A stretch of 38,867 nucleotides of DNA from a virus. The position numbers and the translations under genes are program-made. The notes beneath the pieces are model-generated. The model was not told the origin of the DNA and ran no database searches. It saw only the letters and a program-made list of their open reading frames with translations. The stretch covers positions 1-38,867 of IMG/VR virus record IMGVR_UViG_3300035168_000132, one strand, 5' to 3'. Positions 1 to 38,867 of the stretch are shown in pieces. How positions within the stretch are numbered: the first letter of the stretch is position 1; every line of letters starts with the position of its first letter.

Positions 1-218
1 TCATTCCTTGTAATCTTTGCGGCTCTCATTACAGCTTAAAACGTAAAAAGATGAAAAAACTGATTCAAGAGTTGGAAAAAGATATTCCTCATATCGGCGC
101 TTCCATCATGACATCTTTAAGCAATATAAATCCTAGCCAGCTTTTGGATCAAAAATTATGGGATTTCAAAAAAATCACTATTGAAAAGCCTTCTGAACAG
201 CCGGACGCCGTCCCATAA
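1..218 (+). CDS. ttcA: tRNA 2-thiocytidine synthetase TtcA, C-terminal part (5' truncated by window edge)
   Basis: The open frame enters from the left edge (first full codon at 3) and ends with TAA at 216-218, giving 71 visible residues. TtcA is an ATP-dependent enzyme with an Fe-S cluster that thiolates C32 of certain tRNAs in the cytoplasm. The visible part begins IPCNLCGS, carrying the C-terminal Cys-X2-Cys pair that helps bind the cluster, and later has the family-typical QKLWDFKKI stretch. It belongs to the host chromosome. Its 3' end overlaps the convergent GST-like gene by 41 bp. Identification is by recall of the family's conserved tail. Confidence 0.88.
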   Translation, partial: IPCNLCGSHYSLKRKKMKKLIQELEKDIPHIGASIMTSLSNINPSQLLDQKLWDFKKITIEKPSEQPDAVP

Positions 219-759
219 GCTCGGCCCACTGGAGAAGATAAGGAGTGGCTTCATACCACTCCGCTCTAGATTTCAAAGTTTCCGCAATCCAAGGATATGT
301 AGCGATATCCGCAATCGAATAGAAATCTCCGGCCAAGTAGGGTTTCTCAGCAAGACGCGCATCCATCATCCCTAGAAGTCTTTTTGATTCTTCCTCAAAA
401 TGCTTCAGCATCAAGGGTATAGCATTCTCTTTAGCATACTCATAATTAGCAAAAGTAGGTCCCACCACCGAAGCCTGAAACATAAGCCAAGACATCACCT
501 GGGCTTTTTCAAATTCATTGGCCCCCAGAAAGTGATGAGATTTTTCTGCTAAATAATTAAGAATGGCCTCTGATTCAAAGATTGGAATCTGTCCACTGTA
601 CTCGCCCTCCAGGTCAATGATCGCCGAGACCCCTCCATAGGGACTGATTTTCAAATAATCAGCTTCTGGAGATCGGAGCTGGTATTTCATCCCCAGCTCC
701 TCAAGAAGAATATGAACCTTAGAGCCATCTGGCGTTTCCATTTTATAAAAATCAATCAT
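178..759 (-). CDS. Glutathione S-transferase-like protein
   Basis: The gene encodes 193 residues. The N-terminal thioredoxin-fold half (about 1-80) has the GST-typical ESEAILNYLAEK segment that contacts glutathione. The C-terminal all-helical domain holds the N-capping and hydrophobic staple region near SIADIATYPWI. Overall it resembles the YghU/YfcG disulfide-oxidoreductase group, though the substrate cannot be told. It is chromosomal, convergent with ttcA and overlaps its end by 41 bp. It lies on the same strand as the prophage integrase, so read-through from int in the lysogen would run toward it. The start is ATG at 759 with GAGAAGG upstream. Confidence 0.85.
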   Translation of the reverse strand: MIDFYKMETPDGSKVHILLEELGMKYQLRSPEADYLKISPYGGVSAIIDLEGEYSGQIPIFESEAILNYLAEKSHHFLGANEFEKAQVMSWLMFQASVVGPTFANYEYAKENAIPLMLKHFEEESKRLLGMMDARLAEKPYLAGDFYSIADIATYPWIAETLKSRAEWYEATPYLLQWAELMGRRPAVQKAFQ

Positions 760-803
760 GTGGCCTTCTCACAAAGAAATCTTATGTTACAACACGAACT
801 AAG

Positions 804-971
804 TTATTTAAAACTTTTGGGCGCTTCGCTTCGGCGCTCATATTTTTTCAAATTAAAAAAGTTATCGCGACAATTCTTGGTAGGAAAAGTGCGCACGTCA
901 GCTTGGGAAATCATGGTGAAAAATACGGTTAAAACAAAACTTTGCAACATTACCAACAATAGCATTCTCAT
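804..971 (-). CDS. Small putative secreted protein (56 aa)
   Basis: This is a short frame with a hydrophobic N-terminus (MRMLLLVMLQSFVLTVFF) that ends in a plausible signal-peptidase site near SQA-D. The mature part would be only about 30 basic residues. I chose the ATG at 971 because GGGGG lies 6-7 bases upstream; a longer frame starts at 992. I do not recognise a family. It may be a remnant of a longer host gene cut short near the prophage insertion, or a genuine small exported protein. Confidence 0.4.
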   Translation of the reverse strand: MRMLLLVMLQSFVLTVFFTMISQADVRTFPTKNCRDNFFNLKKYERRSEAPKSFK

Positions 972-1065
972 GAACGACCCCCGATACGCCATTAGACATA
1001 AAATTTATGACTTTGATCGGAAGCTCATTTGAAGCTTTAGTAATTACGATAAAAATATTGTGAGT

Positions 1066-1092
1066 CTATGAATCGCTTTGACTCATTCATAG
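1066..1092. repeat. 8-bp inverted repeat in host intergenic DNA
   Basis: CTATGAAT and ATTCATAG are separated by 11 bases. There is no T-run after either arm, so it is not a standard terminator. It could be an operator-like site between the small secreted gene and attL. The remaining bases from 993 to 1189 show nothing else I can support. Confidence 0.45.
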
Positions 1093-1189
1093 TCAACTTA
1101 CTAAACGAACTTATTTTATTTTCATTAAAAAACGATTTTTTCTCTCTACACTGAAATTTCTGTAGCCCTCAGTAAAGAGAACCGAAGAA

Positions 1190-1315
1190 AATTGGTGGTC
1201 TGTACAAGACTCTTTTGAAATTTGATTTAGACGTGTAATTACGCGCATTTGCAAGAATCCGGCTATTAAATCCGGTACAAATCCGAAACAAGACAGAGCT
1301 TTTTGACTCATTCTG
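1190..1315. repeat. attL: left copy of the 126-bp attachment repeat
   Basis: Bases 1190-1315 are identical to 38742-38867. Divergence begins exactly at 1189 versus 38741, so 1190 is the left edge of shared sequence. The repeat holds a nearly palindromic stretch around GTCTGTACAAGAC (1198-1210), a reasonable core for tyrosine-recombinase exchange. The right part holds AATCCG repeats and the last 8 bp of int. It does not fold as a tRNA 3' end, so the target appears to be intergenic. The right limit of true homology is unknown because the second copy stops at the window end. Confidence 0.88.
1256..1285. promoter_or_regulatory. Tandem AATCCG repeats, candidate arm-type integrase sites
   Basis: AATCCG occurs at 1256-1261, 1269-1274 and 1280-1285, spaced 13 and 11 bases, between the core-like palindrome and int. 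The longer form ACAAATCCGAAACA (1277-1290) recurs at 38595-38608, on the other side of attP. Short direct repeats on both sides of the core are what lambda-type integrases bind with their N-terminal domain. Assignment is inferred from position and repetition. Confidence 0.5.
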
Positions 1316-2408
1316 CCCCCAATCGGGCAGCACTTTGCTCTACGGCTATTATCAAGTCTGAAGCCTTCAGTTTGCAATAAACTTTTTGATATGTCGCAAG
1401 GCTCATCCCTAAAATTGTGCAGGCAATAATTGGATTCACATTAGCACTTGCGAAGTTTCTGGCAGCGGTATGACGAAGGTCGTGGAACCTCATGCGGCCT
1501 TTTATTTTAGCGGCGGCCTTGGCAGCATCCCAACCGTCATCAATAACCTTCGGGTAAACGTGGCGCTCCGGATCAGAATGCATGGGAAATAGAAACTTTG
1601 ATTTGCTTGATGCAATTTGAGCGGCAATTTTCTCGGTCAGATCCTTGGGAAGCGGAACCTCCCGGGCCATGCCGGTCTTTGTGTCATCGGTATCAAATAC
1701 GATCACGTAATGCTTGCCCGACGAAATCACCCGCTCTTTTTCGAGTGATCCAATCTCCATTTTTCGATTGCCACAAATATGAGCAATTCGAATCATCAAG
1801 TAAGTGACGTCATCGGCCTTTTCAAGTACGGCCGTAATCTCTTTGTCGGTAATGTAGCGGCCTTTGTCTTTGTCGTGATGGGCTTGCTCATCTTTTGGGA
1901 TAATAAGTTTCGGACGCTTCCCCGGGCTTAAATGGTCTCGATCGACCATGACTTGAAAGATATTGCCCAGATATTTAAACGTATTTGAGAATTGAACCCC
2001 GGGCTTATTTCGTCGATGCCAGGTCATGAATTTTGTAACTTGATCTTGATCGACTTCCTCAGGAGTCAAATATTGCCAATAAGGTTCAATGTTATTTCGC
2101 CAAACAGTATCCATGCGCCGAAGCGTTGACTCTTTTATCGACATGGCTTTTTTTTCAGCGAGCATTATTTCATAGAAATCTTTAATGAGCGCAGAGCCTA
2201 CTTTTTTAGGTTTCTCATGCATCATTTCTTGGATTGCGGTCAAAACCTGAGACCGCGCTTTTGTGAATTCTTTGCCGAGAGGTTTCTTTTTAATGGCCAA
2301 GTGAATTCGTTTCACGGCATAGAATTCCCCGGTCTTTTCGTCGATAAAAAGATAAGGATATTCATTCCCTTTTTTGTCTTTGAACTTTTTGAGCTTTGAA
2401 TTTGCCAT
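1308..2408 (-). CDS. int: Tyrosine-recombinase phage integrase
   Basis: The gene encodes 366 residues and catalyses attP x attB integration and, with excisionase, excision. The N-terminal part looks like an arm-binding domain, followed by a helical core-binding SAM-like domain (about 75-175) and the catalytic domain from about 190. The catalytic set is visible: Arg in CGNRKMEI, HDLRHT (His-X2-Arg), and the nucleophilic Tyr in YQKVYCKL. The usual LGH box reads LGMS, so the third His/Trp position is Met. The start is ATG at 2408 after AGG, 3 bp from the upstream gene. The stop lies inside the attachment repeat, and no terminator is left behind it in the integrated state. Confidence 0.95.
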   Translation of the reverse strand: MANSKLKKFKDKKGNEYPYLFIDEKTGEFYAVKRIHLAIKKKPLGKEFTKARSQVLTAIQEMMHEKPKKVGSALIKDFYEIMLAEKKAMSIKESTLRRMDTVWRNNIEPYWQYLTPEEVDQDQVTKFMTWHRRNKPGVQFSNTFKYLGNIFQVMVDRDHLSPGKRPKLIIPKDEQAHHDKDKGRYITDKEITAVLEKADDVTYLMIRIAHICGNRKMEIGSLEKERVISSGKHYVIVFDTDDTKTGMAREVPLPKDLTEKIAAQIASSKSKFLFPMHSDPERHVYPKVIDDGWDAAKAAAKIKGRMRFHDLRHTAARNFASANVNPIIACTILGMSLATYQKVYCKLKASDLIIAVEQSAARLGAE

Positions 2409-2411
2409 AAC

Positions 2412-2594
2412 CTACGATGCTTTAATTATATGCCGGGCCTTGAATTCCTCCCATGATTTACTGTCAATCATGTAGTATCGGCCAAAGCGAGCGCATTGAA
2501 CACGTCCGGCTTTGCAATAATCTTGGATAGTCCTGGCAGTACGCCCGATTTCTTCACCCGCTGCTTTCGTTGTGATCCATTTAGTTTTTTTCAT
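2412..2594 (-). CDS. Excisionase-like / MerR-type winged-helix DNA-binding protein
   Basis: The 60-residue basic protein has the HTH_17/excisionase pattern: an N-terminal TTKAAGEEIGRTARTIQDYC helix-turn-helix followed by CARFGRYYMIDSKSWEEF, the wing and DNA-contact segment. Size and position, directly upstream of int on the same strand, fit a recombination directionality factor that would bend the attachment sites during excision. It could equally be a small transcription regulator of the same fold. Confidence 0.75.
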   Translation of the reverse strand: MKKTKWITTKAAGEEIGRTARTIQDYCKAGRVQCARFGRYYMIDSKSWEEFKARHIIKAS

Positions 2595-2736
2595 TCTTCC
2601 CTTTCATCTCTCTCAAGCTATTTCTAATTATCAAATCCTCAACCACAACTTCAAACACCCGAATTCTCGGATGATAGTAACAAACCGCCGCCGCAAGACC
2701 GATTATGAAACAGAATATATTTGCTATGATGTCCAT
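2581..2736 (-). CDS. Small membrane protein (51 aa)
   Basis: This short gene begins MDIIANIFCFIIGLAAAVCY, one transmembrane helix, followed by a charged cytoplasmic-type tail. A strong AAGGGGGT ribosome site precedes ATG at 2736, and the 3' end overlaps the excisionase-like gene by 14 bp. No family is recognised. Small single-helix proteins in early phage operons are often host-takeover or exclusion factors, but nothing here proves that. Confidence 0.6.
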   Translation of the reverse strand: MDIIANIFCFIIGLAAAVCYYHPRIRVFEVVVEDLIIRNSLREMKGKNEKN

Positions 2737-2755
2737 TCATACCCCCTTTACGTGC

Positions 2756-3037
2756 TTAGTCTTTTTCTTTGTTTAGTGCTTCAATGAGTTCGTCCGCAAG
2801 CTCCACTGCTAAATGCGCCGATATCTTTCTGTGACCTATATTGTCAGGTGTTGTCATCATGCCAGTCATAATTTGAGCTGCGAAATATTCACGCTTACTT
2901 AATCCCTTAGAAGAAATGACATACTTCATGTGAGGATTCGCTTCGTAAGTAAATTCCAAAGTACAAGGAAAGGCGGCATCTGCAAAGTCATCACCACACT
3001 GCTTAAACTCTTTCTGCTGTTCTTCGATTGTTTTCAC
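2756..3037 (-). CDS. Conserved phage protein of unknown function (93 aa)
   Basis: The C-terminal half carries the pattern SKREYFAAQIM...AVELADELIEALN, seen in many small temperate-phage early proteins whose role is not known. It starts with GTG at 3037 after GAGGAGTGAAGT. It is transcribed with xis and int. Confidence 0.7.
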   Translation of the reverse strand: MKTIEEQQKEFKQCGDDFADAAFPCTLEFTYEANPHMKYVISSKGLSKREYFAAQIMTGMMTTPDNIGHRKISAHLAVELADELIEALNKEKD

Positions 3038-3166
3038 ACTTCACTCCTCTGTAATTACAATCCCATAAAGCTCACACCCAAAAACCCGCTTGAACTAAGT
3101 CTCATCATCTTGATCGACTCACGAACCCATTCCGCAATTCAGCGGGCTTCCTGGTGCTTTAATCTC

Positions 3167-3246
3167 AAGGAATCACTCAAATTCCCAAGCTAATTATGGG
3201 TTCCATACGCGGACCACCTGCGTATCAGTGGCTTGAGTGACTCCTT
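3167..3246 (-). ncRNA. Candidate structured RNA (three-way junction) in a gene-free gap
   Basis: In the 242-bp gap 3038-3279 the arms 3167-3180 and 3233-3246 pair over 14 bp. Read as leftward RNA the single non-Watson-Crick position is a G-U pair; read rightward it would be an A-C mismatch, so the leftward strand is favoured. Inside sit two further helices: ATACGC/GCGTAT (3205-3210 with 3220-3225) and CCCA/TGGG (3184-3187 with 3197-3200). No convincing ORF with ribosome site covers the element. It lies between two leftward early genes, so it could be a small RNA, a 5' regulatory element of the 93-aa gene, or a processing site. Confidence 0.45.
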
Positions 3247-3279
3247 CAAATTCCCCCGAATTGGCATCGGGAGCACCGC

Positions 3280-3486
3280 CTATTCTTTCTCGCTAAAAGC
3301 AATATCAATCTCAACTTCACGCTTCAGCCAATCCGCTCTCGCTTTCGTAAAGCCCACAATGCCAGCCGCTAGCGAGGAAGTCTGATCATACGACTTATCT
3401 TTGTATGCCGCCTCTAACTCCGCATAGCGTGCCTCAAAATCAGTGTGGAATTTTAATACTTCGGTTTGTAGTTTAGTCATGCTCAA
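3280..3486 (-). CDS. Unknown early protein (68 aa)
   Basis: This is a mostly helical acidic protein; no motif or family is recognised. The ATG at 3486 overlaps the stop of the upstream Cys-rich gene (ATGA), so the two are probably translationally coupled. The structured gap 3038-3279 follows it. Confidence 0.6.
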   Translation of the reverse strand: MSMTKLQTEVLKFHTDFEARYAELEAAYKDKSYDQTSSLAAGIVGFTKARADWLKREVEIDIAFSEKE

Positions 3487-3668
3487 TTCCTCCGCATCTT
3501 ATAAAATTCAGGTTTCTCTTTCCCCATAATCTCATCATATTTCCGATCCACTTCCGCGCAGTCATCACACAAACGTGGCTCACTCTTTGGCCTTGGCTCT
3601 ATGGGCTTAAAGCAATCTTTGCAGATCGTGGGAGCGTCGAGTTTGCGGAAGATGGTGAATAGGGTCAT
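3483..3668 (-). CDS. Small Cys4 zinc-finger-like protein (61 aa)
   Basis: Two CxxC knuckles (CKDC near residue 16 and CDDC near residue 34) are spaced like a zinc-ribbon, followed by a charged tail. The gene overlaps the exonuclease stop by ATGA and so belongs to the recombination module. It may bind DNA or help the exonuclease, but function cannot be read from the sequence. Confidence 0.65.
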   Translation of the reverse strand: MTLFTIFRKLDAPTICKDCFKPIEPRPKSEPRLCDDCAEVDRKYDEIMGKEKPEFYKMRRN

Positions 3669-4381
3669 GCTATTTTAGGCGTCATTTCGGCAATGCGCTT
3701 CCACTGATCACCATATTCAATGCCAATTAGTTTCAACATCGAATCCATGTCATGAAGAAATGCAGGAATCAATTCATCAAACTTCTTTTGATATTCGTCA
3801 TCACGCTCAACTTTTAAAACCTTAATCGGTTGAACAATCATGCGTGGATCGTATTGAACGAAATCAGCGGTCTCAGCACCCGTCACTCGCATTTGAAACT
3901 GATATTGCCATTGGTATTCGGCTTTGATTTTGTCAGCCACAATAAATTTGATATAATTTGTAGGATTGTAAGGGCACTTGATTTCCACTAGCTTTTTCTG
4001 CCCGCTTACGAATCCGTCAATAGATGCGCCTTCCCGAAAAGTATCGTCTTTGAAAATGAAATTTACTTGCTCAATCACAGTGTCATTTGCAAACTCATAA
4101 CTTGAGCGGGCAGCATCTTCATTCAGCTTGCCCCAGTCCATATACTTTGAATTGATTTCCTCGACCATGCCAGTGGCTACTTCAGCCACCAATTGACACA
4201 TATAAGTATTGCGGGTTTCAGATCCTATTTTTGCCACCGCAGCACTCACTTCACTCGCAGTGATAACACCCAGGCGAGTTTGAAGCCACGCCATAGAGCC
4301 CTGTTCAGCACGCATAATGTCAGTGCCAAATTTATCCTGGAAAGTTTTAATTTGTGATTCAACGTCTTTAAGCGACTTCAT
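3665..4381 (-). CDS. YqaJ-type (lambda exonuclease family) recombinase nuclease
   Basis: The gene encodes 238 residues from the ATG at 4381, chosen for the CCGGAG ribosome site 8 bases upstream; the frame stays open further upstream inside recT. Family hallmarks are GSMAWLQTRLGVITASE near the N-terminus (the Arg-Leu-Gly-Ile-Thr-A-S motif), the metal-binding Asp in ASIDGFV, and the LVEIKCP Glu-X-Lys motif, followed by the Gln-rich WQYQFQMRV helix. It digests one strand of double-stranded ends 5'-3' to load the annealing protein encoded just upstream. Together they form a Red-like recombination pair. Confidence 0.92.
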   Translation of the reverse strand: MKSLKDVESQIKTFQDKFGTDIMRAEQGSMAWLQTRLGVITASEVSAAVAKIGSETRNTYMCQLVAEVATGMVEEINSKYMDWGKLNEDAARSSYEFANDTVIEQVNFIFKDDTFREGASIDGFVSGQKKLVEIKCPYNPTNYIKFIVADKIKAEYQWQYQFQMRVTGAETADFVQYDPRMIVQPIKVLKVERDDEYQKKFDELIPAFLHDMDSMLKLIGIEYGDQWKRIAEMTPKIA

Positions 4382-5327
4382 TTTTATTCTCCGGTTTTTT
4401 ATTTGCCTTTGATGAAATTTGATAAAGTTCAATTAATGCTTGTTCAATTTCAGCCATTGAAAGATCTTCCAAGGTCTTTAAATCGCGTTTATGCACGCGC
4501 TCAAGATGTCCAAGATACTTCTCCTCTGAGCGATCAATCGCAGTCAAAAGCTGCCTGATTTCTTCAAGTTTCTTTGGTGATTCATCTGGCTTTTCTGGTT
4601 CTTTGCTTTGCGGAGTGACGTCAATCATTTCAACTTCATCTTGAACCTGCATGGCCTTTTCAAACCGCCCGGCATTTGATTTAGGCCACATTTTCGAGGC
4701 CCTGCGAATAACGGTTTTTTTGATCATTTCCCCTTCGTGCGAAACCCAAGGGCAAGACTTCGTTTTTTTATCTAGAAAAGCTTTGTAGGCCTGCGTATTG
4801 TTGCGAATCGCGTAGATCTCAGCAATAGTCATTGTCTCAACCAAAAAATCACCATCAACTGTCTTAGCAATAGTATATGCACCTCTAACTCCTCCACGAT
4901 CTTGACTAAAGGGGTCACGCTCGTGAATTGGTTCTTGTCCGCGCCCGCGTAGCACAAACCTGTCGTTTTCATAAACGATTTCAGCCTGCACAAACTTCAC
5001 AGCACCCGATTCATAGGACAGGTGAGCCAGACCTCGATAATCAAAATCCAGACAAACTTTGCCGTCTCGAGGGACTAAGTAAGCGTGCTTCAAAGCTGGG
5101 TTTAAAGAGAGACCGATGCTTGCCACATTGTGAATAGCATCAATCAAAGAGTTAGGATTATTTGCCGCCGTGGATGCTAGAAAATTATTTGCCTGCAAAG
5201 CCTGAAGTGCAAAGCTTGCTTCCTGTTCAAAATTTACGGCCTTATGGGATTTTGCAAGCTCAAGAAATTTCTTGGCCTGCGCATGAATGAGTGACTTTGT
5301 TTTTTCGAAAAGAGTGATGTTGCTCAT
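4368..5327 (-). CDS. recT: RecT-family single-strand annealing protein
   Basis: The gene encodes 319 residues. Recognisable RecT/Red-beta features are the N-terminal AIHNVASIGLSLNPALKHAYLVPR segment (within about 65-90), the CLDFDYRGLAHLS strand, and KKTVIRRASKMWP near residue 205. The C-terminal 80 residues are a charged linker plus a helical tail typical of host SSB or exonuclease contact. It anneals complementary single strands during phage recombination and replication. AGGTGG precedes the ATG at 5327. It overlaps the exonuclease gene by 14 bp. Confidence 0.95.
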   Translation of the reverse strand: MSNITLFEKTKSLIHAQAKKFLELAKSHKAVNFEQEASFALQALQANNFLASTAANNPNSLIDAIHNVASIGLSLNPALKHAYLVPRDGKVCLDFDYRGLAHLSYESGAVKFVQAEIVYENDRFVLRGRGQEPIHERDPFSQDRGGVRGAYTIAKTVDGDFLVETMTIAEIYAIRNNTQAYKAFLDKKTKSCPWVSHEGEMIKKTVIRRASKMWPKSNAGRFEKAMQVQDEVEMIDVTPQSKEPEKPDESPKKLEEIRQLLTAIDRSEEKYLGHLERVHKRDLKTLEDLSMAEIEQALIELYQISSKANKKPENKNEVA

Positions 5328-5335
5328 CTTGCCAC

Positions 5336-5590
5336 CTATGTCCCGTATCTAACGGATGAAATAAAATCCTGATCTTTAACTATTAAATAAACTTCAGTCT
5401 GCAATTCCGCGAATTTAGAAACATGACGGCGCTCGAAAACCTCGAGGTCAACTTTCACCATTTCATCGACTTCGCCGGAATACACAAAAATCTCGCCAAT
5501 TTTTCCAGTGATGTCATAGTTGCATTGGATCGTTGGATTGCCGTCCTTGTCGAATTTCTCGAATGTGTAGCGGTAGTAGTTTTTATGCAT
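5336..5590 (-). CDS. Unknown early protein (84 aa)
   Basis: The protein looks beta-rich, and I see no known motif. The ATG at 5590 (MHKNYY) is preferred because AGAGGTG lies at proper distance; a longer frame from 5611 exists. It overlaps the upstream gene by 8 bp and lies 8 bp before recT, so it is expressed with the recombination genes. Confidence 0.65.
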   Translation of the reverse strand: MHKNYYRYTFEKFDKDGNPTIQCNYDITGKIGEIFVYSGEVDEMVKVDLEVFERRHVSKFAELQTEVYLIVKDQDFISSVRYGT

Positions 5591-5771
5591 AAACACCTCT
5601 GATGTGGTCAAAACGCGCGTTTAAAAGCTTGTGATAGCGAGAATAGTAGTGCTTTCTGCGCTCATGAGAGATTTTCAAGGTCTGAGCTAAGTTCAAATAG
5701 TCGTAAGCCAGATTAGCAATTCGACTTGCCCGCTCGTCAAATTTTCCGCATCCAACCATTGGGTAACTCAT
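5583..5771 (-). CDS. Unknown early protein (62 aa)
   Basis: This is a basic, Tyr- and Arg-rich helical protein. The start at 5771 is chosen over 5816 because of the strong GGAGGAGTGAGAGA leader directly before ATG. That leader resembles the ones in front of several small genes of the right-hand operon. Function is unknown. Confidence 0.6.
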   Translation of the reverse strand: MSYPMVGCGKFDERASRIANLAYDYLNLAQTLKISHERRKHYYSRYHKLLNARFDHIRGVYA

Positions 5772-5905
5772 TCTCTCACTCCTCCAGGCAAACCAATGCC
5801 TATGCAAAATTTTCAAGTTTCGCTAAATCAATTCAAAATTTCCGTAATCCATTGTAAGCGTCGTGGTTCCTACAGAAGGTCCGCGCCAACGGGCCCTCTA
5901 AGGGA

Positions 5906-6100
5906 TCAGGAGACTTTAGTTACGTCCTCTGGTTTTAGTTTTAGAATTCGGAAGAGCTTCTCTTGAGCTTCTTCTGCCAACCCTATTTTTCCACAAAGGA
6001 AGCGACTTAAAGTCGTTGGGTGCACACCTATTTGCTTTGCCAGCCATCGGTGCTTTATGCCCCTTTTATCAATTTCGTCTCTAATTCTACTCAAATTCAT
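5906..6100 (-). CDS. Cro-like HTH repressor (64 aa)
   Basis: This is a compact XRE-type helix-turn-helix protein: the RWLAKQIGVHPTTLSRFLCG segment (about 18-37) is the recognition unit, with a short dimerisation tail. It is the first gene of the leftward early operon and is divergent from the repressor at 6209, the classical arrangement for a Cro that shuts off repressor synthesis. AGAGGTAG precedes ATG at 6100. The leader is short and begins at the strong promoter at 6119-6147. The 89 bp downstream (5817-5905) hold no gene. Confidence 0.82.
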   Translation of the reverse strand: MNLSRIRDEIDKRGIKHRWLAKQIGVHPTTLSRFLCGKIGLAEEAQEKLFRILKLKPEDVTKVS

Positions 6101-6110
6101 CGCTACCTCT

Positions 6111-6174
6111 GCTAATGAGTATTAGCCATAATTCGAAATACTGTCAACAAATATTAGCCATAACACCAAATACT
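6111..6174. promoter_or_regulatory. Immunity-region operators (direct and inverted repeats)
   Basis: Two direct repeats of the form TATTAGCCATAA-N4-AAATACT occur at 6120-6142 and 6152-6174, 32 bp apart (about three helical turns). The first is also a dyad (AGTATT...AATACT). In addition, GCTAAT-gagt-ATTAGC (6111-6126) is a perfect inverted repeat overlapping the promoter -10. They sit between divergent repressor and Cro-like genes, so they are the likely binding sites for both. Confidence 0.75.
6119..6147 (-). promoter_or_regulatory. Strong sigma70 early promoter (PR-like), leftward
   Basis: Read leftward, TTGACA (6142-6147) and TAATAC (6119-6124) are separated by exactly 17 bp: a perfect -35 and a 5/6 -10. 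Both boxes lie inside the operator repeats, so repressor binding would block it. It drives the Cro-like gene and the recombination and integration genes. Confidence 0.82.
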
Positions 6175-6208
6175 CGTTTGACGCGTAGTAATGTTAGGAT
6201 AAGTAAGC

Positions 6209-6616
6209 GTGGATATTGATAAAATTGTGATTAGTAAAATTTTCAAGCTGATGGATGAGAAAAATATTTCTCAACGTCAATTAGCCAAAGATGCTAAGAT
6301 TAACTATCAGAATCTAAATCGGCTAATAAAGGGACATAGATCTATAGTTAAATCCGACATATTACCAGATTTAGCTAAAGCTCTAGGCGTGACGACAGAA
6401 TTCTTGAAGTCAGTGAATATGTCAGACAAAACGGACCTGTTTGCTACAGAAAAACCGCAAGAATCAAAAACCGAGCTACTCGGTCAGATTATGGTCAACC
6501 TCAACGCCCTTAATGAGGATCAACTTAGGTCTGTCCTTGGTTTCACTGAAACGGCCCTCAGGCCTAGTTCTGGAGTCTTGGATAATCTTGCCAATCCGGT
6601 CAAGCTCACAAAATAG
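6209..6616 (+). CDS. XRE-family phage repressor (CI-like, 135 aa)
   Basis: The N-terminal helix-turn-helix (residues about 8-60; motif SQRQLAKDAKINYQNLNRLI) is followed by a linker and a C-terminal helical region that may mediate oligomerisation. There is no LexA/CI-type Ser-Lys autoprotease domain, so induction would not be by RecA-stimulated self-cleavage of this protein. It starts with GTG at 6209. A possible promoter TTGACG (6178-6183) with TAAGTA 16 bp away would put the transcript start at or next to the GTG, giving a leaderless or near-leaderless message like lambda cI from PRM. Confidence 0.82.
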   Translation: MDIDKIVISKIFKLMDEKNISQRQLAKDAKINYQNLNRLIKGHRSIVKSDILPDLAKALGVTTEFLKSVNMSDKTDLFATEKPQESKTELLGQIMVNLNALNEDQLRSVLGFTETALRPSSGVLDNLANPVKLTK

Positions 6617-6655
6617 CTCATAGGCCAGCCTTTTGGCCCGCTCCAAGTCACTCAT
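6476..6655 (-). CDS. Possible antisense small ORF under the repressor gene (59 aa)
   Basis: A frame opposite the repressor's 3' third starts with ATG at 6655 behind ACAGGAGTGGT, a better ribosome site than most in this window. The first 30 residues are a plausible helix (MSDLERAKRLAYELFCELDR), and the rest is charged. No family is recognised. It may be chance in the shadow of the repressor, or a small antisense-overlapping gene. Confidence 0.25.
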   Translation of the reverse strand: MSDLERAKRLAYELFCELDRIGKIIQDSRTRPEGRFSETKDRPKLILIKGVEVDHNLTE

Positions 6656-6772
6656 ACCACTCCTGTAACGTACTGCATTCAATCTAGTTTTGACTTGGGC
6701 CCTGTCTATCAGATTTTGCTTATAAATCGAACACTATTTCTAAATCATATCTATTTATGTAATCATTTCACA

Positions 6773-6807
6773 CGAAATTAGCCTTCGTGTTACGAAGTTA
6801 GCTTTCG
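6773..6807. promoter_or_regulatory. Tandem palindromic operators before the second HTH gene
   Basis: Two near-palindromes of the form CGAARTTAGCYTTCG lie at 6773-6787 and 6793-6807, 20 bp apart start to start, so on the same DNA face. They end 16 bp before the ATG of the HTH gene at 6823. This arrangement fits autoregulation by that protein. Confidence 0.6.
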
Positions 6808-6822
6808 CCTCAGAATGAATGG

Positions 6823-7035
6823 ATGCAGTCAATTCAACTTGTTTTTAGCAGCAATCTCAAGCGTTTAAGGCAGAAGAGAAAACTCACTCAGGAAGAGCTA
6901 GCGGAGGCAGTCGATTGCTCCCCCAGGTATATTCAGATGTTGGAGGCTGGAAAGTCCTGGCCACGGCTCAAAGTGATACAGGCGCTTTCTAAATGTCTGC
7001 GCGTTAAAGAGACCGATCTTTTCCGCGTGAAATAA
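6823..7035 (+). CDS. Small XRE HTH regulator (70 aa)
   Basis: Almost the whole protein is one XRE helix-turn-helix domain (LRQKRKLTQEELAEAVDCSP at about 15-34, then YIQMLEAGKSWP). It is the size and form of restriction-modification controller (C) proteins and of minimal phage regulators. No restriction genes are nearby, so control of the lipoprotein and membrane-protein genes downstream, or of the lysogeny switch, is more likely. It is preceded by two tandem palindromes. The ribosome site is weak. Confidence 0.8.
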   Translation: MQSIQLVFSSNLKRLRQKRKLTQEELAEAVDCSPRYIQMLEAGKSWPRLKVIQALSKCLRVKETDLFRVK

Positions 7036-7085
7036 ACTAAAGTTTCAATCTAAACACCCGATGTTTATAAGACAAAGGGGTTTAA

Positions 7086-7619
7086 ATGAAATACACAATC
7101 CTAGCGCTAATCTTTGTTCTTTCAGCATGTAAAAATGGCGGTGATAATTCAGCGGCAACGGCAGATCCTATTTATGGCGAATGGTATTATGAAAAAGTAG
7201 GATCAACCCAATACAGTGCAACAGGATTCATTGTTAATATTCAAAGCAATGGAAACATTGAATTTCAAGACGGGTACCTGGAGTCTGATGGAAACTCAAT
7301 GAAAGCGGTAATGAGAAAATCCATCGGTACTTTCACTAGAGAAGGGGACGTTTTCCATATTAAATATAGTTACGATACCTGCGATCGTATTAAGCAAGAG
7401 GATCTTTATATTTCAGCTATGAATGGAAAGCTTTTGATTCAAAACTATGACAAATCTGTTAAGTTTTCCCTCTCTCCAATATCGGGAAATTCAACTATAA
7501 AAACAGCATCTTACCTTGAAGATAAAAACTGCAATATCCTGAGCAAGATCGAAGCCGCTAGCAAGAGAGTGCCTGCTAGCGTGAAATCAAAGTCATTCCT
7601 TGATCGAGTTGTGAAATAA
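7086..7619 (+). CDS. Lipoprotein, probable lysogenic-conversion factor (177 aa)
   Basis: The signal sequence ends in a clear lipobox (FVLSAC, Cys at residue 15), so it is an outer- or inner-membrane lipoprotein. The mature part begins with a Ser/Ala/Asn-rich linker, then IYGEWYYEK and alternating beta-strand-like stretches, reminiscent of lipocalin-like small beta barrels (inference). It has an AAGGGG ribosome site and is rightward like the repressor, so it is probably expressed in the lysogen. Prophage lipoproteins often alter the host surface or block superinfection, but the role is not shown. Confidence 0.7.
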   Translation: MKYTILALIFVLSACKNGGDNSAATADPIYGEWYYEKVGSTQYSATGFIVNIQSNGNIEFQDGYLESDGNSMKAVMRKSIGTFTREGDVFHIKYSYDTCDRIKQEDLYISAMNGKLLIQNYDKSVKFSLSPISGNSTIKTASYLEDKNCNILSKIEAASKRVPASVKSKSFLDRVVK

Positions 7620-7657
7620 TTGCAACAGTCTATAAATGCCCATGTAATTATGATATG

Positions 7658-7672
7658 CCTCCGCCCTGGAGG
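7658..7672 (+). promoter_or_regulatory. Hairpin that sequesters the ribosome site of the next gene
   Basis: CCTCC (7658-7662) pairs with GGAGG (7668-7672) over a 5-base loop. GGAGG is the Shine-Dalgarno of the ATG at 7677. Folding would block translation initiation; a thermal, coupling or protein-controlled release is possible. Confidence 0.5.
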
Positions 7673-7676
7673 AATC

Positions 7677-7901
7677 ATGAGCAAACGCTTTTTAACCACC
7701 AAAGACCTTATGGACACTTACGGCAAATCGAAAAGCGAAGAAAAGCCGTTCGACAGCGCCGCTTTCGATAAATTCATGTATTATCTTTCAGCCATAGCAG
7801 CATTTATTTTTTTCGTATATAGCGCCGTGAAAATTGTTCCTCGCTTATTCCTGATGATCAAAGGGGCCCCGGCCCCAGTCGATGATCAATTCCCAATATA
7901 A
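7677..7901 (+). CDS. Small membrane protein, lysogeny cluster (74 aa)
   Basis: A charged N-terminal region of about 35 residues is followed by one long hydrophobic helix (about 37-60), a basic turn and a short Pro-rich tail. The ATG at 7677 is chosen for the GGAGG site; a longer frame from 7620 lacks one. It ends by overlapping the convergent virion operon by 16 bp, with no obvious terminator between them. It may be a superinfection-exclusion or immunity-type membrane protein. Confidence 0.6.
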   Translation: MSKRFLTTKDLMDTYGKSKSEEKPFDSAAFDKFMYYLSAIAAFIFFVYSAVKIVPRLFLMIKGAPAPVDDQFPI

Positions 7902-9484
7902 ATTCGCCCATGCTTGCGCAAAAGGTTGAGTCTCTTTGCTTTTTGCGTAGGTGGCAATTTAGGATCATTTTTGATTTCATTCTCAAAATTCTGCGCATCG
8001 GTGGCTAGATCCAATTTAATTGTGTCACCCATCTTGTAACCTTCGATCTCTGGCTCTTGCCCTAGTGAGTGTTGCAAGAATTGCGGAATGCTTTGCATTG
8101 CATTACCTACACCTATAGGGGCCACCTGCTTAGCAACTCTTGCTGTATCAATCGCTGACTTGATAGCTATAGGTGAGCCCATCGCACCAAGGGCCAGACT
8201 TGAAAGGCCAGTCCTGACATCACCTCTAACAAGCTCACCAATTCCACCAGTTCCTGCAATCAAAGGCGCCATTGAAGCTCCATTTTGTACTTTTGGCAGG
8301 AAACCAGCGTCATTAAAGTGATGAGCTGCCGCTAAATTTTCCGCTTCCGGAACAAAATCAGCGCCGACGGCGTCACCGATGCGCTGAAGATTTCTTCGAT
8401 TTATTTGATTTTCGCCGGTTCCTGCTGAAATTAAACCAGCATAGGGCTTATCGGGAGCAATAAGGTTTTTATTGATATTTCCTTCCATACGGCGAACTTT
8501 TCCTAGTTCTGCGTTTGCTGCTGAAATTTCAGGAGCTGCACTACCAACAGCTTGTCTTGCCCTAGAAGCTGCACGCTGGAAAGTAATATCGACAAAATCT
8601 TTTTTCTTAAATAGCTGACCAGGAGCCAAATATTCAGCTTGGTCCTGAAGATGCTTTTGCACGTCGTAAGCATCACGCGCTAGCATAATGAATTTCCCGT
8701 CTTTCGTGTCCATCCCTACGCGTTTAATTAAATCGATCTGATTTTGTATTTTTCCGATTTTATCAGCATTGATAATTGGATTTAGTTTCGCCTTATTTTC
8801 TTCAAGCGCATTGATGGTCCCAGACATATCGACAACTTGTCTGCCATTGGCGTCAAGTGAGTTAGATATATTCGCATTCTGCTGAGATTTAAAAGATCCA
8901 ACACTTTTCTGAATATCTTGTCGAATTTGGTCTGCGCCTTCAGCTAAATCATTCTCAGACTTTGCAGAAATTTTTGCTACTTCCGGCCCTCGCTCTGCAT
9001 ATACTTCCATTGCACGCTTTGGAATTTTAGACATTGATGATGATACGTTTTTTAGTCCTTTAACTCCAAGGTTGCCTAATTCTCCTGTTACTGGACCTAG
9101 CATTTCCATTGTACTCGAGTTCAGAGCCTCTTTCGCAGGATCTACCAAAATATCGTTATATGATTTTTCGTCTCCATAAAGATAATGATCAAGAATATTC
9201 TCTACCGACTTACCTGCTGCACCGCCAAGCCCAGCTCCAACCGGACCAGACAATGGACCAAGTGGACCACCTGCCACTGTTCCAAAAGCGCCACCTGCTA
9301 CCGTCCCTGCAAGCGGAAGAGCTTTTATAGCTCCGCGAACTGTGCCAGGATAATCTTTCTTGCTTGGATCTTCGTAATTCATCAACTCCGAAAGATCTGG
9401 TTTATATTCGTCTTGAACCCGATCTTTCCAAGTGGACTTTGTTGGCGCTGGAGCTTCATCTTGAATCCGGTCTCTCCATCCCAT
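7886..9484 (-). CDS. Ejection/internal virion protein candidate, distal (532 aa)
   Basis: This is the last gene of the virion operon. It begins with two short repeats (WRDRIQDE and WKDRVQDE), then a Gly/Ala-rich hydrophobic stretch at about 57-95 of the kind seen in phage ejection proteins that insert into host membranes. A long helical Gln/Ala-rich body follows. The start at 9484 overlaps the upstream stop (TAATG) behind AAGGGTGG. Identification rests on position after the nozzle and fibre genes, composition and length; no close family is named. Confidence 0.65.
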   Translation of the reverse strand: MGWRDRIQDEAPAPTKSTWKDRVQDEYKPDLSELMNYEDPSKKDYPGTVRGAIKALPLAGTVAGGAFGTVAGGPLGPLSGPVGAGLGGAAGKSVENILDHYLYGDEKSYNDILVDPAKEALNSSTMEMLGPVTGELGNLGVKGLKNVSSSMSKIPKRAMEVYAERGPEVAKISAKSENDLAEGADQIRQDIQKSVGSFKSQQNANISNSLDANGRQVVDMSGTINALEENKAKLNPIINADKIGKIQNQIDLIKRVGMDTKDGKFIMLARDAYDVQKHLQDQAEYLAPGQLFKKKDFVDITFQRAASRARQAVGSAAPEISAANAELGKVRRMEGNINKNLIAPDKPYAGLISAGTGENQINRRNLQRIGDAVGADFVPEAENLAAAHHFNDAGFLPKVQNGASMAPLIAGTGGIGELVRGDVRTGLSSLALGAMGSPIAIKSAIDTARVAKQVAPIGVGNAMQSIPQFLQHSLGQEPEIEGYKMGDTIKLDLATDAQNFENEIKNDPKLPPTQKAKRLNLLRKHGRIYIGN

Positions 9485-11403
9485 TACTTCCACCCTTCTT
9501 TTCTGGCTTCAACGAGTTCTTTGATATTTTCGACCGTTGTAGACTGAGTGCCTTTTCTGACTGTCATCGGAAACTTACCAGGCTCGTTTTTCTTTCCAAC
9601 GCCTTCGGTGATTCCTGCGCTAATTTGCTTTCGTTCAAATCTTGAAACATCATATCCTGAAGCTCTATATGACTCTAAATCGTTGTTATGTTTCTGTTCC
9701 AACAACCTTTTGAGAGATGCAATTTTATTTTGGACAATTTCAGGCTTATCACCAAGCTCTGGAAGCATTTTGCGATACCGCTTGATGTCTCCTTCAGCAA
9801 GCTTTCCACCCTCAAGATAAACACCGATACGCTGAGCTATGGCTCCTAGTTCCGCATCAATGGATGCGGCCTTTGTGCCAGTATCACCCATGCCTGTCGC
9901 AATTGCGATCTGATTTAAGATATTCTGACCTTTACCGAACATTTCAGGATTTTTGGTTACAATTGAATTGATATCTTCCAGCGAAGACAATGCAGTGTTT
10001 GCATTAGACATGCTTTCAGCAGCGCTTATGGTTAAAGGTTTTCCGCCTGTTTTAGAACCTTTCGCCGCTGCCCGAATTCCAGCAACATTCGCCTGAGCAT
10101 CACCCCTCATTCCGGTGGCTTTCAGCATTGTAGCATTGGACTCTTTGGCACGCTGATTTCTTCCAGCCTCTTCAATATCAAGACGTTTATTTTGAGCATC
10201 GCGATTTGCATCAGCGATATCTTTTTGATTTTGAAATGCCGCTAATTTTTCAACATGATCCTGATAGTCTTTTACAGAAATCAGACCTTTATCGACATTC
10301 GCCTTTAGCAGTTCCTGCCGATCCTGAATTGCAGCATCAAGGCGCTTGGATTCATCAGCAGAAAGCCCTGACAAGATCTTCGTAGCTTCACCCATTCGCT
10401 TGTCTTGAGTGTCTTGCTGTTTATTGAAATCGTCTCTTTCACCTTCAGCGAGAAGTTTAAGAGCAATTCCACGAAGAGAGCTATTAACTCCCTTTTCTTT
10501 TTCTCTGACTGCATTTGCTCTATAAGCCGCAAGCTCTTGGTCATACTCTTTGTTTTTCTGAGCGATGTCAGAAGCACGAAGCGCATAGGCTTGCTTCTGC
10601 GCTGTAGGGGCCGCAAGCGCCGCGTCTTCGCCCAGGGCCATAGCGCCCAGACCTGGACCGAAAGCGTAAATTGCTTTAGTTAAAATATCTTCTTCTTCTT
10701 GCCTTTGCGGAGGTTGAAAATCAGGACGCGCTACTCTCTTCTCTGTCGCTTCTTGCTCAAGCATTTTCTTTGCATACTCATCGTATGAAGATTGAAACTT
10801 TGGTACGGGTTGCATGTATGCATCAACCATTTTCTCGAGTCTATCAACGTAGGGCTTTCGCGCCATTTCAGCGCGTCCGACTAAAGCATCTTGTTGCTTG
10901 ATAGTCTTATCGAGGTTGTAACCGATTACATTATAAGAATCTCGATTAGCCGAAAGAGACTTTGGATCTGTAGATTTAGGCTGTATCCAATCTTCCTCAT
11001 TCAGAGGATCAGCGCTAATTTCAATTTCATTTTCCCTTTGGGCCATATTTCCGTCTGGCATTTTTACCATACTCTTTTGAGGCTCTGGAGTTGGCGTCAC
11101 TTGTGGCGTAGGCGTAGGCACTGGAGTCGGAGAAGGCTTAGCAGTCATTGCTCTTATCTTATCCACCGCTGCTTTTTGCTTTGCTTGAAGCGCGGCCTGA
11201 TAAATCGCTTGGCTTTCGATCTTCTTTAGATCGATACCGCCATCATCAACAGGAGCAGCAGGACGTGGTCTTGGAGCAACAACCGGAGGAGGAGCCGCCG
11301 CTGCCTTCATGTTTCTTACTTTTTGTACGGCTTCATCAGCCAGGTTGATCTCTGGAAGTCTTTGATTAAGTAAAAGTTCTGCTAAATAATCACGCTCTGC
11401 CAT
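9484..11403 (-). CDS. Ejection/internal virion protein candidate, middle (639 aa)
   Basis: The protein has a long, low-complexity helical body rich in Ala, Gln, Lys and Asp. It has Pro-rich linkers near the N-terminus (PPPVVAPRPRPAAP and alternating Pro-Thr at about 90-112) and a large coiled-coil-prone centre. The C-terminal part from about 450 looks more ordered. Size, composition and place between two other internal-protein genes fit a podovirus DNA-ejection protein. The start at 11403 follows GGGGTGATT and overlaps the preceding gene by 14 bp. Confidence 0.65.
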   Translation of the reverse strand: MAERDYLAELLLNQRLPEINLADEAVQKVRNMKAAAAPPPVVAPRPRPAAPVDDGGIDLKKIESQAIYQAALQAKQKAAVDKIRAMTAKPSPTPVPTPTPQVTPTPEPQKSMVKMPDGNMAQRENEIEISADPLNEEDWIQPKSTDPKSLSANRDSYNVIGYNLDKTIKQQDALVGRAEMARKPYVDRLEKMVDAYMQPVPKFQSSYDEYAKKMLEQEATEKRVARPDFQPPQRQEEEDILTKAIYAFGPGLGAMALGEDAALAAPTAQKQAYALRASDIAQKNKEYDQELAAYRANAVREKEKGVNSSLRGIALKLLAEGERDDFNKQQDTQDKRMGEATKILSGLSADESKRLDAAIQDRQELLKANVDKGLISVKDYQDHVEKLAAFQNQKDIADANRDAQNKRLDIEEAGRNQRAKESNATMLKATGMRGDAQANVAGIRAAAKGSKTGGKPLTISAAESMSNANTALSSLEDINSIVTKNPEMFGKGQNILNQIAIATGMGDTGTKAASIDAELGAIAQRIGVYLEGGKLAEGDIKRYRKMLPELGDKPEIVQNKIASLKRLLEQKHNNDLESYRASGYDVSRFERKQISAGITEGVGKKNEPGKFPMTVRKGTQSTTVENIKELVEARKEGWK

Positions 11404-12289
11404 AATCACCCCAGTAAGTATTTACAAGATCCATCGTCATATTTTTGTAATTCTCGTAGGCCATTTCTATAAGGCCAATCTTCACAAGAGAAATAATGCA
11501 TTTAATCGTAGGCTGAAGGCGCATAAAATCAAAAGACTTGTCTTTCATGATAGCAATCAAAGTCGGTGCATCTTTTTGGTATCTCTCAGAAGCCTCTTTG
11601 TCGTGTTTTTCAGTGAAAAGTAGAAGCTTTTTCAGTGCCTTTAAATCTGACATAGTCCAATTTTCATTCTTAGCAATTTCAGTGCAAAGCCAAGACATAC
11701 CACCGCCGCCGCTTTGATTCGCCTGGGCTGCTGCGTATTTACCACGCTCTGCAAGCCCGGCCTGTTGCTCGCCGATTGCTGAGCCGAGAGTTCCATATTT
11801 CTGTCTAAAGATGAAATCCTGGAGCTTTCCGGTTCCTTCACGCTGAAGGTTCGAGTTATCAATAGCCATCTTTCTTTCAGAACTTGCCGTTGAGTCCATG
11901 AAGCCTTTGTCAGCAGCCCCGGCCATCGCTGCACCCCTTGCACCACCGATACCAGCTTTGCCGACTCGACTTTGAAGCTGCCGCATGTAGTTTGATCTCT
12001 GACCTTGGATCTGGTCTCTGGCTTCACCTCTGATTGCTCCGAGAGTATTGCCATCATAGCCCTTTGCGAGATCTTCATTGCGTTTTTTCAGATCCTGCAT
12101 GTCAGGATCATCGTAGAATTCTTTTTTACCGCGAGTGTAGCCTTTGCTGTAATCATTATCTAGGTTTGAAACCGCTGGAGATTTTGCTTGCTCAGGAGTA
12201 TCGAACCAAGCTCCTTGATAAGTTCCATTAATGACTTCGCCAACCGGTATTGGGTTGCCATTTTGGTCATATTTATAAGCTGTGCCCAT
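11390..12289 (-). CDS. Internal virion protein with C-terminal tail-associated domain (299 aa)
   Basis: The N-terminal two thirds are Gly/Ala/Gln-rich (GGARGAAMAGAADKG around 118-132), as in small ejection proteins. After GGGG at about 195 comes a distinct domain starting SWLCTEIAKNENWTMSDLKA. This CTE-type helical module is found at the C-termini of assorted phage tail or fibre proteins. The two-part build suggests a fusion. Translation starts behind CCGGAGG in a leader shared with the capsid gene. Confidence 0.6.
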   Translation of the reverse strand: MGTAYKYDQNGNPIPVGEVINGTYQGAWFDTPEQAKSPAVSNLDNDYSKGYTRGKKEFYDDPDMQDLKKRNEDLAKGYDGNTLGAIRGEARDQIQGQRSNYMRQLQSRVGKAGIGGARGAAMAGAADKGFMDSTASSERKMAIDNSNLQREGTGKLQDFIFRQKYGTLGSAIGEQQAGLAERGKYAAAQANQSGGGGMSWLCTEIAKNENWTMSDLKALKKLLLFTEKHDKEASERYQKDAPTLIAIMKDKSFDFMRLQPTIKCIISLVKIGLIEMAYENYKNMTMDLVNTYWGDYGRA

Positions 12290-12292
12290 TCT

Positions 12293-12324
12293 AAAACCTC
12301 CGGCTCCGACTAAAGAGCAAAGAA
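12293..12324 (-). promoter_or_regulatory. Late-gene leader motif, copy 2
   Basis: The 32-base leader including the ribosome site (TTTCTTTGCTC-N10-GCCGGAGGTTT, read leftward) is nearly the same as the leader of the major capsid gene at 23612-23643. A GCTC/GAGC hairpin sits just upstream of the GGAGG. It may set translation rate or mark a duplicated regulatory cassette. Confidence 0.5.
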
Positions 12325-12368
12325 AGTGAAATCAAATAAATTGTAAATAGTAACCATGTGCCTTGTCA

Positions 12369-12953
12369 TTAGTAAGCACCAATCTTCTTGATTGAAATCC
12401 AATTAATTCCACCAAGAAGGGACAAACTTGCGCCTGAGCTTTGGTAAACCCTCAAGTCCATGTACTCATTGGTTCTGAGCTTAAACGGACAAGCTACCAG
12501 TGGAATCTCGACATAAGTTCCATGCGCTGCTTGCATGATTACGCCGCCAATTCTCGCATAGGACACGCCGTTTATGTGAATATTAACGGCAACTTCCTCG
12601 CCTACTCCCCAGCCGCCTCCAGAAGTGAAAACGATAAAACCAGAGGCTTCATAGATGGCATCTTCTTTCGCTTTAAAGCGCCATGACGTGCCCACGGTGA
12701 CGAGTGAGTCACTATCAAAGTCTTTGGTTTCGAAATTTAAAACAGTGAGAACGCTGCTCGGTATGGACTGGCCAGATGCTGAAGTATAGCGCACGCAAAT
12801 GTCATTAACGACAACAGCCTGGTCGAGACTTCTTAATTTCTGATCAATAAAATTTAGATTTTGCAAGAATTCTGTGCTGAGATATTCTTCCATATCCATT
12901 CCAGCGCGGTATTCTCTCAGTTTTGCTAACGACTTAATTCTCGTGTTGCTCAT
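12369..12953 (-). CDS. C1q-like virion fibre / receptor-binding protein candidate (194 aa)
   Basis: The N-terminal 60 residues are helical (an anchoring segment). From about residue 65 the pattern is a jelly-roll of the C1q/TNF kind: a strand ending TSWRFKAKEDAIYEASGFIV, then VNIHINGVSYARIG, then YMDLRVYQSSGASLSLLGG and a final WISIKKIG strand. Such domains trimerise and occur as phage head fibres or tail tips that bind cell surfaces. It starts with TAATG overlap right after the nozzle gene. Confidence 0.65.
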   Translation of the reverse strand: MSNTRIKSLAKLREYRAGMDMEEYLSTEFLQNLNFIDQKLRSLDQAVVVNDICVRYTSASGQSIPSSVLTVLNFETKDFDSDSLVTVGTSWRFKAKEDAIYEASGFIVFTSGGGWGVGEEVAVNIHINGVSYARIGGVIMQAAHGTYVEIPLVACPFKLRTNEYMDLRVYQSSGASLSLLGGINWISIKKIGAY

Positions 12954-15900
12954 TAAATTTTAGGCTCCCCAGGATCATAATCCTGCGCAAGCACCACTTC
13001 CCAGCCGTCGATTGTGACTAGTTCATTCTTGGTATTGTGATAAAAGCCGAGAGAAAGTGCTGAAAGTTTAGGAACATTGAGATTAGCTGATTTCTTCACT
13101 GAGACCTTGCTAGTACCCGTTGGCATCGTCACGTTGTAGGAAGACGCCGCGGTATCCATGTAATTGTAATACTGCTGAACTGTCAGAGTGAAGCCGCCTT
13201 CCACTGAATTGATCCAACTATTCACGAAGTCTTTATCAATGGTAGGCGTTCCATAGTTGAGCCATGCGTTTTTGGCATTAAACTCAATAGCAGCATTATG
13301 ATCGGCCATGTCGTACTTAGTGGCTGTTCTTTTTTGCTTCCACAGTCTATAAGAGGCAGCTCTATTTTCTGAAAAAATAAGCTCATCGGTCGAAGTGTAT
13401 AATAATCCTGCATTTGGACTAACGTCCTGCCATTGATACCAACAATTCCTCTTGCCGTCCTCGGTTGCAGAGAAATCAAAGACAAACATGATTGAGTAAG
13501 AGCTGGGATCTCCGGTTGCAACATCACTGACATATCCCGCTGGAATATAGCAAATGTATTGCGAGTCAATGCGGTTAACCACCGACTTTGCGCGTCCTGG
13601 TAATAATTTTTGAGAATTTGCTTTCTGATTGTTTTTTCTAAAATCATCTTGGATTTTCCAGCCAAAATACTCTGGCAATCTTCCAGCAACGCAGGCCCAA
13701 AATCCTGCAACACCGTCAAGCCATACCAGCGAGCCATTTACTTCCTGAATCGAATTATGGGATGAGCACCCGGCATCAATCTCAAGAATCTCTTTTTGAA
13801 TATCGTTTGTGGCAAGAGTCCCGGTAAGCATTCCTGCTGTCCGATCTTTCATTACAAAGAGCGCTTCTTTATTCTCGCCAAATCCTTTAATTTGATCGGC
13901 GTGTTTTCCTTGAAAATCTTCTTCATTAAGACCTGATGTGGGGAAAGCCTCCGCATTTAATGGATCGGCCCAATAGACGCTCTGGAAATCGCAGAGAGCG
14001 GTCTCTTCATTAATGTAAAATCTGTCTTCTGTTGAATTTGTTGACCAGTTATTGACTAAATTTACGGCAGCATAATAAGAAGGATAATAGTCATCTTTTA
14101 AGGTGGTATCGTAAGGACGTCCCCCTTGCACAAGCTGCTTTTGCCATTGACCGATGTAGCGGCAGGCACGCGGAAGCGGCCCACCTTCTGAGTCATCGAA
14201 TTCTTCTATAAGATTTGCATCTGAAATAATATCAGTGAATGAAGTTGATCCCATTGCCCCAAGAGGCAAAGGGAGATCTCTCATCTTGTAGAATGGCCCG
14301 GTCGTTTGTCCTACTTTTGTTCTATAAACTCTTAAGAATGAACCAACAATAGTCTGTGGCTGCCATTGTCTGGCTGATGTTTGAATATCAGTAATTGTAT
14401 TGTCAAAATATGTTTCCCTGTATCCAGCTTGAAGAATTTGATTATCAACTATAAGTGTCGTTGACCCAGTTACAAAAGGATAAATTCCGCTAGTTCTACC
14501 GCTTGCAAGAGTAATAGTTGTCGCTGCGACTGCTGTTACTTTGCTTATGATATAAGAATATCCATTAAATCCAGTAGGAGCATTTGAAATAGGAATTTGA
14601 ACTAACATTCCTACCTTTATATTGTGACCTGAATCGACGTTAATTGTGCCACCAGCAGTTGCAATGTTCTGCGCACCATTTACTTTGCATGCATAAACTG
14701 GGAACCTGCTGTCATTTACAAATCCATAATAAGTAAGAGTTATCGAATTATGTCCGGCTCCGCTTGGAAGGCTTTGAATATATCCATTAGTCCCAAAATA
14801 ATTAGAGACTCCGTAATCACCTAAATTTTCAGCTCCATTTGAATCAATATGGCCAAATTTGAATTTGTACGCATAAGATCCTGCTGTGAGCCCCCGATCC
14901 ACTGCTGAAAAAGTAAGTGTCGCGTCACCTGCCCCTGATGCTTTTGTCAGTGTGCCAGAAGCTGTAGGGCCCCCTGCTCCAAGCATCAGAATGCTAGTCG
15001 CACCCACAACTGTCGCTGATACGATGAAAGTTACTCCATTGTTTGTGTAAGTTGCTCCAAATGTCGCACTCCCTGGGGAAATAGTGAAAACAACTTCTAA
15101 AGTAGTCGTCGCTTGTGCTGCGCTTATTCCAGAAGCATTTAATGGATTACTTCCTATTTGCGGAAGCACTGCCGGAACACCAGCGCGATAAGCAGACTTG
15201 CCGTCGTACTTTATGGGGAATCCTCCGCAAGTCAGATATATACAGTTATTGAGATTTGTTGATGTGAGACCTTCAAAATCTGGAAGGCTTGTTATTGCTG
15301 AGTCTAAGACCTCAGGAAATAAAGCAGAAGAGCTTGGACATTGCACGAGTTCATCGTAATAAAGCGCATTGTATTCAGTATTCGTGACAGCAGTGCTAAA
15401 CTCTTTAACAATGACGGTATTCATAAGATACGCAGGGATTGCACAAGTCACGACGCTGTCATTTTCATCTACAATCGAAAGCGCTATTCCTGTAATTGCC
15501 GATAAATTTACGTAGGTCACAAGCTGACTGAGGGTATAGGTATTGTCATAATGAGTGCTATAAATAACATCCATCGCTGAACCATAAAGAGCAAAGGTCC
15601 AATCATCACCGTTATAAAAAACTGAATAATAGACGACAGAACCAGACGAACGCACAATTTTTAGTCTTGTGTTTCGGAGGCGATGTAAAAATCCATCTGA
15701 TCCGACTCCAAGAATTTCAACTTTTGATTCGCCTGTGTTTAAATCTCTGTATTTATATTCGGCCAAGCCAAATTTAAACGCAGAGCTTAATTCGGTAATG
15801 TGTTGAAACCCGTATCGTTGAGTAAGTTGATCATCGTTGTTATAGCGAAAATTCTTTGAGCCTCGACGTTGAGTCTTCGGGTCCATCTTAAGAAGATTAG

Positions 15901-15955
15901 TCGTGGTATCAAGACCACCAAAGTCAGCATAATGTTTATCGGTAAATTGAGGCAT
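12953..15955 (-). CDS. Nozzle-like tail protein with inserted domain (1000 aa)
   Basis: The N-terminus (YADFGGLDTTTN...RRGSKNFRYNNDDQLTQRYGF) matches the signature of podovirus tail-tube/nozzle proteins (T7 gp12-like, P22 gp10-like beta-propellers), where each blade-forming segment follows a 'known network and parameters' opening. The C-terminal half has WLDGVAGFWACVAGRLPEYFG and repeated Trp/Tyr-rich strands consistent with propeller blades. Residues about 281-349 form an insert that also occurs in the Gly-rich fibre gene. It would form the distal tube that gates DNA. The start is behind AAGGGG at 15955, directly after the adaptor gene. Confidence 0.72.
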   Translation of the reverse strand: MPQFTDKHYADFGGLDTTTNLLKMDPKTQRRGSKNFRYNNDDQLTQRYGFQHITELSSAFKFGLAEYKYRDLNTGESKVEILGVGSDGFLHRLRNTRLKIVRSSGSVVYYSVFYNGDDWTFALYGSAMDVIYSTHYDNTYTLSQLVTYVNLSAITGIALSIVDENDSVVTCAIPAYLMNTVIVKEFSTAVTNTEYNALYYDELVQCPSSSALFPEVLDSAITSLPDFEGLTSTNLNNCIYLTCGGFPIKYDGKSAYRAGVPAVLPQIGSNPLNASGISAAQATTTLEVVFTISPGSATFGATYTNNGVTFIVSATVVGATSILMLGAGGPTASGTLTKASGAGDATLTFSAVDRGLTAGSYAYKFKFGHIDSNGAENLGDYGVSNYFGTNGYIQSLPSGAGHNSITLTYYGFVNDSRFPVYACKVNGAQNIATAGGTINVDSGHNIKVGMLVQIPISNAPTGFNGYSYIISKVTAVAATTITLASGRTSGIYPFVTGSTTLIVDNQILQAGYRETYFDNTITDIQTSARQWQPQTIVGSFLRVYRTKVGQTTGPFYKMRDLPLPLGAMGSTSFTDIISDANLIEEFDDSEGGPLPRACRYIGQWQKQLVQGGRPYDTTLKDDYYPSYYAAVNLVNNWSTNSTEDRFYINEETALCDFQSVYWADPLNAEAFPTSGLNEEDFQGKHADQIKGFGENKEALFVMKDRTAGMLTGTLATNDIQKEILEIDAGCSSHNSIQEVNGSLVWLDGVAGFWACVAGRLPEYFGWKIQDDFRKNNQKANSQKLLPGRAKSVVNRIDSQYICYIPAGYVSDVATGDPSSYSIMFVFDFSATEDGKRNCWYQWQDVSPNAGLLYTSTDELIFSENRAASYRLWKQKRTATKYDMADHNAAIEFNAKNAWLNYGTPTIDKDFVNSWINSVEGGFTLTVQQYYNYMDTAASSYNVTMPTGTSKVSVKKSANLNVPKLSALSLGFYHNTKNELVTIDGWEVVLAQDYDPGEPKI

Positions 15956-15964
15956 GAAATCCCC

Positions 15965-16870
15965 TTATAAAAAATCTGTGCAAGTAATTGGAATTTGCGT
16001 GATATCATCAGACATCAGTCCAAACGAAGTAATTATTTGGCCCGCCACCGCTGCGAGATTGTTCTTAATTTCAGCGGACCACTTAGAAGCATCTCCATAT
16101 TTTGATTGATACTCTACATAGAGCATCAAGTAATCTTCACATGTTGTAGGGTACGGAGGCAAATTGCAAGAATCTAGTCCCACGCAAACATAGTCACCAA
16201 CAGAAACCGTCTCACCTGTATCTAGAGTAATCGGCGAAAGAGTAAACACTCCTGTTGTCGAATTAACAGAGGTAAAAACAATTCGTTTTGCAACCTGCGC
16301 CCCAAATTTATCAACAACAGAAATATAATTATCTCGGCTTATGTAAGTAGGATCAAAGCTTGCTTCCGTTGAATCTATTGTAAGAGCCGAAAGGACTTGT
16401 CCAGCCATAGTTCTTGCTGTGATCTTTCCAGAGCGTTTTTCAAGACGCGAAGGCTGCTTGATGTAATTTATTCTCACATATCCACTAGTTTGCGGTGGAT
16501 TTAAGAGAAAACCGTCGTTTCTAGGGATATAACTAAAAGCAGTGCCAGAAGTAACATTAAAGCGATCCTTAATAATCCCTTTAGATAAGGGAAAATAATC
16601 TCTTCCATTTGTTGACCATTCCATTGTGTCCACATTAAAAAGAAAAATGTCATTAGGCCATGAGTAAAGGCTTTGCCCTGAAACAACCGTGACTATTTTC
16701 TCTTTAACAAAGAACTTCGATTTTGCATTAATTATTTCTCTAGCTAAAGAGTTCGCAGCGTTATTGAAATATTCGACGAATACTTTTTGACTGCGCCCCG
16801 AATCGGAATCATAGCGGTTGTTTCCGGTTATTTCGCGACAATTATCAATCAAAGTTTCTAAACGTCTCAT
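15965..16870 (-). CDS. Head-to-tail adaptor / tail tubular protein candidate (301 aa)
   Basis: The start (MRRLETLIDNCREITGNNRY) and the long helical segments around 35-50 and 245-280, with a beta-rich middle, fit the T7 gp11/P22 gp4 class of adaptors below the portal. TTCEDYLMLYVEYQSKYGDA near the C-terminus is typical of the helix bundle that contacts the portal. Position immediately before the nozzle gene supports this. AGAGGA precedes ATG. Confidence 0.68.
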   Translation of the reverse strand: MRRLETLIDNCREITGNNRYDSDSGRSQKVFVEYFNNAANSLAREIINAKSKFFVKEKIVTVVSGQSLYSWPNDIFLFNVDTMEWSTNGRDYFPLSKGIIKDRFNVTSGTAFSYIPRNDGFLLNPPQTSGYVRINYIKQPSRLEKRSGKITARTMAGQVLSALTIDSTEASFDPTYISRDNYISVVDKFGAQVAKRIVFTSVNSTTGVFTLSPITLDTGETVSVGDYVCVGLDSCNLPPYPTTCEDYLMLYVEYQSKYGDASKWSAEIKNNLAAVAGQIITSFGLMSDDITQIPITCTDFL

Positions 16871-16882
16871 TTCAAATCCTCT

Positions 16883-17122
16883 TTAGTATTGTTTTCGTTT
16901 CATCGAAGCAATAATCATATTTTTTTTCTGTTTGCGTTCTTCCAGATCATCTTCTTCACCACCTGAGTTAGAATTTCCAAAGGAAGAATCTGAACTGTCT
17001 TCAGTTGGCATATAATCAGTTTCGACTTCTTCGCTTTCTTCATCTTCTGCTGAGTTCATTCGTCTCTGCGCTTGTTCCATCATAGCCATTGCTTTTTTCA
17101 TCATATCAATTGCTTGCTTCAT
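16883..17122 (-). CDS. Acidic small virion-operon protein (79 aa)
   Basis: The protein has a Met/Lys/Gln helix at the N-terminus, a long Asp/Glu/Ser-rich centre and a basic C-terminus. No family is recognised. It lies between two head-tail genes, so it may be an assembly chaperone or minor virion component. Confidence 0.6.
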   Translation of the reverse strand: MKQAIDMMKKAMAMMEQAQRRMNSAEDEESEEVETDYMPTEDSSDSSFGNSNSGGEEDDLEERKQKKNMIIASMKRKQY

Positions 17123-17128
17123 TTTTAC

Positions 17129-17503
17129 CTACCTTAAAGCGCCACGATAAGCGGCAAGTTGTTGAGTGAGGGCATCACCCATGTTTTTTGTGTATTCATT
17201 TTCAATTTGAACGGATTGCTGTCTTTTTTGGCGCTCTGTCGCGGCTTTTTGCGCAAGATAGTTTGTAAGGAGAGATCCACCAACGCTTACTGCTGCGCCA
17301 GCAGGGCCGCCAGCTAAGAATCCAGCGCCACCAGTTACGGCCGCATTCTCAGGAGTAAATCTGGTTGCTATTTCTTTATTCATTGCCTCGCTACCCAAAG
17401 AACCTTGGCCTTGAGGTTTATTAATATCAAATGGATCTTGAGAGTCTCCGTAAAGATAGTCTCTATTTGTATCAATTCCAAAACTAGAGTTCATGTATCC
17501 CAT
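17129..17503 (-). CDS. Virion-associated protein with Gly/Ala hydrophobic segment (124 aa)
   Basis: A polar N-terminal half is followed by a hydrophobic Gly/Ala stretch at about 57-86 (GGAGFLAGGPAGAAVSVGGS) and a Gln-rich amphipathic helix. The make-up resembles small ejection or pre-neck proteins. It overlaps the preceding gene by one base. Confidence 0.55.
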   Translation of the reverse strand: MGYMNSSFGIDTNRDYLYGDSQDPFDINKPQGQGSLGSEAMNKEIATRFTPENAAVTGGAGFLAGGPAGAAVSVGGSLLTNYLAQKAATERQKRQQSVQIENEYTKNMGDALTQQLAAYRGALR

Positions 17504-17820
17504 TAGACCAACTCCTTACCTTGAATGTACATTACATAGGTCACGGTTCCGCTTGCAAGTCCCCACAATAAACGAACTTGGCTTGCCACGACTCCTGTAC
17601 AAGTTGTCATCAAAGTTGTAGCTGTGGTGAAAGCTCCTGTAGCTGAAGCAATATCAACCCAGTGAGTTCCATCATTAGATTTCTGAATTTTATAAGTTCC
17701 GCTTGTCGCTGTTCCGGTAGTCGTAACCTGGAATTCAACAGCAGTGAGATTTGCCATGTCGAAAGTTACGGCTTCACTATCTACCACAGTGCCAGTTATT
17801 TTTTGTTTTTGCGTAATCAT
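17503..17820 (-). CDS. Beta-rich small structural protein (105 aa)
   Basis: This Thr/Val/Ala-rich protein with alternating strands and SNDGTHWVDIAS in the middle resembles discoidin- or decoration-like virion proteins. ATG at 17820 is preferred (AGAGGTG before it, ATGA overlap with the lipoprotein gene); GTG at 17826 is too close to the ribosome site. Confidence 0.55.
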   Translation of the reverse strand: MITQKQKITGTVVDSEAVTFDMANLTAVEFQVTTTGTATSGTYKIQKSNDGTHWVDIASATGAFTTATTLMTTCTGVVASQVRLLWGLASGTVTYVMYIQGKELV

Positions 17821-18122
17821 TCGCACCTCTTTTTTGCCAAGCGTTCAAGCTCGGCAACATACAACTCAGATCGATTGTAAGATTCAAGATCTGTAATAAA
17901 AAGAATTCTCTCCCTGCCTTGAGCAACAGAAAGATTCGTTTCAACATGATTTTTTGAATTCACAAGATGAAAGTATTTTACAAACATCACACCATTGGCA
18001 TCAGTGCCATAAATGGGAGCGCCTTGCTCTATTTCTGGAGCATCCGGCAGGCTGCTGCTTCCGCAACTAGCGAGTGCGCTTAAAGAAATTATCAATAGCG
18101 TCTTCTTGAGCTTTTTCATCAT
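17817..18122 (-). CDS. Lipoprotein, candidate outer-membrane spanin (101 aa)
   Basis: A basic start (KKLKK), hydrophobic stretch and lipobox LSALASC put the lipidated Cys near residue 20. The mature part is 80 residues, longer and less Pro-rich than typical Rz1. It overlaps the previous gene, which encodes an N-terminal membrane anchor plus charged helix, by 56 bp in another frame, the layout of Rz/Rz1 pairs. A plain structural or moron lipoprotein is the alternative. Confidence 0.5.
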   Translation of the reverse strand: MMKKLKKTLLIISLSALASCGSSSLPDAPEIEQGAPIYGTDANGVMFVKYFHLVNSKNHVETNLSVAQGRERILFITDLESYNRSELYVAELERLAKKRCE

Positions 18123-18300
18123 CTCCGGCTCCTTTCAAATCTTTTTGTAAATCTTTTTTAGACTGCTCTAACTCGGCTGATTTCTTTTTCTGAACATCTT
18201 CCTTATCTTTGCGCTCCTTCCACCAGGCCATTAATTGCTTAATACCTAAATTGAGAATCCATTCGATAACTGGAACCAGTAAGTTTATCAGCCAAGTCAT
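18067..18300 (-). CDS. Membrane-anchored coiled-coil protein, candidate inner-membrane spanin (77 aa)
   Basis: An N-terminal hydrophobic helix (about 3-26) is followed by a strongly charged Lys/Glu/Asp helix to the end. That topology and the 56-bp overlap with a lipoprotein gene are what i-spanins show. Disruption of the outer membrane at lysis would be its role. It could instead be a holin-like or tail-region protein. AAGGAG precedes ATG at 18300. Confidence 0.5.
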   Translation of the reverse strand: MTWLINLLVPVIEWILNLGIKQLMAWWKERKDKEDVQKKKSAELEQSKKDLQKDLKGAGDDEKAQEDAIDNFFKRTR

Positions 18301-18309
18301 GAGTGCTCC

Positions 18310-18510
18310 TTATTTGGACATTAATTTTTCAAGCCACGCAATTGCAGTGTCATCAATTGGAGTCGCTGTTTTTTCAGCAAGTTTTTTAGCTTCAGCAACC
18401 AAATCAATGCGAACTGAAACGCCGATTTCCAATAGTCCTTTATCAGTGATGTCTACTGAGTAACCACCAAATCCACCAAACGAACCTTCAGCTTCTTTAC
18501 CTTCTAACAT
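18310..18510 (-). CDS. Unknown small protein in virion operon (66 aa)
   Basis: The N-terminus is Gly-rich (GGFGGYSVDITDKGLLEIG), followed by one amphipathic helix. No family is recognised. GAGG precedes the ATG. The neighbouring genes encode small membrane proteins, so a lysis-related or virion role is possible. Confidence 0.55.
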   Translation of the reverse strand: MLEGKEAEGSFGGFGGYSVDITDKGLLEIGVSVRIDLVAEAKKLAEKTATPIDDTAIAWLEKLMSK

Positions 18511-18537
18511 TTAATACCTCGCAGATTATCTCTAGCT

Positions 18538-18771
18538 TTATTGCTGAGATTTAATGTTTAATTTAACTTTGATCGTGGCTAGATCCTCGATAGTTTTCTT
18601 TTGCATCTCGACTAAATCCTTGGCCAAAATTTTCTGTTCTGACTTTATTTCTGTAATTGAAACCGCATTCGCTTTTGTGTCGTACCAAACCGCTGTCAGC
18701 CAGGCCGCACCTCCCAAAAGCGTCATTACTAAAGAGATCGGAATGAGAGTATTCTCTGTAATTTGTTTCAT
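18538..18771 (-). CDS. Small membrane protein, holin-like candidate (77 aa)
   Basis: One transmembrane helix at about 8-30 (LIPISLVMTLLGGAAWLTAVWY) is followed by a coiled-coil tail of about 45 residues. Many phages have a protein of this build near tail fibre and lysis genes; some act as holins, others remain unassigned. GGAG lies upstream. Confidence 0.55.
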   Translation of the reverse strand: MKQITENTLIPISLVMTLLGGAAWLTAVWYDTKANAVSITEIKSEQKILAKDLVEMQKKTIEDLATIKVKLNIKSQQ

Positions 18772-18774
18772 TTT

Positions 18775-18864
18775 CTAAACTCCTGTACTCAAAATTACTG
18801 CTAGTAAAATAACAGCAAGGATGCCACCGATAAAAAGTGCTTGGTTAAAGGGCTCTTGTTTCAT
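18775..18864 (-). CDS. Tiny membrane protein (29 aa)
   Basis: The peptide is almost entirely one hydrophobic helix (ALFIGGILAVILLAVIL) after six polar residues. AAGGAAATGTG precedes the ATG at 18864, and it sits 3 bp before the next membrane-protein gene. It may act with that gene as a pinholin, antiholin or accessory peptide. Confidence 0.55.
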   Translation of the reverse strand: MKQEPFNQALFIGGILAVILLAVILSTGV

Positions 18865-18873
18865 CACATTTCC

Positions 18874-20061
18874 TTATTGATAATACTCAGTGACTTCGAT
18901 GTAACCAGCTGCACCCGTGCCGCCTACAAAACCAGAAGTCCCAGCAGTCCCGGCGGTTCCATTGGCCCCGACAACATATTGATACGTAGCACTCGGACTA
19001 GTAATGAGAGCATCAGCGAAGCCGCCAGCGCCGCCACCTGGACCATTAAATCCAGCAACAGGAGCACCACCACCTGCGCCACCTGAGCCAGTATTAGCAG
19101 AGGCATTTTGCCCAGCGGTAGCAGCCGCTCCACCGCCACCTGCGCCGCCAAATGGAGAAGGTGCGCCGCCGCCGCCAGCCTGTCTTTGAGAAGTAGCTCC
19201 TCCAGAGAAGCCTTGCCCCTTACCTCCGGTCAATGACGTGCCCACTGCAGTACCTAAAGAGGCTGATCCACCAGTACCACCAATGCCTGAACTTGCTGCA
19301 CTTATACCTCCAAGGCCTCCATTAGCGATTATCAGCGCAGCTCCGAACCTAGAGGCTGCACCGTCACCCCCGTTACCGCCGTCATTTGTAGCATCGGCAG
19401 AACCTGCGCCACCTCCGCCACCGCCTACCATTCTTACGCGAATGTAAACTGGATTTCTCGGGCTTGTTGGAAGTGTGTAAGTAGCCGTCGCCGTTGCCGC
19501 TGAAAAAGTTAAAGTTGCATCACCCGTGCCCGTCGCCTTTGTGAGAGTGCCAGAAGCCTCTGGTGCACCCGTTGCAGTTGTATAGAGAGTTGTTGCTGCC
19601 GCTATAGTCGAAAGAACAGTAAAGGTTTGACCATTATTCGTATAAGTCGCGCCAACCGTTGCGTTTCCTGCCGTTATTGTAAAATTATAACCAGTTGTTG
19701 TACCCGTTGAGGTAAATTTTTGAATCGTAGGAGCAACAAAACTTGTCCACGCTGGAGCGCCAGCACCAATTGAAGCCAAATACTGATTGGCAGTTCCAGC
19801 GCCTGAGTTCATTAGCTTTGTGCCATCAGTATAAACGACGCCACCATTGGTTACAGCCAAGGAACCGTTATTAGTTCCACCGCCTGCTATTGCATTAACG
19901 CCAAGAGAAACCGTTGTTCCAGTATGCGTTCCGGTAAAATTAGGGAACTGATATTTGTATGTCGTAAGATCGGTTGAATCTCCTGAAACTTTTGATGTAG
20001 TCGGAGGAAGTCCAGCCAAAGCTTGAAAAGAAATTAAGAGAGAAAGTAAAATTATGCGCAT
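18874..20061 (-). CDS. Signal-peptide-bearing Gly-rich tail-fibre-like adhesin (395 aa)
   Basis: The ATG at 20061 follows AAGGAG, and the first 17 residues are a clear Sec signal peptide (MRIILLSLLISFQALAG), unusual for a virion protein. Residues about 120-188 match a domain also inserted in the nozzle protein. From about 210 the sequence is RVRMVGGGGGGAG and then a Gly/Ala-rich region to the end, closing with AAGYIEVTEYYQ. This is the polyglycine-type receptor-binding tip seen in some phage fibres and adhesins. It may be a fibre displayed on the host cell rather than on the virion. It lies 10 bp after the head-fibre gene. Confidence 0.65.
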   Translation of the reverse strand: MRIILLSLLISFQALAGLPPTTSKVSGDSTDLTTYKYQFPNFTGTHTGTTVSLGVNAIAGGGTNNGSLAVTNGGVVYTDGTKLMNSGAGTANQYLASIGAGAPAWTSFVAPTIQKFTSTGTTTGYNFTITAGNATVGATYTNNGQTFTVLSTIAAATTLYTTATGAPEASGTLTKATGTGDATLTFSAATATATYTLPTSPRNPVYIRVRMVGGGGGGAGSADATNDGGNGGDGAASRFGAALIIANGGLGGISAASSGIGGTGGSASLGTAVGTSLTGGKGQGFSGGATSQRQAGGGGAPSPFGGAGGGGAAATAGQNASANTGSGGAGGGAPVAGFNGPGGGAGGFADALITSPSATYQYVVGANGTAGTAGTSGFVGGTGAAGYIEVTEYYQ

Positions 20062-20071
20062 AAAATTCTCC

Positions 20072-21157
20072 TTATGTAGAAAGAATCCATTGAATAGCGT
20101 ATTTATTAGTCCCTGATACAGTTGCGCAGATTGAAACCGTCGCTGCGCATGGGATGAAGCCAGTATCTTGAGATTGCGCGAGCTGAATTCCATTTACCGT
20201 CGAAGCCGCTGCACCGATTCTATATCGAATTGGATCTGTATTCGCGGGATCTGCTTGCAAAATAAACCCAACGGCATTTGCGGGAGCTGCTTCGCTCGAA
20301 GCGGTAGTCGCTGTCAAAGAGGTTTGTCCACCACCTGAACCGTTAGCATTGACCGGAGCTTTCGTTGGAACTGCATTTGTGATTGTACCGAGAGTAGTTA
20401 CCGCTGTGACGGTTGAAACTGTAGTTACTGTCGCAAGCGTTTGAGCAGCGGAAAGATTCACGGTCCCAATGACCTTTGTTGTCTCTGCCGATAACGTCGC
20501 CGCCACCGGAACCGATGCTTGATCGGATGCCAAAACAACCGGAAAAGAAGCGGTCATTGCCTTTTGTCCAATTGAAGCCGGAAGCAAAGCGATTAAAGAA
20601 GTAATTCTTTGAGCAATACGTTGTAATCGGCCATTCAAACCGCTTGAGGCTGTATCGCTCGCCGGAGCTGTCTCATTGACTGCGCCAACCAGAACCGCTT
20701 CAGCATCTTGCTTGGCCGATGTCGCAAGGCCTGCCGTATCTATAGTCGCAACCTGCGAACCGTTTTCATCAGTCCTTTGAGTGACTGATCTTAAAATATA
20801 AAAAGTATCTCCAGAAGCTGGAGGAGTACTAAGTCTAGAAGCTAAAATAAATCCATTGGTTGAGACTGAAACGATAGGGACTTCAACGAAGGCTGCATTC
20901 CCAGTTTCAGCTCGGAAAATATCCCCGACTTTAGCAACCGTTGATGTGTCCACTACTACAGTAGGGCCAGATAGAGCATTTCCAGTTGATGCGCCACAAG
21001 TGCGCGGAACTGTCGCACTGTTTACGCGAAATGCGAATCGAGGAGCGTCCAAAGCATTTCTGTATTCATCCGTTGGAACTACTGTTGCATAATTATGCGT
21101 GATTCCAGAAGCAGATTGAATAAGCTTTTGATTTGATGGATATCCCTTAACTGACAT
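20072..21157 (-). CDS. Head fibre / structural protein candidate (361 aa)
   Basis: The protein is Thr/Ala/Val-rich with a beta-rich N-terminal 130 residues, then a helical SSGLNGRLQRIAQRITSLIA stretch that commonly precedes fibre shafts, and a C-terminal beta domain (about 270-361). Its place in the operon right after capsid-decoration genes suggests a head fibre or tail-side structural protein. SD GCCGGAGG lies upstream. Confidence 0.6.
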   Translation of the reverse strand: MSVKGYPSNQKLIQSASGITHNYATVVPTDEYRNALDAPRFAFRVNSATVPRTCGASTGNALSGPTVVVDTSTVAKVGDIFRAETGNAAFVEVPIVSVSTNGFILASRLSTPPASGDTFYILRSVTQRTDENGSQVATIDTAGLATSAKQDAEAVLVGAVNETAPASDTASSGLNGRLQRIAQRITSLIALLPASIGQKAMTASFPVVLASDQASVPVAATLSAETTKVIGTVNLSAAQTLATVTTVSTVTAVTTLGTITNAVPTKAPVNANGSGGGQTSLTATTASSEAAPANAVGFILQADPANTDPIRYRIGAAASTVNGIQLAQSQDTGFIPCAATVSICATVSGTNKYAIQWILST

Positions 21158-21240
21158 ATTTCCTCCGGCTGCATTAAAGCGCCATCTCAGTGAAAAAGAA
21201 GCAAGTGCCCCAGGAGAAGCACAAGCCCCTTAAATTTTAT

Positions 21241-21978
21241 TTAACCTCTAATTGCATCCTTGGCGTCGCTGCCAACGACTAATACATGGAAGCTTCCATC
21301 AATAGTCGCGCCACCAGAAAGATTGCTCACTTCAACCACTAGCGTGCTAACAGTACCCGAAGAAATGCGCGGAACACGGTTATCAGTCACAGTTGTGATT
21401 CCATACTCAGGTATTCTGAGGAATGGCCTTTCAAAAGTGATTGTGTAAACCCCAGTCGCAGTTTGAGTAAGTGTTCCATCGTACCCTCCTGTCGTCATCA
21501 CAGCCGCAAGGCCTTCAGTTCCGACAGAATTCGTGATTGAGCCAACACCTGTTCCATCTGAGTTTTTCAAAACAGCATTGGAGCAATCTCCGACGATGTC
21601 TTGAGTACAAATGCACGTTGCTGAAGCAAGAGTAAAAGTCACATCAGGCAAAACGCCATTCACTGCGGTTCTAAACGCTGTTGCGACGGCTGCCGCCAAG
21701 TCACCAGTTGCGACAGAAATAGCAACTTTATAAGTTGCTGCTGTATAGAGCGGCGATGTTGGAGCCGTTCCTGCTGCATCAATATCAATGTAGGCCGCAA
21801 TCGACTGTCCTGCCTCGTTGTAAAGAACAACAAAGTCACCTTGTGTTGCTCCTGCCACCGCTGGGAAAGTCAGAGTTTCAACCTGCGCATGGCCTGTTGT
21901 TACCCCAAAGGTCATCAAGCGCGGTTTGAACTGTGGCGACTTAATAGGGAATTTTCTAACAGAATATCCTGCTGTCAT
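21241..21978 (-). CDS. Capsid decoration-type protein, long paralogue (245 aa)
   Basis: The N-terminal ~130 residues are a separate beta-rich domain (VAGATQGDFVVLYNEAGQSIAAYIDID). The C-terminal ~95 residues repeat the fold of the next gene: GVYTITFERPF...IPE...VTDNR...FHVLVVGSDAKD. This 'FHVL-VGSD' domain is widespread near phage capsid genes and is thought to sit on the head. It follows the short paralogue by 8 bp. Confidence 0.6.
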   Translation of the reverse strand: MTAGYSVRKFPIKSPQFKPRLMTFGVTTGHAQVETLTFPAVAGATQGDFVVLYNEAGQSIAAYIDIDAAGTAPTSPLYTAATYKVAISVATGDLAAAVATAFRTAVNGVLPDVTFTLASATCICTQDIVGDCSNAVLKNSDGTGVGSITNSVGTEGLAAVMTTGGYDGTLTQTATGVYTITFERPFLRIPEYGITTVTDNRVPRISSGTVSTLVVEVSNLSGGATIDGSFHVLVVGSDAKDAIRG

Positions 21979-21986
21979 AATTCCCC

Positions 21987-22319
21987 CTATTGTGCGTCGG
22001 CAGTATCACTACCAATGATGATGACGTGAAAATCTGCATCAGTTGCAGCGCCTGAAAGATTCTCTGTTAGAATCTGACAAGATCCGACAGCCGAAGCGCC
22101 GATTTTACAGTAAATATTATCCGTGATTGCGGTAGCTACGATTTCAGGAGCACGCAAAAACGGTAGATTGTAAGTCAAAGTATAATCACCCGTACCGTTG
22201 TCAGTCAGAGTCATGTTGTTAGAACATGTCCCTGATAGAGCCGCCGTACCTGTGCCATCAACTTTGACAGACATCAGTCGCATCTCCCTCTGAGGGCACA
22301 GGACTTGTTTGCTAGACAT
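21987..22319 (-). CDS. Capsid decoration-type protein, short paralogue (110 aa)
   Basis: This is a single domain with DYTLTYNLPFLRAPE and FHVIIIGSDTADAQ, parallel to the C-terminus of the 245-aa gene downstream. Two or three Cys residues could be structural. It is translated behind TTGGAGG just after the capsid-gene terminator, so it may be made at a lower level than the capsid protein. Confidence 0.6.
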   Translation of the reverse strand: MSSKQVLCPQREMRLMSVKVDGTGTAALSGTCSNNMTLTDNGTGDYTLTYNLPFLRAPEIVATAITDNIYCKIGASAVGSCQILTENLSGAATDADFHVIIIGSDTADAQ

Positions 22320-22332
22320 TTAAGCCTCCAAT

Positions 22333-22376
22333 AAAAAGGCCACGCAGGGGGAAAAAGACAAAAACCCCGCGCAGCC
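22333..22376 (-). terminator. Rho-independent terminator after the major capsid gene
   Basis: Read leftward, a GC-rich stem (GGCTGCGCGGGG with CCCCTGCGTGGCC, some mismatch) closes a T-rich loop and is followed by TTTTT. It lies between the capsid gene stop (22390) and the decoration gene start (22319). Partial termination here would keep capsid protein in excess over downstream products. Confidence 0.75.
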
Positions 22377-22389
22377 TCAATGTTTTTAA

Positions 22390-23607
22390 TTATGTTGCAA
22401 GACCTGTAACGACACCTTGGAAGCTAGGGATGATGTAGTTCTGGTAGTAACCACCGTAGCGAGCTGCATAAGCATCACCTGAGGTTCTCAAGAACACTGT
22501 TCCATCATCATCAAACCAACCGAAGTCTGGTCTATGGTAAGAAGTGATGTAGTCATCATTCACGCCATAAACGCGATCTTCTGCGCACATGCGATCTGGG
22601 ATGATAGCGATCTCACCAGCGTCAGACATATAAGACAATGCCTTCCATCCAACGATACCTTTCAACTCAGGAGCACGCGCTTCGATTTGGTAAACTTTCT
22701 TGTCTTCAAGGAAGTTAGAAATCTTGCGATACTGAGTGTAAGAGGTAACAAGCTTCTTAGGAGCCTTACCGCATTTCTTTTGGATTGTGATTACAAGCTC
22801 ATTCATGATGTCTTCAGAGATACCAGCGCTTGCCGCTGCGATCTGAGTCGCCATCCAACGACGAGCCACATCAACTCCGTAAAGAGTGGAAGTAGTAGCA
22901 TCGCACACGCCTTTTAAGCCCATAGGATCATTGTCCTTAGAGTTCTGCATGTAGATGATTTTTGAAGTACCAGCGCCACCAGTTCCGAAGTCAGTTGTTC
23001 CTGAAATCTTCTCGAAAGTGACTTTGCGAAGAGTGTTATCAACCGCGATGACTTCTAGAACGTCTGCTGCTGTGCCCACGTTTACATAGTCATTTTCTTC
23101 CCAATAACCTTCTACCCAAGAAGCTGCAGTGAAAAGAGCATAAGCTGTGTCACCCACTCCAAAAGTTGTTCCGGTCACATCAACGAAATCGGCTGCTGTA
23201 GTAGTACCTAAAGCACCAGTTCCGTCACTGAAAAGAATACGAGAAGCATTTCGATTGTAGGCTTCAACGGTTTTCTCAGAAACCCATTTCATGCCATTTA
23301 CAAAAGAACCTTCATCATTAGAAGAAGCTTTTAAAGACTCACGATCAATTTCAGTAGTCGCGTAAACTTTTTTCGCTGTCAGTGTTGCTTTCACTGCTGA
23401 CGCAGGGTTTGCGGTTGGAAGAGATCCTGAACCGACACCACCTGAGAAGAAAGTCGGTACTGCTACCTTCATTTCGTCGCCGGTAAAATCGTACTGTTTT
23501 TTGATAGTACCAAGCATTGGGTTATAGGAATTGTAAGCGTTTTCGGACATCTTGCCGAATTTTGTTTTAAACAGCGCAGACGACGCCGTCAGACTCATTT
23601 GAGCCAT
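22390..23607 (-). CDS. Major capsid protein (405 aa)
   Basis: The protein has HK97-fold character: an N-terminal helix, then the KVAVPTFFSGGVGSGSLP segment (E-loop region), AKKVYATTEIDRESLKAS (spine helix area) and a C-terminal VYGVNDDYITSYHRPDFGWFDDDG segment, as in coat proteins of P22-like and related podoviruses. It follows the scaffold gene, has a strong CCGGAGG site within a hairpin leader, and is followed by a terminator, all consistent with the most abundant virion protein. Confidence 0.85.
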   Translation of the reverse strand: MAQMSLTASSALFKTKFGKMSENAYNSYNPMLGTIKKQYDFTGDEMKVAVPTFFSGGVGSGSLPTANPASAVKATLTAKKVYATTEIDRESLKASSNDEGSFVNGMKWVSEKTVEAYNRNASRILFSDGTGALGTTTAADFVDVTGTTFGVGDTAYALFTAASWVEGYWEENDYVNVGTAADVLEVIAVDNTLRKVTFEKISGTTDFGTGGAGTSKIIYMQNSKDNDPMGLKGVCDATTSTLYGVDVARRWMATQIAAASAGISEDIMNELVITIQKKCGKAPKKLVTSYTQYRKISNFLEDKKVYQIEARAPELKGIVGWKALSYMSDAGEIAIIPDRMCAEDRVYGVNDDYITSYHRPDFGWFDDDGTVFLRTSGDAYAARYGGYYQNYIIPSFQGVVTGLAT

Positions 23608-23611
23608 GGTG

Positions 23612-23643
23612 AAACCTCCGGCCCCAGTTACGGAGCAAAGAAA
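23612..23643 (-). promoter_or_regulatory. Late-gene leader motif, copy 1 (capsid gene)
   Basis: Read leftward, TTTCTTTGCTCCGTAACTG is followed by GGGCCGGAGGTTT. CTCCG can pair with CGGAG, covering the ribosome site with a 10-base loop. It shares 24 or more of 32 bases with the leader at 12293-12324. Confidence 0.5.
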
Positions 23644-23669
23644 TTGTTAATATTTAATTTTTAAAGAAC

Positions 23670-24890
23670 TTATAAATCGCTAAAGAACATTGGTTCACGA
23701 TTCGTTTTCGGAGTAGCAACTTCCTTTTTGCCACTGATAAACTCTTCGCGCTCCTTCACTTTTTCAGCCACCTTGTTTTCTCTGCGTTTAACGCCCCAAA
23801 TTTCAGAAATCATATCGGGAATATCTTGAGGTTTAAGGCCTTGAGCAAATGCCGTATCGACAAGCTCTTTTAAGGCATTACCTTGCAGCTCAGGCTTAAT
23901 ACTTGTGCTTTTCATAGCCTCAATGCCTGCGCTGAACAGATGTTCCTTCTGATAAATTTCAATTACTTTTTCGGGAGTGATGTCTTTGGCTGATTTTATA
24001 CCGTCTTGTTCGAGCTTCCCATCATCGGCCACCGCCGCGATAGACTCATAGGTACTCCAAAAATCATCTTCAGATACTTGGTGAGCTTGCCGTAATCCCT
24101 CTAATTTTTTACTCAGTTCCGCTTGGGCTTGCCGAGTTTTTTCTGCTTGGGCTACAGTCTCATTTTTATGACGAAGATATTTATTTTCTTCTTGGAGAAA
24201 GTAGCTATCTCTCTCCTCATCCGTCATTGAATAATATTTTTCAACGAGTGAGATATTATCGTCAAGATAAAACTTTTTAAATTGTATCGGATTCATTCCG
24301 GCAACTTCTGCCATTTTCCAAATACGCATCTCAGGATCTTGTTCTTCAAAGAGTCCCTTTAATTGCTGTTGGACTTTAGAATATTTTCCTTCGAAGTCTT
24401 TCGCTTTTCTATCGACTTCAGAGAACTTCTTATCCCATGCTGTTTTGCCGGAATAATTATTTAAAAGATCACGCGCACTGACCTGGACCTCTTGGCCATT
24501 GATAAGATGCGTGAACATAGCATCTTCATCAATCTCAGCCTCATCTTCCCCTTTTTTGTACTTGAGGGTTTTCTTAGGCTTTGGTTCTTCTTTTTTTGAA
24601 TCATCTTCTTCTTTGTCTTTTGATTCTTTAGGCTCTTTGTCTTTCGACTTCGCTTCTTTGCCCTTGGAGTCTGCGCGAGATATGTCCGTTGGTTTGTCTT
24701 TCGTCTCGCCTTTGGGCTCCCTTGCTTCCTGCGCTTCTTTTTTAGCTTTGCGATCTTCAGCTTTCTTGCCGTCAATCGCTGCCTGAAGTTCATCAAAAGT
24801 CTTTGGTGCGTCCCCTGCCATGTCCGGCGCTTTTGCCGTGGCCGTTGCTGCTGGGGAATTATTCATTGGTGTAATTACTGCCTCTGCCAT
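23670..24890 (-). CDS. Scaffolding protein (406 aa)
   Basis: The protein has a highly charged N-terminal third (Lys/Glu/Asp-rich linker about 25-115), a small globular LINGQEVQVSARDLLNNYSG region (about 128-150), then a long coiled-coil helix and a basic C-terminal helix. It lies between portal and capsid, the usual scaffold slot, and has the composition of P22-type scaffolds that template the procapsid and leave. AAGGAGACAA precedes ATG. Confidence 0.75.
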   Translation of the reverse strand: MAEAVITPMNNSPAATATAKAPDMAGDAPKTFDELQAAIDGKKAEDRKAKKEAQEAREPKGETKDKPTDISRADSKGKEAKSKDKEPKESKDKEEDDSKKEEPKPKKTLKYKKGEDEAEIDEDAMFTHLINGQEVQVSARDLLNNYSGKTAWDKKFSEVDRKAKDFEGKYSKVQQQLKGLFEEQDPEMRIWKMAEVAGMNPIQFKKFYLDDNISLVEKYYSMTDEERDSYFLQEENKYLRHKNETVAQAEKTRQAQAELSKKLEGLRQAHQVSEDDFWSTYESIAAVADDGKLEQDGIKSAKDITPEKVIEIYQKEHLFSAGIEAMKSTSIKPELQGNALKELVDTAFAQGLKPQDIPDMISEIWGVKRRENKVAEKVKEREEFISGKKEVATPKTNREPMFFSDL

Positions 24891-24906
24891 ATTTCATTGT
24901 CTCCTT

Positions 24907-27021
24907 TTATGCTGTTGTTGGTTTTGCGCCCGCTGGTGTTGGTTCCGATCCTACGCCTTGAGAAATATCACTCGGGCTTGAGTTCATCGGCTTTCCTTGA
25001 GCCCCAGGTTGTGGCTCTTCCGGCATCGGTGGACTCATTGCTTGCATAGCGCCTTGAGCCCCTTGCATGACTGCTGGAATAGTTCCTGTCAGCATTCCGG
25101 CTGCCATTTGCGCTTGAGAATCGACGTAGAAAATTGGGAAGTTCGGGAGCATCAACAACAGTTGAGTCAATTGAGGAGAGCGTTTAGCCTGCTCAATCAT
25201 GAGCATTTCTGTGGCGAGAATATGATCCTTCATCATTTCCTGAGACTCTGGACTTGTGGCTGTCTTAAAGCCGATGTCCTGAATCTTCATGGTGTGAATC
25301 TTCCAATGCGTAATGTGATCTTCCCATTCAGCCGGTTCAATTTGCTGACCTTGATCTAAAATAATTTCTTGCTCTTCCTCAGCCGCACGAGCAGCCGCAG
25401 ATCCGAGATCCATGAATTTCTCAGACTGGCCAAGACCTAGCATTTCAATGACTTGTTCTTTCGGAAGAAGCCCTGGATAGCGCTCTGACATATCGAGCAC
25501 GAATTGCGTACGGACTGCACGAGACTCCGGCAATGCAGTTTGGTTTTGCACCATGACCGCGAAAGGCCCTTGAAGTGATTTAGGATTATAAGATTTGGTT
25601 AACCATTTTCCATCAGGACCGAGAAGCATCATAGTGCGTTCGTCTTCAGGCTTATAGAACTGCGCCGCAAGCTTTAAATCCATGTCGTAAAGGTCACGAA
25701 TAGCAGCGTTCAGGACCTGCACGTCAGTGGACATCCTTCTGCTTTCCGATTCAGAAACGAATTGTAAAGCAACGAATGCAGTCACCCCTTGCGGTGGCTC
25801 CCCTTGCACTACTGAGTTAGATTTACTCATGGAGTAGAACTCTTCTTTGAGCTTCTCTCTGAAATCAAAAACCTGCTGCGATACCGGAGCCCCTTGAGCA
25901 AGGACTGGAGCCTTTGAACCAGGCTTTAGCTTTACGATATTGGTGTCATTGCCTAGAAGCTGCTCATCAAGAGAAGCCGCCTCATAGAACCACTTCGGAT
26001 GAGCACAGAGCATTTGCTGCTTAATAATTAAGTTCGTCATATTATTAAACTGCGCTGCGATCCCGCGAGTATATTCCATTGAAGACTCACCATGGAGTTC
26101 TTCAGGGTTTTGCTGATCCACCAGGCGAATCATTGGTAATTTTTTGTGTCTAAAAGGGAATGGCCCGCTTTTGAGGATTCCAAGCTCTGTGAAGCAAGCC
26201 TCAAAGCCGGTAGGAAGGTATTTTGTAGGCCTATAATAGAAGTGGAATTTATAAGAGAACCCTTCCAGAGTTTCATCGGTCATCTTTTCAGTATCGTAAT
26301 ACCGAACGTTGTCAGATTTTATGATGGATTCTTTATCTGGGTAGTCGCGCTTTAGACCTTCTGTGTACTCATAGGTCACGTAAAAGACATAATCGACATC
26401 TTCAAAGCGTCGGACCTTTTGATAGAAGGTATTAAATACCGACATATTTCTATTAGAAATGTCGCCGATACAAACCGGAGTCGCGCCGATTTGATCTTCG
26501 TTTAAAACGTCACCAATATCAGGATTCCAATTTGGCCAAATATAAGCTTCACCAGCAATTTTAGAATCACGACACCAAGTGAGGATCTTTTGGTCCAATT
26601 TGTCGTTGTAATCCACATGCGAAAGAAAGCGCTTAGCGATTTTTGCATCAACCTTATCACCCTCTTCATCGTTGATGGGCATCACGGCCACAGAGGGCTT
26701 AAATTCAAGCAATCGAGACACAATCTCATCAGTCACGTTTCTGATTAAAGGAACTGTTACTTGAGGCATGTAGCGCTTACGAGTATCAGGCATATCCCTT
26801 GGGAGATACACTTGCTGAAGGTACTGAATACCCTTGTAGCGCATGTAATTGTTCTTGATCTTCTCAAGGCGCTCGGTCCCATCATGCTGTAAATGAGCTA
26901 ACTCATCTTTCAGCCAAGTGAAGACTTCAGCGTCTTTGGTTAAATCAATAGCGAAAAAAGGCTTTTTGTTAGAAAAGCTCGACGGATTGTCTAAATCCGA
27001 AAAGAATTGAGGCTGTGCCAC
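24907..27021 (-). CDS. Portal protein (704 aa)
   Basis: The length matches P22-type portals (about 725). The N-terminal wing includes RYKGIQYLQQVYLPRD and IVSRLLEFKPSVAVMP. The stem and crown regions follow, with ILTWCRDSKIAGEAYIWPNW and FNNMTNLIIKQQMLCAHPKW, both familiar in this family. The C-terminal 60 residues are Gly/Pro/Met-rich and disordered. A dodecamer at one vertex channels DNA in and out. It starts with GTG at 27021 behind TTGGAG. Confidence 0.85.
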   Translation of the reverse strand: MAQPQFFSDLDNPSSFSNKKPFFAIDLTKDAEVFTWLKDELAHLQHDGTERLEKIKNNYMRYKGIQYLQQVYLPRDMPDTRKRYMPQVTVPLIRNVTDEIVSRLLEFKPSVAVMPINDEEGDKVDAKIAKRFLSHVDYNDKLDQKILTWCRDSKIAGEAYIWPNWNPDIGDVLNEDQIGATPVCIGDISNRNMSVFNTFYQKVRRFEDVDYVFYVTYEYTEGLKRDYPDKESIIKSDNVRYYDTEKMTDETLEGFSYKFHFYYRPTKYLPTGFEACFTELGILKSGPFPFRHKKLPMIRLVDQQNPEELHGESSMEYTRGIAAQFNNMTNLIIKQQMLCAHPKWFYEAASLDEQLLGNDTNIVKLKPGSKAPVLAQGAPVSQQVFDFREKLKEEFYSMSKSNSVVQGEPPQGVTAFVALQFVSESESRRMSTDVQVLNAAIRDLYDMDLKLAAQFYKPEDERTMMLLGPDGKWLTKSYNPKSLQGPFAVMVQNQTALPESRAVRTQFVLDMSERYPGLLPKEQVIEMLGLGQSEKFMDLGSAAARAAEEEQEIILDQGQQIEPAEWEDHITHWKIHTMKIQDIGFKTATSPESQEMMKDHILATEMLMIEQAKRSPQLTQLLLMLPNFPIFYVDSQAQMAAGMLTGTIPAVMQGAQGAMQAMSPPMPEEPQPGAQGKPMNSSPSDISQGVGSEPTPAGAKPTTA

Positions 27022-27077
27022 GTTTTCTCCAAGCTCCCTAGTTATGGGAGAATTGAATAAGTGTTATTTATATTTTT

Positions 27078-27326
27078 TTACTTTTTAGCTTTTAACTTAT
27101 CGAAATACTCTTTCTCTTCAGGGCTTAGCGGTTCACCAAGCTCTTTAAAATCATCACCCATTGGACTTGTCTTTGCGCCTACTTTGCCAGGATCAAATTG
27201 TGCAAATGGATCGACGGGTACAAGCTGCACCTGGTGTGTTGAGAGCTGCTTAGCGATCAGCCAAGTCAGTGAGGCTAAGCTCACAATCAGCGCAATGACT
27301 GCGATAATGAATGCTGCGAGTTCCAT
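27078..27326 (-). CDS. Small membrane protein between terminase and portal (82 aa)
   Basis: An N-terminal transmembrane helix (about 3-25) is followed by a polar tail with Pro and acidic residues. The TAATG overlap with the upstream gene indicates coupled translation. No family is known to me; a membrane protein in this slot is unusual in head operons. Confidence 0.6.
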   Translation of the reverse strand: MELAAFIIAVIALIVSLASLTWLIAKQLSTHQVQLVPVDPFAQFDPGKVGAKTSPMGDDFKELGEPLSPEEKEYFDKLKAKK

Positions 27327-27643
27327 TACTTTTTCCTTTTCTTATTTAATGCTGCGAGATCTGGCTTAAGTTTCGTATTGGGATTTTCTTCCATCATCTC
27401 CGTTGGATCTTCAGGGATTAAATCAAGCTTATCGACTGAGTCTTTATCCATCATGCGGTCGATATAAAGTTGCTGAAGGTGGCTATCGACTGGAGTATCA
27501 GGAACATACTCAAGGCCCGCTTCATTCTTTCTGGGAGCCTCTGTTTTGATGTCGATTGGTTTTCTATTTTTGACTCTTTCGGAGTCTGGAGCAACATAGT
27601 TGGGATCAAGTAACTGCATACGCTTTTTGAATTCGGAATCCAT
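27326..27643 (-). CDS. Unknown head-operon protein (105 aa)
   Basis: This is a charged, helical protein rich in Lys, Asp and Pro; no motif is seen. The ATG at 27643 behind TTGGAGGG is chosen rather than the longer frame reaching into the terminase gene. It may be a terminase- or portal-associated assembly factor. Confidence 0.6.
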   Translation of the reverse strand: MDSEFKKRMQLLDPNYVAPDSERVKNRKPIDIKTEAPRKNEAGLEYVPDTPVDSHLQQLYIDRMMDKDSVDKLDLIPEDPTEMMEENPNTKLKPDLAALNKKRKK

Positions 27644-27665
27644 TAAAGCCCTCCAATCGTAATGG

Positions 27666-29039
27666 TTAATCAATCTCTGCCGGAGTGGAAGAGAATTCGA
27701 GTTCTTCTTCCCATCTATGGAAGCGTTTTTGCATGTCAGGATCGGTTTCAATAGGCGGCTTATCTTCATCAAGTCTTAAACCAAGACATGATAATCCGTA
27801 TTGAAGCGCATTGATGTTGTGATCATTTTCTTTTGGGATTCGGCCATTCTCATCTTTTTGATAGCTTTCAAGTTCCCAGATAAGTTTTGGGCAATTGGCG
27901 CAAACAGTAAGGAGCCCTTTATTCATGTGCTGCCGGACTAAATTTATGTAGCCATCCACACCAAAGTCAGACTTTGAACTTGGCTCTAGCCACCAATTTG
28001 AGAATTCGTTTATTTCGTTCCGAAACCAGGCTGCCGCTTCGTCATAACCAAAGCGAATGTCTTTCACTTTTTTGAGGTAAGATTGGAGCTTCTCTTCAAC
28101 TTGCCGATGGATCTCCCTGGCTGTCATCAAAGCTTGGTCATCGACATAAAGTTCATCAAACACGATTGTTTGCTTGGTCCACTCGTTGAAAAGCAGGAAA
28201 ACCACGCCAAAGACTGAAGTGGAAGCTGGATCGAAAGAGACCAATATCTGCCATTTGTTGAGGTCCTTTGGCCTAACCTCATCGAAATTAGGACGCGACA
28301 TCTTAAAGAACTGCGGAAAGATTGATCCTTTGCCACCTTTAACAAAAAGTGCTTCATATTCCCGGAGCCACCCCTCAAGGTCCCCCATCTTTATCTTTTC
28401 GGCTTTCTTCCTTTCCAGCCAAGATTTCTTAATGAATGGATTAGACGAAGTAGGAGCATGAAAAAAGCGCCAATTTGAGTCAGACTTAGCAAGATCCATA
28501 TAATCCACATAGTGGTTATGAACCATTGGAGGTGTTCCGATGAATAATGCAGGAACATCAAAAGCCGCTCGGTTAGGCTCGAAGTTATCAATAGAAGTGA
28601 AACGATGATCTTTAAATTCGTCATAAATTATCAGTCCCTTGGGTTTAATTCCGGCCATTGCAGCGCTATTGTCAGATCCTTCAAGCTTAATAAATGAGCC
28701 ATTCTTGAAGGTAATCCTCATTTCTGTGGTGTTAAGACCTTCCACCCACTGCTCAGGACCAAAATTCTGAATCCTTTGAGAAGCCCAGAGGATCTCACGC
28801 GCTTGCTTTGAATACGGCTCAAAGATGTAATTCTCAGATCCCGGATGCTCAGCCGCATATCTCCAGGAGCAATAACCGGCGAGTTCAGTCTTCCCGAAGT
28901 TACGGCCGGCGCAGACAAAGATGTCTTTTGCTCCTTGATAGAACAAAGCCCGGCCAATAGGGATTTGCGCCTCATGTGGCTTCCACCTTGAATTCAGCTC
29001 TTGGATTGCTTCCGCAAGGTCAATGAGGCCATCACTCAT
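27666..29039 (-). CDS. terL: Terminase large subunit
   Basis: The gene encodes 457 residues. The ATPase domain shows Walker A (CAGRNFGKTEL, about 38-48) and Walker B with catalytic acid (LIIYDEFKD, about 137-145). The nuclease domain has the first metal-binding Asp in LVSFDPAST and a second acidic cluster in FGYDEAAAW. It powers DNA packaging through the portal and cuts concatemers. It overlaps the small-subunit candidate by 8 bp. It is of ordinary family length. Confidence 0.92.
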   Translation of the reverse strand: MSDGLIDLAEAIQELNSRWKPHEAQIPIGRALFYQGAKDIFVCAGRNFGKTELAGYCSWRYAAEHPGSENYIFEPYSKQAREILWASQRIQNFGPEQWVEGLNTTEMRITFKNGSFIKLEGSDNSAAMAGIKPKGLIIYDEFKDHRFTSIDNFEPNRAAFDVPALFIGTPPMVHNHYVDYMDLAKSDSNWRFFHAPTSSNPFIKKSWLERKKAEKIKMGDLEGWLREYEALFVKGGKGSIFPQFFKMSRPNFDEVRPKDLNKWQILVSFDPASTSVFGVVFLLFNEWTKQTIVFDELYVDDQALMTAREIHRQVEEKLQSYLKKVKDIRFGYDEAAAWFRNEINEFSNWWLEPSSKSDFGVDGYINLVRQHMNKGLLTVCANCPKLIWELESYQKDENGRIPKENDHNINALQYGLSCLGLRLDEDKPPIETDPDMQKRFHRWEEELEFSSTPAEID

Positions 29040-29454
29040 TCTTCCCCCCAGGCAACAAAGGCGCTTGAATGCCCGATTTCATGGCATCAATGACCTGCTC
29101 ATTTGGTATTTCTTTGATCTCGTCCGGCGCAAATGGATCAGACCGAATAATTCTCATCGCTTCTTCTGTCGTGATCGGTTTTCTGTCTTCCTCGCTTTCG
29201 CCCATGTCTTTAAAAGCGATTGCTGACAGAGCCGGATGCTTGTACTTGGCAAGATTCGCAGCAGCTTGTTGAGCCACGGCCAAATAACTAGGGCCCGCAT
29301 CGGATTTATCAGTGTCACCCCTATGCCCATCAAAAGCTGTGATAGCGCGGTCATAGACTGCCTTCAGCATCTCGATTGGATTGACTCCAAGTCGCTCCAT
29401 ATCCTTTAAAGCAGCTTGAGTTATTTTTGCACGCGTACCAACTGGTCTAGCCAT
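29032..29454 (-). CDS. Terminase small subunit candidate (140 aa)
   Basis: The N-terminus (MARPVGTRAKITQAALKDME) is typical of phage small terminases, which bind the packaging site and load the large subunit. A helical body follows, ending in a Pro/acidic tail. It lies directly upstream of terL with overlap. The DNA-binding helix pair is not certain. Confidence 0.65.
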   Translation of the reverse strand: MARPVGTRAKITQAALKDMERLGVNPIEMLKAVYDRAITAFDGHRGDTDKSDAGPSYLAVAQQAAANLAKYKHPALSAIAFKDMGESEEDRKPITTEEAMRIIRSDPFAPDEIKEIPNEQVIDAMKSGIQAPLLPGGKNE

Positions 29455-29797
29455 TCTTCGGTTTGCGCTTCCTTGGTTTGATTACTTCTTCTTCAGGAAG
29501 AAGATCGGGAAGCTGAAGAACCTCTTCTGATGGCTCTTCGGCAATTGCCAAGATCTGCTCTTGAACCACAGGCAAAAGATCATCGAAAGCATCAATCAAA
29601 AGTCTCAAAGTAGCTGGAGTTTCTGTACCAAAAGATTGATTGATGAGTTGCCGCCTCTTCTGATCATAGATCTCGGATAATACTTTCTTTAAATATTCCC
29701 GATCTATGTCTTTGCCCGTTTTTTCGCGAAAAAACTGAATGAACCCCTCGAGTTTTCCTGTGAGTTCATCGGTCCCTTTATCATTATAAAGCGCCAT
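29447..29797 (-). CDS. First gene of the virion operon, unknown (116 aa)
   Basis: The protein has a helical N-terminal 90 residues and a Glu/Pro-rich then basic C-terminus. AAGGATAACT precedes ATG. It could be a second small-terminase-like factor or a late regulator; no family is recognised. A TAATAT -10-like box (29821-29826, leftward) lies 24 bp upstream without a good -35, so late transcription may need an activator. Confidence 0.6.
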   Translation of the reverse strand: MALYNDKGTDELTGKLEGFIQFFREKTGKDIDREYLKKVLSEIYDQKRRQLINQSFGTETPATLRLLIDAFDDLLPVVQEQILAIAEEPSEEVLQLPDLLPEEEVIKPRKRKPKNG

Positions 29798-29881
29798 AGT
29801 TATCCTTGAATTTGTGTTTTATATTACTATCATTGTAAGAGCGAGCGCCGTTGTCGATAGTGATTATCAAAGGGGAAGTTG

Positions 29882-30193
29882 ATGGGTAAATGGGATTCTG
29901 GAATTCAAACCGATGATGATGCTCTCTTTGCTTACGGCCACCACACTGACAATCCTGTCGTTAGAAGAAAGAATTACGGTGGCTATTGTAACAGCTTTGC
30001 ATGTGTCGAGAAAATCATCGGAGATCGAAGCAGCAATCCCAATTACAAATATATGGTTTACAATGACGTTCGGGTTTTAAAGACTACCGACAAACAATAC
30101 AAGTCTTGCCCAGATTGTGGTCATGCTCTGTTTTGGGATGAGATCAGCGAAGAAATCACTCCAAAGAAGACTAGAACTAAGAAACTTCGGTAG
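29882..30193 (+). CDS. Cys-rich (zinc-binding?) protein divergent from the late operon (103 aa)
   Basis: This lone rightward gene is placed head-to-head with the virion operon. YCNSFAC and SCPDCGHALFW give four Cys in two pairs, a zinc-ribbon arrangement; the C-terminus is Lys-rich. AAAGGGGAAG precedes the ATG. Its 3' end overlaps the convergent 30177-30380 gene by 17 bp. Position suggests a regulator of late genes, but that is inference. Confidence 0.7.
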   Translation: MGKWDSGIQTDDDALFAYGHHTDNPVVRRKNYGGYCNSFACVEKIIGDRSSNPNYKYMVYNDVRVLKTTDKQYKSCPDCGHALFWDEISEEITPKKTRTKKLR

Positions 30194-30380
30194 ATTTAAT
30201 ATATTCTTTGAGGCTCTTTTTGAGAATCCTTGCCTGATAAAAAAGGCCTTGCCAATTACAATCAGGCTCACAAAAGCACCTACAGAACTTTCCGTTGCGC
30301 TCCCATCGCATTTCTATCACTTCTTCTGGAAATCCCCAACCACTTGCATCAACATGCGTTCTGAATGCTCTGAATTTCAA
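30177..30380 (-). CDS. Small Cys-rich protein (67 aa)
   Basis: CRCFCEPDCNW gives closely spaced Cys that could hold a metal. It starts with TTG at 30380 overlapping the upstream stop (TTGA), so it depends on coupled translation. It is the last gene of the lysis/nuclease cluster. No family is recognised. Confidence 0.5.
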   Translation of the reverse strand: MKFRAFRTHVDASGWGFPEEVIEMRWERNGKFCRCFCEPDCNWQGLFYQARILKKSLKEYIKSTEVS

Positions 30381-30628
30381 GATCCACTCTCTTGCAACAC
30401 ATATTCAACCGTACCATGATCATGTTGTCTCATAGTGAAGCCCTCATCTTTAAGCTGAAGCTTCATTTCGTTGGTGAAGCCCACAAGCATAGGAGCTAGG
30501 CCATCAATGTCAGTCTTCCAATGTTCAGGACGCAGCCTATGAGCATGGTTCCCAGTCACTTCGCCTTTTAAATCAAAAGAAATTATTCTTAATACAAATT
30601 CGGTTTTCACTTCTTTTTCTTCGATCAC
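30377..30628 (-). CDS. Unknown protein in lysis/nuclease cluster (83 aa)
   Basis: The predicted alternation of strands and helices (LRIISFDLKGEVTGNHAHRL) suggests a small alpha/beta fold. The GTG start at 30628 overlaps the nuclease stop by 4 bases. Function is unknown. Confidence 0.6.
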   Translation of the reverse strand: MIEEKEVKTEFVLRIISFDLKGEVTGNHAHRLRPEHWKTDIDGLAPMLVGFTNEMKLQLKDEGFTMRQHDHGTVEYVLQESGS

Positions 30629-30987
30629 TGATAATATCTCCTAATCTTCTCATCATTTGGAAAATACTTCGAAAGCTCTAGTGCCACACCACGCGCCGAC
30701 CTGGCCACAAAAGCGATGCCGCCATTATCCTGCACCATGCGTATAAATTTCCGTTGTTCATCAGTCAGGCGGCCCTTCTCAGACTTCACTTCTATCGCAA
30801 TAAAGCGGCCCCCAGGAGCAATGCCAAGAACATCAGAAACACCTGCAACACGATTAGGATTGGATGATTTTCTGTATATTTTTTTGACCGGATCAAATAT
30901 CCCAACAGAATCGTGCTTGAAACAAAATATGCCAATACCACGCAAAAAATTAAATATTTCAAGCTCAATGCGCCCTTCTGGAGTCAC
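30625..30987 (-). CDS. VRR-NUC domain nuclease (120 aa)
   Basis: This is a stand-alone VRR-NUC fold of the PD-(D/E)xK superfamily: GVSDVLGIAPGGRFIAIEVK contains the catalytic Asp (about 50) and the Glu-X-Lys pair (about 66-68), followed by GRLTDEQRKFIRMV, the family's Gln-bearing helix. Phage members act as structure-specific nucleases on branched DNA before packaging. The GTG start at 30987 overlaps the upstream small membrane gene. Confidence 0.88.
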   Translation of the reverse strand: MTPEGRIELEIFNFLRGIGIFCFKHDSVGIFDPVKKIYRKSSNPNRVAGVSDVLGIAPGGRFIAIEVKSEKGRLTDEQRKFIRMVQDNGGIAFVARSARGVALELSKYFPNDEKIRRYYQ

Positions 30988-31151
30988 TCACCCACCACCA
31001 AATAATAAGGCCAGCCAGCACTTGCCGCGCTCATGAATACCTTGCATTCAGTCTTTGTCATCGAGTGACCTGGCTCTACTTCGCATTTACCTGCGTGATA
31101 TGATCCAGTGATGAGCCAGCCAGTTAGGTAGAGATAAAGGAGTGTGGTCAT
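30984..31151 (-). CDS. Small membrane protein next to endolysin (55 aa)
   Basis: An N-terminal hydrophobic segment (TLLYLYLTGWLITG) and a second apolar stretch at the C-terminus frame a polar loop with two Cys. It starts one base after the endolysin stop. Lying between the endolysin and the nuclease, it may be a holin or release protein, though the hydrophobic segments are short. Confidence 0.55.
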   Translation of the reverse strand: MTTLLYLYLTGWLITGSYHAGKCEVEPGHSMTKTECKVFMSAASAGWPYYLVVGE

Positions 31152-31589
31152 CTATGCCTTCATCGGCCAGCGATAGCCGAGTACGCGGGCCTTATCATAT
31201 CCCGAGACATTCACGCCGTCCTGTTGGTTTCCGCCGCATCCATATTCTTTACCGTCTTTGGAATACAAATAAAAATGAACGTGCCCCATGCCGCCACCGC
31301 GATCATAAACGACAATGCATCCTGGAATCGGTTTCTCTAATTTGATGCCATAATCCAAGTAAGACCGCGCTCGAGCGCTCTTTGTAGACTTGTAATCACA
31401 CGTTTCAAGGCACCAGGTGACGAAAGATGCGCACCAAGCTACTGAGTCCTCTTTGGCAGCAAGCGAAGTTTCAGCCGCGTATTCGATCACACGTGGGTTG
31501 TTCTTTACTCCGGCAATTTCTTGCACGCCATACTCTTGGAGTGCTGTGATCAGCCATGGAACTTCGAATTTATTGAAAGTTAAAGTCAT
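31152..31589 (-). CDS. Endolysin, TIGR02594/CHAP-type peptidoglycan hydrolase (145 aa)
   Basis: The whole protein follows the TIGR02594 pattern: an opening Trp, then ALQEYGVQEIAGVKNNP, SVAWCASFVTW with the catalytic Cys (about 53), ARSYLDYG, GHVHFYL with the catalytic His, and a closing GGNQ and YRWPM. It cleaves peptide or amide bonds of the murein sacculus at the end of infection. No signal peptide is seen, so a holin-type partner is needed. GAGGTGACG precedes ATG, and it is first in its cluster behind a probable promoter. Confidence 0.9.
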   Translation of the reverse strand: MTLTFNKFEVPWLITALQEYGVQEIAGVKNNPRVIEYAAETSLAAKEDSVAWCASFVTWCLETCDYKSTKSARARSYLDYGIKLEKPIPGCIVVYDRGGGMGHVHFYLYSKDGKEYGCGGNQQDGVNVSGYDKARVLGYRWPMKA

Positions 31590-31626
31590 ATCGTCACCTC
31601 GAAGCTCAATGGTGACAGGGCATTTT

Positions 31627-31655
31627 ATTCTAATCGAATTCGAATTAATTCTGAA
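31627..31655 (-). promoter_or_regulatory. Probable lysis-cluster promoter with nested palindromes
   Basis: Read leftward, TTCAGA (31650-31655) and TAGAAT (31627-31632) are 17 bp apart. The same bases hold palindromes AATTCGAATT (31637-31646) and GAATTAATTC (31642-31651), plus outer CTAAT/ATTAG arms. Overlap of promoter and dyads suggests a repressor site, possibly for the divergent ribbon-helix-helix-like protein. Confidence 0.5.
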
Positions 31656-31720
31656 TTAGCGTGCGTTATGTTTCTAAAATTCTTCTTTGAATTTTTCTAA
31701 CTTTATTGGATGCTATCGGA

Positions 31721-31900
31721 ATGAAAAAAGTTGATTTTAAACTAAAATCAAGAGAAAAACCCGCTCCTATTAATTCGCATTATTCAATACCAATGACTGC
31801 CGAATTAAAGGCAAAGCTTTATAAGTTACCGCCAGAGCGTAATAAAATACTTCGCGAGTGTGCTGAAATGCTTGTGAAAGAAAACGAAGATAGTGTTTGA
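31721..31900 (+). CDS. Ribbon-helix-helix-like regulator candidate (59 aa)
   Basis: A basic N-terminus is followed by HYSIPMTAELKAKLYKL (strand then helix) and ILRECAEMLVKENED (second helix), the layout of Arc/CopG-type DNA-binding proteins. ATG at 31721 is chosen; the TTG at 31706 is a possible earlier start. It is divergent from the endolysin cluster, with palindromic DNA between them. Confidence 0.6.
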   Translation: MKKVDFKLKSREKPAPINSHYSIPMTAELKAKLYKLPPERNKILRECAEMLVKENEDSV

Positions 31901-32003
31901 TATTTGAGCCGCCGAGGAGATTGTCGATGGAGCGAAAGCTTAGAAGTTGATGAGAAGCCCTCAGTCCCTGGGCGCAGTTAATACAGGGTTTATTACATTT
32001 CAT

Positions 32004-32080
32004 CCCTTGGTAGCTCAGCTGGTTAGAGCGTTAGTGTAATAAGCTAAAGGTCGCAGGTTCAAGTCCTGCCCTCGGGTCCA
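32004..32080 (+). tRNA. Atypical tRNA, anticodon AAT (codon ATT, Ile)
   Basis: The cloverleaf fits well in the D-arm (GCTC/GAGC), anticodon stem (TTAGT/GCTAA), 5-base variable loop and T-arm (GCAGG-TTCAAGT-CCTGC), with CCA encoded. The anticodon loop reads GTAATAA, giving AAT, which bacteria rarely use. The acceptor stem CCCTTGG/CCTCGGG has two mismatches (positions 4-69 and 5-68). It may be a decayed or remodelled phage tRNA, or non-standard in function. Its 3' 22 bases overlap the end of the convergent 186-aa gene. Confidence 0.75.
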
Positions 32081-32619
32081 CAATCAAGAATTTCCCGGAC
32101 CTTCGCTTTAAATTCCTCATCCTCTAAATAGCAAAGCCGATACATCTTCCCATACGGCTTTACACCGGCTTTCTTAAAAGCGCACTCTTTACTCCAACCG
32201 TCCTCAAGATACGCAAGCACGATTGGCTTAAGCTCATCCCACTTTTCATCGAGTGTCATGGTCGCCCCAAGGAGCTTATCCTCATACCGCGCCAGACGCT
32301 CTTTCAAATACTTATTTTCATCTCTTAACTCAGCTATGCGCATAAGATCGGTTTCTGCGGTTGAGAGGAGGTTACGTTTTTCTTGTTCGAGTTCAATCAA
32401 CTTAAAGTTATCGTTAAAACTTTCACACGCCATGGCTTTAAGGTGGTCGTCTTGCGATTTGAATTTCGCCTGAAGCGATTCACACTTCATTTTCAGCATT
32501 GCAATCTCCGCATCACGTGAGTCAAAGCCTGCGAGGAAGGCATCGTATCGTGTCGCGCTTGTATTTAAACCTTGCTGAATTTTCATGTATTCCGAAGCCA
32601 GCGCAAATTTGGATTTCAT
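32059..32619 (-). CDS. Coiled-coil protein with C-terminal HTH-like region (186 aa)
   Basis: Residues 35-120 are long heptad-rich helices. The last 55 (AYLEDGWSKECAFKKAGVKP...EDEEFKAKVREIL) resemble the helix-turn-helix of small terminases and related phage DNA-binding proteins. It is the last gene of the right-hand early operon. The final nine codons lie antisense to the tRNA 3' end, so the natural C-terminus may have been replaced. AAAGGTCGAG precedes ATG. Confidence 0.65.
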   Translation of the reverse strand: MKSKFALASEYMKIQQGLNTSATRYDAFLAGFDSRDAEIAMLKMKCESLQAKFKSQDDHLKAMACESFNDNFKLIELEQEKRNLLSTAETDLMRIAELRDENKYLKERLARYEDKLLGATMTLDEKWDELKPIVLAYLEDGWSKECAFKKAGVKPYGKMYRLCYLEDEEFKAKVREILDCGPEGRT

Positions 32620-32810
32620 ACTCGACCTTTCAAAAACTTCTTTTTCTCTTTCGGTGTCATCTCTTCCATTAGTTCAATTTCTTCAGGTGTCAGTTTAAAC
32701 TTATTGTTGTCTTTTGGAGTTCTATAGTTGTATCTGCGCTTGGGATAATCACCAGCCATAATGCCAGACATCGCTAGAGCAGAAAAAAGAAGCACTGTAT
32801 TCTTCTTCAC
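32616..32810 (-). CDS. Small secreted protein (64 aa)
   Basis: The signal peptide MKKNTVLLFSALAMSGIMAG leads to a basic Tyr/Lys-rich mature part with PEEIELMEEMTPKEKKKFL near the end. It starts with GTG at 32810 after AGAGGTGGGG. It is exported to the periplasm in principle; role unknown. Confidence 0.6.
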   Translation of the reverse strand: MKKNTVLLFSALAMSGIMAGDYPKRRYNYRTPKDNNKFKLTPEEIELMEEMTPKEKKKFLKGRV

Positions 32811-32825
32811 TCCCCACCTCTTGCA

Positions 32826-33041
32826 TCAGTTTTGGATTTCATCATTGGATTCCTTTGGACGAATATAAACTCTCGCTTGTGATCCGAAATCATTTGATTC
32901 AATGAACCAAAGAACTTTATATACTTCATATTCAGTCTTATCGCCGATAAAACAAACGCTTTCCCCATTTCTTGGAACTTCACCAGAGAAATATACCCAT
33001 ATTGATTCATCTTCATTTCTTACAGCATGTTTATTTCTCAC
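32826..33041 (-). CDS. Unknown beta-rich protein (71 aa)
   Basis: WVYFSGEVPRNGESVCFIGD and the following strands suggest a small beta barrel. The GTG start at 33041 overlaps the upstream stop. This frame is preferred over a competing frame (32807-33016) for its protein-like composition and coupling. Confidence 0.6.
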   Translation of the reverse strand: MRNKHAVRNEDESIWVYFSGEVPRNGESVCFIGDKTEYEVYKVLWFIESNDFGSQARVYIRPKESNDEIQN

Positions 33042-33283
33042 TCACCACCGCCTTGCATGATTGATTTTAGCTCTTTATTGTAGTCTTTCAACGCTTGTAT
33101 GTGTTGATCTGGTGGGCATTCACCGCCTGGATCAAATAAATCATTCCTTTGCTCCACACACTTTGCAAGAGCTTTGCTTTGGCGGTCTATGATAGATAGA
33201 AGATCAGCAACATCTCCAATTCTGGCATCAGAGCAACTATGTTCAAATTTCTTTAATAATTCCTTATCAGCTTCACTCAGCAT
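33038..33283 (-). CDS. Unknown helical protein (81 aa)
   Basis: This is a helical, charged protein with a central VEQRNDLFDPGGECPPDQ loop. It overlaps the upstream gene by 11 bp. No family is recognised. Confidence 0.6.
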   Translation of the reverse strand: MLSEADKELLKKFEHSCSDARIGDVADLLSIIDRQSKALAKCVEQRNDLFDPGGECPPDQHIQALKDYNKELKSIMQGGGE

Positions 33284-33713
33284 TTTCGCCTCGGAGTTTT
33301 GCTAAAGTTTCTTGGGCAATTATACGGCGACTATATGAACCACCAGGCATTGAACCAACTGAAATTTTATCCAATGCCTCAATCGCAAGATCGAGTTTCT
33401 CATTAAGCTTCTTTACAATTGAAACCTCAATATAAGCTCCTTCACAGCGGTCCTGATAGCATTGCCATCCGAATTTACTCATCTCTTTCAATTCCTCATT
33501 CTCTTTTTTGAGCTGATCATAATCGGATTTCAGGCTTTGATAAATCTCTTTATAACCGTTGGCATCATATCTTAGCTGAGAGTTAATTGATCGAACGTAC
33601 TCAAGTGTATTTTTAGACTCAGGATATCTTTTAATTACACCGTCAATGTACGGACATGATAATTCTGGACCATCGCTATCAAGGGGAGATAATTCCGGCT
33701 TCACCTCACTCAT
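33273..33713 (-). CDS. Coiled-coil early protein (146 aa)
   Basis: A Pro/acidic N-terminus is followed by a coiled-coil (LKSDYDQLKKENEELKEMS, about 63-81) and a C-terminal helix pair. Similar-looking proteins are common in phage early operons without known function. Its ATG overlaps the upstream stop. Confidence 0.6.
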   Translation of the reverse strand: MSEVKPELSPLDSDGPELSCPYIDGVIKRYPESKNTLEYVRSINSQLRYDANGYKEIYQSLKSDYDQLKKENEELKEMSKFGWQCYQDRCEGAYIEVSIVKKLNEKLDLAIEALDKISVGSMPGGSYSRRIIAQETLAKLRGENAE

Positions 33714-33895
33714 TTGGAGTCCTCCTCATCCCACTCATTAACAAGATGTCCCTCACCGTTGCAATCGATATACTTAGTGGATTTTGGAGGCAACATCCCA
33801 AGATCTTCTATGAAAGAAAGAATTGTTTCAGCATTTGAGCATAAACCAGAGCCGACAAGATCATTAATATATTCAATCATCGTGCTACGTCTCAC
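33710..33895 (-). CDS. Unknown small acidic protein (61 aa)
   Basis: A pattern ETILSFIEDLGMLPP is shared with small phage proteins of unknown role. GTG at 33895 overlaps the upstream stop (GTGA); an in-frame ATG at 33880 is an alternative start. Confidence 0.55.
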   Translation of the reverse strand: MRRSTMIEYINDLVGSGLCSNAETILSFIEDLGMLPPKSTKYIDCNGEGHLVNEWDEEDSK

Positions 33896-34125
33896 CCCTC
33901 AACTCCTTTGCAGATTTCTTCGACTGTAATTATAGCGTCGCGGGCCTTCATGTCTTTGTATGCCAACAAATCTTTGGCAGAGTAATTTCCGGAATTTTGG
34001 TAATAGTCTAACGCTCTTCTCATCACTTCAGCAGCTTGGCAGAGGGCTTCTAAAGCTTTTGCTGCGGATAGTGTGCCATCAAAATCATCGGTTCTTATTT
34101 TCTCAATCAGTGCTTGCAGGCTCAT
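33892..34125 (-). CDS. Unknown helical protein (77 aa)
   Basis: Almost entirely helical, with AAKALEALCQAAEVMRRAL in the centre. The ATG overlaps the stop of the small membrane gene upstream (ATGA). No family is assigned. Confidence 0.6.
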   Translation of the reverse strand: MSLQALIEKIRTDDFDGTLSAAKALEALCQAAEVMRRALDYYQNSGNYSAKDLLAYKDMKARDAIITVEEICKGVEG

Positions 34126-34268
34126 TTTTCACTCTTCATTTCTTTAATTGCTTCTTTCACAGCTTGTTTTTTTAAATAAAAATCAGCTTCAAAGCCTATG
34201 TATGAGAAGAAAAAAATTACAGATAAAATAAATCCGTAATACAAAATATTTAATATGATATTTCTCAT
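34122..34268 (-). CDS. Small membrane protein (48 aa)
   Basis: One N-terminal transmembrane helix (about 3-22) is followed by a Lys/Glu-rich cytoplasmic-type tail. GAGGTGAGAGA precedes ATG at 34268, one of the recurrent leaders of this operon. It is tightly coupled to both neighbours. Confidence 0.6.
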   Translation of the reverse strand: MRNIILNILYYGFILSVIFFFSYIGFEADFYLKKQAVKEAIKEMKSEK

Positions 34269-34375
34269 TCTCTCACCTCAAAAAATCGGGAATGCAGCAC
34301 CTTGAACACTTTCCCGGTACATTTCTGCCCAGGAGGGCACTTGGGTTCAAGTTCAGTCTTAGCCCCCGAACCTAT
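34266..34375 (-). other. Open frame without a normal start codon
   Basis: Between 34376 and the TGA at 34266 a leftward frame stays open and reads like protein, with a CPPGQKCTGKVFKV knuckle that resembles half a zinc site. It lacks an in-frame ATG or a GTG/TTG near its 5' end; the first possible codons follow a TAG at 34376-34378. The stop overlaps the next ATG (ATGA), as for real genes here. It may be a gene remnant or a frameshifted small gene. Confidence 0.3.
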
Positions 34376-34396
34376 CTACATCCCCGAAGGAATTAA

Positions 34397-34618
34397 TTAC
34401 TCTGGTTTCGTATGAATTGCGATTGCAGCGTTGGCCCACATCTTCACAGCTTGAAGATTCGTCAATGCCGTTGCTTTCTCTCGACTCTCTGGACACTCAT
34501 CATTGATTAGCTGAGCCAGCTCTTTCACTTTATTTCTAACAGCAATGTACTTTGGAAGTGTTACAGGAGTTGTCTCTCTGAAAGGTCCAAATGCTTCGTC
34601 CAATTGTTCTTGTGTCAT
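34397..34618 (-). CDS. Acb2/Tad1-hairpin family protein, probable anti-CBASS/Thoeris sponge (73 aa)
   Basis: The conserved helical hairpin is plain: an N-terminal F-x-P stretch, KYIAVRNKVKELAQLIND, ECPESREKATALTNLQ and a closing KMWANAAIAI, the pattern shared by Acb2-type (T4 Vs.4-like) proteins and the C-terminus of Tad1. Known members form hexamers that bind cyclic nucleotides or gcADPR signals made by CBASS and Thoeris systems and so prevent abortive infection. Length suits Acb2, without the extra Tad1 domain. AAGGAGAGAAGT precedes ATG. Its ligand cannot be read from sequence. Confidence 0.75.
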   Translation of the reverse strand: MTQEQLDEAFGPFRETTPVTLPKYIAVRNKVKELAQLINDECPESREKATALTNLQAVKMWANAAIAIHTKPE

Positions 34619-34647
34619 ACTTCTCTCCTTGCCTCTCGGCGGTTAAT

Positions 34648-34929
34648 TTACTCAGCTACTGCAACTCTCTCAGATTTTGCCATACTCTCTTTTTCAACTG
34701 ATTCGACAGCGTTTTCAATTTCTCGCTTTGCTTGCCAAAGTCTATCTTCACCGTAACCAATGCTTTGGTTTTTAGGCGTAATTGATTCTATCAGTGTTAA
34801 AAAGCGATTGATCGCTGTGTTTTCAATTCTGAGCATTTTGTTTTCTTGGCGTAAATTCTCTACTTCTTTGGTTAAATACTCAACGCATCCAACGCTTACT
34901 TCTATTTTTGCATCTAAATTTAGCTTCAC
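34648..34929 (-). CDS. Coiled-coil early protein (93 aa)
   Basis: A heptad helix EYLTKEVENLRQENKMLRIE (about 18-37) dominates, with an amphipathic C-terminus. It starts with GTG at 34929 behind AAGGAGAGAAGT, the same leader as the neighbouring Acb2-like gene. Function is unknown. Confidence 0.6.
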   Translation of the reverse strand: MKLNLDAKIEVSVGCVEYLTKEVENLRQENKMLRIENTAINRFLTLIESITPKNQSIGYGEDRLWQAKREIENAVESVEKESMAKSERVAVAE

Positions 34930-34958
34930 ACTTCTCTCCTTCGCGCTTAGCGCTTTAG

Positions 34959-35585
34959 TTATTTCCGATAATACCGAATCATTTCAGTGATTATTTTCTT
35001 GTTAAGTTTAAACTCCGATTCATCCCATTGCGATGTGCAATCTTTTAGCTCAAACTTATTCAATTCCTCGAAAGTCATCTTGCGACAACCCCATACAACG
35101 TGATCGTCGAAGATAGTGATAAAATATTTAGTGTTAACGACTTGCAATGGAGTGAATTTAAAACCAACCGCAGAGCGTAGGTCAGCAGAGCGTAGATCAG
35201 CAGAGCTTAGGTCAGCAAAGCGTAGGTTAGCAGAGCTTAGGTCAGCAGAGCGTAGGTTAGCAGAGCTTAGGTTAGCAGAGCTTAGGTCAACAAAGCGTAG
35301 GTTAGCAGAGCTTAGGTTAGCAAAGCTTAGGTCAACAAAGCGTAGGTTAGCAGAGCTTAGGTTAGCAGAGCTTAGGTCAACAAAGCGTAGGTTAGCAGAG
35401 CTTAGGTTAGCAAAGCTTAGGTCAACAAAGCGTAGGTTAGCAGAGCTTAGGTCAGCAGAGCTTAGGTTAGCAGAGCTTAGGTTAGCAGAGCTTAGGTTAG
35501 CTCTTTCGCCACCCTCTTCATTTCTTAACCACTTGCCGTGTTTGTCGAGTATGTCTTTTAACTCTTGTTCTGATATTATTCTCAC
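34959..35585 (-). CDS. Pentapeptide-repeat protein (208 aa)
   Basis: After a 28-residue N-terminal helix region ending WLRNEEGGERANL come about 22 consecutive A(N/D)LxS-type pentapeptides (about 29-140), which form a right-handed square beta-helix. The C-terminal 65 residues (VVNTKYFITIFDDHVVWGCRKMTFEEL) are a separate domain common in phage members. Some pentapeptide proteins mimic DNA and bind gyrase; others are of unknown role. The GTG start follows the upstream TAG directly. Confidence 0.9.
   Translation of the reverse strand: MRIISEQELKDILDKHGKWLRNEEGGERANLSSANLSSANLSSADLSSANLRFVDLSFANLSSANLRFVDLSSANLSSANLRFVDLSFANLSSANLRFVDLSSANLSSANLRSADLSSANLRFADLSSADLRSADLRSAVGFKFTPLQVVNTKYFITIFDDHVVWGCRKMTFEELNKFELKDCTSQWDESEFKLNKKIITEMIRYYRK
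35284..35463. repeat. Four 45-bp tandem units inside the pentapeptide gene
   Basis: The unit of three pentapeptide codon blocks begins aggtcaacaaagcgt at 35284, 35329, 35374 and 35419. Copies differ at one to two bases. The wider tract of single 15-bp units spans about 35160-35505. Such sameness at DNA level points to recent slippage or recombination. Confidence 0.85.
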
Positions 35586-35864
35586 CTACCCCTCCCAATC
35601 AGGGAAAAGCTTGTGTTTGAGATATGTACTAAATTTCATATTGGTCACGGTTCCAATCCACTCATCATGAATTTCTTCTAGTCTACTCGGCGTAATGCTC
35701 ACGGATGGCTCAGGCAGTGGGACTTCGAAGGTGACTTTACAAGGAATCAATTTCCAACCTGCATCTAAGCGATAGTCCTTGTCGTGCCTGTAAACATCCC
35801 AAGTCTCTCCGGTCACTTCGTTAATGGAAATGAATCTCTCGAGTGTGATTGTTTTCGTTTTCAT
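35586..35864 (-). CDS. Unknown early protein (92 aa)
   Basis: The start MKTKTITLERFISINEVTGETWDVY suggests beta strands; the rest is mixed with a conserved-looking PEPSVSITPSRLEEI stretch. No family is known to me. GGAGAATT lies before ATG. Confidence 0.6.
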   Translation of the reverse strand: MKTKTITLERFISINEVTGETWDVYRHDKDYRLDAGWKLIPCKVTFEVPLPEPSVSITPSRLEEIHDEWIGTVTNMKFSTYLKHKLFPDWEG

Positions 35865-35897
35865 AATTCTCCTCTAAATTTTCCTACCTTAGCTGCG

Positions 35898-35969
35898 TTA
35901 TGCGTCGCTATTCTCTTCCGTTTTTGCCGGGGATGTGGTTGGGGGATCAATCAATTTTACTACGCTCAT
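35898..35969 (-). CDS. Tiny ORF with a tail repeated in a nearby gene (23 aa)
   Basis: ATG at 35969 overlaps the upstream stop (ATGA). The last 12 residues (TTSPAKTEENSD) match the C-terminus of the 82-aa gene at 36498 (TTSTAKTEENSG), and the DNA under both is a 35-bp repeat with three differences. It may be a duplicated fragment rather than a working gene. Confidence 0.35.
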   Translation of the reverse strand: MSVVKLIDPPTTSPAKTEENSDA

Positions 35970-36115
35970 TTAAACACCACTAAAATAATTAAGCAGACCA
36001 ATAAAATCAAAATTGCTAAATTAGCAACACCTTGCGCCCTATTAAAAGCCTGAAACCCCTTAAGATCAGCAATGACAGCTTGCTGCCAGCGACGTTCTTC
36101 TGAATTTGAATCCAT
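35966..36115 (-). CDS. Small membrane protein (49 aa)
   Basis: A polar 28-residue N-terminal part is followed by a C-terminal transmembrane helix (ANLAILILLVCLIILVVF). ATG at 36115 follows AAAGGAGTGAGAGAT, so the longer frame to 36214 is not used. It is a tail-anchored type of membrane protein. Confidence 0.65.
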   Translation of the reverse strand: MDSNSEERRWQQAVIADLKGFQAFNRAQGVANLAILILLVCLIILVVFK

Positions 36116-36128
36116 ATCTCTCACTCCT

Positions 36129-36377
36129 TTAATGAATCTTATGTGCTGGCTGATTTTCGCTTTTGAAAACCCGGCCCTGAAGTATCTGTTTCGCCGCAAG
36201 TATGTAGCAATCACAACAAAGGTCTCTTAATTCTTTTTCAGATAATTGCATCCAAGTATCATTCTTTGGCTCAAACACTTCGTCATCGAGAGCGCCATGC
36301 AAGAAACCAATACATGCGTCTTTACTGAGGCGTTCAAATACTTTTCTCGATTCAATCCATACATCTTGATTTCTCAC
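36129..36377 (-). CDS. Unknown early protein (82 aa)
   Basis: This is a helical protein with four Cys, including LCCDCYILA. GTG start at 36377 behind AAAGGAGCGAGAGA. No family is recognised. Confidence 0.6.
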   Translation of the reverse strand: MRNQDVWIESRKVFERLSKDACIGFLHGALDDEVFEPKNDTWMQLSEKELRDLCCDCYILAAKQILQGRVFKSENQPAHKIH

Positions 36378-36389
36378 TCTCTCGCTCCT

Positions 36390-36488
36390 TTAAAAAAATA
36401 ACCAATGCCATTTGAAACCAGTTTCGCTTTCAACAATTTGTGTTTTTAATTCAAAGCCAAAATCTGGAAAGTTATCTTTTATTTTCAT
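36390..36488 (-). CDS. Small ORF (32 aa)
   Basis: A 32-residue frame starts at ATG 36488 behind AAAGGATAA, ends 12 bp before the next gene, and fills the gap neatly. It has aromatic residues near the C-terminus (FKWHWLFF). Function is unknown. Confidence 0.45.
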   Translation of the reverse strand: MKIKDNFPDFGFELKTQIVESETGFKWHWLFF

Positions 36489-36497
36489 ATTTATCCT

Positions 36498-36746
36498 TTA
36501 TATGCCGCTATTCTCTTCCGTTTTCGCGGTGGATGTGGTTAGCCGTTTTTCAGTTTGAACTATTGCAGGCAAATAAAATCGAGAAAACATTAAGTTTATA
36601 ACTCGACCGCATAAGAGCCATGCTTGTTGTTCATTTATCGGTCCGAAAGCTTCTCGCAAAACCATATCAATCTTGTTAGCGGTCTCAAGAACTAAAAGTT
36701 TTGCCTCTTCGGATTCGACTTTGCGCTTTGTTATTTCTTCACTCAC
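36498..36746 (-). CDS. Unknown helical protein (82 aa)
   Basis: A Lys/Glu-rich start leads into two helices with INEQQAWLLCGRVINLMF. The C-terminal tail shares a 35-bp repeat with 35906-35940. GTG at 36746 sits in the AAGGAGCGAGAGA leader. Confidence 0.6.
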   Translation of the reverse strand: MSEEITKRKVESEEAKLLVLETANKIDMVLREAFGPINEQQAWLLCGRVINLMFSRFYLPAIVQTEKRLTTSTAKTEENSGI

Positions 36747-36776
36747 TCTCTCGCTCCTTGGTCATGTTTTGTCAGG

Positions 36777-37055
36777 TTAAAGATATCTCACCCACAACAT
36801 TTCATATTCTTCTTTTTCAATGATTATTCCGATGTCAGCGTCTTGAGAAAAGACATGTGTCGCTCCCGCTGAATAGGCTCTGCTTAAAAAAGATTCATCA
36901 GTCTCGCCCTCATTACAGCAACAAACGATCCAATAGCCTTGCCGTGCGTATTGGCCTATAACTTTGTTGGATACATTTACATCAAATGCCAATCTGCTTA
37001 ATTCCGGTAATTCCTGAGTGACGTTGTTGGTGGTCGTCATTATCGAAGTGCTCAT
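36777..37055 (-). CDS. PIN-like (DUF5615-type) domain protein (92 aa)
   Basis: From residue about 23 the pattern AFDVNVSNKVIGQYARQGYW is followed by DESFLSRAYSAGATHVFSQD and ADIGIIIEKEEYEML. It parallels PIN-like proteins, in which an N-terminal Asp, a TDE/D segment and the final SQDxD form an acidic metal site. Several such proteins are toxins of toxin-antitoxin pairs or predicted RNases. No obvious antitoxin adjoins it. The resemblance is by pattern only. AGGGGG precedes ATG. Confidence 0.5.
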   Translation of the reverse strand: MSTSIMTTTNNVTQELPELSRLAFDVNVSNKVIGQYARQGYWIVCCCNEGETDESFLSRAYSAGATHVFSQDADIGIIIEKEEYEMLWVRYL

Positions 37056-37071
37056 GCCCCCTGTCCTTTCG

Positions 37072-37326
37072 CTAAAGCGTTTCTAACTCTTTACTGAGTT
37101 TCAGCAACATGTCCTTGGTCATTTTTTCGAAATTCTGAAGTGCAATTTTTAAACCGTAATAAGTTTCAGGATCAGTCGCTTTGATTTCTTTCATCAGATG
37201 TGGCGCTATAAGGATTACGAGTGATTGTAAGCCAAAGTTATTTATCAACTTCATACACTCCTTCGCCTGTTCTGAATCTTTGACTGCTTTGCTTACGCCT
37301 TCATTTGCTTTTAAAATATTATCCAC
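37072..37326 (-). CDS. Unknown helical protein (84 aa)
   Basis: This Lys/Leu/Glu-rich helical protein has an apolar centre (GLQSLVILIAPHLM). GTG start at 37326 behind AAAGGAGAGAAT. It lies downstream of the replication genes. No family is recognised. Confidence 0.6.
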   Translation of the reverse strand: MDNILKANEGVSKAVKDSEQAKECMKLINNFGLQSLVILIAPHLMKEIKATDPETYYGLKIALQNFEKMTKDMLLKLSKELETL

Positions 37327-37342
37327 ATTCTCTCCTTTGGCT

Positions 37343-37702
37343 TTACGCCTGTTTTGTTTTCGCTTTAGTCACGGCATCCCAAAGGGAATTTGCGCCGAGT
37401 TTTCTTAATTCCGATTCGTAGCCCATACCTGTCGAGTTTCTACGCAATCTTTCGAAATCAGCCGACTGCTCACTCGTGGTAAATTCTTGAGTCAACCTGC
37501 GCCTTTCAGCATTAATCAAATCACCGAGTTTCACGAATGGGTCATTTGCCGCGATGATCTTATTCACAAGCCTCTCAAACCACACAGAATCAAGCCCTTT
37601 GACTTCTTGAGCAATAGCTATGGCTTTGGTCTGGCTTGCGAATTGAGTCGGATATGCGTCTGCTAGGCGTTTGTAGATGGGATTGAATTCGGCAGGAGTC
37701 AT
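37343..37702 (-). CDS. Candidate helicase loader / lambda P-like protein (119 aa)
   Basis: This small helical protein lies directly after the replication initiator, with ATG overlap. LDSVWFERLVNKIIAANDPFVKLGDLINA recalls the 'W-x-L-x8-P-x3-L-x-F/L' pattern of phage loaders that bring DnaB to the origin (stated here as positions about 37-65). There is no Walker motif, so it is not a DnaC-type ATPase. Assignment rests mainly on position. Confidence 0.5.
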   Translation of the reverse strand: MTPAEFNPIYKRLADAYPTQFASQTKAIAIAQEVKGLDSVWFERLVNKIIAANDPFVKLGDLINAERRRLTQEFTTSEQSADFERLRRNSTGMGYESELRKLGANSLWDAVTKAKTKQA

Positions 37703-38262
37703 ACGTCTGTCCCTTCAAACACTTCCGCGCCAACTTCAAAATTTTCATCTCTCTTCTTTTTATTTATCCTATATCCTTTATCCTTTAACCTATATCCTAT
37801 GAGGGTCTGTTGACCCTCCCCTGTTTTATCTAAAGAATCGTCGAGGGTCAGGGGACCCTCTATCGAGGGTCTAAGGAGGGTCGAAAGTTTGACGACTGCA
37901 CTTTGAGCCTTGGTGTTCATTTGCACTGCATCTTTTTCAACTTCTGCAAGAACCTTCTTGGCCATGTTGATATGTGCTTTATTGGTTGACGAAAGATTTT
38001 TGAACTGCTCAAACAGGTAGCCTATTACCCAAAGCCTATCCTCGTTTATCCAATGGACTCTTTCGCTGAAATGTTTATCAAAGGCTTCGCGTGTAACCTT
38101 CCCCTTAATGTCTCTACTCATCCGAGTGAAGCTTACCTTGGCAAAGCCAGTGCCTCCATCACACTTGTCGCGGAGGTACTCCCAGACGCATTTCATGAGC
38201 GGTGGTAACTCCAGGAACCAGTCGTCATCCCACTTATCAGTATTGGTGAATCGTTTCGCCAT
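37699..38262 (-). CDS. Phage replication initiator, O-like winged-helix protein (187 aa)
   Basis: The N-terminal ~105 residues (WDDDWFLELPPLMKCVWEYL, then RLWVIGYLFEQFKNLS) match the winged-helix DNA-binding domain of many temperate-phage replication proteins. The C-terminal part is a linker and basic tail. The coding DNA for residues about 127-154 contains six GAGGGTC elements, and an AT-rich run follows, as in lambda gene O where the origin lies inside the gene. ATG at 38262 overlaps the upstream stop (TGATG). Confidence 0.75.
   Translation of the reverse strand: MAKRFTNTDKWDDDWFLELPPLMKCVWEYLRDKCDGGTGFAKVSFTRMSRDIKGKVTREAFDKHFSERVHWINEDRLWVIGYLFEQFKNLSSTNKAHINMAKKVLAEVEKDAVQMNTKAQSAVVKLSTLLRPSIEGPLTLDDSLDKTGEGQQTLIGYRLKDKGYRINKKKRDENFEVGAEVFEGTDV
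37741..37882. other. Probable replication origin: six GAGGGTC iterons and an AT-rich run
   Basis: GAGGGTC occurs at 37801, 37843, 37865 and 37876, and its complement GACCCTC at 37812 and 37854 (start positions). Two pairs form 7-4-7 dyads (37801-37818 and 37843-37860). Next to them, 37741-37800 is nearly all pyrimidine/AT with repeated CCTATATCCT, a suitable unwinding region. It lies inside the replication initiator gene. Confidence 0.7.
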
Positions 38263-38507
38263 CACTTACCCCCGCCCAAAGGCAGCAGTAACTCATCGCG
38301 TGAAACACCAAGAGCCCCGGGCATTCGCTCAAAATTCTGTGGCGAAAGAATGCGCTGATTACGGCAATTATTTAAAATGCACTGGTAGCCCACCCCGACT
38401 TGCGAGCCGAGCCATGCCAGATCTTTTTGCATGATTTCTAGGCGGTCATAGATCAGCCGAGAGTTTAATTTGTACTTATGATTCAGGTTATTTTTTTTAT
38501 ATCCCAT
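38262..38507 (-). CDS. Small HTH protein, first gene of the replication operon (81 aa)
   Basis: A basic N-terminus (MGYKKNNLNHKYKLN) is followed by an XRE-like helix-turn-helix (DLAWLGSQVGVGYQCILNNC) and a VSRDELLLP tail. It precedes the replication initiator and is nearest to attR. It may regulate the operon or take part in origin control. The ribosome site before ATG is a G-rich stretch. Confidence 0.65.
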   Translation of the reverse strand: MGYKKNNLNHKYKLNSRLIYDRLEIMQKDLAWLGSQVGVGYQCILNNCRNQRILSPQNFERMPGALGVSRDELLLPLGGGK

Positions 38508-38575
38508 ATTTCCCGCCCCCCAGCGGAAGTGCAGATTGATAAATTGGAATTGGTATTTTTTTGTTTAATGAAGAA

Positions 38576-38593
38576 TCGGGAAAAATCTCCCGA
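38576..38593. promoter_or_regulatory. Perfect 6-bp dyad upstream of the replication operon
   Basis: TCGGGA and TCCCGA flank six bases. A second dyad TTCGC/GCGAA lies at 38634-38649. Both are in the 180 bp before the first gene, where no consensus promoter is obvious, so they may be operators or part of the attachment-site complex. Confidence 0.4.
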
Positions 38594-38594
38594 A

Positions 38595-38608
38595 ACAAAT
38601 CCGAAACA
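38595..38608. repeat. Second copy of the arm-type repeat
   Basis: ACAAATCCGAAACA is identical to 1277-1290 in attL and 38829-38842 in attR. Its location about 150 bp from the core on the opposite side from int fits a P-arm integrase site. Confidence 0.5.
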
Positions 38609-38683
38609 TTCAAAACGTCGCTCTACGTGTATATTCGCGTTGAAGCGAAATATGCGAAGTCTGATTTTTGGCTCTGAAAAATG

Positions 38684-38732
38684 AAAAAAGCCTAGTAATT
38701 TCAAACCATTTAAGGCGTGTATTACTAGGCTT
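38684..38732 (-). terminator. Strong leftward terminator beside attR
   Basis: Twelve-base perfect arms (38688-38699 and 38721-38732) surround a 21-base loop and, read leftward, are followed by a T-run. On the excised circle this would end the int transcript just past attP. In the lysogen it blocks transcription entering from the right-hand chromosome. Confidence 0.75.
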
Positions 38733-38741
38733 GTAGAATAT

Positions 38742-38867
38742 AATTGGTGGTCTGTACAAGACTCTTTTGAAATTTGATTTAGACGTGTAATTACGCGCAT
38801 TTGCAAGAATCCGGCTATTAAATCCGGTACAAATCCGAAACAAGACAGAGCTTTTTGACTCATTCTG
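38742..38867. repeat. attR: right copy of the 126-bp attachment repeat
   Basis: It is identical to 1190-1315 and runs to the last base of the window, so true homology may be longer or (if the end is an assembly overlap) shorter. It includes the core-like palindrome and the AATCCG repeats. Confidence 0.85.

Follow-up and report, generated by a model that had tools for sequence, protein, structure and literature searches.

At positions 34,397–34,618 of an environmental phage sequence, on the minus strand, lies a short gene that had been predicted to encode a sponge for the signals of CBASS and Thoeris immunity. We asked whether this gene belongs to the Acb2 or the Tad1 type, which ligands its product might bind, and whether its surroundings and distribution fit such a role. 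The window analyzed, meaning the whole stretch of DNA, corresponds to one IMG/VR virus record in its entirety; it is 38,867 bases long and has a GC content of 43%.

The open reading frame

The gene and its start signal were placed as follows:

34397–34618, minus strand: gene for an Acb2-family (PF24729) hairpin protein of 73 aa, a probable cyclic-oligonucleotide sponge (Pfam, PHROG 1454, AlphaFold2)
34619–34633, minus strand: ribosome-binding stretch GGCAAGGAGAGAAGT, directly 5' of the ATG, read from the sequence

The ORF, as read from the sequence, is intact, with an ATG start, a TAA stop, and 73 codons (MTQEQLDEAFGPFRETTPVTLPKYIAVRNKVKELAQLINDECPESREKATALTNLQAVKMWANAAIAIHTKPE). AAGGAG stands 6 bases upstream of the ATG, and the ribosome-binding site was graded good to strong. 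All three motifs that the original prediction had assigned to a helical hairpin are present: KELAQLI at residues 32–38, CPESREK at residues 42–48, and MWANAAIA at residues 60–67. The stretch AAGGAGAGAAGT occurs in identical form before the start codons of this gene (34,619–34,630) and of the preceding gene (34,930–34,941), which occupies 34,648–34,929; both are on the minus strand.

Family membership

The profile search proposed as a check in the original prediction gave a match over the curated cut-off: PF24729 (Acb2/Tad1, hairpin domain) matched the 73-aa protein with 58.5 bits (E 7.8e-16; curated cut-off, 27 bits) at residues 13–67, spanning profile positions 2–57 of 58, so that the domain is covered. 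The positive control, T4 Vs.4 (T4 Acb2), scored 71.5 bits on the same profile. PHROG 1454, to which no function is assigned, also matched the protein (E 1.5e-20), both matches being far stronger than expected by chance, and all 42 members of the family alignment (A3) matched PF24729 and no further Pfam family. Conservation in this alignment is highest in one segment:

34418–34483, minus strand: second hairpin helix, REKATALT...MWANAAIA, the family's most conserved part (alignment A3)

R46, E47, A62, and N63 are invariant there, and T53, M60, and W61 are nearly invariant.

Using tblastn, relatives were identified in 226 phage records (E 0.01 or better), with the best matches in Paenibacillus larvae phages (69% identity over 45 residues), followed by those of Gordonia, Mycobacterium, Streptomyces, Lactococcus, and others; the short branch represented by PHROG 1454 is widespread among phages with Gram-positive hosts. 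When IMG/VR was scanned with an alignment, hundreds of relatives emerged, at least 535 of them confirmed, whereas a single-sequence scan of the same collection returned 0. The P. larvae phages Lily (LILY_72), Scottie (gp55), Xenia, and Vegas and the Brevibacillus phage Jenst (gp90) encode proteins of the same length class (67–71 aa where fetched), which are stand-alone hairpins with the same Pfam domain and 42–69% identity in the aligned parts; they differ at the N-terminus, where they have FxYHxP and the 73-aa protein has FGPFRETT, with one residue extra. Homologues of the 73-aa protein were located at the following positions:

L003:1441–1641, homologue
L004:1498–1710, homologue
L010:541–744, homologue

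In public phage genomes, many of the relatives carry the label hypothetical, as does the Lily copy ("hypothetical protein"), or, wrongly, phosphomannomutase, as do the Scottie and Jenst copies ("putative phosphomannomutase" in GenBank) and those of several other Paenibacillus phages. We rejected the phosphomannomutase label: 73 aa are too few for that enzyme, and PF24729 is the sole family over its cut-off.

A profile built from 11 family members and searched against the PDB matched 9ptq, "Acb2 homolog 43", with an E value of 1.2e-9, several Tad1 chains at approximately 0.008, and Vs.4 at 0.23. Homolog 43, the closest solved chain by profile, has 76 aa and shares the REK...T...E motif in an entry with six chains, but carries Thr at the position of the aromatic residue discussed below; our literature search found no paper on it. 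Profile-profile comparison with T4 Vs.4 aligned the last 19 residues only, at 46% probability. A single-sequence phmmer search against the PDB, which placed alpha-catenins on top (E 0.04) and 9ptq at 0.64, was uninformative and was replaced by the profile searches.

Judged from these sequence matches, the gene is an ordinary additional member of the already described Acb2 family, and existing knowledge of Acb2 is unchanged by this result. Acb2 annotations have already been published for Microbacterium phage Statler (PMC13348362) and for Mycobacterium phages Xandras and BigBubba (PMC11953737).

Predicted fold

AlphaFold2, run with a 42-sequence alignment, predicted helices at residues 3–10, 20–41, and 46–69 and no strand, with a mean pLDDT of 92.9. 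The layout is that of Acb2, with a short N-terminal helix followed by two long antiparallel helices and no second domain, and the Acb2-type pattern of the original prediction is thus upheld by the model as well as by the Pfam match. In a Foldseek search against the PDB, T4 Vs.4 with cGAMP ranked first (probability 0.95), although its E value of 0.76 is of a size that unrelated helical hairpins also give; VIA-align placed Vs.4 at rank 1 (Z 6.8) and PaP2 Acb2 8h2x at rank 3 (Z 6.3), amid unrelated helical hairpins of similar Z. These scores are weak in absolute terms; helical hairpins match many unrelated chains. The predicted structure agrees with the sequence matches, without being proof of kinship by itself.

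The Thoeris half of the original prediction found no support. In Tad1, the hairpin is joined to an N-terminal beta-sheet domain that sequesters gcADPR, and the pocket uses the loops of that domain (PMC12043709). Tad1 (PDB 7uav, 8kbe) does resemble the 73-aa protein in its C-terminal hairpin, with SREN...ALT...MW; the hairpins of Acb2 and Tad1 share a single Pfam domain, and the family profile matches Tad1 chains weakly, over approximately 20 residues. However, the 73-aa protein consists of the hairpin and its short leading helix, with the beta domain around the gcADPR pocket absent, and Thoeris inhibition is unlikely for that reason; we regard a Tad1-like gcADPR sponge as highly improbable.

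Pocket residues

One pair of residues corresponds to part of the dinucleotide pocket of characterized Acb2 proteins:

34535–34582, minus strand: codons F13 to R28, an aromatic-x14-basic pair equivalent to the cGAMP-contacting T4 Acb2 Y8/K23 and PaP2 Acb2 Y11/K26, with fixed spacing

The aromatic and basic residues lie 15 residues apart alike in T4 Acb2, in PaP2 Acb2, whose Y11 and K26 we take to be functional residues, and in the 73-aa protein. In a set of 73 unique short relatives, 71 carry R at the conserved basic position, and the site 15 residues ahead of it is occupied by Y (70 relatives), F (2), or N (1). In the VIA-align rows for 7uq2_B, 8h2x_F, and 8h2j_B, the first aligned residues match F13 to Y8 or Y11, provided that there is no early gap; the family HMM likewise pairs F13 with the conserved Y and inserts one extra residue ahead of it, at a site uncertain by one position.

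T4 Vs.4 is a hexamer that holds three cGAMP molecules with a Kd of approximately 30 nM; in its crystal structure with cGAMP, base stacking involves Y8 and F82, and hydrogen bonds or salt bridges are made by Y8, H11, K23, and R79 (PMC10097602). Acb2 Y8A does not activate Panoptes in cells, and loss of cyclic-dinucleotide binding was reported for it in earlier work (PMC12657218). The 73-aa protein resembles T4 Vs.4 (PDB 7uq2) in its Pfam domain, the aromatic-x14-basic pair, and the short N-terminal helix of its predicted fold, whereas the T4 hairpin is longer by approximately 19 residues and the H11, R79, and F82 contacts are not kept, with T16, A64, and A67 at these positions according to spacing and alignment. 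The Lily protein and other close relatives likewise have alanine at the R79 and F82 positions. PaP2 Acb2 (p26 of a Pseudomonas phage; PDB 8h2x, 8h2j), a proven sponge, has R at the T4 R79 position, A at the F82 position, and L at the H11 position; it thus shares with the 73-aa protein the alanine at F82 as well as the pair spacing, but differs in its longer hairpin, its C-terminal arginine, and low overall identity. As PaP2 Acb2 retains only the arginine of these three residues, this set of contacts is a trait of T4 and not fixed for the family. With the F13/R28 pair kept and A64/A67 replacing R79/F82, half of the dinucleotide pocket is recognizable by sequence comparison and half is not.

The altered half of the pocket raises the possibility of an Acb2 fold that binds something other than a CBASS dinucleotide, be it mainly cyclic trinucleotides at the three-fold site or a different nucleotide signal. 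Such a shift would be consistent with the loss of the R79, F82, and H11 equivalents, with the invariance or near-invariance of R46, E47, and T53 on the hairpin helix, with the separate di- and trinucleotide sites of characterized Acb2 (PMC12043709), and with the assignment of T4-type homologues to PHROG 717 as opposed to PHROG 1454. On the other hand, the dinucleotide pocket keeps its aromatic-x14-basic pair, and PaP2 Acb2 likewise has no equivalents of F82 and H11, and we consider a non-dinucleotide ligand unlikely.

The N-terminal motif differs from that of the relatives. FxYH, near-invariant among them, reads FGPFRE with one extra residue in the 73-aa protein, and H occupies the position of its R in 72 of the 73 unique relatives; FGPFR is a naturally occurring, modest variation in a pocket motif that is otherwise rigid. 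The same change would be expected of a decayed or repurposed member that kept the fold but lost the pocket and no longer sequesters signals, and a mutation reported in phage T2 Acb2, which the authors of that study linked to Panoptes pressure, probably disrupts the dinucleotide site (PMC12657218). However, the ORF is intact and has a strong ribosome-binding site, the aromatic F13 still stands exactly 15 residues ahead of R28, and the second helix is well conserved, all of which make decay very improbable. It is conceivable, though we would not expect it, that the PHROG-1454 short branch, which does not have the T4 R79/F82 contacts, is tuned to a different set of signals, and that the FGPFRE pocket lip marks a further shift in specificity from the ligands of its relatives, for example in evading decoys such as Panoptes.

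Proposed mode of action

The reading we prefer, and consider likely, is that the gene encodes an Acb2-type sponge, a hexamer that sequesters the cyclic nucleotides of CD-NTases and keeps the CBASS effector from being activated. The sequence data provide good support for this reading through the intact ORF with its ribosome-binding site, membership in the family, the monomer model, the F13/R28 pair, and the patchy occurrence in the lineage, while we infer the hexamer, ligand binding, and CBASS inhibition from the characterized relatives T4 and PaP2 Acb2. As in T4 Vs.4 and PaP2 Acb2, the 73-aa protomers, each with a short N-terminal helix and an antiparallel hairpin, would assemble into a hexamer, in which F13 may stack on a base and R28 may contact a phosphate or ribose in the pockets between protomers. 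The ligand site could comprise these pockets, the three-fold channel along the hairpin helices, or both, and the ligands would be cyclic di- or trinucleotides made by the host CD-NTase. The signal would be bound stoichiometrically and left uncut, the CBASS effector would stay off, and the phage could complete its cycle.

Distribution and genomic surroundings

The record encodes a tyrosine integrase, RecT, RecE-type genes, an SU10-type major capsid protein, a terminase, and a CHAP-domain lysin. The phage is likely temperate because an integrase is present, but the prophage setting of the original prediction is not evident from the record, which shows no host flank and has no terminal repeats of at least 12 bases. 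The SU10-type capsid protein (22,390–23,607, minus strand) is related to 140 proteins in IMG/VR, of which the nearest stands at 84%, but none of 50,697 named phage records gave a match. The lineage is one of common environmental phages with very few named relatives, to which a rarely carried candidate CBASS sponge is now added.

Comparison by tblastn with stretches of four related phages showed that the structural genes are shared with the record. Genes above approximately 29.8 kb had no match in these stretches, except for a pentapeptide-repeat gene in G002, and form a block of their own:

29800–38867, minus strand: small-gene block holding the Acb2-like gene, most genes without a family match; accessory (tblastn against four related phages)

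PF24729 was found in 1 of 43 related records, which may be fragments, so that absence is not proof. Among the 25 related records of at least 30 kb, G003 alone carries the domain, at a different place and in a far diverged form (23.8 bits on the short-family profile, against 89.5 for the 73-aa protein). The closest relative, G001, had no PF24729 within the 38 kb searched, and a weak protein match of 14.6 bits, which lies within a 491-aa frame of G002, was taken as chance. Because the gene is rare in relatives and the G003 copy is both distant and located elsewhere, it is accessory in its lineage and was probably gained on its own; such patchy presence, seen in the sequences compared, fits an accessory anti-defence gene.

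Regarding the host, a portal scan of GTDB genomes found nothing. An MCP-profile scan matched three MAG contigs labelled Bacteroidetes, Epsilonproteobacteria, and Alphaproteobacteria, which gave no PF24729 signal in a scan whose controls likewise gave none.

The suggestion that neighbouring small genes become anti-defence candidates amounts to guilt by association: no scanned neighbour matched a defence or anti-defence family in Pfam, PHROGs, NCBIfam, or PADLOC. Adjoining the Acb2-like gene is a pentapeptide-repeat protein gene (PF00805; 34,959–35,585, minus strand), with a 65%-identical relative in G002, whose repetitive DNA produces a long spurious ORF on the opposite strand (35,116–35,670). 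A VRR-NUC domain nuclease (PF08774, E 8.5e-11) is encoded at 30,625–30,987 on the minus strand. ARAGORN reported a tRNA-Ile with anticodon AAT at 32,004–32,080 on the plus strand, opposite to the genes and overlapping the ORF at 32,059–32,619; this anticodon is unusual for bacteria, and the tRNA is perhaps spurious or the remnant of an integration site.
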